From Morococcus cerebrosus (GTDB lineage: Bacteria > Pseudomonadota > Gammaproteobacteria > Burkholderiales > Neisseriaceae), in contig NZ_CP094242.1 in NCBI RefSeq assembly GCF_022749515.1, forward strand, positions 2,108,001 to 2,172,000: a stretch of 64,000 nt of DNA, read 5' to 3'. Both the position numbers and the translations under genes were made by a program. Position 1 is the stretch's first letter; each line of letters opens with the position of its first letter. Positions 1-64,000 of this stretch are shown piece after piece. The notes beneath the pieces are model-generated. The model saw only the letters and a program-made list of their open reading frames with translations, ran no database searches and had not been told where the DNA came from.

Positions 1-1
1 C

Positions 2-214
2 GAAACACGAAAAGGTGAAACGTTGGATCACCAACCGCTTCCGCCGTTTGACCCGCGCACCATGCAGATTCAAGATTACCTTGACCAAATCGAGCGCGGC
101 ATTATCGAACAAGCGTTGCAGCAAACCCGTTACAACCGCACTCAGGCTGCCAAGCTTTTGGGCATCAGCTTCCGTTCCATGCGCTACCGTATGGAACGTT
201 TGGACATCAATTAA
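2..214 (+). CDS. pilR: PilR-like sigma-54 response regulator, C-terminal end (partial)
   Basis: Only the last 70 codons are in the window; the frame is open from base 2 and the 5' part lies outside. The tail holds a Fis-type helix-turn-helix (HTH_8): an acidic helix around IERGIIEQAL followed by NRTQAAKLLGISFRSMRYRM, the classic recognition-helix end of NtrC-family activators. The final RYRMERLDIN matches the way PilR proteins end. Such proteins bind upstream of sigma-54 promoters, in PilR's case for type IV pilin. The intact rpoN at 51518 gives it a partner. The receiver and AAA+ domains cannot be seen, so the exact paralogue is inferred. Confidence 0.75.
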   Translation, partial: ETRKGETLDHQPLPPFDPRTMQIQDYLDQIERGIIEQALQQTRYNRTQAAKLLGISFRSMRYRMERLDIN

Positions 215-272
215 ATCGGTGCTTTGCCATTGCCTGCACGTTTAGGAAGCAAAACCTAAACGTATGTTTTAG

Positions 273-422
273 ATATAGCAGGTTAAGTTTAAATTAGGAC
301 AAAATCGCGGATAGTATAGACAGTAGGAAACCAGTCAACTTGGTACGCTCATACTTAGAGAGTCATTCTCTCTATACTGAGACATTGCAACACAATATTG
401 ATTTAAACTTAACCTGCTATAT
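273..422. repeat. Correia-like MITE, divergent 150-bp form
   Basis: A 150-bp element bounded by a perfect 22-bp terminal inverted repeat that begins ATATAGCAGGTTAAG at the left and ends in its complement at the right. The interior (GGACAAAATCGCGGATAGTATAGACAGTAGG and a TCATTCTC stem) resembles a 150-bp Correia element, but the ends differ from the standard TATAGTGGATTAA found elsewhere in this window. It lies in the gap between the PilR-like gene and the DUF4112 gene and fills most of it. Confidence 0.75.
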
Positions 423-445
423 ATCTCCATTCAGATCACAAACAT

Positions 446-1048
446 TCAAAACCAACCGGCAACAGCGTGAAACAAATAAGTCATACCGCTCCACGCCCAT
501 TTACTTACTGCAACCGTTATCCAGCCCATCAAAACCAACACAATCAAACCAAAAAAATCAGGCATATGCAGATAAAACCAAGCCGCAACAGGTTTGCGCC
601 AAAAGTCTGATTGCTGCTGTTTCTTCTCCAAAGCCGCGTGCATAAACGGACGCTCCAAATGTATGTCGTAGTCAATGCCATACTCACTGCGTACATGCTC
701 ATTGATGACTTTCAAAGTACGGCGGCTCGGCTGCAAGAAAATATCGATAAGCGTACCGACAACAGGAATCATGCCAAGCACCATATCGGCAAAAGCAAGA
801 TATATGGCAGGACGCATTTTATGTTCCGGCACGCCCAACTCCCGCCCCATACGAAAAGCCTTCATCGTCAGAAAAAGCCCGGCAATATCCCCGACCAAAG
901 GAATCAGCGACAGTATGGCATCAACGCCGATTCCCTGCTTGGTAAAAGGAATACAAAACAAACTATCCATAGTGTTGGCATATTTAGCCAAATCACGTTC
1001 CCGTCGGATGATTTCTTGACGTTCATAAGGTATAGGTGTGTGCTTCAT
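446..1048 (-). CDS. DUF4112 domain-containing membrane protein
   Basis: A 200-residue protein of the DUF4112 family, function unknown. The N-terminal half contains the family signature: MDSLFCIPFTKQGIGVDAIL, then a hydrophobic LIPLVGDIAGLFLTM stretch, and a second hydrophobic segment MVLGMIPVVGTLIDIFL. A third membrane segment lies near the C-terminus (FFGLIVLVLMGWITVAV). I chose the ATG at 1048 (MKHTPIPYERQE); a TTG 15 codons upstream is also open, but neither has a clear Shine-Dalgarno sequence. It is transcribed alone, away from rfbB. Confidence 0.75.
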   Translation of the reverse strand: MKHTPIPYERQEIIRRERDLAKYANTMDSLFCIPFTKQGIGVDAILSLIPLVGDIAGLFLTMKAFRMGRELGVPEHKMRPAIYLAFADMVLGMIPVVGTLIDIFLQPSRRTLKVINEHVRSEYGIDYDIHLERPFMHAALEKKQQQSDFWRKPVAAWFYLHMPDFFGLIVLVLMGWITVAVSKWAWSGMTYLFHAVAGWF

Positions 1049-1432
1049 TATGATTTTATTGTAGTAGGTTAATAACAGAGTTTTAAACAACAAAATTTAT
1101 TTTGATAAATCTTTATGTAATATTGCCAATAGCATTTTATACAAATAATCATATCAGGGACAATGCCAAATTCGGCCATTTTTTAGGTGTAATATCAACT
1201 TAAAGTTCAAATAGTAGAACTGTGCAGCCACGCCATTAAAAATAGAATGACAGTAGGCGCTTAGGATATACCACAATAATCATAGAATATACATTTATGA
1301 TATTCTTAGAATTAAATGATTTGATTTCATTAAAATAACAAAATAATGCCATAATATTCAGCTATGTTTAAGATACAAAAAAATATATATACAGTTATAA
1401 TTCGAGGCTGTACTGTATCTTAGAACCATCCC
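1049..1432. other. AT-rich divergent intergenic region
   Basis: 384 bases between the divergent DUF4112 and rfbB genes with no convincing ORF. It is much more AT-rich than the coding DNA. A TATAAT at 1396-1401 lies 32 bases before the rfbB start, but no good -35 box sits at the right distance. No repeat or DUS was seen. Confidence 0.5.
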
Positions 1433-2497
1433 ATGAAAAAAATCCTTGTTACCGGCGGCGCGGGCTTTATCGGCTCGGCAGTGGTCCGCCACATCATCCA
1501 AAATACCGAAGACTCCGTCATCAATCTTGATAAGTTAACTTACGCAGGCAATCTCGAATCGCTAACCGACGTAGCCGACAGCCCTCGTTACGCTTTTGAG
1601 CAAGTGGACATTTGCGATCGTGCCGAACTTGACCGCGTGTTTGCACAACACCAGCCCGATGCCGTCATGCACTTGGCAGCGGAAAGTCATGTCGACCGCT
1701 CTATTGATTCCGCCGGCGAATTCATCCAAACCAACATCGTCGGCACGTTCAACCTGCTCGAAGCCGCGCGCGCCTACTGGCAGCAAATGTCGTCTGAAAA
1801 ACGAGAAGCTTTCCGTTTTCACCATATTTCCACCGACGAAGTCTATGGTGATTTGCACGGTACGGACGATTTGTTTACCGAAACTACGCCCTACGCCCCG
1901 TCCAGCCCCTATTCCGCTTCCAAGGCTTCCAGCGACCATCTCGTGCGTGCATGGCTGCGCACTTACGGCCTGCCGACCATCGTAACCAACTGTTCGAACA
2001 ACTACGGTCCGTACCACTTCCCTGAAAAACTCATTCCATTGATGATTCTGAACGCGCTCGACGGCAAGCCCCTGCCCGTGTACGGCGACGGGATGCAAAT
2101 CCGCGACTGGCTGTTTGTCGAAGACCACGCCCGCGCGCTGTATCAGGTTGTTACCGAAGGCGTTGTCGGAGAAACCTATAATATCGGCGGGCATAATGAA
2201 AAAGCCAATATCGAAGTGGTCAAAACCATCTGTGCACTGCTGGAAGAACTCGTTCCCGAAAAACCAGCCGGTGTGGCGCGCTACGAAGATTTGATTACCT
2301 TCGTGCAAGACCGCCCTGGCCATGACGTTCGCTACGCCATCGATGCCGCCAAAATCGGCAGGGAACTGGGCTGGAAACCGCAGGAAACGTTCGAATCCGG
2401 CATCCGCAAAACAGTGCAATGGTATTTGAACAATAAAACTTGGTGGCAAAATGTATTGAACGGCAGCTACCGCTTGGAACGTCTGGGCAAGCTGTAA
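1433..2497 (+). CDS. rfbB: dTDP-glucose 4,6-dehydratase
   Basis: RmlB/RfbB converts dTDP-glucose to dTDP-4-keto-6-deoxyglucose in nucleotide-sugar synthesis. The 354-residue length is typical. The NAD-binding GGAGFIG loop is at residues 8-14, the catalytic Thr-Asp-Glu at 134-136 (STDEVYGD) and the Tyr-x-x-x-Lys pair at Y160/K164 (YSASKASSD). Its product would need the thymidylyltransferase encoded at 3036 for substrate. The gene is separated from rfbA by a small secreted-protein gene, and the later pathway genes rfbC and rfbD are not in the window. Confidence 0.96.
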
Positions 2498-2550
2498 ACC
2501 ATACCTGCCCTACATTGCAAACAACAGGCATCATCGAAAAAGGTATTTCC

Positions 2551-2922
2551 ATGCATTCTCTGTCCCGTATAGTCTTATCGGCAACTTTGACCTCAGCCTT
2601 GTTCGTCTCTATGCCAGTTCTGGCAAAAGAAACGCGACATCATGCCGCACAAACGACTGTTAAAAAGATGACAAAAGCCGATGGCAGCACTATTGAGCGG
2701 GCAGTTGTCATCATTGAAGACGACACTATGCGCGGCATTGGCGCCGAAAACCGCTGGATTGCAGAAAATATGCCGGGATACCACAAAGTCGGACAAGCCC
2801 TGTTGCAGCAAAACGGCGGAGTCTATGACCGTATTGATGTGCAAAATGAAGCAGGCGACATCCGTTCCGTTTACTTCGATATCAAAAGCTTCTTTGGTAT
2901 GGTAAACGGCAAGCCTCTTTAA
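2551..2922 (+). CDS. Small predicted secreted protein, unknown function
   Basis: 123 residues. The first 25 form a clear Sec signal peptide: a positively charged start, a hydrophobic core (IVLSATLTSALFVSM) and a PVLA-KE cleavage site. The mature part is about 100 residues with no family I recognise and no cysteine pair or lipobox. I chose the ATG at 2551, preceded by AAAGGT, rather than an upstream GTG that overlaps rfbB. It lies 53 bases after rfbB and ends before a DUS hairpin, so it may be co-transcribed with rfbB. Function in the periplasm is inferred from the signal peptide only. Confidence 0.7.
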   Translation: MHSLSRIVLSATLTSALFVSMPVLAKETRHHAAQTTVKKMTKADGSTIERAVVIIEDDTMRGIGAENRWIAENMPGYHKVGQALLQQNGGVYDRIDVQNEAGDIRSVYFDIKSFFGMVNGKPL

Positions 2923-2926
2923 AACC

Positions 2927-2979
2927 AAAGGTCGTCTGAAAACATTAGCCATGCACAAACTATGTTTTCAGACGACCTT
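2927..2979 (+). terminator. Inverted DUS pair, putative terminator
   Basis: AAAGGTCGTCTGAAAAC and its complement are separated by about 20 bases, with a T-rich end. In Neisseria such inverted uptake-sequence pairs commonly act as rho-independent terminators; the DUS pairs listed below are interpreted in the same way. This one follows the secreted-protein gene. Confidence 0.65.
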
Positions 2980-3035
2980 AAAATCCATTTCACACATTTT
3001 GCTGATTTCAACAATCAGACAAACAAAGGACCCCC

Positions 3036-3902
3036 ATGAAAGGCATCATCCTTGCCGGCGGCAGCGGCACGCGCCTCTACCCCATCACGCGCGGCGTATC
3101 CAAACAGCTCCTGCCCGTGTACGACAAACCCATGATCTACTATCCCTTGTCCGTATTGATGCTGGCCGGAATACGCGAAATCTTGGTCATCACCACCCCC
3201 GAAGACAATCCCTCTTTCAGACGACTGCTCGGCGACGGCAGCGATTTCGGCATCTCCATCAGCTACGCCGAACAACCCAGCCCCGACGGCTTGGCACAAG
3301 CATTCATCATCGGCGAAGAGTTTATCGGCAACGACAACGTCTGCTTGGTCTTGGGCGACAATATTTTCTACGGCCAATCGTTTACCCAAACCCTGAAACA
3401 AGCTGCCTCCAAAAAACACGGCGCCACCGTGTTCGGCTACCAAGTCAAAGACCCCGAACGTTTCGGCGTCGTCGAATTTGACGAAAACTTCAATGCCTTA
3501 TCCATCGAAGAAAAACCGAAACAGCCCAAATCCGACTGGGCGGTAACAGGCTTATATTTCTACGACAACCGCGTCGTAGAATTTGCCAAGCAAGTCAAAC
3601 CCTCCGCACGCGGCGAACTCGAAATCAGCACGCTCAACCAAATGTATCTTGACGACGGTTCATTGTCCGTCCAGCTTTTAGGACGCGGCTTTGCATGGTT
3701 GGACACCGGTACGCACGAAAGCCTGCACGAAGCCGCCTCATTCGTCCAAACCGTGCAAAACATCCAAGACCTACAAGTCGCCTGCCTCGAAGAAATCGCT
3801 TGGCGCAACGGCTGGCTTTCAGACGAGCGCTTGGAAGAACTCGCCCACCCGATGGCAAAAAACCAATACGGTCAATATCTGCTGCACCTGTTGAAAAAAT
3901 AA
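3036..3902 (+). CDS. rfbA: Glucose-1-phosphate thymidylyltransferase
   Basis: RmlA/RfbA makes dTDP-glucose from glucose-1-phosphate and dTTP, the substrate of the rfbB product. The 288-residue length is standard. The nucleotide-binding signature [11 protein letters not shown] starts at residue 8, followed by [25 protein letters not shown] and the [11 protein letters not shown] stretch are typical of the sugar-binding half. The ATG at 3036 follows AAAGGA. The gene is followed by two hairpins and then the convergent folD. Confidence 0.96.
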
Positions 3903-3903
3903 A

Positions 3904-3960
3904 AAAAGGTCGTCTGAAATCGTAAGGGACAATCATGTACCGACTGATTTCAGACAACCT
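3904..3960 (+). terminator. Imperfect inverted DUS pair after rfbA
   Basis: AAAGGTCGTCTGAAATC pairs with a copy carrying one change (ATTTCAGACAACCTTT). It starts two bases after the rfbA stop codon. Confidence 0.55.
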
Positions 3961-3974
3961 TTACCACGACATCA

Positions 3975-4035
3975 AAAAGCCAAGCCGGAACACGCGGGAT
4001 ACCGTATCCCTCCCGTGTATTCCGGCTTGGCTTTT
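3975..4035. terminator. Bidirectional rho-independent terminator between rfbA and folD
   Basis: AAAAGCCAAGCCGGAA-CACG pairs with CGTG-TTCCGGCTTGGCTTTT over about 20 bases, with A and T runs at the two ends. It is placed exactly between two convergent genes, so it can serve both. Confidence 0.8.
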
Positions 4036-4054
4036 CCATAACAATTTATATCAT

Positions 4055-4906
4055 TCAGTCATGTAGTGCAGCCGCGTGCAAGGTATTTTCCAAAAGCGTC
4101 GCAATCGTCATCGGGCCGACGCCGCCGGGAACAGGAGTAATCATGCCAGCCCGTTCTTTTGCCACATCAAACTCCACATCACCGCACAAACTGCCATCTT
4201 CCAAACGGTTGATACCGACATCAATCACAACCGCACCGGGCTTAATCCAACTGCCTTTAACAAAATTCGGGATACCCACACCGACGACCAAAATATCCGC
4301 CGCAGCCACTTCATCAGCAAGATTTTGCGTCGCACTGTGACATACCGTTACCGTCGCACGTGCCAACAATAGTTCCAAAGCCTGGGGTCTGCCTACAATA
4401 TTTGAAGCGCCGACAACAACCGCTTTTTTCCCTTTTGGATCGACCCCGTATTCTTCCAAAAGCGTCATTACACCTTTGGGCGTACATGGCCGCATCAGCG
4501 GCATTTTCACCACCAGCCGTCCTATATTGTAAGGATGGAAGCCGTCCACATCTTTATGTGGAACAATATTTTCCAGAACGGCCTGACTGTCGATATGTGC
4601 CGACAACGGAAGCTGCACCAAAATACCGTCCACAGCATCATCCTCATTCAGCCGCCCGACCAAATCCAACAACTCTTCTTGGGAAGTCGATTCGGGCAGC
4701 TCATAAGACAAAGAACGGATACCGCATTTTTCGCAAGCCAGCTTTTTATTGCGGACATATACCGCACTGGCAGGATCATTACCCACCAGAATGACCGCCA
4801 AACAAGGTTCGCGCAAACCATCTTCCTGACGCTTTACCACCGCTTCGGCAACTTTTGCCAATCTTTTGACCGACACCTCTTTACCGTTGATTAATTGTGC
4901 AGCCAT
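4055..4906 (-). CDS. folD: Bifunctional methylenetetrahydrofolate dehydrogenase/cyclohydrolase
   Basis: FolD interconverts 5,10-methylene-, methenyl- and 10-formyl-THF in one-carbon metabolism. The 283 residues match the family. The catalytic YVRNK motif is at residues 50-54 and the C-terminal signature [16 protein letters not shown] is present, together with the Rossmann stretch [16 protein letters not shown] chose MAAQLING (ATG at 4906), preceded by AGGAAGG; the 31 extra upstream codons lack such a site. It is monocistronic and convergent with rfbA. Confidence 0.96.
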
Positions 4907-5103
4907 AAACCTTCCTTCCCAATCAAAATGAACAATATCGGCGATTATCGCATTTTTAAACCGGTTTGACACATCCCGTAAAACCACATTCCTGCACATT
5001 CAAACTCATATTCCCATTCTGTTTCCTGGCATACTCATAAAAATAAATCTTAATAAAAAATAGAAAGATAGGAAAATAAATAAAAACAAACTTAAAAATA
5101 CAG

Positions 5104-5132
5104 TTGACCTTTCACCAACCTATCTGTATAGT
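5104..5132 (+). promoter_or_regulatory. Promoter of the tRNA-Pro/Arg/His operon
   Basis: TTGACC at 5104-5109 and TATAGT at 5127-5132 are spaced by exactly 17 bases. The predicted start is about seven bases before the first tRNA. Confidence 0.75.
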
Positions 5133-5146
5133 TTCATTCTTCAAGT

Positions 5147-5224
5147 CGGGGCGTAGCGCAGCCCGGTTAGCGCATCTGCTTTGGGAGCAGAGGGTCGTGA
5201 GTTCGAATCCCACCGCCCCGACCA
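5147..5224 (+). tRNA. tRNA-Pro (UGG)
   Basis: A complete cloverleaf: acceptor CGGGGCG pairs with CGCCCCG, followed by ACCA. The anticodon loop TTTGGGA gives TGG at 5182-5184, and the T loop is GTTCGAATC. The CCA end is encoded. Confidence 0.97.
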
Positions 5225-5251
5225 ATAATGCTTTAGCACGAATCGGCATGA

Positions 5252-5328
5252 GCGCCCGTAGCTCAACCGGATAGAGCACCGACCTTCTAAGTCGGGGGTT
5301 ACAGGTTCGATTCCTGTCGGGCGTGCCA
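5252..5328 (+). tRNA. tRNA-Arg (UCU)
   Basis: 77 bases including an encoded CCA. Acceptor GCGCCCG pairs with CGGGCGT, the anticodon stem CCGAC/GTCGG encloses a loop with TCT, and the T loop is GTTCGATTC. It reads AGA codons. It is the second gene of the three-tRNA operon. Confidence 0.96.
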
Positions 5329-5343
5329 AAATTTTAGTTTTAC

Positions 5344-5420
5344 GGTGGCTGTAGCTCAGTTGGTAGAGCCCTGGATTGTGATTCCAGTTGTCGTGGGTTC
5401 GAGCCCCATCAGCCACCCCA
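5344..5420 (+). tRNA. tRNA-His (GUG)
   Basis: The extra 5' G of tRNA-His is present (GGTGGCTG against CAGCCACC-CCA). The anticodon loop ATTGTGATT gives GTG, and the T loop is GTTCGAGCC. It is the last gene of the operon, with the terminator directly behind it. Confidence 0.97.
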
Positions 5421-5424
5421 AAAT

Positions 5425-5456
5425 AAAAGACCTGCATAAAATATGCAGGTCTTTTA
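5425..5456 (+). terminator. Terminator of the tRNA operon
   Basis: AAAAGACCTGCAT pairs with ATGCAGGTCTTTT across a four-base loop, followed by further Ts. Confidence 0.85.
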
Positions 5457-5535
5457 CTTTTTATATTGTTCCATTATCTATACCCCCATTTTTCTTTCAA
5501 ATATATAAAGTTCAAACCAAAAAGCCCAAGCTGCC

Positions 5536-5555
5536 GTTCCCGCTTGTACGGGAAA
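5536..5555. repeat. dRS3-like 20-bp repeat
   Basis: TTCCCGCTTGTACGGGAA has the inverted ends of the neisserial dRS3 repeat (ATTCCC-N8-GGGAAT) with a degenerate outer base. It lies within a longer arm, AAAGCCCA...TGGGCTTTT, at 5520-5572 that could fold as a terminator. Confidence 0.5.
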
Positions 5556-5630
5556 TAACAACATGGGCTTTTCCATTTCAATCCTAAATGCAGACCGATA
5601 TTCCGGCCTGCTTTAATCATCTATATCAGA

Positions 5631-5879
5631 TTAGCGGTTTTTCAAAAACCGTGTATAAACCGCCAAAATGATTACGGCGAAAATGGTTGAGGCAATCCAT
5701 CCGGCAGGTTCACCCACGTGATACCAACCTAATTTTTGCCCCACAAATCCTGCCAACGCCGACCCGCCAATACCCAACAGAGTCGTCATAATGAATCCGA
5801 AATTTTCCTTACCCGGATGCAGGAATTTTGCCAAAGCACCAATGATGAAACCGATAATAATCGTAACGATCCATCCCAT
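5631..5879 (-). CDS. GlsB/YeaQ/YmgE family stress membrane protein
   Basis: An 82-residue protein of the transglycosylase-associated (GlsB/YeaQ/YmgE) family. It has three hydrophobic segments: WIVTIIIGFIIGALAKFL, FIMTTLLGIGGSALAGFVG and GWIASTIFAVIILAVY, as usual for this inner-membrane family. Family members are induced by envelope or general stress, but their molecular role is unclear. The start is well fixed by GGAGG seven bases upstream. It is a single gene between the tRNA operon and the isochorismatase gene. Confidence 0.85.
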   Translation of the reverse strand: MGWIVTIIIGFIIGALAKFLHPGKENFGFIMTTLLGIGGSALAGFVGQKLGWYHVGEPAGWIASTIFAVIILAVYTRFLKNR

Positions 5880-6081
5880 AGTATTACCTCCGTGTGATAT
5901 GCAAGTTGTTTTAATTGGCTTTCCTTAGAAAGGCCTCTGTATAATACAGAACAGTTTGACCGACCGTCTTACCTCTCCCTCTTGTTTTTCTTAAAATAAA
6001 CAGACTTTAAGTACTTTTACCGTTTTGATGCAGCATATACACAAACAACCTCTTCCCAAGGTCGTCTGAAAGGAAATCCAA

Positions 6082-6615
6082 ATGAACACGGAAAATACGC
6101 TTTGCCTGATTGTCGATATTCAAGAACGCCTGCTGCCCGCATTGCACGGCAGCGAACAAATGGTCGAACATTGCCGCATCCTGCTGCAAGGCTTGTCGGC
6201 TCTAAACATACCGTTTGCAGCAACGGAACAATATCCGAAGGGTTTGGGTAAAACGACTCCCGCCATATCCCTGCTTCTGCACAATACGCCGATATTTGAA
6301 AAGACCCGTTTTTCCGCCGCATCACCCGAAGTCATGGCTATTCTGAAAGAGAAACAAATCGAAAACATCATCTTAATCGGTGCGGAAGCGCACATCTGTA
6401 TGCTTCAGACGACCTTGGACTTGCTCAAGCACAATATCCGCGTCCACATTCCTTACGAATGCACCACCTCCAGAAACGCGCTTAACAAAGACAATGCCTT
6501 GCAGCAGATGCTTACTGCCGGAGCCGCCGTATCCAACGTTGAGAGCCTATTATTCAACCTGATGGGTGATGCGAAACATCCTGCCTTTAAAACCATTTCC
6601 AAACTCATCCAATAG
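6082..6615 (+). CDS. Isochorismatase-family cysteine hydrolase
   Basis: 177 residues with the cysteine-hydrolase triad of the isochorismatase superfamily: D12 (LIVDIQERL), K74 (FEKTRFSA) and C106 (GAEAHICML), which follows the usual cis-peptide region. It is closest in layout to YcaC-like and nicotinamidase-related members, so the substrate is not defined. There is no linked enterobactin-type synthesis gene, so a siderophore role is not supported. A GNAT gene follows 18 bases later and is probably co-transcribed. Confidence 0.8.
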   Translation: MNTENTLCLIVDIQERLLPALHGSEQMVEHCRILLQGLSALNIPFAATEQYPKGLGKTTPAISLLLHNTPIFEKTRFSAASPEVMAILKEKQIENIILIGAEAHICMLQTTLDLLKHNIRVHIPYECTTSRNALNKDNALQQMLTAGAAVSNVESLLFNLMGDAKHPAFKTISKLIQ

Positions 6616-6633
6616 CCGTCAGGTCGCCTGAAA

Positions 6634-7131
6634 ATGGAATATACGATTACTCTAGCGAAAACAGAAGACCTGCCCGACATTGTCGAAATCTACAACAGTA
6701 CGATTGAAGCGCGCCAATCCACCGCCGATTTATCGCCCGTCGGCATCGAAACCCGCAAGCCTTGGTTTGAAGCACATTCCGGCAAACGCCCGCTTTATGT
6801 CTTGAAAAACCATAGCGGCGAATTGCTGGCATGGGGCAGCTTCAGCGATTATTATCCGCGCCACGCGTATCACATCAGTGCGGAAATCAGTATTTATGTC
6901 CGACACAATATGCGCGGGGTCGGCGTGGGTAAAATCCTGCTGCGCAATATGTTGGAGCGCGCGCCCTCCTTGGGTATTAAAAATGTTTTGGCCGTGATTT
7001 TCGGACACAACCACCCCAGCCTGCATCTTTTCCACTCGTTCGGTTTTCAAGAATGGGGCAGATTGCCCGCAGTGTGCGATTTGGAAACATTTGAAGCGGA
7101 TGTGGTTATCTTGGGCAAACGGATAACGTAA
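6634..7131 (+). CDS. GNAT-family N-acetyltransferase, phosphinothricin-acetyltransferase type
   Basis: 165 residues covering a full GNAT fold. The N-terminus YTITLAKTEDLPDIVEIYNSTI and the acetyl-CoA loop VRHNMRGVGVGKILL (around residues 89-103) are characteristic of the PAT/YncA subgroup, which acetylates small amines or amino-acid analogues. NHPSLHLFHSFGFQEWG is the family's typical third motif. It starts inside a degenerate DUS (AGGTCGCCTGAAA) just after the hydrolase gene. The substrate cannot be told from sequence. Confidence 0.85.
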   Translation: MEYTITLAKTEDLPDIVEIYNSTIEARQSTADLSPVGIETRKPWFEAHSGKRPLYVLKNHSGELLAWGSFSDYYPRHAYHISAEISIYVRHNMRGVGVGKILLRNMLERAPSLGIKNVLAVIFGHNHPSLHLFHSFGFQEWGRLPAVCDLETFEADVVILGKRIT

Positions 7132-7174
7132 TTTCCTCTAAAGAACCCAACCTGAAAGATCATGCGTATCAGTA

Positions 7175-7210
7175 AAAAGGTCGTCTAAAATCTACTTTCA
7201 GACGACCTTT
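7175..7210. terminator. Inverted DUS pair between GNAT gene and sspB
   Basis: AAAAGGTCGTCTAAAA (one base off the DUS) faces a perfect copy ending GACGACCTTT. It lies between convergent genes and can end both transcripts. Confidence 0.65.
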
Positions 7211-7214
7211 CGTT

Positions 7215-7631
7215 TTATTTGACGAACTTCAATACCTTGCCCGACTTGGCAGGCTCGCCGTCAGTCGGCTTATCTGCCGCCGGCTCCTGCTGCGCCTCCT
7301 TACCGGAAGCATCCACTTCGTAAGGCTCGACTTCGAACCCCATCCCCTCCCCGCTTTCGCGTGAAAAGATACTGATGACATGGCCAACGGGAATCCAAAT
7401 ATCGTGCGCCACGCCGCCGAAACGGGCGGAAAAGCTGATCCAATCGTTATCGATATTCAGATTATGGCTGGCTGTCGGGCCGATATTTAGTACGATTTCA
7501 TTGTCGCGGACATATTGCATGGGTACGCGGGTATGTTCGTTAACCCAAACGACCAGATGCGGCGTTTGGCCATTGTCTGTACACCATTCATATAAGGCAC
7601 GAAGCAGATAGGGTTTGGTCGAAGTCGTCAT
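7215..7631 (-). CDS. sspB: ClpXP specificity-enhancing factor SspB
   Basis: 138 residues. The N-terminal 100 form the SspB fold that binds ssrA-tagged proteins (KPYLLRALYEWCTDNGQTPHLVVW, LNIGPTASHNLNI, ISFSARFGGVAHDIWIPVGHV). The acidic, Pro/Ala-rich linker ends in GKVLKFVK, the short C-terminal tail that docks on ClpX. It lies 19 bases behind sspA in the usual sspA-sspB order. Confidence 0.95.
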   Translation of the reverse strand: MTTSTKPYLLRALYEWCTDNGQTPHLVVWVNEHTRVPMQYVRDNEIVLNIGPTASHNLNIDNDWISFSARFGGVAHDIWIPVGHVISIFSRESGEGMGFEVEPYEVDASGKEAQQEPAADKPTDGEPAKSGKVLKFVK

Positions 7632-7650
7632 GGTATCTCCTTTCGGAAGC

Positions 7651-8256
7651 TTATCTGCGCATGGCTTTCTCGGCGGGCGTCAGTGCTTCGATGAAAGCCT
7701 CGCGTTGGAAAATGCGCTCGGCGTATTTCAACAAAGGCGCGGCGGATTTGCCGAGCTTGATGTCGTAATGATCAAGCCGCCACAACAAGGGAGACAGCGC
7801 TACGTCAATCATAGAAAAATCTTCGCCGAGGATGTATTTGCTCTTCGCAAAAGCAGGAGCCAGCATTGTCAGCCCGTTACCGATGGCTTCGCGCGCTTTA
7901 GCCTGTTCTTTGTTGGTCGCGTTGGGGTTTTCCAAAACATGGACGAAGTTGAACAATTCTTTTTCCATGCGGAACAACACCAAACGCCCGCGTCCGCGCA
8001 TCACGGGATCGCCGGGCATCAGTTGCGGATGCGGGAAACGTTCGTCGATATATTCGTTGATGATGTTGGACTCGTGCAAGATGAGGTCGCGTTCAACCAA
8101 AACAGGTACTTGATTGTACGGATTCATTACGGCAAGGTCTTCGGGCTTGTTGAAAATATCGACATCTTTGATTTCAAAATCCATGCCTTTTTCGTACAAC
8201 ACGAAACGGCAGCGTTGGCTGAACGGGCAGGTAATGCCTGAATATAAGGTCATCAT
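7651..8256 (-). CDS. sspA: Stringent starvation protein A (glutathione S-transferase fold)
   Basis: A 201-residue GST-fold RNA-polymerase-associated protein. The thioredoxin-like N-terminus MTLYSGITCPFSQRCRFVLYEKG and the NPYNQVPVLVERDLILHESNIINEY segment are diagnostic. ATG codons at 8256 and 8253 are adjacent, with AGGAG about ten bases upstream; the first is given. SspA binds RNA polymerase in starvation and acid response. It forms an operon with sspB. Confidence 0.93.
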   Translation of the reverse strand: MMTLYSGITCPFSQRCRFVLYEKGMDFEIKDVDIFNKPEDLAVMNPYNQVPVLVERDLILHESNIINEYIDERFPHPQLMPGDPVMRGRGRLVLFRMEKELFNFVHVLENPNATNKEQAKAREAIGNGLTMLAPAFAKSKYILGEDFSMIDVALSPLLWRLDHYDIKLGKSAAPLLKYAERIFQREAFIEALTPAEKAMRR

Positions 8257-8280
8257 GGTAATTGGGCTCCTGTATCCGGT

Positions 8281-8292
8281 TTCAGACGGCAT
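8281..8292 (-). other. Meningococcal-dialect DUS (ATGCCGTCTGAA)
   Basis: TTCAGACGGCAT reads as ATGCCGTCTGAA on the minus strand, the 12-bp uptake sequence of the meningococcus/gonococcus dialect. Almost all other uptake sequences here are of the AGGTCGTCTGAAA type. Confidence 0.7.
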
Positions 8293-8416
8293 GCGCCTGA
8301 TACGACCGTTAAACAAATTAATCGCAGAATTATACGCGATTGCATACAACAATTCTAGAAAAACAGGGTAATATATTGTTTTAAATTATATTTTTTGACT
8401 TCCCCATCTTAAGTCA

Positions 8417-8523
8417 TATAGTGGATTAAATTTAAATCAGGACAAGGCGACGAAGCCGCAGACAGTACAAATAGTACGACAAGGCGAGGCAACGCCGTAC
8501 TGGTTTAAATTTAATCCACTATA
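8417..8523. repeat. Correia element, short 107-bp form
   Basis: TATAGTGGATTAAATTTAAA at the left and its complement at the right enclose the GACAAGGCGACGAAGCCGCAGACAGTAC core. It lacks the internal segment of about 50 bases present in the 156-bp copies at 21186 and 33339. It lies between sspA and IS30 copy 1. Confidence 0.9.
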
Positions 8524-8555
8524 CAACGCAATATCGCTGCATTCCGTATAAACAA

Positions 8556-8602
8556 AGAGGTCGTCTGAAAACCCGAAATCCGGTTTTTCAGACGACCTTT
8601 TT
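8556..8602 (+). terminator. Inverted DUS pair upstream of IS30 copy 1
   Basis: AGAGGTCGTCTGAAAACCCG faces TTTTTCAGACGACCTTTTT. There is no gene immediately upstream on the plus strand. Confidence 0.55.
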
Positions 8603-8703
8603 CTATTCAAACAGGGAAACCGTTTGCCTGAAGCCCGTTTATGTTTCGGGCTGTTTCAGACGACGGCGGATTCGCATTTGAAGTGCAACTTTCCATAACA
8701 GAA

Positions 8704-8734
8704 AAAGGCCAGTATGCGGTAGCATACGGCCTTT
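8704..8734. terminator. Leader hairpin of IS30 copy 1
   Basis: AAAGGCC-A-GTATGC, loop GGTA, then GCATACGGCCTTT: a near-perfect stem between the left inverted repeat and the transposase start. It is flanked by A and T runs and can act as a terminator for transcription entering from outside. The same hairpin is in copy 2 and is broken in copy 3. Confidence 0.7.
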
Positions 8735-8752
8735 CCTGCAAGAAAGATTGCC

Positions 8753-9730
8753 ATGAGCTACACACAACTGACCCAAGACGAACGATACCATATCCAATAC
8801 CTGTCCCGCTACTGCACCGTCGCCGAAATCGCCAAACAACTTAACCGCCACAAAAGCACCATCAGCCGCGAAATCAAGCGGCACTGCATCCAAGGACAGC
8901 AATACAGCGCCGATAAAGCCCAACGGCAAAGCCGGCTGACCAAACAGCACCGGCGAAAACCCTATAAGCTCGATTCGCAGCTGGTTCAACACATCGACAC
9001 CCTTATCCGCCGCAAACTCAGTCCCGAACAAGTATGTGCCTACCTGCATAAACACCACGGTATCACACTCCATCACAGCACCGTTTACCGCTACCTCCGC
9101 CAAGACAAAAGCAACGGCGGCACTTTGTGGCAACATCTCAGAATATGCAGCAAACCCTACCGAAAACGCTACGGCAGCACATGGACCAGAGGCAAAGTGC
9201 CCGACCGCGTCGGCATAGAAAACCGACCTGCTATCGTCGACCGGAAAACTCGCATCGGCGATTGGGAGGCCGACACCATCGTCGGCAAAAATCAGAAAAG
9301 CGCGTTATTGACCTTGGTCGAACGCACTACCCGCTACACCATCATCTGCAAATTAAAGAACTTAAAAGCCGAAGACACTGCCCGGGCGGCCATTAGGGTA
9401 TTAAAGGCATATAAAGCCAGAGTCCACACCATTACCATGGATAACGGCAAAGAGTTCTACCAACACACCAAAATAGCCAAAGCATTGAAGGCGAAAACCT
9501 ATTTTTGCCGCCCTTACCATTCTTGGGAGAAAGGGCTGAATGAGAACACCAACGGACTCATCCGACAATATTTCCCCAAACAAACCGATTTCCGAAACAT
9601 CAGCGATCGGGAGATACGCAGGGTTCAAGATGAGTTGAACCACCGGCCAAGAAAAACACTTGGCTACGAAACGCCAAGTGTTTTATTCTTAAATCTGTTC
9701 CAACCACTGGTACCCTGGTGTTGCACTTGA
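8753..9730 (+). CDS. IS30-family transposase, copy 1
   Basis: 325 residues. The N-terminal helix-turn-helix (LTQDERYHIQYLSRYCTVAEIAKQLNRHKSTISREIKRH) is followed by the DDE domain: D in GDWEADTIVG, D in TMDNGKEF and E in NENTNGLIRQYF. The frame is intact. It differs from copies 2 and 3 at a few residues near the N-terminus. It reads four codons further because a TAG near the end has become TGG. Confidence 0.95.
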   Translation: MSYTQLTQDERYHIQYLSRYCTVAEIAKQLNRHKSTISREIKRHCIQGQQYSADKAQRQSRLTKQHRRKPYKLDSQLVQHIDTLIRRKLSPEQVCAYLHKHHGITLHHSTVYRYLRQDKSNGGTLWQHLRICSKPYRKRYGSTWTRGKVPDRVGIENRPAIVDRKTRIGDWEADTIVGKNQKSALLTLVERTTRYTIICKLKNLKAEDTARAAIRVLKAYKARVHTITMDNGKEFYQHTKIAKALKAKTYFCRPYHSWEKGLNENTNGLIRQYFPKQTDFRNISDREIRRVQDELNHRPRKTLGYETPSVLFLNLFQPLVPWCCT

Positions 9731-9768
9731 AATCCGAATCCAAGGACCTCCCCTTTTCTGTTCGCCGG

Positions 9769-10590
9769 TTAAATACCGCGCAGCAATTCGTTGACGCTGG
9801 TTTTGGCGCGGGTTTGCGCGTCTACGCGTTTGACGATAACGGCGCAGTAGAGGCTGTGGCTGCCGTCTTTGGAAGGCATGCTGCCGGACACGACAACCGA
9901 GCCTGCCGGTACGCGGCCTTGGTAGATTTCGCCGGTAGTGCGGTCAAAGATTTTAGTAGATTGTCCGATGAACACGCCCATAGAAATCACGCTGCCTTCT
10001 TCGACAATCACGCCTTCGACGATTTCGGAACGCGCACCGATGAAGCAGTTGTCTTCAATGATGGTTGGGCTGGCTTGCAGGGGTTCGAGTACGCCGCCGA
10101 TGCCGACGCCGCCGCTCAAGTGGACATTTTTACCGATTTGGGCGCAAGAACCGACAGTCGCCCAAGTATCGACCATCGCGCCTTCGTCAACGTATGCGCC
10201 GATGTTGACATAAGACGGCATCAATACGACGTTTTTAGCAACAAAGCTGCCGCGGCGCGCAACGGCACCGGGTACGGCGCGGAAACCGGCGGCGCGGAAT
10301 TCGTCTTCAGACCAGTCGGCAAACTTGGTCGGCACTTTGTCGAAGTATTTGTTTACGCCGTCGTTGAGGACTTCGTTGTCTTGGATGCGGAACGACAACA
10401 ACACGGCTTTTTTCGCCCATTCGTTGACTTTCCATTCGCCCACGCCCAAGCGTTCGGCGACGCGCAATTTGCCTGAATCGAGTTGGCGGATGGTTTCCAA
10501 CACGGCTTCTTTGACTTCGGGGGTAACGGTGGTCGGGGTGATGTCCGCACGGTTTTCAAAGGCGGTTTCAATGATGTTTTGCAAAGACAT
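9769..10590 (-). CDS. dapD: Tetrahydrodipicolinate N-succinyltransferase
   Basis: DapD succinylates tetrahydrodipicolinate in the succinylase branch of lysine/meso-diaminopimelate synthesis. It has 273 residues. The middle carries the left-handed beta-helix hexapeptide repeats ([27 protein letters not shown]), and the C-terminus [15 protein letters not shown] is characteristic. The start [14 protein letters not shown] at 10590 follows AAGGAA; 25 upstream in-frame codons belong to the leader and contain a DUS. The stop lies 24 bases from the IS30 end, so the gene is intact. Confidence 0.96.
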
Positions 10591-10691
10591 GGGGATTCCT
10601 TTTGAAGAGGGTAAAAGGTCGTCTGAAAAATTCGGATGACCTGCAAACAGGCGGTATTTTGCCATGTAAACGCTTTGCCGTCAGCTTTTGC

Positions 10692-10731
10692 AAAGGTCGT
10701 CTGAAAGGTGTTTTACTGTTTCAGACGACCT
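10692..10731. terminator. Inverted DUS pair upstream of dapD
   Basis: AAAGGTCGTCTGAAAGG faces TTTCAGACGACCT. It lies between divergent genes, so its role as a terminator is doubtful and it may simply be an uptake-sequence pair. Confidence 0.45.
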
Positions 10732-10746
10732 CCAAGATTGCTATGA

Positions 10747-10816
10747 TATAGTGGCTTGACTTTAAACCGGTACGGCATTGCCTCGCCTTGTCCTGATTTA
10801 AAGTTAATCCACCATA
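10747..10816. repeat. Correia element, internally deleted 70-bp form
   Basis: Starts TATAGTGGCTTGACTTTAAA and ends TTTAAAGTTAATCCACCATA. Only GTACGGCATTGCCTCGCCTTGTCC remains of the core. Both ends are mutated (TGGCTTGA and CCACCATA). It lies 33 bases upstream of the glnE start and contains TTGACT, which could serve as a -35 box. Confidence 0.8.
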
Positions 10817-10849
10817 CCATTCCCGTCATCCTTCCAAACGGAATCCGAA

Positions 10850-13540
10850 ATGTCCGACAACCGCCTCGACACCGCCCGCCGCCATTCCCTGTTCCTCGCC
10901 CGCCAGCTCGACAACGGCAAACTCAAGCCCGAAATTTTCCTGCCCATGTTGGACAAGGTTTTAACCGAAGCGGATTTCCAAGCCTTTGCCGATTGGGACC
11001 AAATCCGCGCGGAAGAAAACGATGAAGAATTGGCGCGGCAGTTGCGCGAGTTGCGCCGTTATGCGGTGTCGCAGATTATCGTGCGCGATATAAACCGTAT
11101 CAGCGATTTGCACGAAGTTACCCGCACGATTACGCTGTTTGCCGATTTTGCCGTCAATACCGCGCTGGATTTCGCCTACGCCTATTATCGGGACATGTAC
11201 GGCACGCCGATCGGGCGTTATACCAAATCGCCGCAGCATTTGAGCGTGGTGGCGATGGGCAAGGCGGGCGGCTATGAGTTGAACGTGTCTTCCGACATCG
11301 ATTTGATTTTCATCTATCCCGAATCTGGCGACACCGACGGCAGGCGCGAACGGGGCAATCAGGAGTTTTTCACCAAAGTCGGACAAAAACTGATTGCGCT
11401 GCTGAACGACATCACCGCCGACGGGCAGGTGTTCCGCGTCGATATGCGGCTGCGGCCGGACGGCGATTCGGGCGCGCTGGTGTTGAGTGAAACCGCGCTG
11501 GAGCAATACCTGATTACGCAGGGGCGCGAATGGGAGCGCTATGCGTGGTGCAAAGGCCGCGTGGTTACGCCGTATCCGAACGACATCAAAGCACTGGTGC
11601 GCCCCTTTGTGTTCCGCAAATATCTGGATTACAGCGCGTATGAAGCAATGCGGAACCTGCACCGCCAAATCCGCAGCGAAGTCAGCAAAAAAGGCATGGC
11701 GGACAACATCAAACTCGGCGCGGGCGGCATCCGTGAAGTCGAATTTATCGCCCAAATTTTCCAAATGATACGCGGCGGCCAAATGCGCGCGCTGCAACTG
11801 AAAGGCACACAGGAAACGCTGAAGAAACTTGCCGAGCTGGGCATCATGCCGTCTGAAAACGTTGAAACCCTGCTTGCCGCCTACCGCTTCCTGCGCGACG
11901 TTGAACACCGCCTGCAATACTGGGATGACCAACAAACCCAAACCCTGCCCTCCTCGCCCGAACAGCAGCAACTGCTCGCCGAAAGCATGGGTTTCGACAG
12001 CTACGCCGCCTTTTCAGACGACCTCAACGCCCACCGCGCCAAGGTCAATCAGTTGTTCAACGAGATTTTGAGCGAACCCGAAGAGCAAACGCAAGACAAC
12101 AGCGAATGGCAATGGGCATGGCAGGAAAAACCCGACGAAGAAGAACGGCAAGGTCGTCTGAAAGAACACGGGTTCGATGCCGAAACCATCGCCGCAAGGC
12201 TCGACCAAATCCGCAACGGTCATAAATACCGCCACCTTTCCGCCCACGCCCAGCCGCGTTTTGACGCCATTGTGCCGCTGTTCGTACAGGCGGCGGCCGA
12301 GCAAAACAACCCGACCGATACGCTGATGCGGCTGTTTGACTTCCTCGAAAACATCAGCCGCCGATCCGCCTATCTCGCCTTCCTCAACGAACATCCGCAG
12401 ACCTTGGCGCAGCTGGCGCAGATTATGAGCCAAAGCTCATGGGTGGCGGCGTATCTGAGCAAATATCCGATTCTGTTGGACGAACTCATCAGCGCGCAGC
12501 TTTTGGATACCGCGTTCGACTGGCAAGCCCTCGCCGCCGCCCTTTCAGACGACCTCAAAGCCTGCGGCGGCGACACCGAAGCGCAAATGGACACCCTGCG
12601 CCGCTTCCAACACGCCCAAGTCTTCCGCCTCGCCGTCCAAGACCTCGCCGGACTGTGGACGGTAGAATCCCTCTCCGACCAACTCTCCGCCCTCGCCGAC
12701 ACCATCCTCGCCGCCGCCCTGCCGTGCGCGTGGGCGGACATGCCCAAAAAACACCGCGACACCCCGCAATTCGCCGTCGTCGGCTACGGCAAACTCGGCG
12801 GCAAAGAACTCGGCTACGCCTCCGACCTCGACCTCGTCTACCTCTACGACGATCCCCATCCCGACGCAGGCGACGTATACAGCCGCCTTGCCCGCCGCCT
12901 GACCAACTGGCTTTCCGCCGCCACCGGCGCAGGCAGCCTCTACGAAACCGACCTGCGCCTACGCCCCAACGGCGACGCCGGCTTCCTCGCCCACAGCATC
13001 GCCGCCTTCGAAAAATACCAGCGCGAAAACGCCTGGACGTGGGAACACCAGTCCCTCACCCGCGCCCGCTTCATCTGCGGCACACCCGAAATTCAGACGG
13101 CCTTCGACCGCATCCGCACCGAAATCCTCACCGCCGAGCGCGACCAAACCGCCTTGGCAGGCGAAATCATCGAAATGCGCGAAAAAATGTTCCCCACCCA
13201 TCCGCCTGCCGACAGCAACGTCAAATACGCGCGCGGCGGCGTGGTCGACGTCGAATTTATCGTCCAATACCTCATCCTTGCCCATGCCCGAAAATATCCG
13301 CAACTCCTCGACAACTACGGCAACATCGCCCTCTTGAACATCGCCGCCGACTGCGGCCTCATCGACAAAACCCTCGCCGAACAAAGCCGCACCGCCTACC
13401 GCTTCTACCGCCAGCAGCAACACAACACCAAACTGCGCGACGCGGAAAAAACCGAAGTAACCGACGAATTGCTGGCACATTACGGCAATGTCAGGAAATT
13501 GTGGCGGGAAGTGTTCGGGGCAGAAGTGAAGTTCGGATAA
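10850..13540 (+). CDS. glnE: Glutamine synthetase adenylyltransferase/deadenylase
   Basis: An 896-residue bifunctional enzyme that adenylylates and deadenylylates glutamine synthetase according to nitrogen status. Two nucleotidyltransferase domains are visible. The N-terminal deadenylylase has GKAGGYELNVSSDIDLIFIY around residues 135-155. The C-terminal adenylylase has GKLGGKELGYASDLDLVYLY around 645-665. Each is followed by its helical domain. DUS copies are embedded in the coding region and are read as AFSDDLNAH, QGRLKEHG and ALSDDLKAC; a meningococcal-type DUS is at 11846. Confidence 0.96.
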   Translation: MSDNRLDTARRHSLFLARQLDNGKLKPEIFLPMLDKVLTEADFQAFADWDQIRAEENDEELARQLRELRRYAVSQIIVRDINRISDLHEVTRTITLFADFAVNTALDFAYAYYRDMYGTPIGRYTKSPQHLSVVAMGKAGGYELNVSSDIDLIFIYPESGDTDGRRERGNQEFFTKVGQKLIALLNDITADGQVFRVDMRLRPDGDSGALVLSETALEQYLITQGREWERYAWCKGRVVTPYPNDIKALVRPFVFRKYLDYSAYEAMRNLHRQIRSEVSKKGMADNIKLGAGGIREVEFIAQIFQMIRGGQMRALQLKGTQETLKKLAELGIMPSENVETLLAAYRFLRDVEHRLQYWDDQQTQTLPSSPEQQQLLAESMGFDSYAAFSDDLNAHRAKVNQLFNEILSEPEEQTQDNSEWQWAWQEKPDEEERQGRLKEHGFDAETIAARLDQIRNGHKYRHLSAHAQPRFDAIVPLFVQAAAEQNNPTDTLMRLFDFLENISRRSAYLAFLNEHPQTLAQLAQIMSQSSWVAAYLSKYPILLDELISAQLLDTAFDWQALAAALSDDLKACGGDTEAQMDTLRRFQHAQVFRLAVQDLAGLWTVESLSDQLSALADTILAAALPCAWADMPKKHRDTPQFAVVGYGKLGGKELGYASDLDLVYLYDDPHPDAGDVYSRLARRLTNWLSAATGAGSLYETDLRLRPNGDAGFLAHSIAAFEKYQRENAWTWEHQSLTRARFICGTPEIQTAFDRIRTEILTAERDQTALAGEIIEMREKMFPTHPPADSNVKYARGGVVDVEFIVQYLILAHARKYPQLLDNYGNIALLNIAADCGLIDKTLAEQSRTAYRFYRQQQHNTKLRDAEKTEVTDELLAHYGNVRKLWREVFGAEVKFG
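11846..11857 (+). other. Meningococcal-dialect DUS inside glnE
   Basis: ATGCCGTCTGAA, followed by AA, read in frame as Met-Pro-Ser-Glu. It is the second of only two copies of this dialect that I noticed in the window. Confidence 0.7.
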
Positions 13541-13630
13541 GCAGGCGGACGTATTCAGCGTCAAAAGCTGCACGGCAACACAATTTACCGCCACAGCAAA
13601 CGCACTCTAAACATATAAGGAAAACCAACC

Positions 13631-14143
13631 ATGAAGAAAATGGCACTGTTTTTAACGGTTTTACTGTCGTCGGCAGCAGCCAAAGCCGCTGATTACTTTT
13701 TGCCTCATACCGAATGCGATGGCTCTGCAAACGTTCGTGTTGCTCCTGATACACGCAGCAAAATCATGACGGTACTGAATTATGAAAGCAGAAAACACAA
13801 AATACTCAGGAAACAGGGTAAATGGTTTCATATTCAATTAGATGGAATCCGTACAGGCTACGTCCATCAAAGCCAAGGTTTTATCGTGCACAATTATGTT
13901 GTCGCCAGCCCTGACGGATCGGCAAACGTCCGTAACAACAGCTACCCCGAAGAACCGATCAGCCAAGGCGAAATCATCAAAACACTCCCAAACGGAACGC
14001 GTGTACAGATTGCCCCAACTTTCAGAAAAGGCGACTGGTTGTGGTACAGCAATCAGGGGGCTTACACAGAAAAAAACGAAGACGGTAACAATGTATCAAT
14101 TCAAGGATATATCCACAAAAGCCAGCTAAAACGTATAGATTAA
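13631..14143 (+). CDS. Exported protein with two bacterial SH3-like domains
   Basis: 170 residues. The N-terminal 19 form a signal peptide (MKKMALFLTVLLSSAAAKA-AD). Two SH3_3-type repeats follow: ECDGSANVRVAPDTRSKIMTVL...GKWFHIQLDGIRTGYVHQSQGF, then SPDGSANVRNNSYP...KGDWLWYSNQGAY...IQGYIHKSQL. Such domains usually bind cell-wall peptides or proteins in the periplasm. It starts 90 bases after glnE with an AAGGAAAA ribosome site and is probably unrelated in function to glnE. The ligand is unknown. Confidence 0.8.
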   Translation: MKKMALFLTVLLSSAAAKAADYFLPHTECDGSANVRVAPDTRSKIMTVLNYESRKHKILRKQGKWFHIQLDGIRTGYVHQSQGFIVHNYVVASPDGSANVRNNSYPEEPISQGEIIKTLPNGTRVQIAPTFRKGDWLWYSNQGAYTEKNEDGNNVSIQGYIHKSQLKRID

Positions 14144-14209
14144 TCGTTCCACTCGCGACAATCAGCCGTAGTATGAGCATCATCCGAGTTACTCTGCCCA
14201 TAACAGAGC

Positions 14210-14254
14210 AAAAGGTCGTCTGAAAACCCGATGTAGGTTTTCAGACGACCTTTT
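14210..14254. terminator. Inverted DUS pair between SH3 gene and pgi
   Basis: AAAAGGTCGTCTGAAAACCCGAT faces GGTTTTCAGACGACCTTTT. It separates convergent genes and ends 14 bases before the pgi stop codon. Confidence 0.75.
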
Positions 14255-14267
14255 ATGTTTGAACTGC

Positions 14268-15896
14268 CTATCGGTTTTGGCTGGCGCGGTAGAAGGCGAT
14301 GAGGCCGTTGGTGGAGCTGTCGTGCTGCGGGTTGCCGCGTTCGAGTTCGGGTTCGATGGTTTTGGCGAGTTCTTTGCCGTATTCGACGCCCCATTGGTCG
14401 AAGGGGTTGATGCCCCAAACCGCGCCTTGGACGAAGGTGCGGTGTTCGTATGCCGCCATGAGCATGCCGAGGCGGCGGGGGTCGGTGGCGCTGAGGAGGA
14501 GGCTGTTGCTCGGGCGGTTGCCGGGGAATTCTTTTTGCGGGGCGAGGCGTTCGCGTTCGGCTTCGGGCAGGTCGGCAAGCTCGGCGCGGGCTTCTTCGAG
14601 GGTTTTGCCTTTCATCAGGGCTTCGGCTTGGGCGAAGGCGTTGGCGACGGTGAAGCGGTGTTGGCGGTTGATGCCGTAGGCGGTGGTCATGGGGACGATG
14701 AAGTCGCAGGGGATGAGCCGTGTGCCTTGGTGGAGGAGTTGGAAATAGGCGTGCTGGCAGTTGACGCCTTCTTCGCCGAAGACGATGCCGCCTGTGGTGT
14801 GAGGGACGGGACGGCCGTCGGCAGTGCGGTTTTTGCCGAGGCTTTCCATGTCGAGCTGGTTGAGCCACGAGGGGAGGTGGCGCAGGTTGTGGCTGTATGG
14901 GACGGCGGTTTGTCCGTCGGCGTGCTGGAAGTTGTTGTACCAGATGCTGATGAGCGCCATGAGGACGGGGATGTTGCGGCGGTAGGGGGTTTGGAAGAAG
15001 TGGGTGTCCATGGCGTGCGCGCCGGCGAGGAGTTCGCGGAAGCGGTCTGTGCTGACGGCGACCATGACGGGCAGGCCGATGGTTGACCAGACGGAATAGC
15101 GTCCGCCGACCCAGTCGAACATGGCGAAGACGTTGTCGGGTGCGATGCCGAAGTTTCGGGCGGCGGCAACGTCGGAGGAAATGGCGCAGAAGTGGCGGTA
15201 GATGCCGGATTCGGGCAAACCTGCATCCCGATACCATGCGCGGGCGGCGTAGGCGTTGAGCAGGGTTTCGGGCGTGCGGAAGGATTTGCTGGCGATGCTG
15301 AATACGGTGGTTTCGGGTTTGAGGTGGGCGAGTGTGCGGCTGATGTCGGCGTCGTCTGAATTGCTGACGAAGTGGACGCGGATGTTTTGGCGGTAGGCTT
15401 TGAGGGCTTCTACGCACATTCTGGGGCCGAGGTCGGAGCCGCCTATGCCGATGTGGACGAAGTCGGTGATGGGTTTGTCGGTGATGCCTCTGTGGCTGCC
15501 GTTGTTGAGTGATTCGGCGAAGGCGAGGGCGCGGTCGAGTTCGCGGTGGATTTTGGGGAGGATGTTTTCGCCGTCAACGTAAACGGGCGCGGCGTCGGGC
15601 GGCAGGCGCAAGGCGGTATGGAGGACGGCGCGGTGTTCGCTGAGGTTGATTTTTTCGCCGTTTTGCATGGCGTGCATTTGTCCGGCTAGGGGCGAGGCTT
15701 CGGCAAGGCGGCACAAAAGTTGCAAAGTGTCTTCGCCGAGGCGGTTTTTGCTGTAATCGAAGAGGAGGCCGTCGAGGGTTTCGTGCATATTGCCGAAGCG
15801 GTCGGGTTCGGCGGCGAAGCGGTCGCGCAGGTGGAGGTGTTGTGTGTCGAGCCGGTGTTGTTCAAGGGCTTGCCATGCTTCGGTAAATGCGGTCAT
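14268..15896 (-). CDS. pgi: Glucose-6-phosphate isomerase
   Basis: 542 residues. It interconverts glucose-6-phosphate and fructose-6-phosphate. Both PGI signatures are present: DWVGGRYSVWSTIGLP and FDQWGVEYGKELAKTIEPEL. GIGGSDLGPRM is the sugar-phosphate loop. The ATG at 15896 is preceded by AAGGAAAC. It is divergent from a LacI-type sugar regulator, and the shared 297-base gap carries regulatory-looking palindromes. Confidence 0.97.
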   Translation of the reverse strand: MTAFTEAWQALEQHRLDTQHLHLRDRFAAEPDRFGNMHETLDGLLFDYSKNRLGEDTLQLLCRLAEASPLAGQMHAMQNGEKINLSEHRAVLHTALRLPPDAAPVYVDGENILPKIHRELDRALAFAESLNNGSHRGITDKPITDFVHIGIGGSDLGPRMCVEALKAYRQNIRVHFVSNSDDADISRTLAHLKPETTVFSIASKSFRTPETLLNAYAARAWYRDAGLPESGIYRHFCAISSDVAAARNFGIAPDNVFAMFDWVGGRYSVWSTIGLPVMVAVSTDRFRELLAGAHAMDTHFFQTPYRRNIPVLMALISIWYNNFQHADGQTAVPYSHNLRHLPSWLNQLDMESLGKNRTADGRPVPHTTGGIVFGEEGVNCQHAYFQLLHQGTRLIPCDFIVPMTTAYGINRQHRFTVANAFAQAEALMKGKTLEEARAELADLPEAERERLAPQKEFPGNRPSNSLLLSATDPRRLGMLMAAYEHRTFVQGAVWGINPFDQWGVEYGKELAKTIEPELERGNPQHDSSTNGLIAFYRASQNR

Positions 15897-16050
15897 CGGG
15901 TTTCCTTCGGGATTGGGTTCGCTCCGCTCATTTGGCGGGATGTGATTTAGTTATAGATTGTACCGCGGCTGATTGGTTCGCTACTTAATGATTTTTTTGT
16001 AGTTTAATGTAGTTTAACAAGACGGCGCGGGTTTGCCGGATACGGGTAAG

Positions 16051-16068
16051 CAATTCAGTTAAGAATTG
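16051..16068. promoter_or_regulatory. Palindromic operator candidate, pgi-lacI gap
   Basis: CAATTC-N6-GAATTG is a perfect inverted repeat in the gap between pgi and the LacI-type gene. It may be bound by the adjacent repressor, but no footprint evidence exists in the sequence itself. Confidence 0.4.
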
Positions 16069-16091
16069 TATGCAATATGCAAATGATGTGC

Positions 16092-16105
16092 TTGATTTTC
16101 ATCAA
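16092..16105. promoter_or_regulatory. FNR-type binding site
   Basis: TTGAT-TTTC-ATCAA is an exact match to the FNR consensus TTGAT-N4-ATCAA. Its centre lies about 28 bases before a weak TATGAC -10-like box at 16125-16130, close to class II activator spacing for the LacI-type gene. Confidence 0.6.
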
Positions 16106-16126
16106 AGTTTTTTAAAATTTTCAGTA

Positions 16127-16140
16127 TGACACCGATGTCA
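16127..16140. promoter_or_regulatory. TGACA-N4-TGTCA palindrome upstream of the LacI-type gene
   Basis: TGACACCGATGTCA is an inverted repeat about 53 bases before the start codon. It overlaps the probable promoter and could be a second operator. Confidence 0.35.
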
Positions 16141-16193
16141 GGTGTGATATGCTTCGTAATCAAATGAAACAGGGATGAGGCGGGAGTCGTAAG

Positions 16194-17231
16194 ATGGCTA
16201 CAATTTATGATGTTGCTGCTTATGCGGGCGTCTCACCCAAAACGGTCAGCCGCGTCATCAACGGCGATGCGCCGGTCAGCGATAAAACCCGTGCAAAAGT
16301 CGAAACAGCAATTGCCGCTTTGGGTTATATCCCGTCTTCGGCGGCGCGGGTGATGCGGTCGAACCGTTCGGACTTGGTCGGACTGATTACCGGCGCCATC
16401 TCGCGCACGGGCGAATACGGCGGAGTACACGGTCTGCCGGATATGTTTTTAATCAAAGGTATCCAGCAGAAAATCCGCGAAGCGGGCAAAACGCTGATTA
16501 TTGCGGATACGGACAACCGCTACGAGCAAATCGACCCTTTGGTCAGGACGTTTATGGAACACCGCGCGGAAGGCATTTTGTATGTAACCGAATCGCACCG
16601 CGAAATCGTCCTGCCCGAAATGCCCAACCGCTGCCCGATGGTTTTGGTCAACTGTTTCGACGCGGCGGGTACGCCGTCGGTTTTACCGGACGACGAGCGC
16701 GGGCAATACGATTTGGTACGCAACATCATCCGTCACGGACACCGCCGTATCGCCTACATTACTTTACAGGCGGGAGCAGAAGCGACGCGGCTGCGTTTGG
16801 CGGGCTACCGCCGCGCTTTAGACGAATCGGACATGGTGTTCGATCCTGACTTGGTGCAAACCGGCATCACCGACTTTGCCAACGACAGCGAGCCTTTGAT
16901 TGCGGCAGTATTGAAATTATTGTCGCTTGCCGACCCGCCGACGGTCATTTGCTGCGGCAACGACGAAATGGCGGTCCGCGTTTACGGCATTTTGAGGACG
17001 CGCGGCGTACGCGTTCCGGAGCAGGTATCGGTGGCAGGTTACGACAACCACAGCGCGATTGCCGAAACCCTGTTCCCGCCGCTGACCAGCACCGAGCTGC
17101 CCTATATGCGCATGGGCGCGCTGGCGGCGGAAATCCTGTTCGACATTATCGAGACCAAAGAAACCGCCCGTCCGCCCGTTCGGGTTGTCGGAGAAACGAT
17201 TTGGCGGCAGTCGGTCACGGCATTGAAGTAA
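16194..17231 (+). CDS. LacI-family transcriptional regulator
   Basis: 345 residues. The LacI helix-turn-helix and hinge are at the N-terminus (ATIYDVAAYAGVSPKTVSRVINGDAPVSDKTRAKVETAIAALGYIPSSAARVMRS). They are followed by a periplasmic-binding-like sensor domain ending VSVAGYDNHSAIAETLFPPLTSTELP. It lies 219 bases upstream of a sugar transporter and divergent from pgi, so it probably represses disaccharide uptake genes. The inducer is not identifiable. The ATG at 16194 follows a modest purine stretch (GGGAG). Confidence 0.9.
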   Translation: MATIYDVAAYAGVSPKTVSRVINGDAPVSDKTRAKVETAIAALGYIPSSAARVMRSNRSDLVGLITGAISRTGEYGGVHGLPDMFLIKGIQQKIREAGKTLIIADTDNRYEQIDPLVRTFMEHRAEGILYVTESHREIVLPEMPNRCPMVLVNCFDAAGTPSVLPDDERGQYDLVRNIIRHGHRRIAYITLQAGAEATRLRLAGYRRALDESDMVFDPDLVQTGITDFANDSEPLIAAVLKLLSLADPPTVICCGNDEMAVRVYGILRTRGVRVPEQVSVAGYDNHSAIAETLFPPLTSTELPYMRMGALAAEILFDIIETKETARPPVRVVGETIWRQSVTALK

Positions 17232-17331
17232 AACATTCTTTCAGACGACGTCTGCTTTATGAGGCAGACACAATACGACAACAAAAGGTCGTCTGAAAAC
17301 ACAAACAACGCATCACGCTATCCATTTGCAA

Positions 17332-17348
17332 CGTATCAATACGATACG
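17332..17348. promoter_or_regulatory. Operator candidate upstream of the sugar transporter
   Basis: CGTATC-AATAC-GATACG is an inverted repeat of the size LacI-family dimers bind. It sits about 100 bases upstream of the transporter start, downstream of a DUS. Confidence 0.4.
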
Positions 17349-17450
17349 CCAAAGAATAAAGAAAGCGGCCCAACCGCTTCGATTATGCAGTGTTTCCCGC
17401 AGTTTGTTGTTCCATGTTTTCTTCTTACAAAGTCCAGGAGTCGCTTCAAA

Positions 17451-18782
17451 ATGAAGATTTCCCCACAAGTATCGATGACGCTTCGCCAGATTATGCTGAT
17501 GAACTTCGGCTTCTTCGGCATCCAATACAGCTTCGGTTTGCAGCAAACCGCCATCAACCCGATTTTCAGTTTCTTACATGCCGACCCCGGCCAACTGCCT
17601 ATTCTGAATATGGCAGGTCCGATTACCGGCTTGCTCGTTCAACCCCTTATCGGTGCCATGAGCGACCGCACCTGGATTCCCGGCTTGGGACGCCGCCGCC
17701 CGTATTTCTTAATCGGAGCCATCGGTTGCAGCCTCTGCCTCTTCATCTATCCGCACGTTACCGCATTGTGGGTTGCCGTATTGCTGCTGTGGCTCTTGGA
17801 CATCAGCAACAACACCGCCATGGAACCCTTCCGCGCCTTCATCGCCGATACCGTCCCCGAACACCAACAATCCACCGGCTTTTTGATGCAGTCCGTGTTC
17901 ACCGGCTTGGGCATTACCCTTGCCAACGTATCGCTCTACATCTTCCAACAAATCGGCTGGCTGCAACAAACCTCCGAAGCAGGTATCCCCTACTGGGTAT
18001 TCGGCTCGTTCTATATCGGCGCCGTCTGCTCCATCGGCTCTGTTTTAGTAACCGTATTGTCCACGCCCGAACACGAACCTTCTCCCGAAGAAATGGCGGC
18101 AATCAAAGCCCAACCTAGAGGCCCCGTCCACGCCGTCAAAGACATCGGCACAGCCATTAAGGAAATGCCTACTCCACTGTGGCAGCTTGCCTCCGTTTAC
18201 CTCTTCCAATGGTACGCCCTCTTCATCTACTGGCAATACATCTCCCACAGTATCGTCAAATCCGTCTGGGGTTCGACATCTGCCGACCAGGCTGCCTATG
18301 AACAGGCAGTGGCATGGACCGGTTTGGTCAACGGTTTTTACAATGTCGTAACCTTCGTTTCCGCCTTCGGACTGATGTGGATGGCGCGTAAATATGCCGC
18401 GAAATATGTCCACGCCTTTGCCGTTATCCTGGCATCGCTCGCCCTCTTAACCATCCCGCACATCACCAATAAATACCTGATGTTCGCCCCGATGATCGGC
18501 TTCGGTATCGGCTGGGCAAGTATGATGGGCGTGCCGTTTATGATTGTCGTACACTCCATCCCGAAAGAACGCTACGGCGTGTATATGGGCATCGTCAACA
18601 TGATGATTGTGATTCCGATGCTGATTGAAACCGTTACCTTCGGTTGGATCTATGACACCTTCCTCGGTGCAAACCCGTCCAACGCCATGACCTTCGCCGG
18701 CGTCTTCCTCGCCATCGCCGCCGTACTGACCCTGACCATCAAAACGTCAAACAAACCTTATGGCGTAGAATCGGCAAGCTGA
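17451..18782 (+). CDS. GPH/MFS-type sugar transporter
   Basis: 443 residues with about twelve hydrophobic segments. The N-terminus QIMLMNFGFFGIQYSFGLQQTAINPIFSFL and the loop GAMSDRTWIPGLGRRRPYFLIG (the DRT...GRRRP motif between TM2 and TM3) are typical of disaccharide carriers related to plant SUT and bacterial maltose/sucrose symporters. The start at 17451 is fixed by AGGAG ten bases upstream; an open frame runs 64 codons further back across a DUS. Regulation by the preceding LacI-type protein is inferred. The sugar is probably maltose or sucrose but unproven. Confidence 0.88.
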   Translation: MKISPQVSMTLRQIMLMNFGFFGIQYSFGLQQTAINPIFSFLHADPGQLPILNMAGPITGLLVQPLIGAMSDRTWIPGLGRRRPYFLIGAIGCSLCLFIYPHVTALWVAVLLLWLLDISNNTAMEPFRAFIADTVPEHQQSTGFLMQSVFTGLGITLANVSLYIFQQIGWLQQTSEAGIPYWVFGSFYIGAVCSIGSVLVTVLSTPEHEPSPEEMAAIKAQPRGPVHAVKDIGTAIKEMPTPLWQLASVYLFQWYALFIYWQYISHSIVKSVWGSTSADQAAYEQAVAWTGLVNGFYNVVTFVSAFGLMWMARKYAAKYVHAFAVILASLALLTIPHITNKYLMFAPMIGFGIGWASMMGVPFMIVVHSIPKERYGVYMGIVNMMIVIPMLIETVTFGWIYDTFLGANPSNAMTFAGVFLAIAAVLTLTIKTSNKPYGVESAS

Positions 18783-18794
18783 TTCAAGCAGTTG

Positions 18795-18843
18795 CGACAA
18801 GGTCGTCTGAAACCCAAATTGAGGTTTTCAGACGACCTTGTCG
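18795..18843. terminator. Inverted DUS pair after the sugar transporter
   Basis: The stem extends beyond the DUS (CGACAAGG...CCTTGTCG), giving about 20 paired bases around AACCCAAATTGAGG. Confidence 0.75.
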
Positions 18844-18913
18844 CATATTCACAAAAGATTGTCGGGAAAACGATAGTTTTTTTCCACAATGTCAGTCATC
18901 AAAAATATAAAAT

Positions 18914-18932
18914 ACAACAATTCTCATTTGTA
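18914..18932 (+). promoter_or_regulatory. Fur-box candidate upstream of the siderophore receptor
   Basis: The complement, AAATGAGAATTGTT, closely follows the AATGATAATNATT pattern of Fur sites. It is 17 bases before the receptor's start codon, next to AT-rich DNA that could hold the -10 box. Confidence 0.55.
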
Positions 18933-18949
18933 AAAGACCGGAGAAATTG

Positions 18950-21058
18950 ATGTTCCGTCCCAACTTGACCGCTGCCGCCGTTGTGGCCGCTTTATCTTCC
19001 ACTGTATTTGCCGCCGAAACGGCCGAGCTGGATACTGTCCATGTTCAGGGGCAGCGTTCGTATAACGCGATTGCCACCGAGAAAAACGGCGATTACAGCT
19101 CGTTTGCCGCCACTGTCGGCACAAAAATCCCCGCATCTTTACGCGAGATTCCGCAATCCGTCAGCATCATCACCAACCAGCAGGTAAAAGACCGCAACGT
19201 CGATACCTTTGACCAGTTGGCGCGCAAAACGCCGGGTCTGCGCGTGTTGAGCAATGACGACGGACGCTCGTCGGTTTATGCGCGCGGTTACGAATACAGC
19301 GAATACAACATCGACGGCCTGCCCGCACAGATGCAGAGTATCAATGGTACATTGCCCAACCTGTTCGCCTTCGACCGCGTCGAAGTGATGCGCGGTCCGA
19401 GCGGCTTGTTCGACAGCAGTGGCGAGATGGGCGGTATTGTGAATTTGGTGCGCAAACGCCCGACCAAAGAGTTCCAAGGCCATGCGGCGGCAGGGTTCGG
19501 TACGCACAAACAATATAAAGCCGAAGCCGATGTTTCAGGACCTCTGAACGCCGACGGCAGCGTCCGCGGCCGTGTGATGGCGCAGACTTCGGGCGCGTCT
19601 CCCCGTCCTGCCGAGAAAAACAACCACCACGAAACCTTCTATGCGGCGGCGGATTGGGACATCAACCCCGACACGACTTTGGGCGTAGGCTATCTCTACC
19701 AACAACGCCACCTCGCTCCATACAACGGTCTGCCCGTCGGCAGCAGCGGCAATTTGCTGTCCCTGCCCAACCACACCTTTGTCGGCGCGGATTGGAACAA
19801 ATTTAAAATGAACAGCCATGACGTGTTCGCCGATTTGAAACATTATTTTGACGACGGCGGATACGGCAAAATCGGTATGCGCTATTCCGACCGCGATGCC
19901 GACTCTAACTACACTTTCGCCGCCAACAAACTTTCTGCCGACAATAAGGCAAACGTCGTCGGCTTAGGCACGGAAATCAAACAAAAAGCCTTCGCAGTTG
20001 ACGCAAGTTACAGCCGTCCGTTTGCCTTGGGCAACACCGCAAACGAACTCGTCGTCGGCGCGGACTACAACCGCCTGCGCAGCACCAACGAACAAGGCCG
20101 TGCAGCCGTTGCGCGTAATGTTGCCTTGGGCGATTTCCACTCTGTTCCCTATGTCAACCTGATGCAGAACGCCCGTGCCGGCGCGCGCGGTTACAGCCAT
20201 ACCGTCGCTACCGAAAACCTTGACGAATTCGGCATTTACGGCAAATCCGTCTTCCATCCGGTCGACAGACTGTCGCTCATCGGCGGCTGGCGTTTGGGAC
20301 ACTACAAAATCGAAGCGGGCGACGGCGACGAGTTGCACAAAGCCAGCAAAACCAAGTTCACCGGCTATGCAGGCGCGGTTTACGACCTGAACGACAACAA
20401 CAGCCTCTACGCCAGCTTCTCCCAACTCTACACGCCGCAAACCAGCCTCGGCACTGACGGCAACCTGCTCAAACCGCGCGAAGGCAACCAGTTTGAAGTC
20501 GGCTACAAAGGCAGCTACATGGACGACCGCCTCAACACCCGCGTCTCCCTCTACCGCCTGAAAGACAAAAACGCCGCCGCACCGCTGAACCCGAACAACC
20601 GCAACACCCGTTATGCCGCATTGGGCAAACGCGTGATGGAAGGCGTTGAGACCGAAATCAGCGGCGCGATTACACCGAAATGGCAAATCCACGCAGGTTA
20701 CAGCTATCTGCACAGCCAAATCAAAACCGCCGCCAACTCGCGCGACGACGGCATCTTCCTGCTGATGCCCAAACACAGCGCAAACCTGTGGACGACTTAT
20801 GAAGTTACGCCCAAGCTGACCCTTGGCGGCGGCGTGAACGCGATGAGCAGCATCTCCTCTGCGGCAGGGCTGCGTGCAGGCGGCTACGCCACCTTCGACG
20901 CCATGGCGGCATACCGTTTCACGCCTAAGCTGAAGCTGCAAATCAACGCCGACAACATCTTCAACCGCCACTACTACGCCCGCGTCGGCAGCGCGAACAC
21001 CTTCAACATTCCCGGCTCGGAGCGCAGCCTGATGGCGAACCTCCGCTACGACTTCTAA
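18950..21058 (+). CDS. TonB-dependent siderophore receptor
   Basis: 702 residues, an outer-membrane gated barrel importing a ferric siderophore. The signal peptide ends VFA-AETAELDTVHVQG, which includes the TonB-box region. The plug domain follows (LREIPQSVSIITNQQVKDRNVDTFDQLARKTPGL, VEVMRGPSGLFDSSGEMGGIVNLVRKRP). The barrel ends with the expected aromatic residue (MANLRYDF). I chose the ATG at 18950 with GGAG six bases upstream rather than the TTG one codon earlier. The IroE-like esterase gene downstream suggests a hydrolysable siderophore; its identity is unknown. It is of the FhuE/FoxA type rather than FetA. Confidence 0.9.
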   Translation: MFRPNLTAAAVVAALSSTVFAAETAELDTVHVQGQRSYNAIATEKNGDYSSFAATVGTKIPASLREIPQSVSIITNQQVKDRNVDTFDQLARKTPGLRVLSNDDGRSSVYARGYEYSEYNIDGLPAQMQSINGTLPNLFAFDRVEVMRGPSGLFDSSGEMGGIVNLVRKRPTKEFQGHAAAGFGTHKQYKAEADVSGPLNADGSVRGRVMAQTSGASPRPAEKNNHHETFYAAADWDINPDTTLGVGYLYQQRHLAPYNGLPVGSSGNLLSLPNHTFVGADWNKFKMNSHDVFADLKHYFDDGGYGKIGMRYSDRDADSNYTFAANKLSADNKANVVGLGTEIKQKAFAVDASYSRPFALGNTANELVVGADYNRLRSTNEQGRAAVARNVALGDFHSVPYVNLMQNARAGARGYSHTVATENLDEFGIYGKSVFHPVDRLSLIGGWRLGHYKIEAGDGDELHKASKTKFTGYAGAVYDLNDNNSLYASFSQLYTPQTSLGTDGNLLKPREGNQFEVGYKGSYMDDRLNTRVSLYRLKDKNAAAPLNPNNRNTRYAALGKRVMEGVETEISGAITPKWQIHAGYSYLHSQIKTAANSRDDGIFLLMPKHSANLWTTYEVTPKLTLGGGVNAMSSISSAAGLRAGGYATFDAMAAYRFTPKLKLQINADNIFNRHYYARVGSANTFNIPGSERSLMANLRYDF

Positions 21059-21185
21059 AAACGGGAAAAGCAAAAGGAAAACAAATCACCGCCAAAAACC
21101 AGAAGACCAACACATTACGGAAACAGACCGGACAGGCAGGGAACACCACCTGTCCGGTTTTATCATTTATGTCCATGTATTCAAA

Positions 21186-21341
21186 TATAGTGGATTAACA
21201 AAAATCAGGACAAGGCGACGAAGCCGCAGACAGTACAGATGGTACGGAACCGATTCACTTGGTGCTTCAGCACCTTAGAGAATCGTTCTCTTTGAGCTAA
21301 GGCGAGGCAACGCCATACTGGTTTAAAGTTAATCCACTATA
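21186..21341. repeat. Correia element, full 156-bp form
   Basis: Begins TATAGTGGATTAACAAAAAT and ends GTTTAAAGTTAATCCACTATA. It contains the complete core, including the ACTTGGTGCTTCAGCACC stem absent from the 107-bp copies. It lies between the receptor and esterase genes, so the two may be separately transcribed. Confidence 0.93.
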
Positions 21342-21433
21342 GAAAAAACAGCAGACGCAGCCCAAAGGTCGTCTGAAACATCCGACAACCCGATAACACA
21401 ACACACCCCACCAACACAACCGACAACCCCGCC

Positions 21434-22249
21434 ATGACCTCACGCACCGCACACTGGCAAGCCGCCCGCCTGCTGCAAGCCGAAGAAACCCACATCCGAT
21501 CCGAGCACACCGGCCGCAGCTACCGCATCCAAACCGCCGCCATCGGCAACCCGCCCCCACAAGGCTATCCCGTCCTCCATATCCTCGACGGCGACGCCTT
21601 CTTTCCCGCCGCCCTCAGCATGGCGCAATCCCTGCTCATCAACCCAATGACCCGAAGCCGCGCCGCCTGCCTCATCGTCAGCATCGGCTACCCCAACGGC
21701 GAAGTCCGCGACCTAACACAGCGCGCCCTCGACTACACCCCGCCCCTGCCCGAAACCGCCACCGAAGCAGAACGCCGCCAATACGGACAAGCAGACCGCT
21801 TCGCCACCTTCCTCGACCACGAACTTGCCCCGACCCTTGCCGCCAAATACCCCGTCAACCCCAAAGAACAAGCCCTGTTCGGACACTCCTTCGGCGCATT
21901 GTTCGGACTCTATTCCCTCTTCACCGCCCCCGACCGCTTCAAACACAACCTGCTCGCCTCCCCCTCCGTCTGGTGGCACAACCGCCGCGTCCTCGACTTC
22001 CTCCCGTCCGCCCTTCCCACCGACACCGCCGTCCGCATCAGCGTCGGCGAACACGAAGGCCGCAGCAACCGCCCCGAACAAATCGGCAGAGAAATGGTCG
22101 CCCAAGCCAAACTGCTTGCCGGCACCCTCCAACACCTCGGCGCAGACGCACAATTTACCCTCTACCCCAACGCCAACCACGGCAACACGCCCTTCTACGC
22201 CCTCCCCGACCACATCGAATACCTCCGCCAAGCGTGGCAGAAGAAATAA
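21434..22249 (+). CDS. IroE/Fes-like siderophore esterase
   Basis: A 271-residue alpha/beta hydrolase of the esterase-D (COG2819) group. The nucleophile elbow is GHSFGALFGLYSLF (Ser near residue 155), LHILDGDAFFPAAL is the oxyanion strand, and the catalytic His is in NANHGNTPFYALP. There is no signal peptide, so it should act in the cytoplasm unless anchored. Relatives such as IroE and Fes cut ester siderophores. The position behind a siderophore receptor supports that role, but the substrate is inferred. Confidence 0.78.
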   Translation: MTSRTAHWQAARLLQAEETHIRSEHTGRSYRIQTAAIGNPPPQGYPVLHILDGDAFFPAALSMAQSLLINPMTRSRAACLIVSIGYPNGEVRDLTQRALDYTPPLPETATEAERRQYGQADRFATFLDHELAPTLAAKYPVNPKEQALFGHSFGALFGLYSLFTAPDRFKHNLLASPSVWWHNRRVLDFLPSALPTDTAVRISVGEHEGRSNRPEQIGREMVAQAKLLAGTLQHLGADAQFTLYPNANHGNTPFYALPDHIEYLRQAWQKK

Positions 22250-22664
22250 ACCGGCAGAAACGACAAGCCGTATGCCCAGCAAACAGGAATACGGCTTGAG
22301 TGATGGCAGTTGGGGATTTTCAGACGACCTTGGATTCATCTTTTATGCAATCAACGCAGGTTTTATTCAATTAAATTGGAAATCCAACCCGTAGCGTGGG
22401 CAGCGTCCACGAAATCTATCATCCAATAATCAAAATCAGACAACAGCCGAATGGGTATCCATTTTGGCTTTCATCTCGTGGGCAAAGCCCACGCTACTCG
22501 TTGTGGCAACGACAACCTGTCCCTTCCCCCGTCCGGCGGGGGAAGGTTAGGATGGGGGTGGCTTTTGAGGTTTAGGTAAAGCAAATTCGTGCAAACCGTA
22601 GAGCCACCCTCTCCCCAGCCCTCTCCCGCCAGACGGGAGAGGGGGCAGGTTGCAGGTAAAAATA

Positions 22665-22733
22665 AGGTCGTCTGAAAACCCTGAGAGTTGAGTTTTAGAG
22701 AAACTCGTTCACTCTCGTTTTCAGACGACCTTG
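22665..22733. terminator. Inverted DUS pair, module C of repeat unit 1
   Basis: AAGGTCGTCTGAAAAC and GTTTTCAGACGACCTT enclose a second small inverted repeat (GAGAAACTCGTTC). Confidence 0.6.
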
Positions 22734-23039
22734 TTTATTCAATCAAAACAGACTTGAGATAACCCAAGTAGCGTGGGCTGCGCCCACGAAATCTGCTGTT
22801 TAATAATCTGAATCAAACAACAGCCGAATGGGCATTCATTTCGGCTTTCATCTCGTGGGCAAAGCCCACGCTACTCGTTGCCGCAACGGCAACTTGTCCC
22901 TTCCCCCGTCTAGCGGGGGAAGGTTAGGATGGGGGTGGCTTTGTGGGTCTAAGTCAAATAAATTCGTACAACCCGTAGAGCCACCCTCTCCCCAGCCCTC
23001 TCCCGCCGGACGGGAGAGGGAGTAGGTTGCAGGTAAAAA

Positions 23040-23109
23040 TAAGGTCGTCTGAAAACTTTGAGATTTGAGTTTTAGAGAAACTCGTTCACGCTTGTTTTCA
23101 GACGACCTC
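23040..23109. terminator. Inverted DUS pair, module C of repeat unit 2
   Basis: The same structure as module C of unit 1 with a few point changes (AACTTTGAGATTTGAG in place of AACCCTGAGAGTTGAG). Confidence 0.6.
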
Positions 23110-23263
23110 GTTTATTCAATCAATACAGGCTTGGGACAACCCAAGTAGCGTGGGCTGCGCCCACGAAATCTGCTGTTTAATAATCTGAATCAAACAACAG
23201 CCGAATGGGCATCCATTTCGGCATTCCTCTCGCGGGCAAAGCCCACGCTACGGATTTCCGCCG

Positions 23264-25039
23264 CTATTTCCACCACCCGCTACTCAGCGAAAAAAATACC
23301 GGGTCGTAATATTTCGGCAGTTGTTGCGGGATGCCGAGGTTGTTGCGGTAAACGACGCGGTAGCGGTCGGCGTACCAGGCGGGAACGATGATGTATTGGT
23401 GGCGGATGGTGCGGTCTAGCGCCCGGGAGGTGGTTTTCAGCTGTTCGCGGTTGGTAAAGCTGCCGAAATGTTTGAGCAGCTTTTCGACTTCGGGGCGGCA
23501 CACGCCGGCGAGGTTTCGGCTGCCGGGGATTTTGGCGGCTTCGCAGCCAAAATAATCGTATTGTTCGTTGCCGGGGCTTTCGCTGTTGGCATAGACGGTA
23601 ATGGTCATGTCGAAGTCGAAATCGTTGAGCCGCCTTTGGTATAAGGCGGGGTCGGTAACGCGGATGTTCATGGTTACGCCGATTTTGGCGAGGTCGCGTT
23701 GCCATTTGGCGGTAATGCGTTCGTAGGTTTTGGAGGCGGTCAGGAACTCAAAGGTCAGGGGTTTGCCTTGGCTGTCGGTCAGTTTGCCGTTTTTATAGCG
23801 GTAGCCTGCTTTTTCCAAGAGTGCGCGGGCTTTGAGCAGGTTGGGGCGTATGCCTGTTTTCGGGTCGGTTTGAGGCGGCTCGGGGACGGGTTGGTTCAGG
23901 ACGGCGGGATCGAGGGTGTTGCCGAGGGACTGGAGCAGTTTCAGTTCCGCGCCTTGCGGTTTGCCTGTCGCCGCCATCTCGCTGTTGGTGAAGAAGCTGT
24001 TGCTGCGGCGGTATGCGCCGTAGAAAATGCGCGCGTTGATGCTTTCAAAGTCGAAACTCTCGACCATCGCCTGCCGCACGAGGATGTTGTCGAACGGGGC
24101 GCGGCGCAGGTTCATGACGAAGCCCTGCATGCCGGCATCGCTTTTCTGTATCCATTCGTGTTTGCCCATGCCGCGTTTGGCGAGCATTTCGTCGGAATAG
24201 CCCCGCGCCCAGTTTCGGGCGACATTTTCGTAAACGAAGTCGTATTGTCCGGCTTTGAGGCCTTCGAGGCGGACGCTGTTGTCTTTGAAATATTTGAAGC
24301 GGACGGTGTCGAAATTATATCTGCCTTTGCGGGTCGGCAGGTTTTGCGCCCAGTAGTTTTTGTCGCGCGCGTATTCGCTCATGCGCCCGATGTCTGCTTT
24401 GACGAAACGGTAGGGGCCGGAGCCGATGGGCATTTTGTTTGCGCCTTTTTCCAGCCCTTCGGGGTAGCTTTTATGAGAAAACACAGGCAGTTGCCCTAAT
24501 GCCATGTGTAATTCGGCATTGCGCTGTTTGAAGCGGAAAACGACTGTCCTGTCGTCGGGCGTTTCGACTTCGGCTACGTCGCTCCAGTATATGCGATAGA
24601 AGGGATTGGCGGCTTTGTCTTGGGTAAGCAGGCGGAAGGAGGCGGCTACGTCTTTGGCAAGGACGGGGTCGCCGTTGTGGAATTTGGCTTTCGGGTTGAG
24701 CCTGAATGTTGCCGACAGCCCGTCTTCGGCAAGTGAGAAGTCTTCCGCCAGCAGCCCGTACATGGAGAAAGGTTCGTCCCAACTGTTGTCCGTAAGCATG
24801 TCCACGGTCAGATTGAGGACGCCGGCTTCTTTGTCGCCTTTGAGGGTAAACGGGTTGAACGTATCGAAGCCGCCCTGTATCGGTAGGGAAAACACGCCGC
24901 CTTTGGGCGCGTCGGGATTGACGTATTCGTAGGCGCGAAAGTCGGCGGGATATTTCGGCTCCTGCCCCAAACCCAAACCGTATGCGGCAAAAGCAGTGGC
25001 AGTGGAGAAGGAAAGCAGGAGGAGGACGAGGGTTTTCAT
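23264..25039 (-). CDS. Oligopeptide ABC transporter substrate-binding protein (YejA-like)
   Basis: 591 residues, a family-5 solute-binding protein. The signal peptide is MKTLVLLLLSFSTATAFA, with no lipobox, so the product is soluble in the periplasm. GVFSLPIQGGFDTFNPFTLKG, ATFRLNPKAKFHNGDPVLAKDV and GSGPYRFVKADIG are typical of the YejA/OppA group. I chose MKTLV at 25039; the longer frame runs through a DUS hairpin. No permease or ATPase gene adjoins it, so it is an orphan binding protein here. Its last codons lie next to the repeat array. Confidence 0.88.
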   Translation of the reverse strand: MKTLVLLLLSFSTATAFAAYGLGLGQEPKYPADFRAYEYVNPDAPKGGVFSLPIQGGFDTFNPFTLKGDKEAGVLNLTVDMLTDNSWDEPFSMYGLLAEDFSLAEDGLSATFRLNPKAKFHNGDPVLAKDVAASFRLLTQDKAANPFYRIYWSDVAEVETPDDRTVVFRFKQRNAELHMALGQLPVFSHKSYPEGLEKGANKMPIGSGPYRFVKADIGRMSEYARDKNYWAQNLPTRKGRYNFDTVRFKYFKDNSVRLEGLKAGQYDFVYENVARNWARGYSDEMLAKRGMGKHEWIQKSDAGMQGFVMNLRRAPFDNILVRQAMVESFDFESINARIFYGAYRRSNSFFTNSEMAATGKPQGAELKLLQSLGNTLDPAVLNQPVPEPPQTDPKTGIRPNLLKARALLEKAGYRYKNGKLTDSQGKPLTFEFLTASKTYERITAKWQRDLAKIGVTMNIRVTDPALYQRRLNDFDFDMTITVYANSESPGNEQYDYFGCEAAKIPGSRNLAGVCRPEVEKLLKHFGSFTNREQLKTTSRALDRTIRHQYIIVPAWYADRYRVVYRNNLGIPQQLPKYYDPVFFSLSSGWWK

Positions 25040-25080
25040 AAGGTTCCAAACCGAGCAGGACGATGAAGCCCGATTATAGC

Positions 25081-25118
25081 AAAAGGTCGTCTGAAAACCG
25101 TTTTCAGACGACCTTTTA
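25081..25118. terminator. Inverted DUS pair between YihY and peptide-binding genes
   Basis: AAAAGGTCGTCTGAAAAC directly faces GTTTTCAGACGACCTTTT with almost no loop. It lies 17 bases beyond the stop of the upstream gene. Confidence 0.75.
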
Positions 25119-25134
25119 TCTGTTTTAAAAATAC

Positions 25135-26364
25135 TCAAGACTGCTGCCGTTTTTTCGCCTGAGCGTCAAACTCCGCCAGCGTCATGTTCAAAGTCTGCAA
25201 ACACGGCGTCATCACCGCATCGACGGCTTGGTTCACATGATCCCTTTCCACAGGCGACGGGCGGTAAACGAAGAGCTTGAAGAGTTCGCTCAACTCAATC
25301 GAATCCGCCCCCGTTTTCAACACCCAGCCCTGACGGCCGTTGTAGATATAGCCGTGCCGCGCCAGCTTTTCCAAAAGCTCGCCCAACTCATCGTAGCCCA
25401 TATTGATATGTCGTCTGAACTCCTGAACAGGCAAGGCTTTGCCCTCTTTTTGCGCCGCATCCAAAAGCAGCAGGATTTTCAACACATCGTCAAACCGCCC
25501 GCGCGAATCGAAGCCCCTGCGGAACGCCTCACCCTGCCAATAAGACAGCGACGAAGTCAGCACCGCGCCGCCCAACACCAGCGTCCACAGCAAATTCAGC
25601 CATACCAGGAAAAACGGCACGGCGGCAAACGCCCCGTAAATCGAGCGGTAGCCGTCGAAATTGCCCATATACCAAGCAAACAGGAAACGCGCCGTCTCCA
25701 AGCAAAACGCCGTGACCAAAGCCCCGATAAACGCATGATGCCCGGGCACGAAGCGGTTGGGTACGAAACGGTACAACCCCCACAACAAAAGCGTTGCGAA
25801 AAACAGCGTGCCTAAGGTTTGAAGTAACCCCACCACCCATTGCGGCGCAAACGAAGCCAGCGCAGATTCCTGCACCGACCCGACCATAAAAGAAATCCCC
25901 ACGCCCAAAGACAGCGGCCCAAACGTCAGCAACGCCCAATACACCAAAAACTGCATCATCCAAGGCCGCTGCGAATTGACCCGCCAAATCCGGTTGAACG
26001 CATTATCAATCGTCCGAATCAGCATCAGCGACGTCACCACCAGCATCACACTGCCAATCGCCGTCAACTTCCCCGCCTGATTGCGGAACGCATTGATATA
26101 ATCAAACACCATGTCCGCACCCTGCGGCACAATAGTCTGATTGACGAACGAAACAAAAGAATCCGACCAACGGTCGAACACAGGAAAAATCGAAGCGACC
26201 GCCACCATCACCGTCAATACCGGCACCAAAGCCAGAAGCGTCGTAAACGTCATACTCGCCGCAGCCTGCGGCACACGCTCCTCATCGAAACGCCGGACCA
26301 CAAACCACGCAAACGCAAACGCCTTACTGTTCGACAAACCTTGCCACCATTTCAAAAACGGCAT
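25135..26364 (-). CDS. YihY/BrkB family inner-membrane protein
   Basis: 409 residues (UPF0761). Six hydrophobic segments occupy residues 35-260, with family signatures VPQAAASMTFTTLLALVPVLTV, SLMLIRTIDNAFNRIWRV and YRSIYGAFAAVPFFLVWLNLLWTLVLGGA. They are followed by a soluble tail of about 140 residues resembling a winged helix (LPVQEFRRHINMGYDELGELLEKLARHGYIYNG). The family was once called RNase BN, which is not supported. Function unknown. It is transcribed towards the peptide-binding-protein gene. Confidence 0.88.
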   Translation of the reverse strand: MPFLKWWQGLSNSKAFAFAWFVVRRFDEERVPQAAASMTFTTLLALVPVLTVMVAVASIFPVFDRWSDSFVSFVNQTIVPQGADMVFDYINAFRNQAGKLTAIGSVMLVVTSLMLIRTIDNAFNRIWRVNSQRPWMMQFLVYWALLTFGPLSLGVGISFMVGSVQESALASFAPQWVVGLLQTLGTLFFATLLLWGLYRFVPNRFVPGHHAFIGALVTAFCLETARFLFAWYMGNFDGYRSIYGAFAAVPFFLVWLNLLWTLVLGGAVLTSSLSYWQGEAFRRGFDSRGRFDDVLKILLLLDAAQKEGKALPVQEFRRHINMGYDELGELLEKLARHGYIYNGRQGWVLKTGADSIELSELFKLFVYRPSPVERDHVNQAVDAVMTPCLQTLNMTLAEFDAQAKKRQQS

Positions 26365-26488
26365 AATCTTTCCCGAAAAAATAACGAATTAAAAATAAAA
26401 AACAGAAAACGCCCGCAGCACATACCACGTCGTCTGAAAACACAGCCTCAGCGAAATTAACACCTATTTCCCACCAACCCCATTGTAA

Positions 26489-27103
<615 letters not shown>

Positions 27104-27137
27104 GGCGGGCAGTTTAGAAATCCAATCTGCCAAAAAC

Positions 27138-27186
27138 TAAAAGGTCGTCTGAAAACCTGATTTCCAAGTTTTCAGACGACCTTTTT
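27138..27186. terminator. Inverted DUS pair after wrbA
   Basis: It lies between convergent wrbA and the hydrolase gene. Its 45-base core (27139-27183) is identical to the hairpin at 28010-28054. Confidence 0.75.
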
Positions 27187-27216
27187 ATTATTCTCAAATC
27201 CCGTCATCCCAGTTTT

Positions 27217-27840
27217 TTAGCCATGATTAAACCGCCCCTCGCGCAAAAATGTTGCGGTCTGCTCAGCAGTAATGTGTTTAAACAGCATACCGCTGTGGCT
27301 GACGGGCAAGATAACGTGGTCGCGCATATTCGGGCAGCGGGTTTCGCTGACCAAAACCGTACCGTCGTGTTCGCCGTGCAAACCCAATACGCGCCCCAGC
27401 CCGAGCGGCTTGTTGCCGGCGATGCTGCCCAGCTCGATATGTTCGGGCAAATCGGGCGTGCCGCCGTCGAGCGCATCGCGATAAGCGCCGCCGAGTACGG
27501 GGGTTTTCAACCCGAGCCGGAACACCCTTTGCGCCGCCCGGCTGCCTTGGTGGGGCGTGCCGAAGGTAACGATGCGCCCGGTGATTTTTTCAGGGTGGGC
27601 GGCGGCAAAGTGGCGCAACACCAGCCCGCCCAGACTGTGTCCGGCAAAATGCAGAGGCTCGCCCGTATCGTGTTTTTCAACAAATTCCGCCAACGCCTGC
27701 GTGTGCTGCTGCATGGTGTGCCAGACGCTGTAATAACCGAACAGGGCAACGTCAAAGCCCTGCTTTGCCAGCATATCCGCTAAAGGTTTCATCACCCAAG
27801 AGTGCATGTGCAGTCCGTGTAATAAGATGATTTTCGACAT
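27217..27840 (-). CDS. Small alpha/beta hydrolase (lipase/PGAP1-like)
   Basis: 207 residues. The N-terminus SKIILLHGLHMHSWVMKPLADML has the oxyanion HG motif, the nucleophile elbow is GHSLGGLVLRHFAA (Ser about residue 71), and VSHSGMLF near the C-terminus supplies the probable histidine. There is no signal peptide. AGGAGG just before ATG 27840 fixes the start, so the 100 upstream open codons are not used. It is related to cytoplasmic lipases and thioesterases; the substrate is unknown. Confidence 0.82.
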   Translation of the reverse strand: MSKIILLHGLHMHSWVMKPLADMLAKQGFDVALFGYYSVWHTMQQHTQALAEFVEKHDTGEPLHFAGHSLGGLVLRHFAAAHPEKITGRIVTFGTPHQGSRAAQRVFRLGLKTPVLGGAYRDALDGGTPDLPEHIELGSIAGNKPLGLGRVLGLHGEHDGTVLVSETRCPNMRDHVILPVSHSGMLFKHITAEQTATFLREGRFNHG

Positions 27841-28008
27841 GAAGACCTCCTGTATTTTGCCATAAGCATTATGCCATAAGTAAGTCATGCCGTATTGCGG
27901 ACGCGTTTTGTCTTTTGAAAACGGGCTTAAGCTCCGGTTAAAATCTGTTGCCGTATTTTCAGACGACCTCTGTTGGAACGGATCAGGTTTAAAAGTCCGC
28001 CGCAAAGC

Positions 28009-28054
28009 AAAAAGGTCGTCTGAAAACCTGATTTCCAAGTTTTCAGACGACCTT
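28009..28054. terminator. Inverted DUS pair after gluP
   Basis: AAAAGGTCGTCTGAAAACCTG faces CAAGTTTTCAGACGACCTT. It ends 16 bases before the gluP stop codon and also serves as upstream boundary of the hydrolase gene. Confidence 0.7.
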
Positions 28055-28069
28055 CTGTTCAAACCATGC

Positions 28070-29293
28070 TTACTCGTCGGCTTTATAACCTTTGAGGGCA
28101 AAAAAGACGATGTAGAGGTAGCACACGGCTGATACGACAAAAGACGACATCAGGCTGTAAGTATCGACCGCCCAACCTTGTACGACCGGAACAATCGCAC
28201 CGCCGACAATGGCAGTACAGAGTACGCCTGAAGCAGCATTGGTGAATTTACCGAGATTTTTGGTCGCCAGCGAGAAGATGGTCGGGAACATGATGGAGTT
28301 GAAGAAACCGATGGCAAGCAGCGACCACATGGCGACGTCGGCATTGCCTTTACCGGTCATCATGGCGATGATGAGCAGGACAACAGCGATAGTGGCATTG
28401 AAGGCAAGGTAGCGGTTCGGCGCGATTTTCGCCATAACTGCCGAGCCGAGGAAGCGTCCGACCATGGCGCCACCCCAGTAGAACGACAGGTATTGGGCGG
28501 CGGAAGCATGATCCATCCCTTTCAGGAAGCCCAAGACATTGACCATCAATGAGCCGATGGATACTTCGGCACCGACGTAGCAGAAAATACCTGCCGCACC
28601 AAGGACGAGGTGTTTGTATTGCCACACGCTGCTTTTGCCGTCGTGGTTGTGTTCGCTTTCTTCTTCGGCGATTTTGCGCGCGTCAGGCAGGCGGATCATC
28701 TTCACGAAGACGGCGAGGATAATCAACAGACCTGCCAAACCCAAGTAAGGGATTTGAACGGAGGAAATCTGTTCGGCTTTGCTGGCGGTCTGCGTCGCAT
28801 CCGCCAGAATCAGGAACGCGCCGATTTGCGGGGCGATGGTCGTACCCAATGAGTTGAATGCCTGCACCAAAGTCAGCGTAGCGGATTCTTTGCCCGGTTT
28901 CGCCAACAAGGTTACATACGGGTTGCCTGCAACCTGCAATAGGGTTACGCCTGAAGCAAGAATGAAGAGCGCGCCCAAGAAAGTCGGGTAAGAGTGACTG
29001 CCCGCAGCGGGATAAAACAGCAAGCATCCGACGGCGGTCAGCAAGAAGCCGCCGATGACGCCGTTTTTATAGCCGATTTTACCGACGAGATGCCCCATCG
29101 GAATCGACATGATGGCATAGGCGGTAAAAAAACAGAATTGAATCAGCATCGCCTGAACATAAGTCAGCTCGAAAATTTCTTTCAGATGCGGAATCAGGAT
29201 GTCGTTCATGCAGGTGATGAAACCCATCATGAAGAAGAGCGTGGTCAGGACGACCAGCGCGGAATTATGGTTTTGTTGTGATGGCGCAGACAT
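28070..29293 (-). CDS. gluP: Glucose/galactose MFS transporter
   Basis: 407 residues with about twelve membrane segments; FucP/GluP family proton- or sodium-linked hexose carrier. FFMMGFITCMNDILIPHLKEIFELTYVQAMLIQFCFF is the family's TM1-TM2 signature. LQVAGNPYVTLLAKPGKESATLTLVQAFNSLGTTIAPQIGAFLI spans TM4-TM5 and YWGGAMVGRFLGS lies in TM8. It is monocistronic and divergent from yqaA. Confidence 0.92.
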   Translation of the reverse strand: MSAPSQQNHNSALVVLTTLFFMMGFITCMNDILIPHLKEIFELTYVQAMLIQFCFFTAYAIMSIPMGHLVGKIGYKNGVIGGFLLTAVGCLLFYPAAGSHSYPTFLGALFILASGVTLLQVAGNPYVTLLAKPGKESATLTLVQAFNSLGTTIAPQIGAFLILADATQTASKAEQISSVQIPYLGLAGLLIILAVFVKMIRLPDARKIAEEESEHNHDGKSSVWQYKHLVLGAAGIFCYVGAEVSIGSLMVNVLGFLKGMDHASAAQYLSFYWGGAMVGRFLGSAVMAKIAPNRYLAFNATIAVVLLIIAMMTGKGNADVAMWSLLAIGFFNSIMFPTIFSLATKNLGKFTNAASGVLCTAIVGGAIVPVVQGWAVDTYSLMSSFVVSAVCYLYIVFFALKGYKADE

Positions 29294-29423
29294 GATTTGC
29301 CTTTCGATTTATTGGAATTGACCGTACAAACAGTTAATATCCGTTAATAACGGGCCGAATCATACTGGCTTTTGCCATTCTTGCAAACACTGGAAATGCG
29401 CCGACTACATAGAGTTTCAGCAA

Positions 29424-29459
29424 GATTCTGTCCGATAACGCATTTTTATAGACAGAATC
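29424..29459. promoter_or_regulatory. Inverted repeat in the gluP-yqaA gap
   Basis: GATTCTGTC and GACAGAATC are perfect 9-base arms 18 bases apart, about 130 bases upstream of gluP and 86 before yqaA. It may be an operator or a small hairpin. Confidence 0.35.
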
Positions 29460-29544
29460 CGTCTGAATTTTACAATTAACCTACCCGCAAACGACTTAAA
29501 ATCTTATTTCAGACGACCTTTGACCTGACGCAAACTTATCCGCC

Positions 29545-29955
29545 ATGCCCCTCATTTACGCCTATCTCGGACTCGCCGCCTCCGCCTTTACCTCCGCCAC
29601 CATCCTGCCCGGCACGTCCGAAGCCGCCTTCGCCGCGTTTATCTACACCTATCCCGAACAGGCATACGGCGCGTGGTTGTGCGCCGGACTGGCAAACGGC
29701 TTGGGCAGCATGGTTTCCTATTGGATGGGGCGGCTGATTCCGTCCAAGAAAAGGTCGTCTGAAAAGACCCTGCGCCTGCTCCGACGCTGGGGCACCCTGC
29801 CCCTTTTGTTTGCCTGGCTGCCCGTCATCGGCGACGCGCTGCCCATTGCCGCAGGCTGGCTCAGGCTCAACCCCTACACCTCCGCACTCATGCTCCTGAC
29901 CGGAAAAATCCTGCGCTACGGCATCATCCTCGCCGGTATCAAAGGCATGATGTAA
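29545..29955 (+). CDS. YqaA-type inner-membrane protein (DedA superfamily-like)
   Basis: 136 residues, four hydrophobic segments. The start LIYAYLGLAASAFTSATILPGTSEAAFAAFI and GLANGLGSMVSYWMGRLIP are typical of YqaA, a SNARE-associated/VTT-domain relative. A complete DUS lies within the gene (29752-29764) and encodes KKRSSEK in the cytoplasmic loop between TM2 and TM3. The ATG follows weakly AT-rich leader DNA. Function unknown; DedA relatives move lipids. Confidence 0.85.
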   Translation: MPLIYAYLGLAASAFTSATILPGTSEAAFAAFIYTYPEQAYGAWLCAGLANGLGSMVSYWMGRLIPSKKRSSEKTLRLLRRWGTLPLLFAWLPVIGDALPIAAGWLRLNPYTSALMLLTGKILRYGIILAGIKGMM

Positions 29956-30059
29956 ACCATTTGCGCAAAACCTGCCGCATTCATTTTCAGACGACCTGAA
30001 ACAGCGTAAAATCCCAAAGGAAATATCCCGTCCCTTCATTTTTTGCAAAGCGAGAAACC

Positions 30060-31253
30060 ATGTTCTTCAAGCACATCGAAGCCGCCCCCGCAGACCCCAT
30101 CTTAGGCTTGGGCGAAGCATTCAAAGCCGAAACCCGTCCCGAAAAAGTCAACCTCGGCATCGGCGTTTATAAAGACGCATCCGGCGCGACCCCCATCGTC
30201 AAAGCCGTCAAAGAAGCCGAAAAACGCCTGCTCGAGAGCGAAACCACCAAAAACTACCTCACCATCGACGGCGTTGCCGACTACAACGAGCAAACCCAAA
30301 TCCTTCTTTTCGGCGCAGACCACGAAATCGTCGCCAGCCGCCGCGCCAAAACCGCCCAAAGCCTCGGCGGCACAGGCGCATTGCGTATTGCCGCCGAGTT
30401 CGCCAAACGCCAGTTGAACGCACAAACCGTCTGGATTTCCAACCCCACCTGGCCCAACCACAACGCCATCTTCAAAGCCGTCGGCATCCAAGACAAGCCT
30501 TACCGCTACTACGACGCCGCCAAACACGGCCTAGACTGGGACGGCATGATTGAAGACCTGAGCCAAGCGCAAAAAGGCGACATCGTCCTCTTGCACGGCT
30601 GCTGCCACAACCCCACCGGTATCGACCCTACTCCCGAACAATGGGAAACCCTCGCCAAACTCTCCGCCGAAAAAGGCTGGCTGCCCCTGTTTGACTTCGC
30701 CTACCAAGGCTTCGGCAACGGCCTCGAAGAAGACGCATACGGCTTGCGCACCTTCCTGAAATACAACAAAGAATTGCTCATCGCCAGCTCCTATTCCAAA
30801 AACTTCGGCATGTATAACGAACGCGTCGGCGCATTTACCTTAGTCGCAGAAGACGAAGCAACCGCTGCCCGCGCCCACAGCCAAGTCAAAACCATCATCC
30901 GCACCCTCTACTCCAACCCAGCCTCACACGGCGCGAACACCATCGCCCTCGTGTTGAAAGACGCGGATTTGAAAGCACAATGGATTGCCGAACTCGACGA
31001 AATGCGCGGCCGCATCAAAGCCATGCGTCAAAAATTCGTCGAACTGCTCAAAGCCAAAGGCGCAAATCAGGACTTCGATTTCATCATCGAACAAAACGGC
31101 ATGTTCTCCTTCAGCGGCCTCACGCCCGAACAAGTCGACCGCCTGAAAAACGAGTTCGCCATCTACGCCGTGCGCTCCGGCCGCATCAACGTCGCCGGTA
31201 TTACCGATGACAACATCGATTACCTGTGCGAAAGCATCGTGAAAGTGTTGTAG
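30060..31253 (+). CDS. Class I aromatic/aspartate aminotransferase
   Basis: A 397-residue PLP enzyme of the AspC/TyrB alpha subgroup, transferring amino groups between aspartate or aromatic amino acids and 2-oxoglutarate. The lysine that binds PLP is in [17 protein letters not shown] (about residue 247). [13 protein letters not shown] and the arginine in [10 protein letters not shown] (substrate carboxylate) are present. The N-terminus [22 protein letters not shown] is typical. Sequence alone does not separate AspC from TyrB. It is monocistronic. Confidence 0.93.
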
Positions 31254-31271
31254 TCCGCATCAGGCAATACC

Positions 31272-31314
31272 AAAAGGTCGTCTGAAAACCTAAATACCGT
31301 TTTCAGACGACCTT
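31272..31314 (+). terminator. Inverted DUS pair after the aminotransferase
   Basis: AAAAGGTCGTCTGAAAACCT faces CGTTTTCAGACGACCTTT, 18 bases after the stop codon. Confidence 0.75.
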
Positions 31315-31355
31315 TCCCCACCTTTTGACACAACAACCCCTTAAAGCATCACATT

Positions 31356-32159
31356 ATGAGACCCACACTAGACGTCATCATCCCCTGCTACAACTCCGCC
31401 GCCACCCTTCAAGCGGCTGTCGAAAGCGCCGTTTCCCAACCCGCCGTCGAAAACGTCTGGCTGATTGACGACGCCTCCATCGACGACACACGCCTTATCA
31501 TGAGCGACCTCACCGCCATCCATCCGAAAGTCCGTTGCGAATACATGCTCGAAAACGGCGGCGCCGCCAAAGCCCGCAACTGGGGCGCCATGCAAAGCCA
31601 AGCCGACTTCATCGCCTTCCTCGACGCCGACGACGTCTATGAAAACAACGTCCTCAACGCCACCTACCTCGGCTTGGAAGCCTACTCCTACCTCAGCCTG
31701 GTCCGCCTCAAATTGCGTCCCGTCGGCTTTCCCGAACACTACCTCAACCACCCGCAATTCCCCACCGCATGGGAAAGGCTGCAAATGACCGGCGGCGGCA
31801 ACACCGTATTCCGCCGCAGCATCTTTCTCGCCTGCGGCGGCTTTCCGCAAGACGAACTCTTCCGAATCTTCGGCGGCGAAGATGCCGCACTCAGCATCGC
31901 CCTGACCCGCAACAGCGTCGTCGGCTACCTCTTTGAAGAACGCGATCCCGCCGTCAGACACAACTACCGCCCCGGCATCCACGCCGAGCGCCTGCTCGAT
32001 GCCGAACTTTTCGGCAAAACCATCCCCGGACTGACCATAGACCACCAAAACGAAGCCGAAGCCGTCACCCGCCGCATCGGCCGCCGCCTTCAAGAAGTCA
32101 AAGCACACTCAACCTTCGAAGAAGCCGGCACCATGCCGCTCTACCCCGAGTACGAATAA
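31356..32159 (+). CDS. Family 2 glycosyltransferase
   Basis: 267 residues. The GT-A fold is clear: LDVIIPCYNSAATLQAAVESA at the N-terminus, DDASIDDT, and the metal-binding DADD (IAFLDADDVYEN, about residues 87-95). The acceptor-side region has GGEDAALSIAL. There is no membrane segment, so it is a soluble or peripheral transferase. No LPS or capsule genes adjoin it, and donor and acceptor are unknown. IS30 copy 2 sits 62 bases behind it, in the DUS that would have formed its terminator. Confidence 0.85.
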   Translation: MRPTLDVIIPCYNSAATLQAAVESAVSQPAVENVWLIDDASIDDTRLIMSDLTAIHPKVRCEYMLENGGAAKARNWGAMQSQADFIAFLDADDVYENNVLNATYLGLEAYSYLSLVRLKLRPVGFPEHYLNHPQFPTAWERLQMTGGGNTVFRRSIFLACGGFPQDELFRIFGGEDAALSIALTRNSVVGYLFEERDPAVRHNYRPGIHAERLLDAELFGKTIPGLTIDHQNEAEAVTRRIGRRLQEVKAHSTFEEAGTMPLYPEYE

Positions 32160-32260
32160 GCAGGCATCAACGCCAAAACCCGTCCGAACGGTTGCATCAC
32201 ATTGCTTAAAGCAAAAAGGTCGGCGGATTCGCATTTGAAGTGCAACTTTCCATAACAGAA

Positions 32261-32291
32261 AAAGGCCAGTATGCGGTAGCATACGGCCTTT
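32261..32291. terminator. Leader hairpin of IS30 copy 2
   Basis: Identical to the copy 1 hairpin (AAAGGCC-A-GTATGC / GCATACGGCCTTT), lying 19 bases before the transposase start. Confidence 0.7.
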
Positions 32292-32309
32292 CCTGCAAGA
32301 AAGATTGCC

Positions 32310-33275
32310 ATGAGCTACACACAACTGACCCAAGACGAACGATACCATATCCAATACCTGTCCCGCCACTGCACCATCGCCGAAATCGCCAAACAGCTCA
32401 ACCGCCACAAAAGCACCATCAGCCGAGAAATCAAGCGGCACTGCATCCAAGGACAGCAATACAGCGCCGAAAAAGCACAGAAGCAAAGCCGGCTGACCAA
32501 ACAGCACCGGCGAAAACCCTATAAGCTCGATTCGCAGCTGGTTCAACACATCGACACCCTTATCCGCCGCAAACTCAGTCCCGAACAAGTATGTGCCTAC
32601 CTGCATAAACACCACGGGATCACACTCCATCACAGCACTATTTACCGCTACCTCCGCCAAGACAAAAGCAACGGCGGCACTTTGTGGCAACACCTCAGAA
32701 TATGCAGCAAACCCTACCGCAAACGCTACGGCAGCACATGGACCAGAGGCAAAGTGCCCGACCGCGTCGGCATAGAGAACCGACCTGCTATCGTCGACCG
32801 GAAAACCCGCATCGGCGATTGGGAGGCCGACACCATCGTCGGCAAAAATCAGAAAAGCGCGTTATTGACCTTGGTCGAACGCACTACCCGCTACACCATC
32901 ATCTGCAAATTAAAGAACTTAAAAGCCGAAGACACTGCCCGGGCGGCCATTAGGGTATTAAAGGCATATAAAGCCAGAGTCCACACCATCACCATGGATA
33001 ACGGCAAAGAGTTCTACCAACACACCAAAATAGCCAAAGCCTTGAAGGCGAAAACCTATTTTTGCCGCCCTTACCATTCTTGGGAGAAAGGGCTGAATGA
33101 GAACACCAATGGACTCATCCGGCAATATTTCCCCAAACAAACCGATTTCCGAAACATCAGCGATCGGGAGATACGCAGGGTTCAAGATGAGTTGAACCAC
33201 CGGCCGAGAAAAACACTTGGCTACGAAACGCCAAGTGTTTTATTCTTAAATCTGTTCCAACCACTGGTACCCTAG
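32310..33275 (+). CDS. IS30-family transposase, copy 2
   Basis: 321 residues, intact, ending at a TAG just before the right inverted repeat. HTH and DDE residues are as in copy 1. Compared with copy 1 it reads RHCTIAEIAK and AEKAQKQ instead of RYCTVAEIAK and ADKAQRQ, agreeing with copy 3, so copies 2 and 3 are the closer pair. Confidence 0.96.
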   Translation: MSYTQLTQDERYHIQYLSRHCTIAEIAKQLNRHKSTISREIKRHCIQGQQYSAEKAQKQSRLTKQHRRKPYKLDSQLVQHIDTLIRRKLSPEQVCAYLHKHHGITLHHSTIYRYLRQDKSNGGTLWQHLRICSKPYRKRYGSTWTRGKVPDRVGIENRPAIVDRKTRIGDWEADTIVGKNQKSALLTLVERTTRYTIICKLKNLKAEDTARAAIRVLKAYKARVHTITMDNGKEFYQHTKIAKALKAKTYFCRPYHSWEKGLNENTNGLIRQYFPKQTDFRNISDREIRRVQDELNHRPRKTLGYETPSVLFLNLFQPLVP

Positions 33276-33338
33276 TGTTGCACTTGAAATCCGAATCCAA
33301 GGTCGTCTGAAATCTTGTTTTCAGACGACCTTTATTCA

Positions 33339-33494
33339 TATAGTGGATTAACTTTAAATCAGGACAAGGCGACGAAGCCGCAGACAATACAGATAGTACG
33401 GAACCGATTCACTTGGTGCTTCAGTACCTTAGAGAATCGTTCTCTTTGAGCTAGGCGAGGCAACGCCGTACTGGTTTAAAGTTAATACACTATA
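33339..33494. repeat. Correia element, full 156-bp form
   Basis: Starts TATAGTGGATTAACTTTAAAT and ends TTTAAAGTTAATACACTATA, with one mismatch (ATACAC for ATCCAC) in the right end. The core matches the 21186 copy closely. It lies between IS30 copy 2 and the tRNA-Lys gene. Confidence 0.92.
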
Positions 33495-33559
33495 ACAAAC
33501 AAACCCGTATCAAAACCGTAACGGGCAGGCTGTAACAATCTCAAAACATACCGGCAAAT

Positions 33560-33590
33560 AAAAAAGCCCGGACATTTGTCCAGGCTTTTT
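33560..33590 (-). terminator. Terminator of tRNA-Lys
   Basis: AAAAAGCC-GGACA, loop, TGTCC-GGCTTTTT. On the minus strand it follows the tRNA directly and ends in a T run. Confidence 0.85.
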
Positions 33591-33595
33591 AAATT

Positions 33596-33671
33596 TGGTG
33601 GGTCGTGAGCGATTCGAACGCTCGACCAACGGATTAAAAGTCCGCTGCTCTACCGACTGAGCTAACGACCC
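33596..33671 (-). tRNA. tRNA-Lys (UUU)
   Basis: Read on the minus strand: acceptor GGGTCGT pairs with ACGACCC, then A-CCA. The D arm is TAGCTCAGTCGGTAGAGC, the anticodon loop ACTTTTAAT gives TTT, and the T loop is GTTCGAATC. 76 bases with encoded CCA. It stands alone with its own promoter and terminator. Confidence 0.97.
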
Positions 33672-33683
33672 GATAAGCTGCGA

Positions 33684-33712
33684 ATTATAGAAGGCGGCAC
33701 TTTTCGTGTCAA
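33684..33712 (-). promoter_or_regulatory. Consensus sigma-70 promoter of tRNA-Lys
   Basis: On the minus strand TTGACA (33712-33707) and TATAAT (33689-33684) are both perfect and 17 bases apart. This is the strongest promoter match in the window. Confidence 0.9.
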
Positions 33713-33795
33713 GCAATTTTCTCAAAACAACAAGATTAAATCTTTAAATATTTGATTTTCCGATTATTCGCTTTAGCATAATCTTCAGCACTACA

Positions 33796-33835
33796 AAGTC
33801 GTCTGAAACTGTTTGAAAGGCTTTCAGACGACCTC
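33796..33835 (-). terminator. Inverted DUS pair after mrp
   Basis: AAAGTCGTCTGAAAC (one base off the DUS) faces CTTTCAGACGACCT, just beyond the mrp stop codon. Confidence 0.6.
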
Positions 33836-33841
33836 TGCCCG

Positions 33842-34921
33842 TTATTCCACTACGATTTTTGGGAAGCGGCTGCTGAAATCTTTGCCTTTGTCTGCAATGG
33901 TCAGGGCGATTTGGAAGGCTGCGTCGGTGTAGATTTTGGCAATGGCGGGATGTTCGTCAAACAACTGTTTCGCCGCGCCGCCGTCCATTGCTTCGCGTAC
34001 GGGCAGGCTTAACGGAAGCTGTCCGAGCAGCGGGACATTCAGACGACCTGCCAAGTTTTTGCCGCCTTCCGAACCGAAAATAGCTTCGGCGTGGCCGCAG
34101 TTGGAGCAGATATGTACCGACATGTTTTCCAGTACGCCGAAAATCGGAATATTGACTTTGTGGAACATATCGACTGCTTTGCGCGCGTCAATCAGGGCAA
34201 TGTCTTGCGGCGTGGTAACGACGACTGAACCGGTTACGGGGATTTTCTGCGACAGGGTAAGCTGGATGTCGCCTGTACCCGGCGGCAGGTCGATAAAGAG
34301 GTAGTCCACTTCGTCCCACTCGCTTTGGAACATCAACTGCTGCAAGGCTTGGCTGACCATCGGGCCGCGCCAAACAACGGCTTGATCGGTATCGACCAAA
34401 AAACCGATAGACATCACTTGGATGCCGCTGTCGGCTTCGACGGGAACCAGTTTTTTGTTTTGTTGGTCGGGTTTGCGGTCTTGCACACCCAACATGGTCG
34501 GCTGGCTGGGGCCGTAGAGGTCGGCATCCAGCACGCCCACGCGTGCACCCATGCGTGCCATGGCGGTGGCGAGATTGGCGGTGGTGGTGGATTTGCCGAC
34601 ACCGCCTTTGCCGGATGCAACGGCAATGATGTTTTTGACGCCTTTGATGGTGGCGACGCCGGGCTGTACTTTGTGCGTTGTGATTTCAGTGTCAATGCTG
34701 AGGTGGATATGCGCATCGCCCGTGATGCCGATGACGGCTTCTTGCAGGCTGTTGGCGATGTCGGCGGCGATATGCCCGACGGGGAATCCGAATTTCAGTC
34801 CGATATGGAGGCCGTCGGAACGTTCTTCCAATAGTTTGACGGCTTTTTCGCTGCCGAGCGTGCGTTCGGTACCGGGGATTTTTACTGCTTCGATTGCGGC
34901 GGAAATGGCGGGGATATTCAT
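33842..34921 (-). CDS. mrp: Iron-sulfur cluster carrier protein Mrp/ApbC
   Basis: A 359-residue cytosolic P-loop ATPase that carries and delivers Fe-S clusters. The deviant Walker A is ASGKGGVGKSTTTANLA (about residues 102-118), the Walker B region is DYLFIDLPPGTGD, and the cluster-binding CSNCG lies near residue 270. An N-terminal MIP18-type domain precedes it. I chose ATG 34921 (MNIPAISAAIEAV); the upstream 51 codons overlap the divergent queA promoter region. Confidence 0.94.
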   Translation of the reverse strand: MNIPAISAAIEAVKIPGTERTLGSEKAVKLLEERSDGLHIGLKFGFPVGHIAADIANSLQEAVIGITGDAHIHLSIDTEITTHKVQPGVATIKGVKNIIAVASGKGGVGKSTTTANLATAMARMGARVGVLDADLYGPSQPTMLGVQDRKPDQQNKKLVPVEADSGIQVMSIGFLVDTDQAVVWRGPMVSQALQQLMFQSEWDEVDYLFIDLPPGTGDIQLTLSQKIPVTGSVVVTTPQDIALIDARKAVDMFHKVNIPIFGVLENMSVHICSNCGHAEAIFGSEGGKNLAGRLNVPLLGQLPLSLPVREAMDGGAAKQLFDEHPAIAKIYTDAAFQIALTIADKGKDFSSRFPKIVVE

Positions 34922-35099
34922 GTTGTTCTCTCTGATGCGGTGGCGTTTGAAACAGAACGAATGATACCGTATTGCCTTGTTCGGACGCAAAATATTGCGG
35001 GCTTGGCGTTTCAGACGACCTTTCGCATGAAATGCCAAGCCCGCGGGGAAATGCGTATAATGACCGCCTGACAAAATTTGTAAGCATCAAAATAAGATT

Positions 35100-36143
35100 A
35101 TGGACATTTCCGATTTCGATTTCACCCTGCCCGACCGATTAATTGCCCAGCATCCGCCCGAAGTGCGCGGCAGCAGCCGTCTTTTGGTCGCACTGCCCGA
35201 TATGCCGCTGCAAGACCGCGTGTTCGGCGATTTGCCTGATTATATTGAGGCGGGCGACGTTTTGGTGTTCAACAACACCAAAGTCATGAAAGCGCGGCTG
35301 TTCGGGCAAAAAGAGAGCGGCGGAAAAATCGAGGCCTTAATAGAGCGCGTTTTGGACAACCACACCGCGCTGGCGCACATCCGCTCGTCCAAATCGCCCA
35401 AACCCGGCACGAAGCTGATTTTTGAAGGCGATATTTGTGCCGTCATGGTGGAGCGTGCGGACGAACTGTTTTGCCTGCGCTTTGAAGGCGAACAAACCGT
35501 TTACGAACTTCTGGAGCAAAACGGCCATTTGCCGCTGCCGCCTTATATCGAACGCGCTGCCGGCGCGGATGACGACACACGCTATCAAACCGTCTATGCC
35601 AAACATCAGGGCGCGGTCGCTGCGCCGACGGCAGGTTTGCATTTTACAGACGAGCTTTTAGGTCGTCTGAAAGCCAAAGGCGTGGAAACAGCGGAAGTCA
35701 CCCTGCACGTCGGCGCGGGAACGTTCCAGCCCGTGCGCGTGGACAAAATCGAAGAACACAAAATGCACAGCGAATGGTTTGACGTACCGCCCGAAACCGT
35801 CGCCGCCATCGAAGCCGCCCATGCGCGCGGAAACAAAGTTTGGGCAGTCGGCACCACTTCCATGCGCGCCCTCGAATCCGCCGCGCGCGAGACAGGTCGT
35901 CTGAAAGCGGGACAGGGCGACACCGATATTTTTATCACGCCGGGCTACCGCTTCCGCGTCATCGACCGCCTGATTACCAATTTCCACCTGCCCAAATCCA
36001 CGCTTCTGATGCTCGTCAGCGCGTTTTCGAGCATGGAACACATCCGTTCGGTATACCGCCATGCGGTCGAACATGAATACCGGTTTTTCAGCTACGGGGA
36101 CGCGATGGTTTTGGGGCGGAGAGAAATGGACATCGAGGATTAA
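35100..36143 (+). CDS. queA: S-adenosylmethionine:tRNA ribosyltransferase-isomerase
   Basis: A 347-residue enzyme that transfers and isomerises the ribosyl moiety of SAM onto preQ1 in tRNA, giving epoxyqueuosine. Signatures are [56 protein letters not shown] and [13 protein letters not shown]. The DUS is embedded twice in frame, read as GRLKAKG and GRLKAGQ. It is divergent from mrp. Confidence 0.96.
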
Positions 36144-36239
36144 AAGATACTGCTCCTCCTGCCGCCCTTCCCGCCCTGGAAATTTGCTTTTGAATCCGGC
36201 AACGGTTTTTAAACGCTTATTTCGTAAAATTTCCTATGG

Positions 36240-36259
36240 ATTCCCGCCCGCGCGGGAAT
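36240..36259. repeat. dRS3 repeat
   Basis: ATTCCC-GCCCGCGC-GGGAAT is an exact match to the 20-base neisserial dRS3 format (ATTCCC-N8-GGGAAT). It lies about 100 bases behind queA. Confidence 0.85.
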
Positions 36260-36341
36260 AACGGCAGGAACCTTATTATTTCGGTTCGCCATCAGTCTCC
36301 CGGTTCAATATGAAACCGGCTTTAATGCATGAAGTCGAACT

Positions 36342-36569
36342 TCAATTATTTGCATCTTCCTTTTCTTGATTGGTTTTCCTGAAAATTCGTCTAACAAAAA
36401 CATAGGGAAGAAATATTGAAAGAAAATTCAAAGTCCCCTGAATAAAATTCAAATTCCAACTGTATTTATTGATATAGCCGAGAAGGAACATATCGGATAA
36501 AAAATATAGAAATTGATAACAAGCTATGACCAATATGACGAAAAATATAAACTGCTTCCAGTTTTTCAT
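36342..36569 (-). CDS. Small membrane protein, unknown function
   Basis: 75 residues from the ATG at 36569, with GTGAGG about eight bases upstream; a longer reading to 36638 is open but has no ribosome site. Two hydrophobic segments (FIFFVILVIACYQFLYFL and TLNFLSIFLPYVFV) and a basic tail with acidic end (RRIFRKTNQEKEDANN) suggest a two-pass inner-membrane protein. It is AT-rich compared with its neighbours, which suggests acquisition or weak selection. I know no family for it. Confidence 0.5.
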   Translation of the reverse strand: MKNWKQFIFFVILVIACYQFLYFLSDMFLLGYINKYSWNLNFIQGTLNFLSIFLPYVFVRRIFRKTNQEKEDANN

Positions 36570-36811
36570 AGAATACCTCACACCATTTCCAAAAGTTCCG
36601 ACGCTGCCAACGATAAATCCCTTCCCTTGCTGCTTCATGCTTTTCCTGATTGAAGCCCGTCAGTAGGTTTTTCAATAACAAATATTCATTATTGCCGATG
36701 CATTCTAAAGCTTTTTCAGACTCATCCGTACTTATTCCCCATCAAATACCCTTTACATTCAGCCGCAGCTTGATGTCGTCTGAAAACGGGGTTACGTTGA
36801 GGTTGATGATG

Positions 36812-36845
36812 GAAGGTCGTCTGAAAACTTTTCAGACGACCTTTT
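36812..36845 (-). terminator. Inverted DUS pair after the Fet-like ATPase gene
   Basis: GAAGGTCGTCTGAAAA faces TTTTCAGACGACCTTTT with almost no loop, 14 bases past the ATPase stop. It ends the importer operon. Confidence 0.75.
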
Positions 36846-36858
36846 CCACATCCTCATC

Positions 36859-37617
36859 TCAAACGTGATGGATAACCAGCTTCTTGCCCTGATAGTCCAA
36901 TACGTCCACATCTATATCAAACAAATCTTTAATATTTTCAGCGGTAAAGATGTCGTTCGGCGCGCCGGTCATGGCGACTTGCCCGTTTTTCATGGCGACG
37001 ACGTGGTCGGCGTAGGCGGCGGCTTGGTTGATGTCATGCAGGACGACGACGGTAGTGCGCTTGTGTTCGCGGGTCAGCCGTTGGAGCAGCTGCATGAGGG
37101 CGCGGGCGTGGTACATGTCGAGGTTGTTGAGCGGTTCGTCCAAGAGGACGTAATCGGTGCTTTGGCAGAAGACCATGGCAATCATGGCGCGTTGGCGTTG
37201 TCCGCCGGAGAGTTCGGTCAGGTAGCGGTTGGCGAAGCTGTCCAGTTTGAACTCGGAAAGTGCGTTTTCGACGATGGCGAGGTCTTCGGGGGTCGGCCTG
37301 CCTTGGTGGTAGGGATAACGCCCGAACATGAGCAGGTCGCGTACGGTGATGCGGCTCATGACGCTGTTTTCTTGGGTTAGGATGGAGAGCGTTTTTGCCA
37401 GCTCGGCGGTGGGCGTGGTCGAAACATCTTTGCCGGCGTAGCTGATGCTGCCCTGTTCCAGCGGGCGGAGGCGTGCCATGAAGGAGAGGAGCGTGGATTT
37501 GCCTGCGCCGTTGGGACCGATGAGCGCGGTGATGCCGCCTTCGGGGATGTCTAGGCTGACGTTGTTGAGGATGGGGTTGCCGCCGATGTGGAAGCTGACG
37601 TTGCGGATGGTAATCAT
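36859..37617 (-). CDS. Iron-siderophore ABC transporter ATP-binding protein (FetE-like)
   Basis: 252 residues, FecE/FepC type. Walker A is GPNGAGKSTLL (about residue 33), the signature is LSGGQRQRAMIA, Walker B is YVLLDEPLNNLD, and the switch His is in VVLHDINQAAAYA. I chose ATG 37617 (MITIRNVSFHIGG). It is the last gene of the cluster whose permeases are at 40398-42360. This matches the neisserial Fet importer, but two unrelated genes lie between ATPase and permeases. Confidence 0.9.
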   Translation of the reverse strand: MITIRNVSFHIGGNPILNNVSLDIPEGGITALIGPNGAGKSTLLSFMARLRPLEQGSISYAGKDVSTTPTAELAKTLSILTQENSVMSRITVRDLLMFGRYPYHQGRPTPEDLAIVENALSEFKLDSFANRYLTELSGGQRQRAMIAMVFCQSTDYVLLDEPLNNLDMYHARALMQLLQRLTREHKRTTVVVLHDINQAAAYADHVVAMKNGQVAMTGAPNDIFTAENIKDLFDIDVDVLDYQGKKLVIHHV

Positions 37618-37640
37618 GATGGGTGTGATGTGTGGATTTG

Positions 37641-37680
37641 TTTTCAGACGACCTCCGAACATGAGAGGTCGTCTGAAAAG
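37641..37680. other. Outward-facing DUS pair between FmdE-like and ATPase genes
   Basis: TTTTCAGACGACCT and AGGTCGTCTGAAAA are separated by 12 bases. The stem can form but lacks a T run on the transcribed side, so it may not stop the operon transcript. Confidence 0.5.
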
Positions 37681-37688
37681 GATGGGCT

Positions 37689-38312
37689 TCAGATTTCGCG
37701 AACGATGACGAATTGGGGATTGTCTGCCAAATCAATCAAGAAGGCTTTGACACGCGCCTGCCAGAGTTCGCCAAAGCGTTTGAGTTCTTCTGCGGTGGCG
37801 ATACCGCTGACGGCTTTGGGCATGATGTCGCGCATTTCGGGGGCGAAGGGCTGCATGGCGGCGTTGAGGCTGACGGCGACGGTTTTGCCGTTGTCTTTGC
37901 GGCGCAGGGTCAGCGTGCCTTCGATGTCGGCATCGAAACTCAACAGGTTGCGGCGGGCGAAGCGTCCTTGCGGGCCGACGCCGCCGAAGCCGGTTTCGGG
38001 AGCGGCGCCGGTTAAGAGTTGGACGACGGATGCGGTAACGCCGACCGTGCCTTCGTCGCGCGCGCCCTGCATGGCGGCTTCGATTCCGCCGCGCTGCGGC
38101 AGATCGCTGCCGTAAAGTGCTTTCAAGCCTTTAAGCGTCATGAGGTACGCGCCTGCGACGGTGGGGCAGGAGTGTCCGCACAGGCGGACGGCATCAGCGT
38201 AGCGATACTGCATGATGCCCTCCTCTGCCGCGCCGAGAAATTCGGCGAGCGCGTCTTGGACGGTCAGCGTCGGGGCTTGCTCGAAAAATTCGGGAAAGTG
38301 TTCTTGAGTCAT
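37689..38312 (-). CDS. FmdE-domain protein, unknown function
   Basis: 207 residues. The N-terminal half matches the FmdE (formylmethanofuran dehydrogenase subunit E) domain: DALAEFLGAAEEGIMQYRYADAVRLCGHSCPTVAGAYLMTLKGLKALYG, with the metal-binding CGHSCP around residues 45-50. The classic C-terminal zinc ribbon is absent. The start at 38312 has AAGGA upstream. Neisseria has no methanofuran metabolism, so the substrate must differ. It stands between iron-importer genes, which suggests a role in metal or thiol chemistry, but that is inference. Confidence 0.75.
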   Translation of the reverse strand: MTQEHFPEFFEQAPTLTVQDALAEFLGAAEEGIMQYRYADAVRLCGHSCPTVAGAYLMTLKGLKALYGSDLPQRGGIEAAMQGARDEGTVGVTASVVQLLTGAAPETGFGGVGPQGRFARRNLLSFDADIEGTLTLRRKDNGKTVAVSLNAAMQPFAPEMRDIMPKAVSGIATAEELKRFGELWQARVKAFLIDLADNPQFVIVREI

Positions 38313-38330
38313 ACGGTATCCTTTTGCTTT

Positions 38331-38366
38331 AAAGAGGTCGTCTGAATCTGTTTTCAGACGACCTTT
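38331..38366 (-). terminator. Inverted DUS pair between acyltransferase and FmdE-like genes
   Basis: AGAGGTCGTCTGAATC faces GTTTTCAGACGACCTTT, four bases past the acyltransferase stop. Confidence 0.6.
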
Positions 38367-38370
38367 GTGC

Positions 38371-40236
38371 TTATTTCAACAGGGTGCGTTTATCGTTGAT
38401 AAACATTTCGGCAATTTTACTTGAACCGAACGGGTTGAGGTGGTTGGTATCGAAATACACCGGCAGCCCGTCTATGAGTTTGTCCGCGGGGATGTACTGC
38501 ATAAAGTCAACCCACTGCACGCCGCGGTGCTGCTTCACGATTTTTTCGACTTCGTCTTCCGACTTGGCGGAATCGAGGACCTCTTCTTTTTTATCCTCTG
38601 AAACATAATTGATGTCGATGCCGAGCTTTTGTCTCAGATAATAACGCCGCAACGGCAACTGCCCGTCCATAGGCGTATCGGCCAAAACGTACACTTTTTT
38701 TCCCGCCTTCACCAAATCCTCCAGCATTGTGTTGAACCGTTCCAAAAATTCCGGTTTGGCGGTATGGAGGAACCAGCGTTGCGAAATGATGATGACAGGA
38801 TAGTCTTTGGTTTTTTGTTCGATAAACCTGTTATACGGATTGCAGCGGTCAGCGCGGCGGTCGCTGTCGGGCAGGACGAATCCGAACGCGGTGGCGCAGC
38901 TGTTGGACGTGATAACGTCTGCCGACCAGCCTTCTTTTTTGCCGACGATGTCGAGGAACGGGCTCAAATGGGCGGCATGCGAGTCGCCGATGACCAAAAC
39001 TTCAGGTTTTTGGTTTGCCGCGCCGACGGCGCAGTCGGTTTTGGTCAGCGTGTCCGCGCAAATTTTGCTTTCATCAGCCTTGTACAAACTGCTTTCAAAC
39101 GCGGCGGGTTTGGCGGTCATCAGGTAGGTTGCTGCAGGAATCAGCAGCGCGAAATAAGCCGCCATGCTCCATTTGAATTTCGCCGTCGTAAAATTCTTCG
39201 CCTTCCGCGCCGGTGTTTCCACAAAATAATAAGACAACACCGACAACAGCAGCATGATGATGACAGCCAATGCCGATGCGGCAAGCGGCAGCTGGGCGTC
39301 CATATAAATGTAGCGCATGAGCGCCAACACCACCCAGTGCCACAAATACAGCGAATACGAAATCAGGCCGATAAACACTACGGGCTTGAGGCTCAACAGT
39401 TTGGACGTATTGAAACCTTCCTGCATCTGCAATGATTTGCCCGAATAAATCAAACCGCCGACCGCTAGACAGCAAAGCAGCCGTTCGATGTTTCCCGCGC
39501 CGGGCAGGACGCCGTAGGGCAACACCAGAGTGGCGGCGATGACCGCCATCATCAGCCATCCGAATAGCGGCGTACTGGCTTTATCGTTTTGTTCGGCAGG
39601 CGGAATGAAGGCAAAAAGCGAACCGACAAGCAGCTCATAAGCGCGCACATGCGGCAGGAAATACGCCTCCATGCCCAAAGTCGGCAACAGCGCGGAAAAC
39701 AGGCTGATGACAATCAGCAAAAGGATAAACGTCCGCACATTGCGCCGTTTGCTGAGACGGAAAAACAAAATCAGCAACGCGGGGAAAATAAAGTAAAACT
39801 GTTCTTCCAACGACAGAGACCAAATGTGCTGCAACGGCTTTTCCGTCGCATCCGCATCAAAATAGCCGCCGCGGCGGGCAAAGAACAGGTTGGCGGCAAA
39901 CAGCAAGGCATAGACGGCGGATTTGACGTATTGGCGCAAATCGAAAGACAAAAAGAAAATGGCGGCAACGACCGTCGTGCAAAGCAATACACAGGCAAAG
40001 ACAGGCAAGATGCGTTTGGCGCGGCGTTTGTAAAACTCAAGAAACGAAAAACTGCCGTCGCGAATCTCGCGGCTGATAATGGTCGTGATCAAATATCCCG
40101 ACAACACGAAAAACATATCCACACCCAAAAAACCACCCGGCAGCCATTGGGGATCGATATGAAATACGATGACGGATAAAACGGCCAATGCCCGTATCCC
40201 GTCCAAATCAGGACGGTATTTCAACACTTTACTCAT
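38371..40236 (-). CDS. Acyltransferase-3/SGNH O-acetyltransferase (OafA/PglI-like)
   Basis: 621 residues. Residues 1-350 form the ten-segment acyltransferase-3 membrane domain, with YRPDLDGIRALAVLSVIVFHI (the R/H motif), GGFLGVDMFFVLSGYLIT and WSLSLEEQFYFIFP. The C-terminal 220 residues are a periplasmic SGNH domain: VLVIGDSHAAHLSPFL holds the nucleophile Ser and DTNHLNPFG the catalytic Asp/His. The layout and length match neisserial PglI, which acetylates the pilin-linked glycan, but LPS or peptidoglycan substrates are possible. Its place inside an iron-importer cluster is unusual. Confidence 0.85.
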   Translation of the reverse strand: MSKVLKYRPDLDGIRALAVLSVIVFHIDPQWLPGGFLGVDMFFVLSGYLITTIISREIRDGSFSFLEFYKRRAKRILPVFACVLLCTTVVAAIFFLSFDLRQYVKSAVYALLFAANLFFARRGGYFDADATEKPLQHIWSLSLEEQFYFIFPALLILFFRLSKRRNVRTFILLLIVISLFSALLPTLGMEAYFLPHVRAYELLVGSLFAFIPPAEQNDKASTPLFGWLMMAVIAATLVLPYGVLPGAGNIERLLCCLAVGGLIYSGKSLQMQEGFNTSKLLSLKPVVFIGLISYSLYLWHWVVLALMRYIYMDAQLPLAASALAVIIMLLLSVLSYYFVETPARKAKNFTTAKFKWSMAAYFALLIPAATYLMTAKPAAFESSLYKADESKICADTLTKTDCAVGAANQKPEVLVIGDSHAAHLSPFLDIVGKKEGWSADVITSNSCATAFGFVLPDSDRRADRCNPYNRFIEQKTKDYPVIIISQRWFLHTAKPEFLERFNTMLEDLVKAGKKVYVLADTPMDGQLPLRRYYLRQKLGIDINYVSEDKKEEVLDSAKSEDEVEKIVKQHRGVQWVDFMQYIPADKLIDGLPVYFDTNHLNPFGSSKIAEMFINDKRTLLK

Positions 40237-40397
40237 AACTCATACCTGATAGTAATCTCAGTGATGTTTACTATGAGTATAAACTCAATATTTAGTTTCA
40301 CGCCCCCTATTAAATTTAAAGGGTGTACAAAATCAAAATACAGTCTGGAAATGATGAATTACCGCCTGAATTCAGGCTGGAAAAGTTTTCAGACGAC

Positions 40398-41396
40398 CTA
40401 CCGCTTGCGTTTCAGCACCAAATATAAAAACACCAGCCCGCCCGCAAATTCAACCACTACGCTCAACACCGCCTTCATGCCGAGCAGGTGTTCGAACACG
40501 GTTTGCCCGCCGACCAGCAGGATGCCGCCGACGCACACCGTCATCGGCAGCCGCACGCTATGGCGCACGCTCGGGGCAAAATGGTTGGCAAGCGCGGCAG
40601 CCAGCAGGCCGAAGAAGCTGACCGGCCCGACCACCGCCGTCGCCGTCGCCACGAGCGCGGCAATCCAAAGCAACAGCCACAAAGTATTGCGCGTGTAGTT
40701 TATGCCCAAATTAATCGTTTGGTCGCGTCCCAAAAGATGGACGTCCAGACGGTGCCGCTCGCGCCAAACCACCACCGCACTCGCCAGCAGAATCAGCGCG
40801 CCCACGCCCAAAAGCTCGCTGTGGACCGTATTGAAGTTCGCAAACATATTCGCCTGCGCCGCCGTAAATTCCTCCGGATCAATCATGCGCGTCAGCAGCG
40901 AAGAGAGGCTGCGGAACAAAATCCCGAAAATCACGCCGATTAAAATCATGCGCGACAAATCGCGTCCGCCCTGTCGGATGAGCGTGTAAAACAAAAGCAG
41001 CGAGCCGCCCATCATCATCACCAGCTCAAAGCCGAACTTGCCCGTCAGCGGCAGCGACGTATAGCCCACCCCGCCCAAAGCAAACAGCAAAAGCGTTTGC
41101 AAAAACACATACAGCGAGTCGAAGCCCAAAATCGAAGGTGTAAGGATCGGGTTGTTCGTCAACGTTTGGAAAAGCTGGGTCGAAACCCCGACCGCATACG
41201 CCACCAGCAGCAAAGCCGCCAGCTTGGTCAGCCGCAGTTGCAACACAAAATCCCAATCGCCTTGGATGTTCAAAGTCAGGAACAAGGTGCAACAAGCGAG
41301 CAGCAAGACAAACGCCGCCCACAGCGGACGGGAAGAACCCTGCATAAACGCAACCTTGTTCGGGCGAAGCGCGCTACGCTTGTTTTCAGACGACAT
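40398..41396 (-). CDS. Iron-siderophore ABC transporter permease (FetD-like)
   Basis: 332 residues, FecCD family, about nine to ten membrane segments. GRDQTINLGINYTRNTLWLLLWIAALVATATAVVGPVSFFGLLAAALANHFAP is the conserved late region that meets the ATPase. It overlaps the preceding permease by 11 bases. Its ATG is formed by a DUS-like ATGTCGTCTGAAAAC, with GAGGAAG seven bases upstream. It should pair with the 41386 permease to form the channel. Confidence 0.9.
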   Translation of the reverse strand: MSSENKRSALRPNKVAFMQGSSRPLWAAFVLLLACCTLFLTLNIQGDWDFVLQLRLTKLAALLLVAYAVGVSTQLFQTLTNNPILTPSILGFDSLYVFLQTLLLFALGGVGYTSLPLTGKFGFELVMMMGGSLLLFYTLIRQGGRDLSRMILIGVIFGILFRSLSSLLTRMIDPEEFTAAQANMFANFNTVHSELLGVGALILLASAVVVWRERHRLDVHLLGRDQTINLGINYTRNTLWLLLWIAALVATATAVVGPVSFFGLLAAALANHFAPSVRHSVRLPMTVCVGGILLVGGQTVFEHLLGMKAVLSVVVEFAGGLVFLYLVLKRKR

Positions 41397-42360
41397 GGGC
41401 AGGCTTCCTCAACAAAATCCACAAGAACAACACCGTACCCAACACACCGAACACGGTTGAGACCGGAATCTCAAACGGGAACACAATCACGCGCCCCAAA
41501 ATATCGCACAAAAGCACCAGCGACGCGCCGAGCAAAGCCACCGCAGGCAGACTTTGGCGCAGCTTGTCGCCCATCAGGCGGCTGATGATGTTCGGCACGA
41601 CCAGCCCGATAAACGGAATATTGCCGACCGTTACCAACACCAGCGACGTAATCAATGCGACAATCACCAAACCTACCCACAACACCGCCGTCCGGTTCAG
41701 ACCCAGATTCACGCTCACCGTCTCGCCCAAGCCCAAAATCGTCAGTTGGTCGGCAATTAAATACGCCGCCAACGCCAAGCCGCCCGTCAGCCACAGCAAT
41801 TCGTAACGCCCCAACAGCACGCCCGAAAAATCGCCCTGCTGCCACACGCTCAACATCTGCATCATCTCAAACTCATACGCGATAAACGTCGCCACCGCCT
41901 CGATAACGCCGCCGAAAATAATCCCTACCAGCGGCACCATCAACTGCGCCGTCGGCGGCAAACGGCGTATCAGCATCATAAACACCAGCATCCCCGCCAA
42001 CGCCGCCGCAGCCGCCACCGACATTTTCGCCGTCAGCCCGGCAGCCGGAAACATCAGCGTCATCACCAACACACCCAACGCCGCGCTCTGACTTGCGCCC
42101 ACCATAGACGGCTCGACAAAACGGTTGCGCATCAAAATCTGCATAATCATCCCCGCCACCGCCATCGATGCCCCCGTCAGCACAATCGCAAACGTGCGCG
42201 GCAGGCGGCTGACCAGCATCAATTCCGTGCTGTCAGACAAAGTCCAGCGAAACACATCCGCCCAGCGGAAATCGCCGACGCCCACCGACAGGCTGACGAG
42301 AAACAGCACCGCCAGCACAAAGCAGTTGATTAAATTTAAAGATAAAGGTTTGACGGACAT
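41386..42360 (-). CDS. Iron-siderophore ABC transporter permease (FetC-like)
   Basis: 324 residues from MSVKPLSLNLINCFVL, FecCD family. LVSRLPRTFAIVLTGASMAVAGMIMQILMRNRFVEPSMVGASQSAALGVL is the family's TM2-TM3 signature, and GNIPFIGLVVPNIISRLMGDK is the coupling region. An alternative ATG at 42420 adds 20 residues of non-membrane sequence and does have AGAGG in front, so the true start is uncertain. It is the first gene of the cluster. The binding protein and receptor genes normally preceding it in Neisseria are missing here. Confidence 0.88.
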   Translation of the reverse strand: MSVKPLSLNLINCFVLAVLFLVSLSVGVGDFRWADVFRWTLSDSTELMLVSRLPRTFAIVLTGASMAVAGMIMQILMRNRFVEPSMVGASQSAALGVLVMTLMFPAAGLTAKMSVAAAAALAGMLVFMMLIRRLPPTAQLMVPLVGIIFGGVIEAVATFIAYEFEMMQMLSVWQQGDFSGVLLGRYELLWLTGGLALAAYLIADQLTILGLGETVSVNLGLNRTAVLWVGLVIVALITSLVLVTVGNIPFIGLVVPNIISRLMGDKLRQSLPAVALLGASLVLLCDILGRVIVFPFEIPVSTVFGVLGTVLFLWILLRKPAHVV

Positions 42361-42793
42361 AAGGAAAAAATGTGAAATATTTAAAACACGGCAACAGCCA
42401 TGTTCGGCAATGTAATGCATCTTCGCCCTCTTACAGCATGAGAGGACACTTTGAATTTCGGCGTCTTTTAAAACAATCTCATCCTAAATACCTCATCGCT
42501 TCAGGATATGGCAAAGGACAAAATTGCTGTTATGGCAATCAAGGTCGTCTGAAAATAAATCAGGCAACACCTTAATAAAATTCTGATACAAACCAAAAAT
42601 CGTGCTAACGATAACATTTACTACAAAAAGAGACAATATTTATTCGAATAATAACCATTCTTGATGAAAACAAAGTTTGCTGGCATAGAATCCCATTAAT
42701 AGGAATCTCCGTTTCCGCACAAATCTACTGTATCTTTCCAAATCCCATTTGCTATAAAATTCCCCGATACAACCTCTTTCAGACGACCTCATC
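42361..42793. other. Divergent intergenic region, importer operon and moeB-like gene
   Basis: 433 bases without a convincing ORF, AT-rich in the middle. It contains one DUS at 42542-42554, a Fur-box candidate, and at 42778-42790 a complementary DUS just before the moeB-like start. No remnant of a binding-protein or receptor gene was recognised. Confidence 0.5.
42645..42664 (-). promoter_or_regulatory. Fur-box candidate of the Fet-like operon
   Basis: AATAATAACCATT agrees with GATAATAATCATT at 11 of 13 positions. It is about 290 bases upstream of the first permease. Confidence 0.4.
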
Positions 42794-43561
42794 ATGAACG
42801 ACCACCAACTGCTCCGTTACAGCCGCCACATCCTTCTCGACGAAATCGGTATCGAAGGACAGGAAAAAATTCTTGCCGCCCGCGTCCTCGTCGTCGGCTG
42901 CGGCGGGCTGGGCGCGGCAGCACTGCCGTACCTTGCCGCATCAGGCGTTGGCAAACTCATCATCGCCGACCACGACACCATAGACGATACCAACCTCCAA
43001 CGCCAAACCACCTTCACCGAAGCCGACATCGGACAAGCCAAAGCGCAAGTGATGGCAGGTCGTCTGAAAGCCGTCAACAGCGCGTGCGACATTACCGCAC
43101 TGACCGAAAAGCTGGACGAAACACGCCTGACCGAGCTCATGCATACCGCCGACATCGTCCTCGACTGCACTGACAACTACCCCACCCGCCAAGCCATCAA
43201 CCGCGCCGCCGTCGCCACCCGTACCCCGCTGGTTTCCGGCGCTGCCGTGCGTTTTGAAGGACAAATCGCCGTGTACCGCACCGATTTGCCTGACAGCCCT
43301 TGCTACGCCTGCCTGTTTGACGGAGATACCGCCGACGACGGCGCCTGCGCCCTGTTCGGCGTATTTTCCCCGCTGGTCGGCATCATCGGCGCCACCCAAG
43401 CCGCAGAAGCCCTCAAACTCCTCACCGGCGTAGGCGAACCGGCACACGGCAAACTGAAAACTTACAACGCACTTACCGGCAAATGGCAAGAATTCCTCTT
43501 CACTCAAAATCCCGACTGTAATGTGTGTTCTAAAGCCAAATCAGACGAACCGTACAGATGA
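42794..43561 (+). CDS. MoeB/ThiF-family adenylyltransferase
   Basis: A 255-residue E1-like enzyme that adenylates the C-terminal glycine of a small sulfur-carrier protein (MoaD or ThiS). The nucleotide loop is VVGCGGLGAAALPYLAASGVGKL (about residue 33), DHDTIDDTNLQRQ and LDCTDNYPTR follow, and the catalytic-cysteine region is GACALFGVFSPLVGIIG. Zinc ligands are CYAC and CNVC. There is no rhodanese domain, so MoeB or ThiF type cannot be decided. A DUS in frame is read as AGRLKAV. Confidence 0.88.
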   Translation: MNDHQLLRYSRHILLDEIGIEGQEKILAARVLVVGCGGLGAAALPYLAASGVGKLIIADHDTIDDTNLQRQTTFTEADIGQAKAQVMAGRLKAVNSACDITALTEKLDETRLTELMHTADIVLDCTDNYPTRQAINRAAVATRTPLVSGAAVRFEGQIAVYRTDLPDSPCYACLFDGDTADDGACALFGVFSPLVGIIGATQAAEALKLLTGVGEPAHGKLKTYNALTGKWQEFLFTQNPDCNVCSKAKSDEPYR

Positions 43562-43727
43562 TTGCTTGAATACTTAACTTAGGTATTCCGGTCAGTTTAA
43601 ACAAACATTAAAAACATTATCAGCCGCCATTTCCTGCCGACTCATCATCACTGCCACACTGTAAAGGTTGAAAGGTCGTCTGAAATTATCCGAAATGTGC
43701 AAAGTCCAAACTATTAATTCTTTAATC

Positions 43728-43767
43728 ATAAAAAAAGGCAAACCCGATTGGGTTTGCCTTTTTTATT
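43728..43767. terminator. Terminator between moeB-like gene and petC
   Basis: AAAAAAGGCAAACCC, loop GATT, GGGTTTGCCTTTTTT: perfect stem with A and T runs. It can serve both convergent transcripts and is not DUS-based. Confidence 0.9.
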
Positions 43768-43774
43768 ACAAGAC

Positions 43775-44560
43775 TTAATGAACGTCTTTCCAATATTCTT
43801 TTTTCAGGAAGTATGCCAGAGGCAGCATCACTGCAAGCAAGAACATCAACACGATATAGCCTGTACGTTTGCGCTGAAGCTGCGCCGGTTCACCCATGTA
43901 AACCAAATAGTTCACCAAGTCGCGTACATAAGCATCGTACTCTGTTTGGACGACTTTGCCGTTTGGCAAACGACGGCTGTGCGCACCGGTAGATTCCCAA
44001 TAGAGCTTGGGTTTCAATTCGCCATGTTCGTCTTTCACCATGACCGGCTGACCTTTTGCATCCAGCTCAACCGCTTGAACGCCTTGTTGCTCCCACAAGG
44101 GATGAGGCATGCCGACTTTGTCGAATACGACATTGTTCCAACCGTTCGGACGGGTCGGGTCTTTATAGAAGCCGCGCATATAGGCATACAGATAATCCGC
44201 GCCTTTAGAACGGGCAATCAGTGTCAGATCCGGAGGAGCCGCACCAAACCATTTGGCAGCATCTTTAGGATTCATCGCCGCCAACATGACATCACCGACG
44301 TTGTCTGTCGTAAACATCAGGTTTTTCTTGATTTCTTCGTCAGTCAAACCGATGTCTTTCAGACGGTTGAAGCGCATACCGCTTGCCGAGTGGCAGGATA
44401 AGCAGTAGTTGGTGAAAATTTGAGCACCGCGCTGCAAGCTGACTTGGTCGCGCAGGTCAATCTCGACTTTTTCATAGTGTCCGCCACCGCTGGCGACGGC
44501 GGCACTCATAGGCACTGCCAATAACAAGGCAGCAAACCAGTTTTTCAGGGTATGTTTCAT
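43775..44560 (-). CDS. petC: Cytochrome c1 of the bc1 complex
   Basis: 261 residues; the haem-c subunit passing electrons from the Rieske protein to cytochrome c. The signal peptide is MKHTLKNWFAALLLAVPMSAAVAS, CLSCH is the haem-binding site, and the axial Met is probably in AAMNPKDAAKWFG or the DKVGMPHPLWE loop. A C-terminal anchor TGYIVLMFLLAVMLPLAYFLKKEYWK holds it in the membrane. I chose ATG 44560 with GAGGG upstream; an ATG at 44575 overlaps the petB stop and cannot be excluded. Confidence 0.94.
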   Translation of the reverse strand: MKHTLKNWFAALLLAVPMSAAVASGGGHYEKVEIDLRDQVSLQRGAQIFTNYCLSCHSASGMRFNRLKDIGLTDEEIKKNLMFTTDNVGDVMLAAMNPKDAAKWFGAAPPDLTLIARSKGADYLYAYMRGFYKDPTRPNGWNNVVFDKVGMPHPLWEQQGVQAVELDAKGQPVMVKDEHGELKPKLYWESTGAHSRRLPNGKVVQTEYDAYVRDLVNYLVYMGEPAQLQRKRTGYIVLMFLLAVMLPLAYFLKKEYWKDVH

Positions 44561-44574
44561 TTTCGCTGCCCTCA

Positions 44575-45924
44575 TCAGATATTGGTTGCAAACAGGTAAG
44601 CACCCACTGCGGTAATACCGACATAAACAAAGAACATGATTTTTTGTTTAGTGGTGCTCATGGTTACGCGTTCCGGAACCGGTTTGTTTGTATCCAGTTT
44701 GGTATAGAACGGCATACCCAGGAAAAATGCAAAATAGACGACGGACAGAATGCGCGCAACCAAAGTACGGGTATCGGTTGCTACCATCGCACCCAAAATA
44801 CCCAAACCGATAAAGGCAATGATGAACAGAACCAACGCAGTTTTGAAGATTGGGCCGCGATAGCGGACGGATTTCACTTCACCTTTATCCAACCAAGGCA
44901 ACAGGGCAATCAGGACAACTGCCGCGCCCATACCGATTACACCCCAAACCTGAGTACCGAGGAATGAAGGAATCGCACGCAAAATGGCGTAGAACGGGGT
45001 AAAGTACCATACCGGTGCAATGTGCGGCGGTGTTTTCAGCGCATTTGCTGCATCAAAGTTCGGGGCTTCAAGGAAGTAGCCGCCGCCTTCAGGAGCGAAG
45101 AACAATACGGAGCAGAAAACGATCAGGAATACGACAACGCCCAAGATGTCTTTGACGGTGTAGTACGGATGGAAAGGAATGCCGTCGAGCGGAACGCCGT
45201 TTTCATCTTTGAGTTTCTTGATTTCCACGCCGTCAGGGTTGTTCGAACCCACTTCGTGCAAGGCGATGATGTGTGCCACGACCAAACCGAGCAACACCAG
45301 CGGTACGGCAATAACGTGCAGTGCGAAGAAGCGGTTCAGGGTAACGTCGGAAACGTTGAAGTCGCCGCGAATCCAAGTGGATAAATCAGGACCGATAACA
45401 GGGATGGCGGAGAACAGGTTAATAATCACCTGCGCGCCCCAGAAGGACATTTGCCCCCAAGGCAACAGGTAGCCCATAAAGGCTTCGGCCATCAATGCCA
45501 AGAAAATCAGGGAACCGAAAATCCACACCAATTCGCGCGGTTTTTTGTACGAACCGTAAATCAGGCCGCGGAACATGTGCAGGTACACGACGATGAAGAA
45601 GAAAGATGCGCCGGTAGAATGCATGTAGCGGATAATCCAGCCGCCGGACACGTCGCGCATGATGTACTCTACTGCGGTAAAGGCAGCAGGCAGGTGATAG
45701 GCATTCAGGTTGCCGTCCGGTTTGTAGTTCATGGTCAGGAAGATACCGCTGACGATTTGAATCACGAGGACGAGCAGAGCCAAAGAGCCGAAGTAGTACC
45801 AGAAGTTGAAGTTCTTCGGCGCGTAGTATTGAGCCAAATGCTCATTCCACATTTTAGACAGAGGGAAACGAGCGTCCGTCCAGTCTAACAATGCTTTTGC
45901 TTTGCTATTGGTTTGGTTTGCCAT
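44575..45924 (-). CDS. petB: Cytochrome b of the bc1 complex
   Basis: 449 residues, eight membrane segments. Haem-ligand histidines are in GWIIRYMHSTGASFFFIVVYLHMFRGL and LNRFFALHVIAVPLVLLGLVVAHIIALH, and the quinol-site PEWY-type motif appears as PVWYFTPFYAILRAIP. It lies 18 bases behind petA and directly overlaps the petC leader. The operon order petA-petB-petC is canonical. Confidence 0.96.
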   Translation of the reverse strand: MANQTNSKAKALLDWTDARFPLSKMWNEHLAQYYAPKNFNFWYYFGSLALLVLVIQIVSGIFLTMNYKPDGNLNAYHLPAAFTAVEYIMRDVSGGWIIRYMHSTGASFFFIVVYLHMFRGLIYGSYKKPRELVWIFGSLIFLALMAEAFMGYLLPWGQMSFWGAQVIINLFSAIPVIGPDLSTWIRGDFNVSDVTLNRFFALHVIAVPLVLLGLVVAHIIALHEVGSNNPDGVEIKKLKDENGVPLDGIPFHPYYTVKDILGVVVFLIVFCSVLFFAPEGGGYFLEAPNFDAANALKTPPHIAPVWYFTPFYAILRAIPSFLGTQVWGVIGMGAAVVLIALLPWLDKGEVKSVRYRGPIFKTALVLFIIAFIGLGILGAMVATDTRTLVARILSVVYFAFFLGMPFYTKLDTNKPVPERVTMSTTKQKIMFFVYVGITAVGAYLFATNI

Positions 45925-45942
45925 AATTATCGTTCCTTATTT

Positions 45943-46524
45943 TTAGTCTTCGCCTACCAAGACTGTCGTATCGCTCAGATATTTGTAGGGCGGAACAACC
46001 AGGTTGGTCGGTGCAGGAACACCTTTATATACGCGGCCTGCCATGTCGAATTTCGAACCGTGGCAAGGGCAGAAGAAACCGCCTTTCCAGTCTGCACCCA
46101 AATCCGCGGGGGCAACGTCAGGACGGTAGGTCGGCGAACAGCCCAAGTGGGTACAGATACCGATGGCTACAAGGATGTTCGGCTTAATCGAACGGGTCTC
46201 GTTTTTAGCATATTCGGGCTGTTGATCCGCATCGGAATTAGGGTCGGCAACCGCGCCGTTCAAACTTTTCAGGTCTTTGAGCTGCTGATCGGTACGGTTA
46301 ACCACCCAAATCGGTTTACCTTGCCATTCGGCAGTCAACATTTGTCCGGATTCGATTTTGCTGACATCGATTTCGACGGCAGCACCTGCGGCCTTGGCTT
46401 TTTCCGACGGGAAAAAGCTTGCCACGAAAGGCGTAGCTACGCCCAAAGCCGCCACACCGCCCGCGCCGCACGTAGCCAGCGTCAGAAAGCGGCGGCGACC
46501 GCTATTGATTTCTTGATTATCCAT
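45943..46524 (-). CDS. petA: Rieske iron-sulfur protein of the bc1 complex
   Basis: 193 residues. The twin-arginine signal anchor is SGRRRFLTLATCGAGGVAALGVATPFVASF. The 2Fe-2S ligands lie in CTHLGCSP and CPCHGSKFD, with the usual spacing. As in other proteobacteria the Tat segment is kept as a membrane anchor. First gene of the operon; its promoter must lie in 46525-46646. Confidence 0.96.
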   Translation of the reverse strand: MDNQEINSGRRRFLTLATCGAGGVAALGVATPFVASFFPSEKAKAAGAAVEIDVSKIESGQMLTAEWQGKPIWVVNRTDQQLKDLKSLNGAVADPNSDADQQPEYAKNETRSIKPNILVAIGICTHLGCSPTYRPDVAPADLGADWKGGFFCPCHGSKFDMAGRVYKGVPAPTNLVVPPYKYLSDTTVLVGED

Positions 46525-46646
46525 TATTCAGTCGTCCTAAAATTTTGGGAATACCGAGCCATTAAACGATGTAATTCTACCTAGTTTGCCGTGATACTCA
46601 AAGCATTATTTAAATTAAGGTAAATTTTCATGACGATTATCAAGGC

Positions 46647-47396
46647 TTAAGCGGGATTATCTTCGTCGAAATGACAGACTTCCAACTCAAAATGCTGTGC
46701 CACGGCTTCGCCCAGGGCGCGGATGCCGTAACGCTCCGTCGCATGGTGTCCCGCGCTGACAAACGCAACGCCTGTTTCATTGGCAAGGTGAAACTGCGCC
46801 TCCGAGATTTCTCCGGTCAGATAGGCATCAACGCCTTCGTCTATGGTCGTCTGAAAAAATCCCTGCGCACCGCCGGTACACCATGCGATGCGTTTGATTT
46901 CGCGCGACATATCGCCGACGGCTACGGGCTGCCGCCCCAACGCTGCAGCAATGTGTTGCAACCATTCAGCCAAAGTCTGCGGCGTTTTCAGACGACCTAT
47001 ATTCAACAGGTTCTGTTCGCCGAACCGCCTTTCGACTTCCCAACCCAACTTATCGGCAAGCTGCGCGTTGTTGCCCAACACTGGGTGTGCATCCAGCGGC
47101 AGGTGGTAGCCCGCCATATTGATTTGGTGTTGCAATAATGTTTCGATGCGCACTTTTTTCCAGCCCGTAATCGTTACCGGCTCGCTTTTCCAAAACATCC
47201 CGTGGTGCACCAAAAGCATATCCGCGCCCTGCTCTGCAGCAAAATCGACCGCCGCCTTGCTTGCCGTTACCGATGTCGCTATTTTGCCGACTTCCGCCCT
47301 GCCCTCGACCTGCAAACCGTTAGGCGCATAGTCTTTGAACATGCCGACCTGCAACACCTCGTCGCACCACGCCAAAATATCATTGCGTTTCGCCAT
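46647..47396 (-). CDS. Nif3-like dinuclear metal protein
   Basis: 249 residues, Nif3/YbgI family. Metal-ligand motifs are ADMLLVHHGMFWK near the middle of the N-terminal half, YHLPLDAHPVLGNN and SAGHHATERYGI. The family forms hexameric toroids with two metal ions; some members are proposed GTP cyclohydrolase I type enzymes, but the role is unsettled. ATG 47396 has AAAGGAA upstream. Two DUS lie in frame, read as IGRLKTP and FQTTIDE. Confidence 0.9.
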   Translation of the reverse strand: MAKRNDILAWCDEVLQVGMFKDYAPNGLQVEGRAEVGKIATSVTASKAAVDFAAEQGADMLLVHHGMFWKSEPVTITGWKKVRIETLLQHQINMAGYHLPLDAHPVLGNNAQLADKLGWEVERRFGEQNLLNIGRLKTPQTLAEWLQHIAAALGRQPVAVGDMSREIKRIAWCTGGAQGFFQTTIDEGVDAYLTGEISEAQFHLANETGVAFVSAGHHATERYGIRALGEAVAQHFELEVCHFDEDNPA

Positions 47397-47411
47397 ATCA
47401 TTCCTTTCAAC

Positions 47412-47480
47412 ACATAGCGGATTGAGTTTCACAGGACAAAGCGAAGCAACGCCATCCCTGTTTCAAATCAATTCACCGCA
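47412..47480. repeat. Degenerate Correia remnant
   Basis: CATAGCGGATTGAGTTTCACAGGACAAAGCGAAGC...CCTGTTTCAAATCAATTCACCGCAT keeps the order of a short Correia element, but both ends and the core are heavily mutated. It lies in the gap before metR. Confidence 0.45.
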
Positions 47481-47627
47481 TTCATACAAAATCGGACGCA
47501 CATTCTAACCGCAAACCCTGACGCGTCCCAATCCCCACGCCGTTCAACACGCGCCCGCATTTACACCCCGGCATGAAATATTTTAATATTGCCCGTTTCA
47601 AGAGGTCGTCTGAAAGCGTAAAAACCA

Positions 47628-48566
47628 ATGGATTCCATCATCGAACTGCGCCATCTCAAAACCCTGCTGGCACTCGAAGAAACCGGCAGCGTATCCCTTG
47701 CCGCCAAGCGCGTCTTCCTGACCCAATCCGCCCTTTCGCACCAAATCCGCGCGCTTGAAAACTATTACGACACCCCCCTGTTTGAGCGCAAATCCACGCC
47801 CTTGCGTTTTACACCCGCCGGCGAACGCCTGTTGAGGCTCGCACGCGAACTCCTCCCGCAAGTTTCCGCCGCCGAGCGCGACCTCGCCCGCATCATCGAA
47901 GGCGAAGCAGGCGAATTGCGGCTAGCTGTCGAATGCCACACCTGTTTCGACTGGCTCATGCCCGCGATGGGCGAATTCCGCCCCATGTGGCCGCAAGTCG
48001 AATTGGACATCGTTTCCGGCTTTCAGGCAGACCCCGTCGGACTCCTGCTGCAACATCGCGCCGATCTCGCCATCGTATCCGAAGCCGAAAAACAAAACGG
48101 CATCAGCTTCCGCCCCCTGTTTGCCTACGAAATGGTCGGCATCTGCGCCCAAGACCACCCGCTTGCCGCCAAAACCGTTTGGGAAGCAGAAGACTTCATC
48201 GGTGAAACCCTCATCACTTATCCCGTTCCCGACGAAATGCTCGACCTGCCCAAAAAAATATTGTTACCCAAAGGCATCAACCCACCGCGCCGCCGCAGCG
48301 AACTGACCATCGCCATTATCCAACTCGTCGCCAGCAAACGCGGCATCGCCGCCCTGCCCTACTGGACCGTCATGCCCTATCTCGAAAAAGGCTACGTCGT
48401 CCACCGCCAAATCACCACCAACGGCCTGCAAAGCGAACTCTATGCCGCCACACGCACCGAAGACGCCGACAAAAGCTATCTCGACAACTTCTGCCAAATC
48501 GTCCGCGAACGCAGCTTCGCCGACCTCCCCGGCTTGAGCGAACTGAAAATGCACGGGCACGATTAA
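47628..48566 (+). CDS. metR: LysR-family regulator MetR
   Basis: 312 residues. The N-terminal helix-turn-helix is ELRHLKTLLALEETGSVSLAAKRVFLTQSALSHQIRALENYY. The effector domain begins ELRLAVECHTCFDWLMPAMGEFRPMWPQVELDIVSGF, which is the specific signature of MetR, the homocysteine-responsive activator of methionine genes. GIAALPYWTVMPYLEKGYV is typical of the second subdomain. No met gene adjoins it. A DUS lies just before the start. Confidence 0.93.
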   Translation: MDSIIELRHLKTLLALEETGSVSLAAKRVFLTQSALSHQIRALENYYDTPLFERKSTPLRFTPAGERLLRLARELLPQVSAAERDLARIIEGEAGELRLAVECHTCFDWLMPAMGEFRPMWPQVELDIVSGFQADPVGLLLQHRADLAIVSEAEKQNGISFRPLFAYEMVGICAQDHPLAAKTVWEAEDFIGETLITYPVPDEMLDLPKKILLPKGINPPRRRSELTIAIIQLVASKRGIAALPYWTVMPYLEKGYVVHRQITTNGLQSELYAATRTEDADKSYLDNFCQIVRERSFADLPGLSELKMHGHD

Positions 48567-48617
48567 TGTTTTCTTGAAACACGGTGTTACAGTATCAAAT
48601 CAATCTGGCTTCAATAT

Positions 48618-48664
48618 CAAAAGGTCGTCTGAAAACCCAAATCTCAGGTTTTCAGACGACCTTT
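48618..48664 (+). terminator. Inverted DUS pair after metR
   Basis: AAAAGGTCGTCTGAAAACCCAAAT faces CAGGTTTTCAGACGACCTTT. Confidence 0.75.
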
Positions 48665-48750
48665 ACCCGACAGACACATATTATAAAGCTATTTATAAAG
48701 CAGCCCCATGACCGTTAAACCGCATTAATCCCCACAAACACAGGCTAACC

Positions 48751-48792
48751 GTTTTCAGACGACCTTTATGTTAGAATAGGTCGTCTGAAACC
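48751..48792. other. Outward-facing DUS pair before kdsC
   Basis: GTTTTCAGACGACCT and AGGTCGTCTGAAAC are separated by 12 bases with a TTATGTTAGAAT stretch that may hold the kdsC -10 box. The second copy runs to within 23 bases of the start codon. Confidence 0.5.
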
Positions 48793-48814
48793 TAGCAATC
48801 CGCAAGGAAACACT

Positions 48815-49351
48815 ATGCAAACCTTAGACCCCGAGCTGCAACAGCGCGCGGCGCATATCAAGCTGCTGATATTGGATGTGGACGGCGTTTTGACCGACGG
48901 CCGCATCTTTATCCGCGACAACGGCGAAGAAATCAAATCGTTCCACACGCTGGACGGACACGGCTTGAAGATGCTTCAGGCAAGCGGCGTGCAGACTGCG
49001 GTTATCACAGGTCGGGACGCGCCCTCCGTCGGTATCCGCGTCAAACAGTTGGGCATAAATTACTACTTCAAAGGCATTTCGGACAAACGTGCCGCCTATG
49101 AAGAATTGCGTGCGAAAGCGGGCGTAGAAGAAGGCGAGTGCGCCTTTGTCGGCGACGATGTGGTCGATTTGCCGGTGATGGTGCGCTGCGGATTGCCGGT
49201 TGCCGTCCCCGACGCGCATTGGTTTGCGCTGCAACACGCCGCCTATATTACGAAACATGCGGGCGGCGCGGGCGCGGTGCGCGAAGTGTGCGACCTGATT
49301 ATGCGCGCGAAAGGTACGCTGGGCGCGGCTTTGAACGAGTACAGCAAATGA
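48815..49351 (+). CDS. kdsC: 3-deoxy-D-manno-octulosonate 8-phosphate phosphatase
   Basis: 178 residues, HAD superfamily without a cap domain. It removes the phosphate from Kdo-8-P for lipid A-core synthesis. The DxD motif is LLILDVDGVLTDG (about residues 20-32), ITGRDAPSVGIRVKQLGI holds motif II, and CAFVGDDVVDLPVM motif IV. The start follows AAGGAAAC. First gene of kdsC-lptC-lptA-lptB; its stop overlaps the lptC start (ATGA). Confidence 0.95.
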   Translation: MQTLDPELQQRAAHIKLLILDVDGVLTDGRIFIRDNGEEIKSFHTLDGHGLKMLQASGVQTAVITGRDAPSVGIRVKQLGINYYFKGISDKRAAYEELRAKAGVEEGECAFVGDDVVDLPVMVRCGLPVAVPDAHWFALQHAAYITKHAGGAGAVREVCDLIMRAKGTLGAALNEYSK

Positions 49352-49929
49352 AAGTAAGATGGCGGTACGGAATCGTATTCCCTTTGGTGCTGGCGGTCGC
49401 GCTCGGCGGATTGTCGGCATGGCTGGGGCGTATCAGCGAAATCGACATTGAAGAAGTCAAACTCAACCCCAACCAGCCGCAATATACGATGGACGGCATA
49501 GACGGGCGGCGGTTTGACGAACAAGGTCGTCTGAAAGAGCATCTGAGCGCAAGAGGAGCGAAACAATTTCCCGAAAGCAACGACGTCCATTTCGAGCTGC
49601 CGCACCTCGTCTTCTTCCAAGAAGGCAGCCGGCTTTACGACGTCGGCAGCGACGAGGCCGTGTACAACACCCAAACCAAACAACTCCTGTTCAAACACAA
49701 CGTCGTCCTGACCAAAGCCGCCGATGCCAAGCGGCAGGCGGGCGTCGTCAAAACCGATCTCCTACACGTCGATACCGAATCGCAATACGCCCAAACCGAC
49801 ACGCCCGTTACCTTCCAATACGGCGAATCGAGCGGCAACGCCGAAGGTCTGACGTATGACCACAAAAAAGGTTTGTTGAACTTCCCATCCAGAGTGAAAG
49901 CCACGATTTATGATACAAAAAATATGTAA
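49348..49929 (+). CDS. lptC: LPS export protein LptC
   Basis: 193 residues. One N-terminal membrane anchor (RYGIVFPLVLAVALGGLSAWLG) and a periplasmic beta-jellyroll (SEIDIEEVKLNPNQPQYTMDGIDGRRFDEQGRLKEHLSARG) that passes LPS from LptBFG to LptA. I chose ATG 49348 overlapping the kdsC stop. It overlaps lptA by 20 bases. A DUS is read in frame as QGRLKEH. Confidence 0.92.
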   Translation: MKVRWRYGIVFPLVLAVALGGLSAWLGRISEIDIEEVKLNPNQPQYTMDGIDGRRFDEQGRLKEHLSARGAKQFPESNDVHFELPHLVFFQEGSRLYDVGSDEAVYNTQTKQLLFKHNVVLTKAADAKRQAGVVKTDLLHVDTESQYAQTDTPVTFQYGESSGNAEGLTYDHKKGLLNFPSRVKATIYDTKNM

Positions 49930-50440
49930 GGCATGTGTTTTAACCGCATTTTTCGCCACCGCCCCCGCCTACGCCCTGCAAAGCGACAGCAAGCAGCCGA
50001 TACAGATTGAAGCCGACCAAGGCTCGCTCGACCAAAACAACCAAAGCACCACCTTCACCGGCAACGTCATCATCAAACAAGGCACGCTCAACATCCGCGC
50101 CGGCAGCGTCAACGTCTCCCGCAACGACAAAGGCGAACAGTTTATGAAAGCCAGCGGCTCGCCCGTCCGCTTCAGCCAGACGCTCGACGACAACAAAGGT
50201 ACGGTTAACGGACAAGCAAACAACGTAACCTACTCCTCCGCCATCAACCTCGTTACCCTGACCGGCAACGCCAAAGTCCAACGCGGCGGCGACGTTGCCG
50301 AAGGCGCAGTCATCACCTACAACACCAAAACCGAAGTCTATACCATCAACGGCAGCTCGAAATCAGGCGCCAAATCCGCCGCCAAATCCGGCAGGGTCAG
50401 CGTCGTCATCCAACCGTCCAGCACCCAAAAAACCAAATAA
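49910..50440 (+). CDS. lptA: LPS transport periplasmic protein LptA
   Basis: 176 residues. The signal peptide is MIQKICKACVLTAFFATAPAYA-LQ, followed by the OstA/LptA jellyroll (KQPIQIEADQGSLDQNNQSTTFTGNVIIKQGTLNIRAGSVNVSRN). The C-terminus is an extended Ser/Lys-rich tail (SSKSGAKSAAKSGRVSVV), common in neisserial LptA. It bridges LptC and the outer-membrane LptD. Confidence 0.94.
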   Translation: MIQKICKACVLTAFFATAPAYALQSDSKQPIQIEADQGSLDQNNQSTTFTGNVIIKQGTLNIRAGSVNVSRNDKGEQFMKASGSPVRFSQTLDDNKGTVNGQANNVTYSSAINLVTLTGNAKVQRGGDVAEGAVITYNTKTEVYTINGSSKSGAKSAAKSGRVSVVIQPSSTQKTK

Positions 50441-50458
50441 CCCGCATCTGACAACACC

Positions 50459-50514
50459 AAAGGTCGTCTGAAAACCAACATAGCAAGTTCCCCAAACACC
50501 TTTTCAGACGACCT
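50459..50514 (+). terminator. Inverted DUS pair between lptA and lptB
   Basis: AAAGGTCGTCTGAAAAC faces CTTTTCAGACGACCTC over a loop of about 28 bases. The operon must read through it, or lptB has its own promoter. Confidence 0.5.
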
Positions 50515-50532
50515 CCGAACCAAGAGTCATTT

Positions 50533-51267
50533 ATGAGCGAAAACACCAGCCACCTCGTCGTTCAAAACCTGCAAAAAAGTTTCAAAAAACGCCAAGTCGT
50601 CAAAAGCTTCTCCCTCGAAATCGAAAGCGGCGAAGTCATCGGCCTGCTCGGCCCCAATGGCGCAGGCAAAACCACCAGCTTCTACATGATCGTCGGACTC
50701 ATCGCCGCCGACGCAGGCAGCGTTACCCTTGACGGACAAGAACTGCGCCACCTGCCCATACACGAACGCGCCCGCCTCGGCGTCGGCTACCTGCCCCAAG
50801 AGGCCTCGATTTTCCGCAAAATGACCGTCGAACAAAACATCCGCGCCATTTTAGAAATCAGCACCAAAGACAAAAGCCTCATCGACGGCGAAGTCGAAAA
50901 ACTGCTTGCCGACCTCAACATCGGCCACCTGCGCCACAACCCTGCCCCCTCCCTGTCCGGCGGCGAACGCCGACGCGTCGAAATCGCCCGCGTACTCGCC
51001 ATGCAGCCGCGCTTCATCCTCTTGGACGAACCCTTCGCCGGCGTTGACCCCATCGCCGTCATCGACATCCAAAAAATCATCGACTTCCTCAAATCGCGCG
51101 GCATCGGCGTACTCATTACCGACCACAACGTACGCGAAACCCTCAGCATCTGCGACAGAGCCTACATTATCAGCGACGGCACCGTCCTCGCCTCCGGCAA
51201 GCCGGATGATTTGGTCAACAACGAACAAGTCCGCTCCGTCTATCTCGGCGAAAACTTCAAATACTGA
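50533..51267 (+). CDS. lptB: LPS export ABC ATPase LptB
   Basis: A 244-residue ATPase powering LPS extraction with LptFG. Walker A is [16 protein letters not shown] (about residues 38-53), the signature is [16 protein letters not shown], Walker B is [14 protein letters not shown], and the switch His is in [18 protein letters not shown]. The C-terminal [12 protein letters not shown] is the LptB hallmark. Confidence 0.96.
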
Positions 51268-51287
51268 TTTCAAATACTGACCATGAC

Positions 51288-51317
51288 AAACCGCACAAGA
51301 AATTGTGCGGTTTTTTT
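51288..51317 (+). terminator. Intrinsic terminator after lptB
   Basis: AAACCGCACAA, loop GAAA, TTGTGCGGTTTTTTT. A perfect stem followed by seven Ts. Confidence 0.92.
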
Positions 51318-51517
51318 AAAATGACGAAACCACCCAAAGTGAGTTGACGCATGCAGTGTAAAGTGTTGAAATACACATATCGAATAAAAAACAAAACGGC
51401 GTTCCCCAAAACGCCAAACACACCATAAAACCTTTTCAGACGACCTCTTTGCCATCGAACCAAACTCGAGGACAAATGCCGTCCGAAATATAAAAAACAA
51501 TCAACATACATTGCACC

Positions 51518-52870
51518 ATGACCTTACTCGGCCTCAAACTTAGGCAGACCCAACAACTCAACCAACGTCTGCAACAATCCCTGCGCATCCTGCAAATGTC
51601 CGGTATCGAACTCGAACGCGAGATCGAAGACTGGTTGCAGGACAATCCCCTGCTCGAACGTCCCGAAGCCGACGAATTTGCAGACGCAGAGTTCAATCAC
51701 GGTACCACCATGCCGCGCAGCAACCACCTCGGCGGCGACGATGCCGAAGATGCGTGGCTCAACATCGCCAAAGAAGAAGATTTCAACCAATACCTGCACG
51801 CCCAAGTGTGCGAACACCCCCTTTCCGACAAAGAAGCCGCCTACGTCCACATCCTTATCGACTTCCTGGACGACCAAGGCTATTTCACCGACAGCATTCA
51901 AGACGTTATCGACAACACGCCCTTGGAATGGATGCTGGACGAAGACGAGCTGCAAAACGCCCTCGACCTTTTGCAGACCTTCGACCCGCCCGGCGTTGCC
52001 GCCGCCGACCTGACCGAATCCCTGATGCTCCAACTCATGCGCCTGCCCGCCAGCCCCGCGCGTCAGGCGGCCGCCCACCTCATCCAAAGTTCGCTGCACG
52101 ATTTGGGCAAAAACCGCAAACAAAACATCATCCGCTTCCGCAAACTCTTTCCCGAAATCGACAGCGAAACCATAGAAGCCGCACTCGACATCATCGCCAC
52201 GCTCAACCCCTACCCCGCCTACGGTTTCGCCTCCTCCGAACCGACCGCCTACATCCAGCCCGACGTTTGGGTCAAAGAAGGCAAAGACGGCTGGAAAGTC
52301 ATCGGCAACGAAGCCGCCTGGCCCAAACTGCAACTCAACCGCGAATACTGCGAACTCATGAAATCCGCAGAAGACGGCGCACCCGAGTGGAAAGAAAAAA
52401 TCAACGAAGCCAAGCAGCGCATCGACTCCCTCGAACTGCGCAAAAGCACCGTCATCCGCCTTGCCGAATACATCGTCAAAAATCAGGAAGACTTCTTCAT
52501 CTTCGGCGAAATCGGACTCGCACCCATGCTCATGAAAGACGCCGCCGCCGAATTGGGGCTTGCCGAAAGCACCATTTCGCGCGCCGCCAACCAAAAATAT
52601 TTGTCTTGCCCGCGCGGACTATTTGCGTTACGCTATTTCTTCACACAGGCAGTCAATTCCGAAGGCGACAAAGAAGGCCTGAGCCAAGGCGCGATTAAAG
52701 CCGTTTTGGGGCAGATTATCGAAAACGAAGACAGCAGCAAACCCCATTCCGACGAAACCCTTGTCCGCCTCCTCAAACAACAGGGCATAGACATCGCCCG
52801 CCGCACCGTCGCCAAATACAGGGAATCGCTCGACATCCCGCCGGCACACAAACGCAAACTTACCGAATGA
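51518..52870 (+). CDS. rpoN: RNA polymerase sigma-54 factor, full length
   Basis: 450 residues with all regions. The Gln/Leu-rich activator-interacting region I is LRQTQQLNQRLQQSLRILQMSGIELEREI (residues 7-35), followed by an acidic region II and the core-binding region. The helix-turn-helix GLAESTISRAANQKY lies near residues 345-360, and the RpoN box ARRTVAKYRE near the C-terminus. Pathogenic neisseriae carry only a truncated rpoN-like sequence, so the intact gene is notable. It stands in the usual place between lptB and hpf. Confidence 0.96.
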   Translation: MTLLGLKLRQTQQLNQRLQQSLRILQMSGIELEREIEDWLQDNPLLERPEADEFADAEFNHGTTMPRSNHLGGDDAEDAWLNIAKEEDFNQYLHAQVCEHPLSDKEAAYVHILIDFLDDQGYFTDSIQDVIDNTPLEWMLDEDELQNALDLLQTFDPPGVAAADLTESLMLQLMRLPASPARQAAAHLIQSSLHDLGKNRKQNIIRFRKLFPEIDSETIEAALDIIATLNPYPAYGFASSEPTAYIQPDVWVKEGKDGWKVIGNEAAWPKLQLNREYCELMKSAEDGAPEWKEKINEAKQRIDSLELRKSTVIRLAEYIVKNQEDFFIFGEIGLAPMLMKDAAAELGLAESTISRAANQKYLSCPRGLFALRYFFTQAVNSEGDKEGLSQGAIKAVLGQIIENEDSSKPHSDETLVRLLKQQGIDIARRTVAKYRESLDIPPAHKRKLTE

Positions 52871-52936
52871 CAGTTTTAAACCGCAGTTTTCCCGTTCCGT
52901 TTCTGACGGACTGAACCCCACCGAAGGAGCTGTATT

Positions 52937-53251
52937 ATGAATCTGAAAATCACCGGTCTGAATTTCGACGTTACCGAGGCCATCAAAAACTACGTTTCCG
53001 AAAAATTGGAACGCATCAACCGCCACGCAGCCAACGCCATTTCCGTTACCATTACCCTTTCCGTGGAAAAACTCAATCAACAGGCTGAAGCAGATATCCA
53101 TCTGGCGGGCAAAGACCTCCACGTCGAGGCCGTTGAACAAGATATGTACGCCGCCATTGATGTTCTGATGGACAAGCTCGACCGTGCGGTGCTGAAACAT
53201 AAAGAAAAAAGCGGTGATGTCCGCAACACGGTAAAACCTGCCGCAGAATAG
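52937..53251 (+). CDS. hpf: Ribosome hibernation promoting factor (short HPF)
   Basis: 104 residues; the short HPF/YfiA form, which promotes 100S ribosome dimers in stationary phase. MNLKITGLNFDVTEAIKNYVSEKLERINRHAANAISVTITL and DIHLAGKDLHVEAVEQDMYAAIDVLMDKLDRAVLKHKEK are characteristic. It follows rpoN by 66 bases with GAAGGAG upstream. rpoN-hpf linkage is widespread in proteobacteria. Confidence 0.95.
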   Translation: MNLKITGLNFDVTEAIKNYVSEKLERINRHAANAISVTITLSVEKLNQQAEADIHLAGKDLHVEAVEQDMYAAIDVLMDKLDRAVLKHKEKSGDVRNTVKPAAE

Positions 53252-53694
53252 TTCACAATCCTAAAGGTCGTCTGAAAACCTATTTTCAGACGACCTTTAC
53301 ATTAAATTTCCTTTTGCGGTACCAACCCGCACATCACCCCATTTCATCAACCCGCTTCTGAGTTTCTTACCCATAGTGGATTGAATTTAATAGAACACGG
53401 CAAAGCCGCCCCATTCCATTAAAACCCATCCACATATGACCCAAAATCCAACACATCCCACCTCAATGCCTTATCCCGCCACCCGCCCACTTGCATGAAA
53501 ACGGAATGAAAGATAACATTCCCCTCCTTGCAGCTGGGATAAAATATATGTTGCAATCGCCGGGCAGTCGGGTAAAGGTGCAAAATGATTCTACACAGCG
53601 TCACCGCTTTAACATTCAGCACATTTTAAAACATTAGAAATTAAAACCGCCCGCTGCCGACCTATTCATTTACTTTCATTCAGGTAGTTTATTC
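53252..53694. other. Intergenic region after hpf
   Basis: 443 bases with no convincing gene. It contains the hpf terminator (53262-53299), a single Correia end at 53372-53390 (CATAGTGGATTGAATTTAA) without a partner, and otherwise unremarkable AT-rich sequence before the membrane protein gene. Confidence 0.55.
53262..53299 (+). terminator. Inverted DUS pair after hpf
   Basis: TAAAGGTCGTCTGAAAAC faces TTTTCAGACGACCTTTA with a very short loop. Confidence 0.8.
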
Positions 53695-54135
53695 ATGGAT
53701 CAAAATAACACTCCACACCCTAATGTACCCAACGACACTGCTGTCATGACCGTCAAGGATTGGATCATCACATTCCTGATACTCGCCATTCCTATCGTAG
53801 GCCTTGTCATGATATTTGTCTGGGCATTTGGGGACGGTAACAAAAACCGCAAACACTTCATGCAAGCTTATTTGTGGCTTATGCTGGTTTGTTTCATTAT
53901 CATGATTCCACTAGTATTTTTTGTAATGACACGCTTTCCTGCCGCAGTAATGCAGCAACAAAATTTTGGGCAGCCTGCATATGAAGCACCAATGAACAAC
54001 ATGCCTTCTGAAAAATTTGATACCAACAGCCTCCCTGAGCAAGAACCATCTGCCGACGACATGTCGGAACAAGAAAACGAAGCTGCCTCAGAAGTTTCTG
54101 AAGAAGTTCCCGAAAACGCCGAAGCTGCCCAATAA
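53695..54135 (+). CDS. Two-pass membrane protein with acidic tail, unknown function
   Basis: 146 residues. The N-terminus is polar, then come two hydrophobic segments (WIITFLILAIPIVGLVMIFVWAF and YLWLMLVCFIIMIPLVFFVMTRF). The last 65 residues are acidic and disordered (LPEQEPSADDMSEQENEAASEVSEEVPENAEAA). The spacing between segments (GDGNKNRKHFMQA) is positively charged, so the loop should be cytoplasmic or near it. I recognise no family. The start at 53695 lies behind AGGTAG. A DUS hairpin follows. Confidence 0.75.
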   Translation: MDQNNTPHPNVPNDTAVMTVKDWIITFLILAIPIVGLVMIFVWAFGDGNKNRKHFMQAYLWLMLVCFIIMIPLVFFVMTRFPAAVMQQQNFGQPAYEAPMNNMPSEKFDTNSLPEQEPSADDMSEQENEAASEVSEEVPENAEAAQ

Positions 54136-54156
54136 TCAGAATTTGCCCCGGCAAGT

Positions 54157-54193
54157 CAAAAGGTCGTCTGAAACAGATTTCAGACGACCTTTT
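54157..54193 (+). terminator. Inverted DUS pair after the membrane protein
   Basis: AAAAGGTCGTCTGAAAC faces ATTTCAGACGACCTTTT. Confidence 0.75.
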
Positions 54194-54215
54194 AGCATGA
54201 ATCAATACTGACTAA

Positions 54216-54322
54216 TATAGTGGATTAAATTTAAATCAGGACAAGGCGACGAAGCCGCAGACAGTACAGATAGTACAGCAAGGCGAGGTAACGCCGTCCT
54301 AGTTTAAAGTTAATCCACTATA
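54216..54322. repeat. Correia element, short 107-bp form
   Basis: TATAGTGGATTAAATTTAAA at the left, TTTAAAGTTAATCCACTATA at the right. The same deletion form as the 8417 copy, with small changes (AGCAAGGCGAGGTAACGCC). It lies downstream of hmuV. Confidence 0.9.
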
Positions 54323-54354
54323 ACTCACGATACACCCGCTTTTCAGACGACCCC

Positions 54355-55098
54355 TCACAAAGTCTCCGCTTGAAACCACGTTTTGCCGTTGGCGGTGCAT
54401 TCGAGGATGCGCCAGTCGTAGGTTTGGCTGAGGCGTTCGGCGTCCATGATGTCGGCGGTTGCGCCTGCGGCGGTGATGCTGCCGTTTTTCATCAGCGTGA
54501 TGTGGCCGGCGTAGTGGGCGGCAAGGTTGAGGTCGTGCAGCACCATGACGACGGTCATGCCTTGTTCGGGCAAGGTGGTGAGGTGCTGCATCAGGCTGTG
54601 TTGATAGCGGACGTCGAGATGGTTGGTCGGTTCGTCGAGGAAGAGGACTTCGGCATCCTGCAACAGCGCGCGGATGACGGCGGCGCGTTGCTGTTCGCCG
54701 CCGGAGAGGGTTTGGATGCGTTTGTGTCGCAAGTCGGCGAGGTCGAAATGCTCGAGCAGGGCTTGGGCGCGTCGGGTGTCTGCCTGTTTGGGTCGCCGAT
54801 ACCAAGCGAGTTTGGGGTATCGCCCGATGAGGACGTATTCGGACAGGGTCATGGGGAGGTTGAAGTGTTCGTGTTGACCGACCCAGGCGATTTTATGCTG
54901 TCTGAGCGCGTCCTTCATGGGTGCTCCACACCAGCTTGCTTGCGGATGGTAGAGGAACTGTTTGAGCAGGGTGGACTTGCCCGCGCCGTTGGGGCCGATG
55001 ACCGCGCTGACGGCGCATTGGGGAAATTCGGCGCGATCCAAAGACAGGATGGTGCGTTTTCCGGCTTTGACGGTGCAGTTTTCGATGAGCAATGCCAT
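54355..55098 (-). CDS. hmuV: Haemin ABC transporter ATP-binding protein
   Basis: 247 residues. Walker A is GPNGAGKSTLLKQFL, the signature is LSGGEQQRAAVIRALL, Walker B is VLFLDEPTNHLD, and the switch His is in VVMVLHDLNLAAHYA. MALLIENCTVKAGKR begins at ATG 55098, with AAAGGAG just upstream. It starts one base after the permease stop, so the two are translationally coupled. Haem specificity is inferred from the binding protein and the hemS remnant. Confidence 0.85.
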   Translation of the reverse strand: MALLIENCTVKAGKRTILSLDRAEFPQCAVSAVIGPNGAGKSTLLKQFLYHPQASWCGAPMKDALRQHKIAWVGQHEHFNLPMTLSEYVLIGRYPKLAWYRRPKQADTRRAQALLEHFDLADLRHKRIQTLSGGEQQRAAVIRALLQDAEVLFLDEPTNHLDVRYQHSLMQHLTTLPEQGMTVVMVLHDLNLAAHYAGHITLMKNGSITAAGATADIMDAERLSQTYDWRILECTANGKTWFQAETL

Positions 55099-55099
55099 G

Positions 55100-56032
55100 T
55101 CAGCTCCTTTGGTCTTTGACAATCAGCCACAGGAAAAACGGTCCACCCAAAATGGCGATGACGATGCCGACAGGCAGGTCGATGGGGTACACCACCCAGC
55201 GGGCAAACGTATCGGCGAGCAACATGAAAATCGAGCCGACGGCGGCGGACAGGATAATCAGGCGGGTGCGCGATCCGCCGACTGCCTGCGCCAATACGTT
55301 GGGTATCATCATGCCGACGAAACCGATAATACCGCCGAGCGAGACGGCGGCGCCGGTCATCAAAGCCGCGCCGATGATGGTTGCCACGCGGGTGGCGGCG
55401 ACGCTGATGCCCATGGTGTGCGCCGTTTCGTCGCCCAAGAGCAGATAGTCGAGACGGCGTCCGACGGCGGTCAACACGACCAAACCCGCCAACATCACGC
55501 CGCCTGCGTAAGCAGGCGAAACAAAACCTGCTTCGGAGAAGCTGCCCGAGAGCCAAGTCATGGCGCTGCGCAATGCCATGTCGTCTGAAAGGAAGAGAAT
55601 CAGACTGACCAATGCGCCGCACAAAGCGCTGACCACAAAACCCATGACCAACAGCCCCAGCTTGCCGCCGCCGACCAGACGGTGTCCGAGCAGAATGAGG
55701 ATGCAGACGGCAAACGCGCCCGCAAATGCCGCCAGCGGTACGGCGATGTTCCAGCCCATCGCAATCGCCAACACCACGCCCATCGCTGCCCCGCCCGACG
55801 TACCAATCAAGCTCGGGTCGGCAAGCGGGTTTTCAAACAATGCCTGCAACGCCGCGCCGCTGGCGGAAAGTGCCGCACCGACCAGCAAAGCGACAAAAAT
55901 ACGCGGCAGGCGGATTTCCATCAACACGGGATCGGCGGCAAGCGGATTGCTCCACCCGCCCTCGCCCACTCCGGCGCAAAACCAGATCAGAAACAAAGAT
56001 AAAACCGGCAACGCCGGAAGCCATTTTTTCAT
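55100..56032 (-). CDS. hmuU: Haemin ABC transporter permease
   Basis: 310 residues, FecCD/BtuC family, nine to ten segments. IRLPRIFVALLVGAALSASGAALQALFENPLADPSLIGTSGGAAMGVVLA is the signature region, and LGGIIGFVGMMIPNVLAQAVGGSRTRLI meets the ATPase. The DUS-like GACATG lies in frame (SDDMALR). It is closely linked to hmuT upstream (227 bases, including DUS copies) and hmuV downstream. Confidence 0.85.
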   Translation of the reverse strand: MKKWLPALPVLSLFLIWFCAGVGEGGWSNPLAADPVLMEIRLPRIFVALLVGAALSASGAALQALFENPLADPSLIGTSGGAAMGVVLAIAMGWNIAVPLAAFAGAFAVCILILLGHRLVGGGKLGLLVMGFVVSALCGALVSLILFLSDDMALRSAMTWLSGSFSEAGFVSPAYAGGVMLAGLVVLTAVGRRLDYLLLGDETAHTMGISVAATRVATIIGAALMTGAAVSLGGIIGFVGMMIPNVLAQAVGGSRTRLIILSAAVGSIFMLLADTFARWVVYPIDLPVGIVIAILGGPFFLWLIVKDQRS

Positions 56033-56259
56033 GTTGTGATTCTTTGAAGAGTATTTCAGCAGCGGCTGCGAAACGCCGACGGATTCGCTGTTGCCCGTTT
56101 TCAGACGACCTGTTCACAATAAACGAACGCAGAACGCGGCTGCCGTCATGTGTCCCCGTTCCGAAACAACGACGGCAAAAGAAGGTCGTCCGAAACCGAC
56201 AAAAAACCGGATTGCCCATCTGACTTCATGCCATCACGCAACTTTCAGACGACCGCGCC

Positions 56260-57048
56260 TTATTTCCCTAAATCATGCAGCTTGCTGACGATGTCGGGCG
56301 TGTAGAGGCCGTAGCGCATATAGTCGTCCGCCTGCCAGAACAAGATGCGTTTGTTTTTCCCGGCGGGGCTGGAAGCGATTTCGGGGCGCGTCATGATTTT
56401 GTCGAGGCCGCCGAGGGCTTTTTCATTGTGTTTGGCGATGATGATGACGTCGGGTTTCGCATTGAGCCAGCCTTCACGCGAAAACGGTTTGAGTCCGTCC
56501 ACCGAAGCCGCCGCGTTCGTCCCGCCGGCTAAGCGGATAAGCACGTCGCCGACAGTATTTTTACCCGCAACATAACGTCCGTCGTAGCTCAAGATGTAGC
56601 GTTTGCCGTTGGCAGGCTGCGCCTTGATGCTGCTTTTAAACTGCTGCGCCAAAGCCTGCGCCTGCTTTTCCTTGCCCAACAATTTGCCGATGCGGGCGAA
56701 ACTTTGCTGGTATTGCTCCAGCGTTTCGTTTGAATTGACGTTTTCCGCTTTGACACCGGCGCGGCTGAGTTGGGCGTAAATACCGTCAGGTTTCGCCATC
56801 CAGCTTCCGATGACCAAATCAGGCTTTTTGGCGATGATGGGTTCGGCGGAGAAATTGCGGTAAAAGCCGATGGACGGCGTGTTTTTATAGGCGGGGTTGC
56901 GGTTGAACTCGTGGATGCCGACGACTTCTTTGTCTGCACCGAGTTTCGCGGCGATGTCGGCAACGTCGGGCGTCAGGATAACGACACGCTGCGCGGCGGC
57001 ATGGGCGGCAAGCAGGGTCAGGACGGCGGCGAAGATGTGTTTTTTCAT
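56260..57048 (-). CDS. hmuT: Haemin ABC transporter substrate-binding protein
   Basis: 262 residues, a helical-backbone (TroA-like) periplasmic binding protein of the HmuT type. The signal peptide is MKKHIFAAVLTLLAAHAAA-Q. The fold signatures are RVVILTPDVADIAAKLGADKEVVGI and KKPDLVIGSWMAKPDGIYAQLSRAGVKAENV, and the C-terminus is GRYVAGKNTVGDVLIRLAGGTNAA. The conserved Tyr in SIGFYRNFS may bind haem iron. The first 16 codons of the longer frame overlap a DUS and were dropped. Confidence 0.85.
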   Translation of the reverse strand: MKKHIFAAVLTLLAAHAAAQRVVILTPDVADIAAKLGADKEVVGIHEFNRNPAYKNTPSIGFYRNFSAEPIIAKKPDLVIGSWMAKPDGIYAQLSRAGVKAENVNSNETLEQYQQSFARIGKLLGKEKQAQALAQQFKSSIKAQPANGKRYILSYDGRYVAGKNTVGDVLIRLAGGTNAAASVDGLKPFSREGWLNAKPDVIIIAKHNEKALGGLDKIMTRPEIASSPAGKNKRILFWQADDYMRYGLYTPDIVSKLHDLGK

Positions 57049-57133
57049 AATGTTTCCGTATGGTTTGCGGGGTTTGGAGGTCGTCTGAAAACCCAAAACA
57101 AGGTTTCAGACGAGGTGTTTGTTCAAAGAAAGA

Positions 57134-57361
57134 TTACAGCCCGTACGTTTGGCGCACTTCGGCAATCAGCGCGCGCCACGCTTCGGATTCCGCCTCCGCA
57201 TCGGCGGGTCTGCCAAACAGTTGCAGCACCAAATTGCGGCGGTCGTCATAGGCCTCGATGCTGTGGACAATGCCGTTGCTGCCCGGACGGCGGAAGAACC
57301 AAAGTTCGGCGAGCTTGGCATCGTCGAGAGTTTGGTATCGTCGAGGAAGATATCTAGAGAT
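57134..57361 (-). pseudogene. hemS/hmuS remnant (C-terminal fragment)
   Basis: Read on the minus strand, the last about 60 codons give LAELWFFRRPGSNGIVHSIE, then AYDDRRNLVLQLFG, then ESEAWRALIAEVRQTYGL. This resembles the end of HemS/HmuS haem-utilisation proteins, which have a (W/F)xxRxP, SxExYD, LxxxFGxxxP and AWRALV pattern. There is no start codon in this frame: a TAA lies at 57362-57364, and the only ATG upstream (57381) is in another frame. The gene is therefore broken or nearly deleted, between a Fur box and hmuT. Family assignment is from memory of the motif, not a search. Confidence 0.5.
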
Positions 57362-57363
57362 TT

Positions 57364-57382
57364 AATGATACGGATTATCATT
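57364..57382 (-). promoter_or_regulatory. Fur box of the hmu locus
   Basis: AATGATA-CGGAT-TATCATT: a perfect 7-base inverted repeat matching the 19-bp Fur consensus GATAATGATAATCATTATC in its core. It directly precedes the hemS remnant and hmuTUV. Confidence 0.8.
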
Positions 57383-57544
57383 TTATTTCAATTTATGGTC
57401 AACCTTCATCAAAAAGTAACGAAAAATCAAAGCAAATCGAGACAATGCCGCCTCGGTTTAATGTGAATCCGTCAAACCGCAAAATTTACGGCAAAACCGA
57501 CTCCTCCACCCTTGCGCCGAGCATCGGCCTTTCGTCCAAACCCC

Positions 57545-57573
57545 TTATAAAAACAATACAATTCGGCTACAAT
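57545..57573 (+). promoter_or_regulatory. Probable original ileS promoter
   Basis: TTATAA at 57545-57550 and TACAAT at 57568-57573 are 17 bases apart and point towards ileS. The nested IS insertion begins 27 bases downstream, separating it from the gene. Confidence 0.45.
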
Positions 57574-57625
57574 AGCCCTTTGCATTTTTTTCAGACGACC
57601 TTGGATTCGGATTTCAAGTGCAACA

Positions 57626-58591
57626 CTAGGGTACCAGTGGTTGGAACAGATTTAAGAATAAAACACTTGGCGTTTCGTAGCCAAGTGTTTTTCTCGGCCG
57701 GTGGTTCAACTCATCTTGAACCCTGCGTATCTCCCGATCGCTGATGTTTCGGAAATCGGTTTGTTTGGGGAAATATTGCCGGATGAGTCCATTGGTGTTC
57801 TCATTCAGCCCTTTCTCCCAAGAATGGTAAGGGCGGCAAAAATAGGTTTTCGCCTTCAATGCTTTGGCTATTTTGGTGTGTTGGTAGAACTCTTTGCCGT
57901 TATCCATGGTGATGGTGTGGACTCTGGCTTTATATGCCTTTAATACCCTAATGGCCGCCCGGGCAGTGTCTTCGGCTTTTAAGTTCTTTAATTTGCAGAT
58001 GATGGTGTAGCGGGTAACGCGTTCGACCAAGGTCAATAACGCGCTTTTCTGATTTTTGCCGACGATGGTGTCGGCCTCCCAATCGCCGATGCGGGTTTTC
58101 TGGTCGACGATAGCAGGTCGGTTCTCTATGCCGACGCGGTTGGGCACTTTGCCTCTGGTCCATGTGCTGCCGTAGCGTTTGCGGTAGGGTTTGCTGCATA
58201 TTCTGAGATGTTGCCACAAAGTGCCGCCGTTGCTTTTGTCTTGGCGAAGGTAGCGGTAAACGGTGCTGTGATGGAGTGTGATCCCGTGGTGTTTATGCAG
58301 GTAGGCACATACTTGTTCGGGACTGAGTTTGCGGCGGATAAGGGTGTCGATGTGTTGAACCAGCTGCGAATCGAGCTTATAGGGTTTTCGCCGGTGCTGT
58401 TTGGTCAGCCGGCTTTGCTTCTGTGCTTTTTCGGCGCTGTATTGCTGCCCTTGGATGCAGTGCCGCTTGATTTCGCGGCTGATGGTGCTTTTGTGGCGGT
58501 TGAGCTGTTTGGCGATTTCGGCGATGGTGCAGTGGCGGGACAGGTATTGGATATGGTATCGTTCGTCTTGGGTCAGTTGTGTGTAGCTCAT
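57626..58591 (-). CDS. IS30-family transposase, copy 3
   Basis: 321 residues, intact, with HTH and DDE motifs as in the other copies. Differences include VPNRVGIENR (VPDRV in the others), VDQKTR and VERVTRYT. Its leader hairpin is broken by the IS3-family element 31 bases upstream of the start codon, so its expression may have changed. Confidence 0.95.
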   Translation of the reverse strand: MSYTQLTQDERYHIQYLSRHCTIAEIAKQLNRHKSTISREIKRHCIQGQQYSAEKAQKQSRLTKQHRRKPYKLDSQLVQHIDTLIRRKLSPEQVCAYLHKHHGITLHHSTVYRYLRQDKSNGGTLWQHLRICSKPYRKRYGSTWTRGKVPNRVGIENRPAIVDQKTRIGDWEADTIVGKNQKSALLTLVERVTRYTIICKLKNLKAEDTARAAIRVLKAYKARVHTITMDNGKEFYQHTKIAKALKAKTYFCRPYHSWEKGLNENTNGLIRQYFPKQTDFRNISDREIRRVQDELNHRPRKTLGYETPSVLFLNLFQPLVP

Positions 58592-58683
58592 GGCAATCTT
58601 TCTTGCAGGAAAGGCCGTATGCTACTGAACTGCACCCCAAAAGTTGGACATCCCCCCTCCAACTCACAAGGTGCAGTTTTTTT

Positions 58684-59034
58684 ATGAGCAAATATACATT
58701 ACACTTTAAATACCAAGCCGTACTCCACTACCTGCATATACGCAGCCAACAGCGTACCGCAGACCACTACGGCATCTCCCGAACCCACCTGCGACGATGG
58801 ATACGCGCCTATCAAGAAGGCGGCATCGGCGCACTCGAACATCCCCAATCCAAAACCATGCCCCAACACCGCAAAAACCCCTTCATCGCCGACAAACCCG
58901 ACCACGAAAAAACACAGGCGGAGCTTATCGAAGAGTTGTGCTATATGCGCGCAGAGGTCGCCTACCTAAAGGAGTTAAAAGCCCTCAGCCAAAAGCGGAC
59001 CGAAAAGGACAAAGCCAAACCGTCCAAACACTGA
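58684..59034 (+). CDS. IS3-family OrfA
   Basis: 116 residues from ATG 58684. The helix-turn-helix is HFKYQAVLHYLHIRSQQRTADHYGISRTHLRRWIRAYQEGGIGALE, and the C-terminal helix EELCYMRAEVAYLKELKAL is the leucine-zipper region of IS3 OrfA. It is longer upstream only as a shadow reading of the inverted repeat. Its 3' end overlaps orfB. Confidence 0.92.
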   Translation: MSKYTLHFKYQAVLHYLHIRSQQRTADHYGISRTHLRRWIRAYQEGGIGALEHPQSKTMPQHRKNPFIADKPDHEKTQAELIEELCYMRAEVAYLKELKALSQKRTEKDKAKPSKH

Positions 59035-59834
59035 GGGCGCAACACCCGCTCAAATACCTGCTGCACATCGCAAACCTGCCCAAAAGCAGCTTTTACTACC
59101 ATCACCAAGATCGACCCGATCCCGACGAGGCCGACAAAGCCCTCCTTGTCGAAACCTACAAACGGCATAAAGGACGCTACGGACAAAGGCGCATTGCCGC
59201 AGCATTGGATTGGAACCGCAAAAAAGCAGCGCGGTTGATGAAGCAGTTGGAACTGAAAGCCCTCATACGGGCAAAAAAAGCCTACCGCCATCCCGCCATG
59301 GGCGAGATATCGGAACACCTCCTCAAACGCCTATTCACAGCCGAAAAGCCCAACGAGAAATGGCTGACCGACGTGACCGAACTCAAAGGAAAGGACGGCA
59401 AACTGTACCTCTCGCCAATCTTGGACCTGTTCAACCGAGAAATCGTCGCCTACGCCATGAGCCGCAATGCTAACAGCGAAATGGTGAAGGAAATGCTCGA
59501 AAAAGCCGCACCCCGGCTGACCGGCGAAGGAACGATGCTTCATTCGGACCAAGGCGTGCTGTACCGTACGGCGGGATATAGGGAATTGCTTGCGGAGCAT
59601 TCCATGGTTCAAAGCATGTCGCGAAAGGCGAACTGCTGGGACAATGCGCCGATGGAAAGCTTCTTTGCGGTGTTGAAGACGGAGTGTTTCTATAACGCAG
59701 GAGAATTGACGGTGGACGAATTGATGAAGCAGATAGATGACTATATGGATTACTACAACCGGGAGCGTTGCAGTCTGAAATTGAAAAAGCTGAGTCCTGT
59801 CGCATACAGAACCCAGCTTGCACAGAGCGCCTGA
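59004..59834 (+). CDS. IS3-family OrfB (DDE transposase), reached by -1 frameshift
   Basis: 277 codons in the -1 frame relative to orfA; there is no good start codon, so it should be made as an OrfAB fusion. The AAAAG run at 59003-59007 is a likely slip site. The protein has PLKYLLHIANLPKSSFYYHH, then the rve/DDE catalytic core: D in LTDVTELKG, D in MLHSDQGVLY and E in NAPMESFFAVLKTE. It is intact to its end. Confidence 0.9.
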   Translation, partial: KGQSQTVQTLRAQHPLKYLLHIANLPKSSFYYHHQDRPDPDEADKALLVETYKRHKGRYGQRRIAAALDWNRKKAARLMKQLELKALIRAKKAYRHPAMGEISEHLLKRLFTAEKPNEKWLTDVTELKGKDGKLYLSPILDLFNREIVAYAMSRNANSEMVKEMLEKAAPRLTGEGTMLHSDQGVLYRTAGYRELLAEHSMVQSMSRKANCWDNAPMESFFAVLKTECFYNAGELTVDELMKQIDDYMDYYNRERCSLKLKKLSPVAYRTQLAQSA

Positions 59835-59990
59835 AAAGGCTTTTATGAGTGTCCAAGATTTGGGGGCCAGTTCATACCGCATACTGGCCTTTTTCTGTTA
59901 TGGAAAGTTGCACTTCAAATGCGAATCCGCCGACCTTGTTTGCAAAACGTCGTCTGAAACCGAAATACCGAAACCATAGAGAATCACAAC

Positions 59991-62783
59991 ATGACCGATT
60001 ACAGCAAAACCGTAAACCTGCTCGAAAGCCCGTTTCCGATGCGCGGCAACCTTGCCAAGCGCGAGCCTGCGTGGCTGAAAAGCTGGTACGAGCACAAACG
60101 CTATCAAAAACTGCGCGAAATCGCCAAAGGCCGTCCGAAATTCATCCTGCACGACGGCCCGCCGTATGCCAACGGCGACATCCACATCGGTCATGCCGTC
60201 AACAAAATCCTCAAAGACATCATTATCCGCAGCAAAACCCAAGCCGGTTTCGACGCGCCTTATGTGCCGGGCTGGGACTGCCACGGTCTGCCCATCGAAG
60301 TGATGGTGGAAAAGCTGCACGGCAAAGACATGCCCAAAGCGCGTTTCCGCGAATTGTGCCGCGAATATGCCGCCGAACAGGTTGCCCGCCAGAAAAAAGA
60401 CTTCATCCGTCTGGGCGTGTTGGGCGACTGGGACAACCCCTACCTGACCATGGATTTCAAAACTGAGGCGGATACCGTGCGTATGCTCGGCGAAATCTAC
60501 AAATCGGGCTATCTCTACCGCGGCGCAAAACCGGTTCAATTCTGCTTGGACTGCGGCTCTTCGCTGGCGGAAGCGGAAGTGGAATACAAAGACAAAGTAT
60601 CGCCTGCGATTGATGTCGGCTATCCGTTTAAAGACACCGCCGCGCTTGCCGCCGCATTCGGTTTGTCCGGCATCGAAGGCAAAGCGTTTGCCGTCATCTG
60701 GACGACCACGCCTTGGACGCTGCCCGCAAGCCAAGCCGTATCTGCGGGGGCGGACGTGGTTTACCAACTGATTGATACGCCCAAAGGCAAATTGGTATTG
60801 GCGAAAGATTTGGCGGAAGACACGCTCAAACGCTACGGTTTTACTTCAGACGACCTGAAAGTATTGGCAGAAACCACCGGCGACAAGCTGGAAAACCTGC
60901 ACATGAATCATCCGTTCCTCGAACGCGATATTCCCATGCTCAACGGCGAACACGTTACCACCGACGCTGGTACGGGCTTGGTGCACACCGCCCCCGCACA
61001 CGGTTTGGAAGACTATGCCGTCTGCAATAAATACGGTATCGAGCTTTACAACCCCGTCAACGCCGAAGGCAAATACATCAGCGAAACGCCGCGCGTCGCA
61101 GGCATGAGCGTTTGGGAAGCGAATCCCGTCATCCTGCAATGGCTGGAAGAAACCGGCAACCTCTTGGCCAGCAGCAAAATCGAACACAGCTACGCCCACT
61201 GCTGGCGCCACAAAACCCCGCTGATTTACCGCGCGACGGGTCAGTGGTTTATCGGCATGGACAAAGCCGGAAGCGACGGCAAAACCCTGCGCGACAAAGC
61301 CATCAAAGCCGTGGACGACACCGAATTCTTCCCGTCTTGGGGTCGCGCACGCCTCGAAGCCATGATCGAAGGCCGCCCCGACTGGGTCGTTTCGCGCCAA
61401 CGCTATTGGGGCACGCCGATGACCTTCTTCGTTCACAAAGAAACGGGCGAGCTGCATCCGAACTCCGCCGAACTTTTGGAAAAAATCGCCCTGAAAATCG
61501 AAGAAAAAGGCATTGAAGCATGGTTCTCCCTCGATAAAAGCGAATTGTTGAGCGCGGAAGATTGCGAAAACTACGACAAACTTTCCGACACGATGGACGT
61601 ATGGTTCGACTCCGGTTCGACCCATTATTCCGTCTTGAAACAGCGCGAAGAATTGGACTGGCCCGCCGACCTCTACCTCGAAGGCAGCGACCAACACCGC
61701 GGCTGGTTCCAATCCTCCATGCTGACCGGCTGCGCCTCTTCAATGGGCCGTGCCCCGTACAAACAGCTTCTGACCCACGGTTTCGTGGTTGACCAAAACG
61801 GCCGCAAAATGTCGAAATCCATCGGCAACGTCGTCGCGCCGCAAGAAGTCTATAACGAATTCGGCGCGGACATCCTGCGCCTGTGGGCGGCATCCACCGA
61901 TTACAGCGGCGAATTGGCAATTTCCAAAGAAATCCTCAAACGCGTAACCGAAAGCTACCGCCGCATCCGCAACACCTTGAGCTTCCTGTTTGCCAACCTC
62001 AGCGATTTCGACCCGTTCGAACACACCGTACCGCAGGCAGACATGGTCGAAATCGACCGCTACGCCTTAGTATTGGCGCGTCAGCTGCAAGAGCGTCTGG
62101 CAGGCGACTTCTATCCGCGCTATGCCTTCCACTTCGCCGTGAAAGACATCGTCGCCTTCTGCTCGGAAGACTTGGGCGCGTTCTACCTCGACATCCTGAA
62201 AGACCGCCTCTACACCACCAAAGCCGACAGCCACGCCCGCCGCAGCGCGCAAACCGCCCTGTATCACATCACGCGCAGCCTAGTTCTCTTGATTGCACCG
62301 ATTTTGTGTTTCACCGGCGAAGAAGCGTGGGACATCATCGGCGGCGGCGAAGAAGACAGCGTCCTCTTCCACACTTGGCACGAGTTCCCACCCATCAACG
62401 AGAAAGCCGAAGCCGAACTGGTGAAAAAATGGACGGCAGTCCGCGAAGCCCGCGAAGCCGTAACCGCCGCCATCGAGCCTTTGCGCGCCGACAAAACCGT
62501 CGGTTCGTCCTTGCAGGCAGAAGCCGAAATCACCGCGCCGGAAGCCACCGCCGACTACCTGAACGCCTTGGGCGAAGAATTGCGCTTTGCCCTCTTGGTG
62601 TCCAAAGTCGAAGTCAAAACCGGCAGCGAACTTGCCGTTACCGCCAAAGCCAGCGACGGCGAAAAATGCGAACGCTGCTGGCACTACACCCACGATATCG
62701 GCTCAGTCGCAGGCCATGAAACCATCTGCAAACGCTGCGCCGAGAATGTCGACGGCAAAGGCGAAGAGCGGCATTACGCTTAA
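59991..62783 (+). CDS. ileS: Isoleucyl-tRNA synthetase
   Basis: A 930-residue class I synthetase. The HIGH motif is in [16 protein letters not shown] (about residues 57-72), the editing domain has [15 protein letters not shown], and the KMSKS motif is in [12 protein letters not shown] (about 603-614). The C-terminal zinc ribbon has CERCWHY and CKRC. ATG 59991 follows a short leader with a DUS variant (CGTCGTCTGAAAC). The composite IS ends 59 bases upstream, so the gene must be transcribed through it or from a new promoter. An in-frame DUS reads TSDDLKV. Confidence 0.97.
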
Positions 62784-62958
62784 GTGCTGCCGACATTTGA
62801 TTTTCGAAGTGGATTTTTGTTTGAAAAGCGGCAAAATCAAGCTGGAAACCGCAGCAAGATTGGATACCTTGCGAGAATTTCCAACGCGGAAGATGCCACT
62901 TTAAGAACAAAAAGATACAGAAATTATTGAATATCGACAGACTCTCAGGTCGTCTGAA

Positions 62959-63003
62959 AAAAGGTCGTCTGAAAACCAAGATACAAGTTTTCAGACGACC
63001 TTT
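62959..63003. terminator. Inverted DUS pair between ileS and miaB
   Basis: AAAAGGTCGTCTGAAAACC faces AGTTTTCAGACGACCTTT. A third DUS (62947-62959) stands immediately upstream in tandem. It serves convergent genes. Confidence 0.8.
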
Positions 63004-63020
63004 GCTATGGCGAAACGGCT

Positions 63021-63998
63021 TTACGCTTCAACCGGTTTGCCGCGCAGGGAGAAGGTGTAGGCTTCGGTGATTTCCAAATCGATCATTTGGTTGATCATAT
63101 CGGGCGTGCCGGTGAAGTTGACCACGCGGTTGTTGGCGGTACGGGCTTGAAGCTGGTCGGGGTCTTTTTTGGAGATGCCTTCGACCAGACAGCGTTGTAC
63201 GGTACCTATCATGGTTTGGTTGATGCGGGCGGTTTCGGCTTCGATGACTTCGTTCAGGGCTTCGAGGCGGCGCACTTTTTCGGCGTGCGGGGTGTCGTCC
63301 GGCAGGTTGGCGGCAGGTGTGCCGGGGCGCGGGCTGTAAATGAAGACGAAGCTCAAATCGAAGGCAATGTCTTTCACCAGCTTCAGGGTTTGCTCGAACT
63401 CGCGCTCGGTTTCGCCGGGGAAGCCGACGATGAAGTCGCTGCTCAGGCACAAGTCGGGGCGGATGGCGCGCAGTTTGCGGATGATGGATTTGTATTCCAA
63501 GGCGGTGTAGCCGCGTTTCATCGCGCTCAATACGCGGTCGGAACCGCTTTGAATCGGCAGGTGCAGGTGCGACACCAGCTTGGGCAGGTCGCGGTAGCAC
63601 TCGATAATCGAGTCGGTAAACTCGCGCGGGTGGCTGGTGGTAAAGCGCATACGCTCGATGCCGGGGATTTCGTGGACGATGCGCAGCAGGGTGGCGAAGT
63701 CGCAGATTTCGCCGTCTTCCATTTCGCCGCGATAGGCGTTGACGTTTTGTCCTAACAGGTTGATTTCTTTAACGCCTTGCTGGGCGAGGTTGGCGATTTC
63801 GGTCAAAACGTCGTTCAGCGGGCGGGAGAACTCTTCGCCGCGGGTGTAGGGGACGACGCAGAACGAGCAGTATTTGGAACAGCCTTCCATGATGGATACG
63901 AATGCTGCGCCGCCTTCGACGCGGGCGGGCGGCAGGTGGTCGAATTTTTCGATTTCGGGGAAGGAAATATCGACTTGCGACAGGCCGCTGGTTTCTTT
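63021..63998 (-). CDS. miaB: tRNA-2-methylthio-N6-dimethylallyladenosine synthase (partial)
   Basis: The C-terminal 325 codons are present; the gene runs on past the window end. The radical-SAM site [24 protein letters not shown] (CxxxCxxC) is complete, and the TRAM domain is at the C-terminus ([31 protein letters not shown]). [18 protein letters not shown] is the characteristic MiaB segment. It methylthiolates ms2i6A37 in tRNA. The N-terminal cluster domain is outside the window. Confidence 0.95.
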
Positions 63999-64000
63999 AT

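Follow-up and report, generated by a model that had tools for sequence, protein, structure and literature searches.

An IS30-family element in three copies

The window analysed here, a stretch of 64,000 bp (G000:C1:2108001-2172000) from a genome consisting of one contig of 2,574,276 bp (G000), contains three copies of an insertion sequence (IS) of the IS30 family, each inserted in a DNA uptake sequence (DUS). The features concerned are as follows.

8655..8664, minus strand: DUS 10-mer GTCGTCTGAA, uninterrupted, at the left junction of copy 1
8662..8664, no strand: GAC duplication of the target on the left side of copy 1
8665..9744, plus strand: IS30-family IS copy 1, 1080 bp, with paired ends and duplication, like the 70 copies described below
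8753..9730, plus strand: IS30-family transposase, 325 aa (NCBIfam NF033563, E-value 1.6e-93; Pfam HTH_38 and rve)
9745..9747, no strand: GAC duplication of the target on the right side of copy 1
32222..33301, plus strand: IS30-family IS copy 2, 1080 bp, with GTC at 32219-32221 and 33302-33304
33300..33311, plus strand: 12-mer AGGTCGTCTGAA, whole at the right junction of copy 2, its AG coming from the IS end
57590..57601, minus strand: 12-mer AGGTCGTCTGAA, whole at the right junction of copy 3
57600..59931, minus strand: IS30-family IS copy 3, split by an IS3-family element, with GTC flanks as read on the minus strand
58626..59874, plus strand: IS3-family element within copy 3, duplication TAC (NF033516; 11 full copies in G000)

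Copy 3 has its right end at 57600, and both of its outer ends were found together with the GTC duplication. It extends to 59931 because the IS3-family element (58626-59874) interrupts it; a first look at its left side had suggested a truncated copy, a reading that was dropped as the left end lies 1.25 kb further on, past the IS3-family element. The three copies are real, as had been predicted, each with a 3-bp duplication (GAC or GTC) and each rejoining to AGGTCGTCTGAAA, and the orientation of copy 1 relative to the DUS is indeed opposite to that of copies 2 and 3.

The IS30 transposase profile NF033563 scores 313 bits, the cut-off being 80. Terminal inverted repeats, a duplication of 2-3 bp and an intermediate with an IR-IR junction (circle or dimer) are traits of the IS30 family, and an imperfect inverted repeat (IR) of 25 bp with a 3-bp duplication was found in 70 copies of the present element in G000. 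It is probably an IS30-family IS close to IS1655 of N. meningitidis, which has an IS30-family transposase also. The 2007 account of IS1655 by Kiss et al. is said to give a size of 1080 bp, a 3-bp duplication and a 25-bp IR, with all of which this element agrees. IS1655 reportedly targets IRs and a 19-bp palindrome, neither of which is known to have been described as a DUS. The second kind of target of IS1655, beside its own IR with a gap of 2 bp, is a trait of that element and not part of its definition; in the present case no IS30 tip motif occurs in the 40-bp flanks of the paired copies, although natural copies cannot prove absence. The tips of the element, CTT inward at the right end and GCC outward at the left end, are the CTT and GCC tips of ISLxc3 and ISLxx5, whose ends were set by the limits of IS1655 according to a passage of PMC2516522.

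Target sites in the genome of the window

A search of G000 for the ends of the IS gave 79 matches to the right end and 75 to the left end, after which ends were paired and both flanks read. Both ends and a 3-bp duplication are present in 70 copies, 66 of which have 1080 bp between the ends. For 57 of the 70 the site is a DUS, cut every time at AG/GTC/GTCTGAA (slashes marking the cuts), with the result that all 57 insertions share one phase, a single position within a high-copy repeat. The target DUS is a perfect 12-mer in 49 cases, has one mismatch in seven and two mismatches in one, and is used in both orientations (32 vs 25, p 0.43). Outside DUS lie 13 of the paired copies, at sites with no clear consensus and showing only complementarity at offset 5, in 69%.

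The nine right ends outside this set of 70 belong to copies that were incomplete, interrupted or not fetched, or whose flanks mismatched. Five of them are at DUS when judged by eye, these being the end at 263 (judged from the right flank alone), those at 1094314 and 1913954 (both copies interrupted, with outer flanks that agree) and those at 1483208 and 2395862 (one flank altered). It is worth mentioning that at G000:C1:1910464-1913978 one IS30 copy is nested in another with a duplication of GGG, the outer copy sitting in a DUS.

The 13-mer AGGTCGTCTGAAA occurs 2337 times in the 2,574,276 bp of G000, and therefore about 0.06 of 70 random insertions would be expected at the exact phase; the 57 observed rule out chance. 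A looser criterion counts every window position inside a DUS 10-mer with up to one mismatch, or no more than 3 bp away from one; 2.8% of positions qualify, and the p-value for 57 of 70 is then about 1e-75. Two IS5-like elements of the same genome served as controls. The first (A, 1219 bp) has none of its 24 full copies in a DUS, 23 of them with a 5-bp duplication, and the second (B, 848 bp) has none of 19, the script finding no duplication for it. A search for an IS1595 transposase gave no match. Two relatives (G023 and G018) have the site of window copy 1 in its empty form, GGGCTGTTTCAGACGACCTCCCC, with the DUS intact, while a third (G026) has a DUS hairpin at the corresponding place in a different context. 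That the DUS might be part of the IS itself is ruled out by the empty sites, the duplications and the unrelated flanks.

As the duplicated triplet is formed by the first three bases of the 10-mer GTCGTCTGAA, one junction retains this 10-mer, exactly so in 54 of the 57 insertions, the other three having a base change within it. In the window it is uncut at one junction of each copy (8655-8664, 33302-33311 and 57590-57599). The longer 12-mer AGGTCGTCTGAA is whole in 31 of the 32 copies of G000 whose right IS end abuts the 10-mer, being rebuilt because the terminal CCAAG of the IS contributes AG; copies 2 and 3 of the window possess the full 12-mer for this reason, the IS ending in AAG. In the opposite orientation the junction reads CCGTCGTCTGAA. 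The original prediction that insertion leaves half-DUS ends is wrong in view of these junctions, and the reduced uptake of such DNA is therefore not implied by it. Judging from the sequences of the relatives, rebuilding in a host with another dialect would give the 12-mer AGGCCGTCTGAA or AGCCTGTCTGAA. In one species AG-DUS is 90% as effective as AT-DUS, according to an excerpt of PMC3630211.

Relatives and their targets in other genomes

Of 45 genomes of the genus searched with the protein, that of the window among them, 25 gave matches, and flanks were read from the genomes richest in copies and from single fragments. Relatives with 72-90% protein identity are present in several Neisseria genomes, unlike the restriction to N. 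meningitidis stated for IS1655 in parts of three papers (PMC3898611, PMC2924362, PMC9778887). A scan of genome contigs yielded five loci, in N. elongata, N. wadsworthii, Neisseria sp. 83E34, N. iguanae and one MAG.

G006 is a wadDUS host, with TGCCTGTCTGAA found 55 times in 106 kb of its loci. It has 19 full-length copies, 12 of them in phase (triplet CCT in nine and TTT in three) and seven outside DUS, with matching duplications on both sides in only five of the 12. In G019, an AT-DUS host whose element shows 90% protein identity and about 92% DNA identity, six of eight full-length copies are in phase (GTC, GTT and GCC twice each) and two are outside; four of the six have matching duplications on both sides, and only two have the triplet that belongs to the main dialect of the host, GCC. 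The predicted preference for DUS at a fixed phase is thereby borne out in G000, G006 and G019, in none of which do copies lie mostly outside DUS or at variable positions within it.

The AG-DUS host G042 has four of six copies or fragments in phase (GCC in three, ACC in one) and G017 has two of five. Fragments in phase are also found in G015 (both of two), G024 and G023 (one of two each), and G027, G035, G036, G038, G039 and G012 (one of one each), that of G012 having a CGG triplet and one mismatch and being perhaps there by chance. Fragments without a DUS-phase end are those of G025 (two) and of G010, G013, G018, G026, G037 and G044 (one each). Among these, the left flank closes with AGAGGCC in the G013 and G037 fragments and with AAAGGTC in the fragments of G018 and G026, resembling the 5′ half of a DUS. 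The constant part of the target is GTCTGAA, and the triplet (GTC, CCT, GCC) tends to track the dialect. It may preserve the dialect that the genome had when the IS inserted, which might help to trace dialect switches.

Two arrangements in these genomes deserve a remark. Right-end fragments of the IS30 element in G035 (L102) and G036 (L104) adjoin CCTGTCTGAA, which has a wadDUS-like triplet, and the few other DUS in the fetched loci of both genomes are of dialects other than the wadDUS-like one; the fragments may go back to an old transfer between dialect groups. In G019, a copy (L136) is flanked by two DUS parts in inverted arrangement, TTTCAGACGGC and GCCGTTTGAAA, and an event between sites, either a deletion or an inversion, may have led to this.

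To look beyond the genus, 82 genomes of the family were searched with a profile, which matched in three of 12 genera, that of the window included, and a DNA search with one such element added a further genus. There, NNNCCTGAA follows 11 of 12 distinct IS ends with at most one mismatch and nine of them exactly, this count being of ends that fit a fixed tip pattern, with ends of other shapes left out; one end is from genus g7 and the rest are from g8. Two copies have full duplications, CTG and CAG, and in another the triplets of the two sides differ (CAG and CTG). Both AGGCAGCCTGAA and AGGCTGCCTGAA occur in the three g8 loci in which 12-mers were counted. These distant relatives in two other genera sit at kingDUS/simDUS-like sites with a phase one base further 3′ than in Neisseria, and their ends do not restore the full DUS. 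Two further IS30 loci, L164 and L165, fall outside the count of 12 and contain no kingDUS or simDUS 12-mer. Among plasmid-borne IS30 relatives outside the Neisseriaceae (43-47% identity), GTCTGAA was found in the 20-bp flanks of none of six, drawn from 1339 matching records and with ends that are approximate, having been placed by an IR search.

Origin of the target preference and a second element at DUS

The element is an IS30-family IS, probably near IS1655, whose transposase very probably has an intrinsic preference for DUS as target. The single phase, the use of both orientations, the targets without an opposite DUS within 40 bp (23 of 57, counted on the downstream side only), the dialect-tending triplet and the negative results with the IS5-like elements point to recognition by the transposase, and we infer that it, rather than a host factor or selection alone, determines the preference, though a host protein marking DUS or hairpins could guide insertion. 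The cut is staggered by 3 bp and lies directly 5′ of the dialect-invariant GTCTGAA, so that the duplicated triplet falls in the dialect-specific part of the DUS and one transposase lineage could use the dialects of different hosts. The duplication restores the 10-mer at one junction, by which the core of the uptake signal usually survives, and some 2,300 such sites are on offer in the genome. A copy-out-paste-in route is described for IS30 in a section of PMC9333248.

It had also been predicted that DUS often lie in terminators and that insertions there are tolerated. An opposite DUS is present within 40 bp downstream of 34 of the 57 target DUS, compared with 32 of 85 window DUS (Fisher p 0.016), and both 240-bp flanks are open on a common strand at 4 of 51 testable target DUS as against 15 of 85 window DUS, figures that lean slightly towards this idea. 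They would also suit an element that inserts widely and survives mainly in DUS, these being in many cases intergenic terminators where little damage is done. Selection of this kind cannot, however, yield a single phase in 57 of 57 insertions, and the IS5-like elements of the same genome are absent from DUS; as the only cause it is very improbable, whereas selection for harmless sites may add to the preference of the transposase. The somewhat greater share of hairpins among target DUS would equally be expected of a transposase reading the palindrome of the DUS-pair terminator instead of the DUS, as seems likely for the IS3-family element, and in the other genera two copies with matching duplications have these placed centrally in the palindrome TTCAGGCWGCCTGAA. 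For the IS30 element such hairpin targeting is nevertheless very unlikely, given the targets above without a downstream partner and a cut that lies within the arm and not in the loop.

The element might also profit from transformation. An IS at zero distance from a DUS would enter recipients by DUS-dependent uptake, and its target choice would have evolved in this way, an account that we consider rather doubtful. The exact 10-mer at one junction (54 of 57) and the 12-mer rebuilt by the IS end AAG (in 31) are consistent with it, and the G035 and G036 fragments beside CCTGTCTGAA, with other DUS of other dialects, may reflect transfer. Yet DUS are already dense, one more may add little, and the IS ends in the other genera do not rebuild a full DUS.

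The element resembles the REP-inserting ISs ISPsy8, ISPa11, ISPpu9/10, ISRm22 and ISRm19 (Tobes and Pareja, 2006, PMC1525189), which likewise have a high-copy intergenic repeat as target and a constant position per copy; the part of that study in question also lists IS1655 with REP in few copies. Like the present element, ISAjo2-type ISs at dif/pdif, as described in part of PMC10132070, target a short functional host motif, but they have one orientation and lie 5 bp from the XerC site, while this element has both orientations and cuts inside the motif. No statement that any IS targets DUS was found in the literature covered; the paper of Kiss et al. (2007) on the target choice of IS1655 lies beyond this coverage and may hold part of the finding. 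Few uptake signals are as well known as DUS, whose number and conservation are an old question. An IS family which, like the competence receptor, appears to read this motif, but at the part that is independent of dialect, would constitute a second DUS-specific system, and insertion at DUS would be a safe-site strategy for mobile DNA and give a testable link between transposition and transformation.

The IS3-family element that splits copy 3 failed as a negative control, being itself found at DUS. Nine of its 11 full copies in G000 are in or against a DUS, mostly in the order GTT, IS, GTTTTCAGACGACC. Nine other Neisseria genomes supplied 46 distinct copies, of which 43 are enclosed by the arms of a DUS hairpin, as counted by eye from the flanks and with a mismatch in some arms, one has a one-sided DUS and two have none. 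The copies between arms are those of G043 (9 of 9), G010 (8 of 8), G042 (9 of 9), G038 (6 of 6), G018 (7 of 7), G023 (2 of 2) and G036 (2 of 2), the exceptions being the one-sided copy of G017 and both copies of G006. The survey covered part of the matches, with genomes such as G041, G020, G015, G026 and G027 left out. We infer that hairpin loops, and not the DUS alone, are what this element recognises, and the two cases together suggest that two unrelated transposases converge on DUS. It is a tentative proposal, less likely than not, that at least two unrelated IS lineages of the Neisseriaceae, IS30 and IS3, have come to specialise independently in DUS as landing sites, following dialect changes and sparing the core. 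Mobile elements would then live on the competence signal, every copy being joined to an uptake signal able to bring it into new cells, and IS load would belong to the evolution of DUS density and dialect.

With regard to the duplications of the IS3-family element, 17 of the 23 copies between DUS arms in G010, G042 and G038 lack a matching one, whereas this is so for 0 of 7 in G018 and 1 of 9 in G043. The window (58623-59877) and G006 also share a repeated nested insertion, in which the IS3-family element occupies one and the same position close to the left end of the IS30 element. It lies there in an apparent hairpin, which is seen on both sides in the window and in L341 and on one side in L302.
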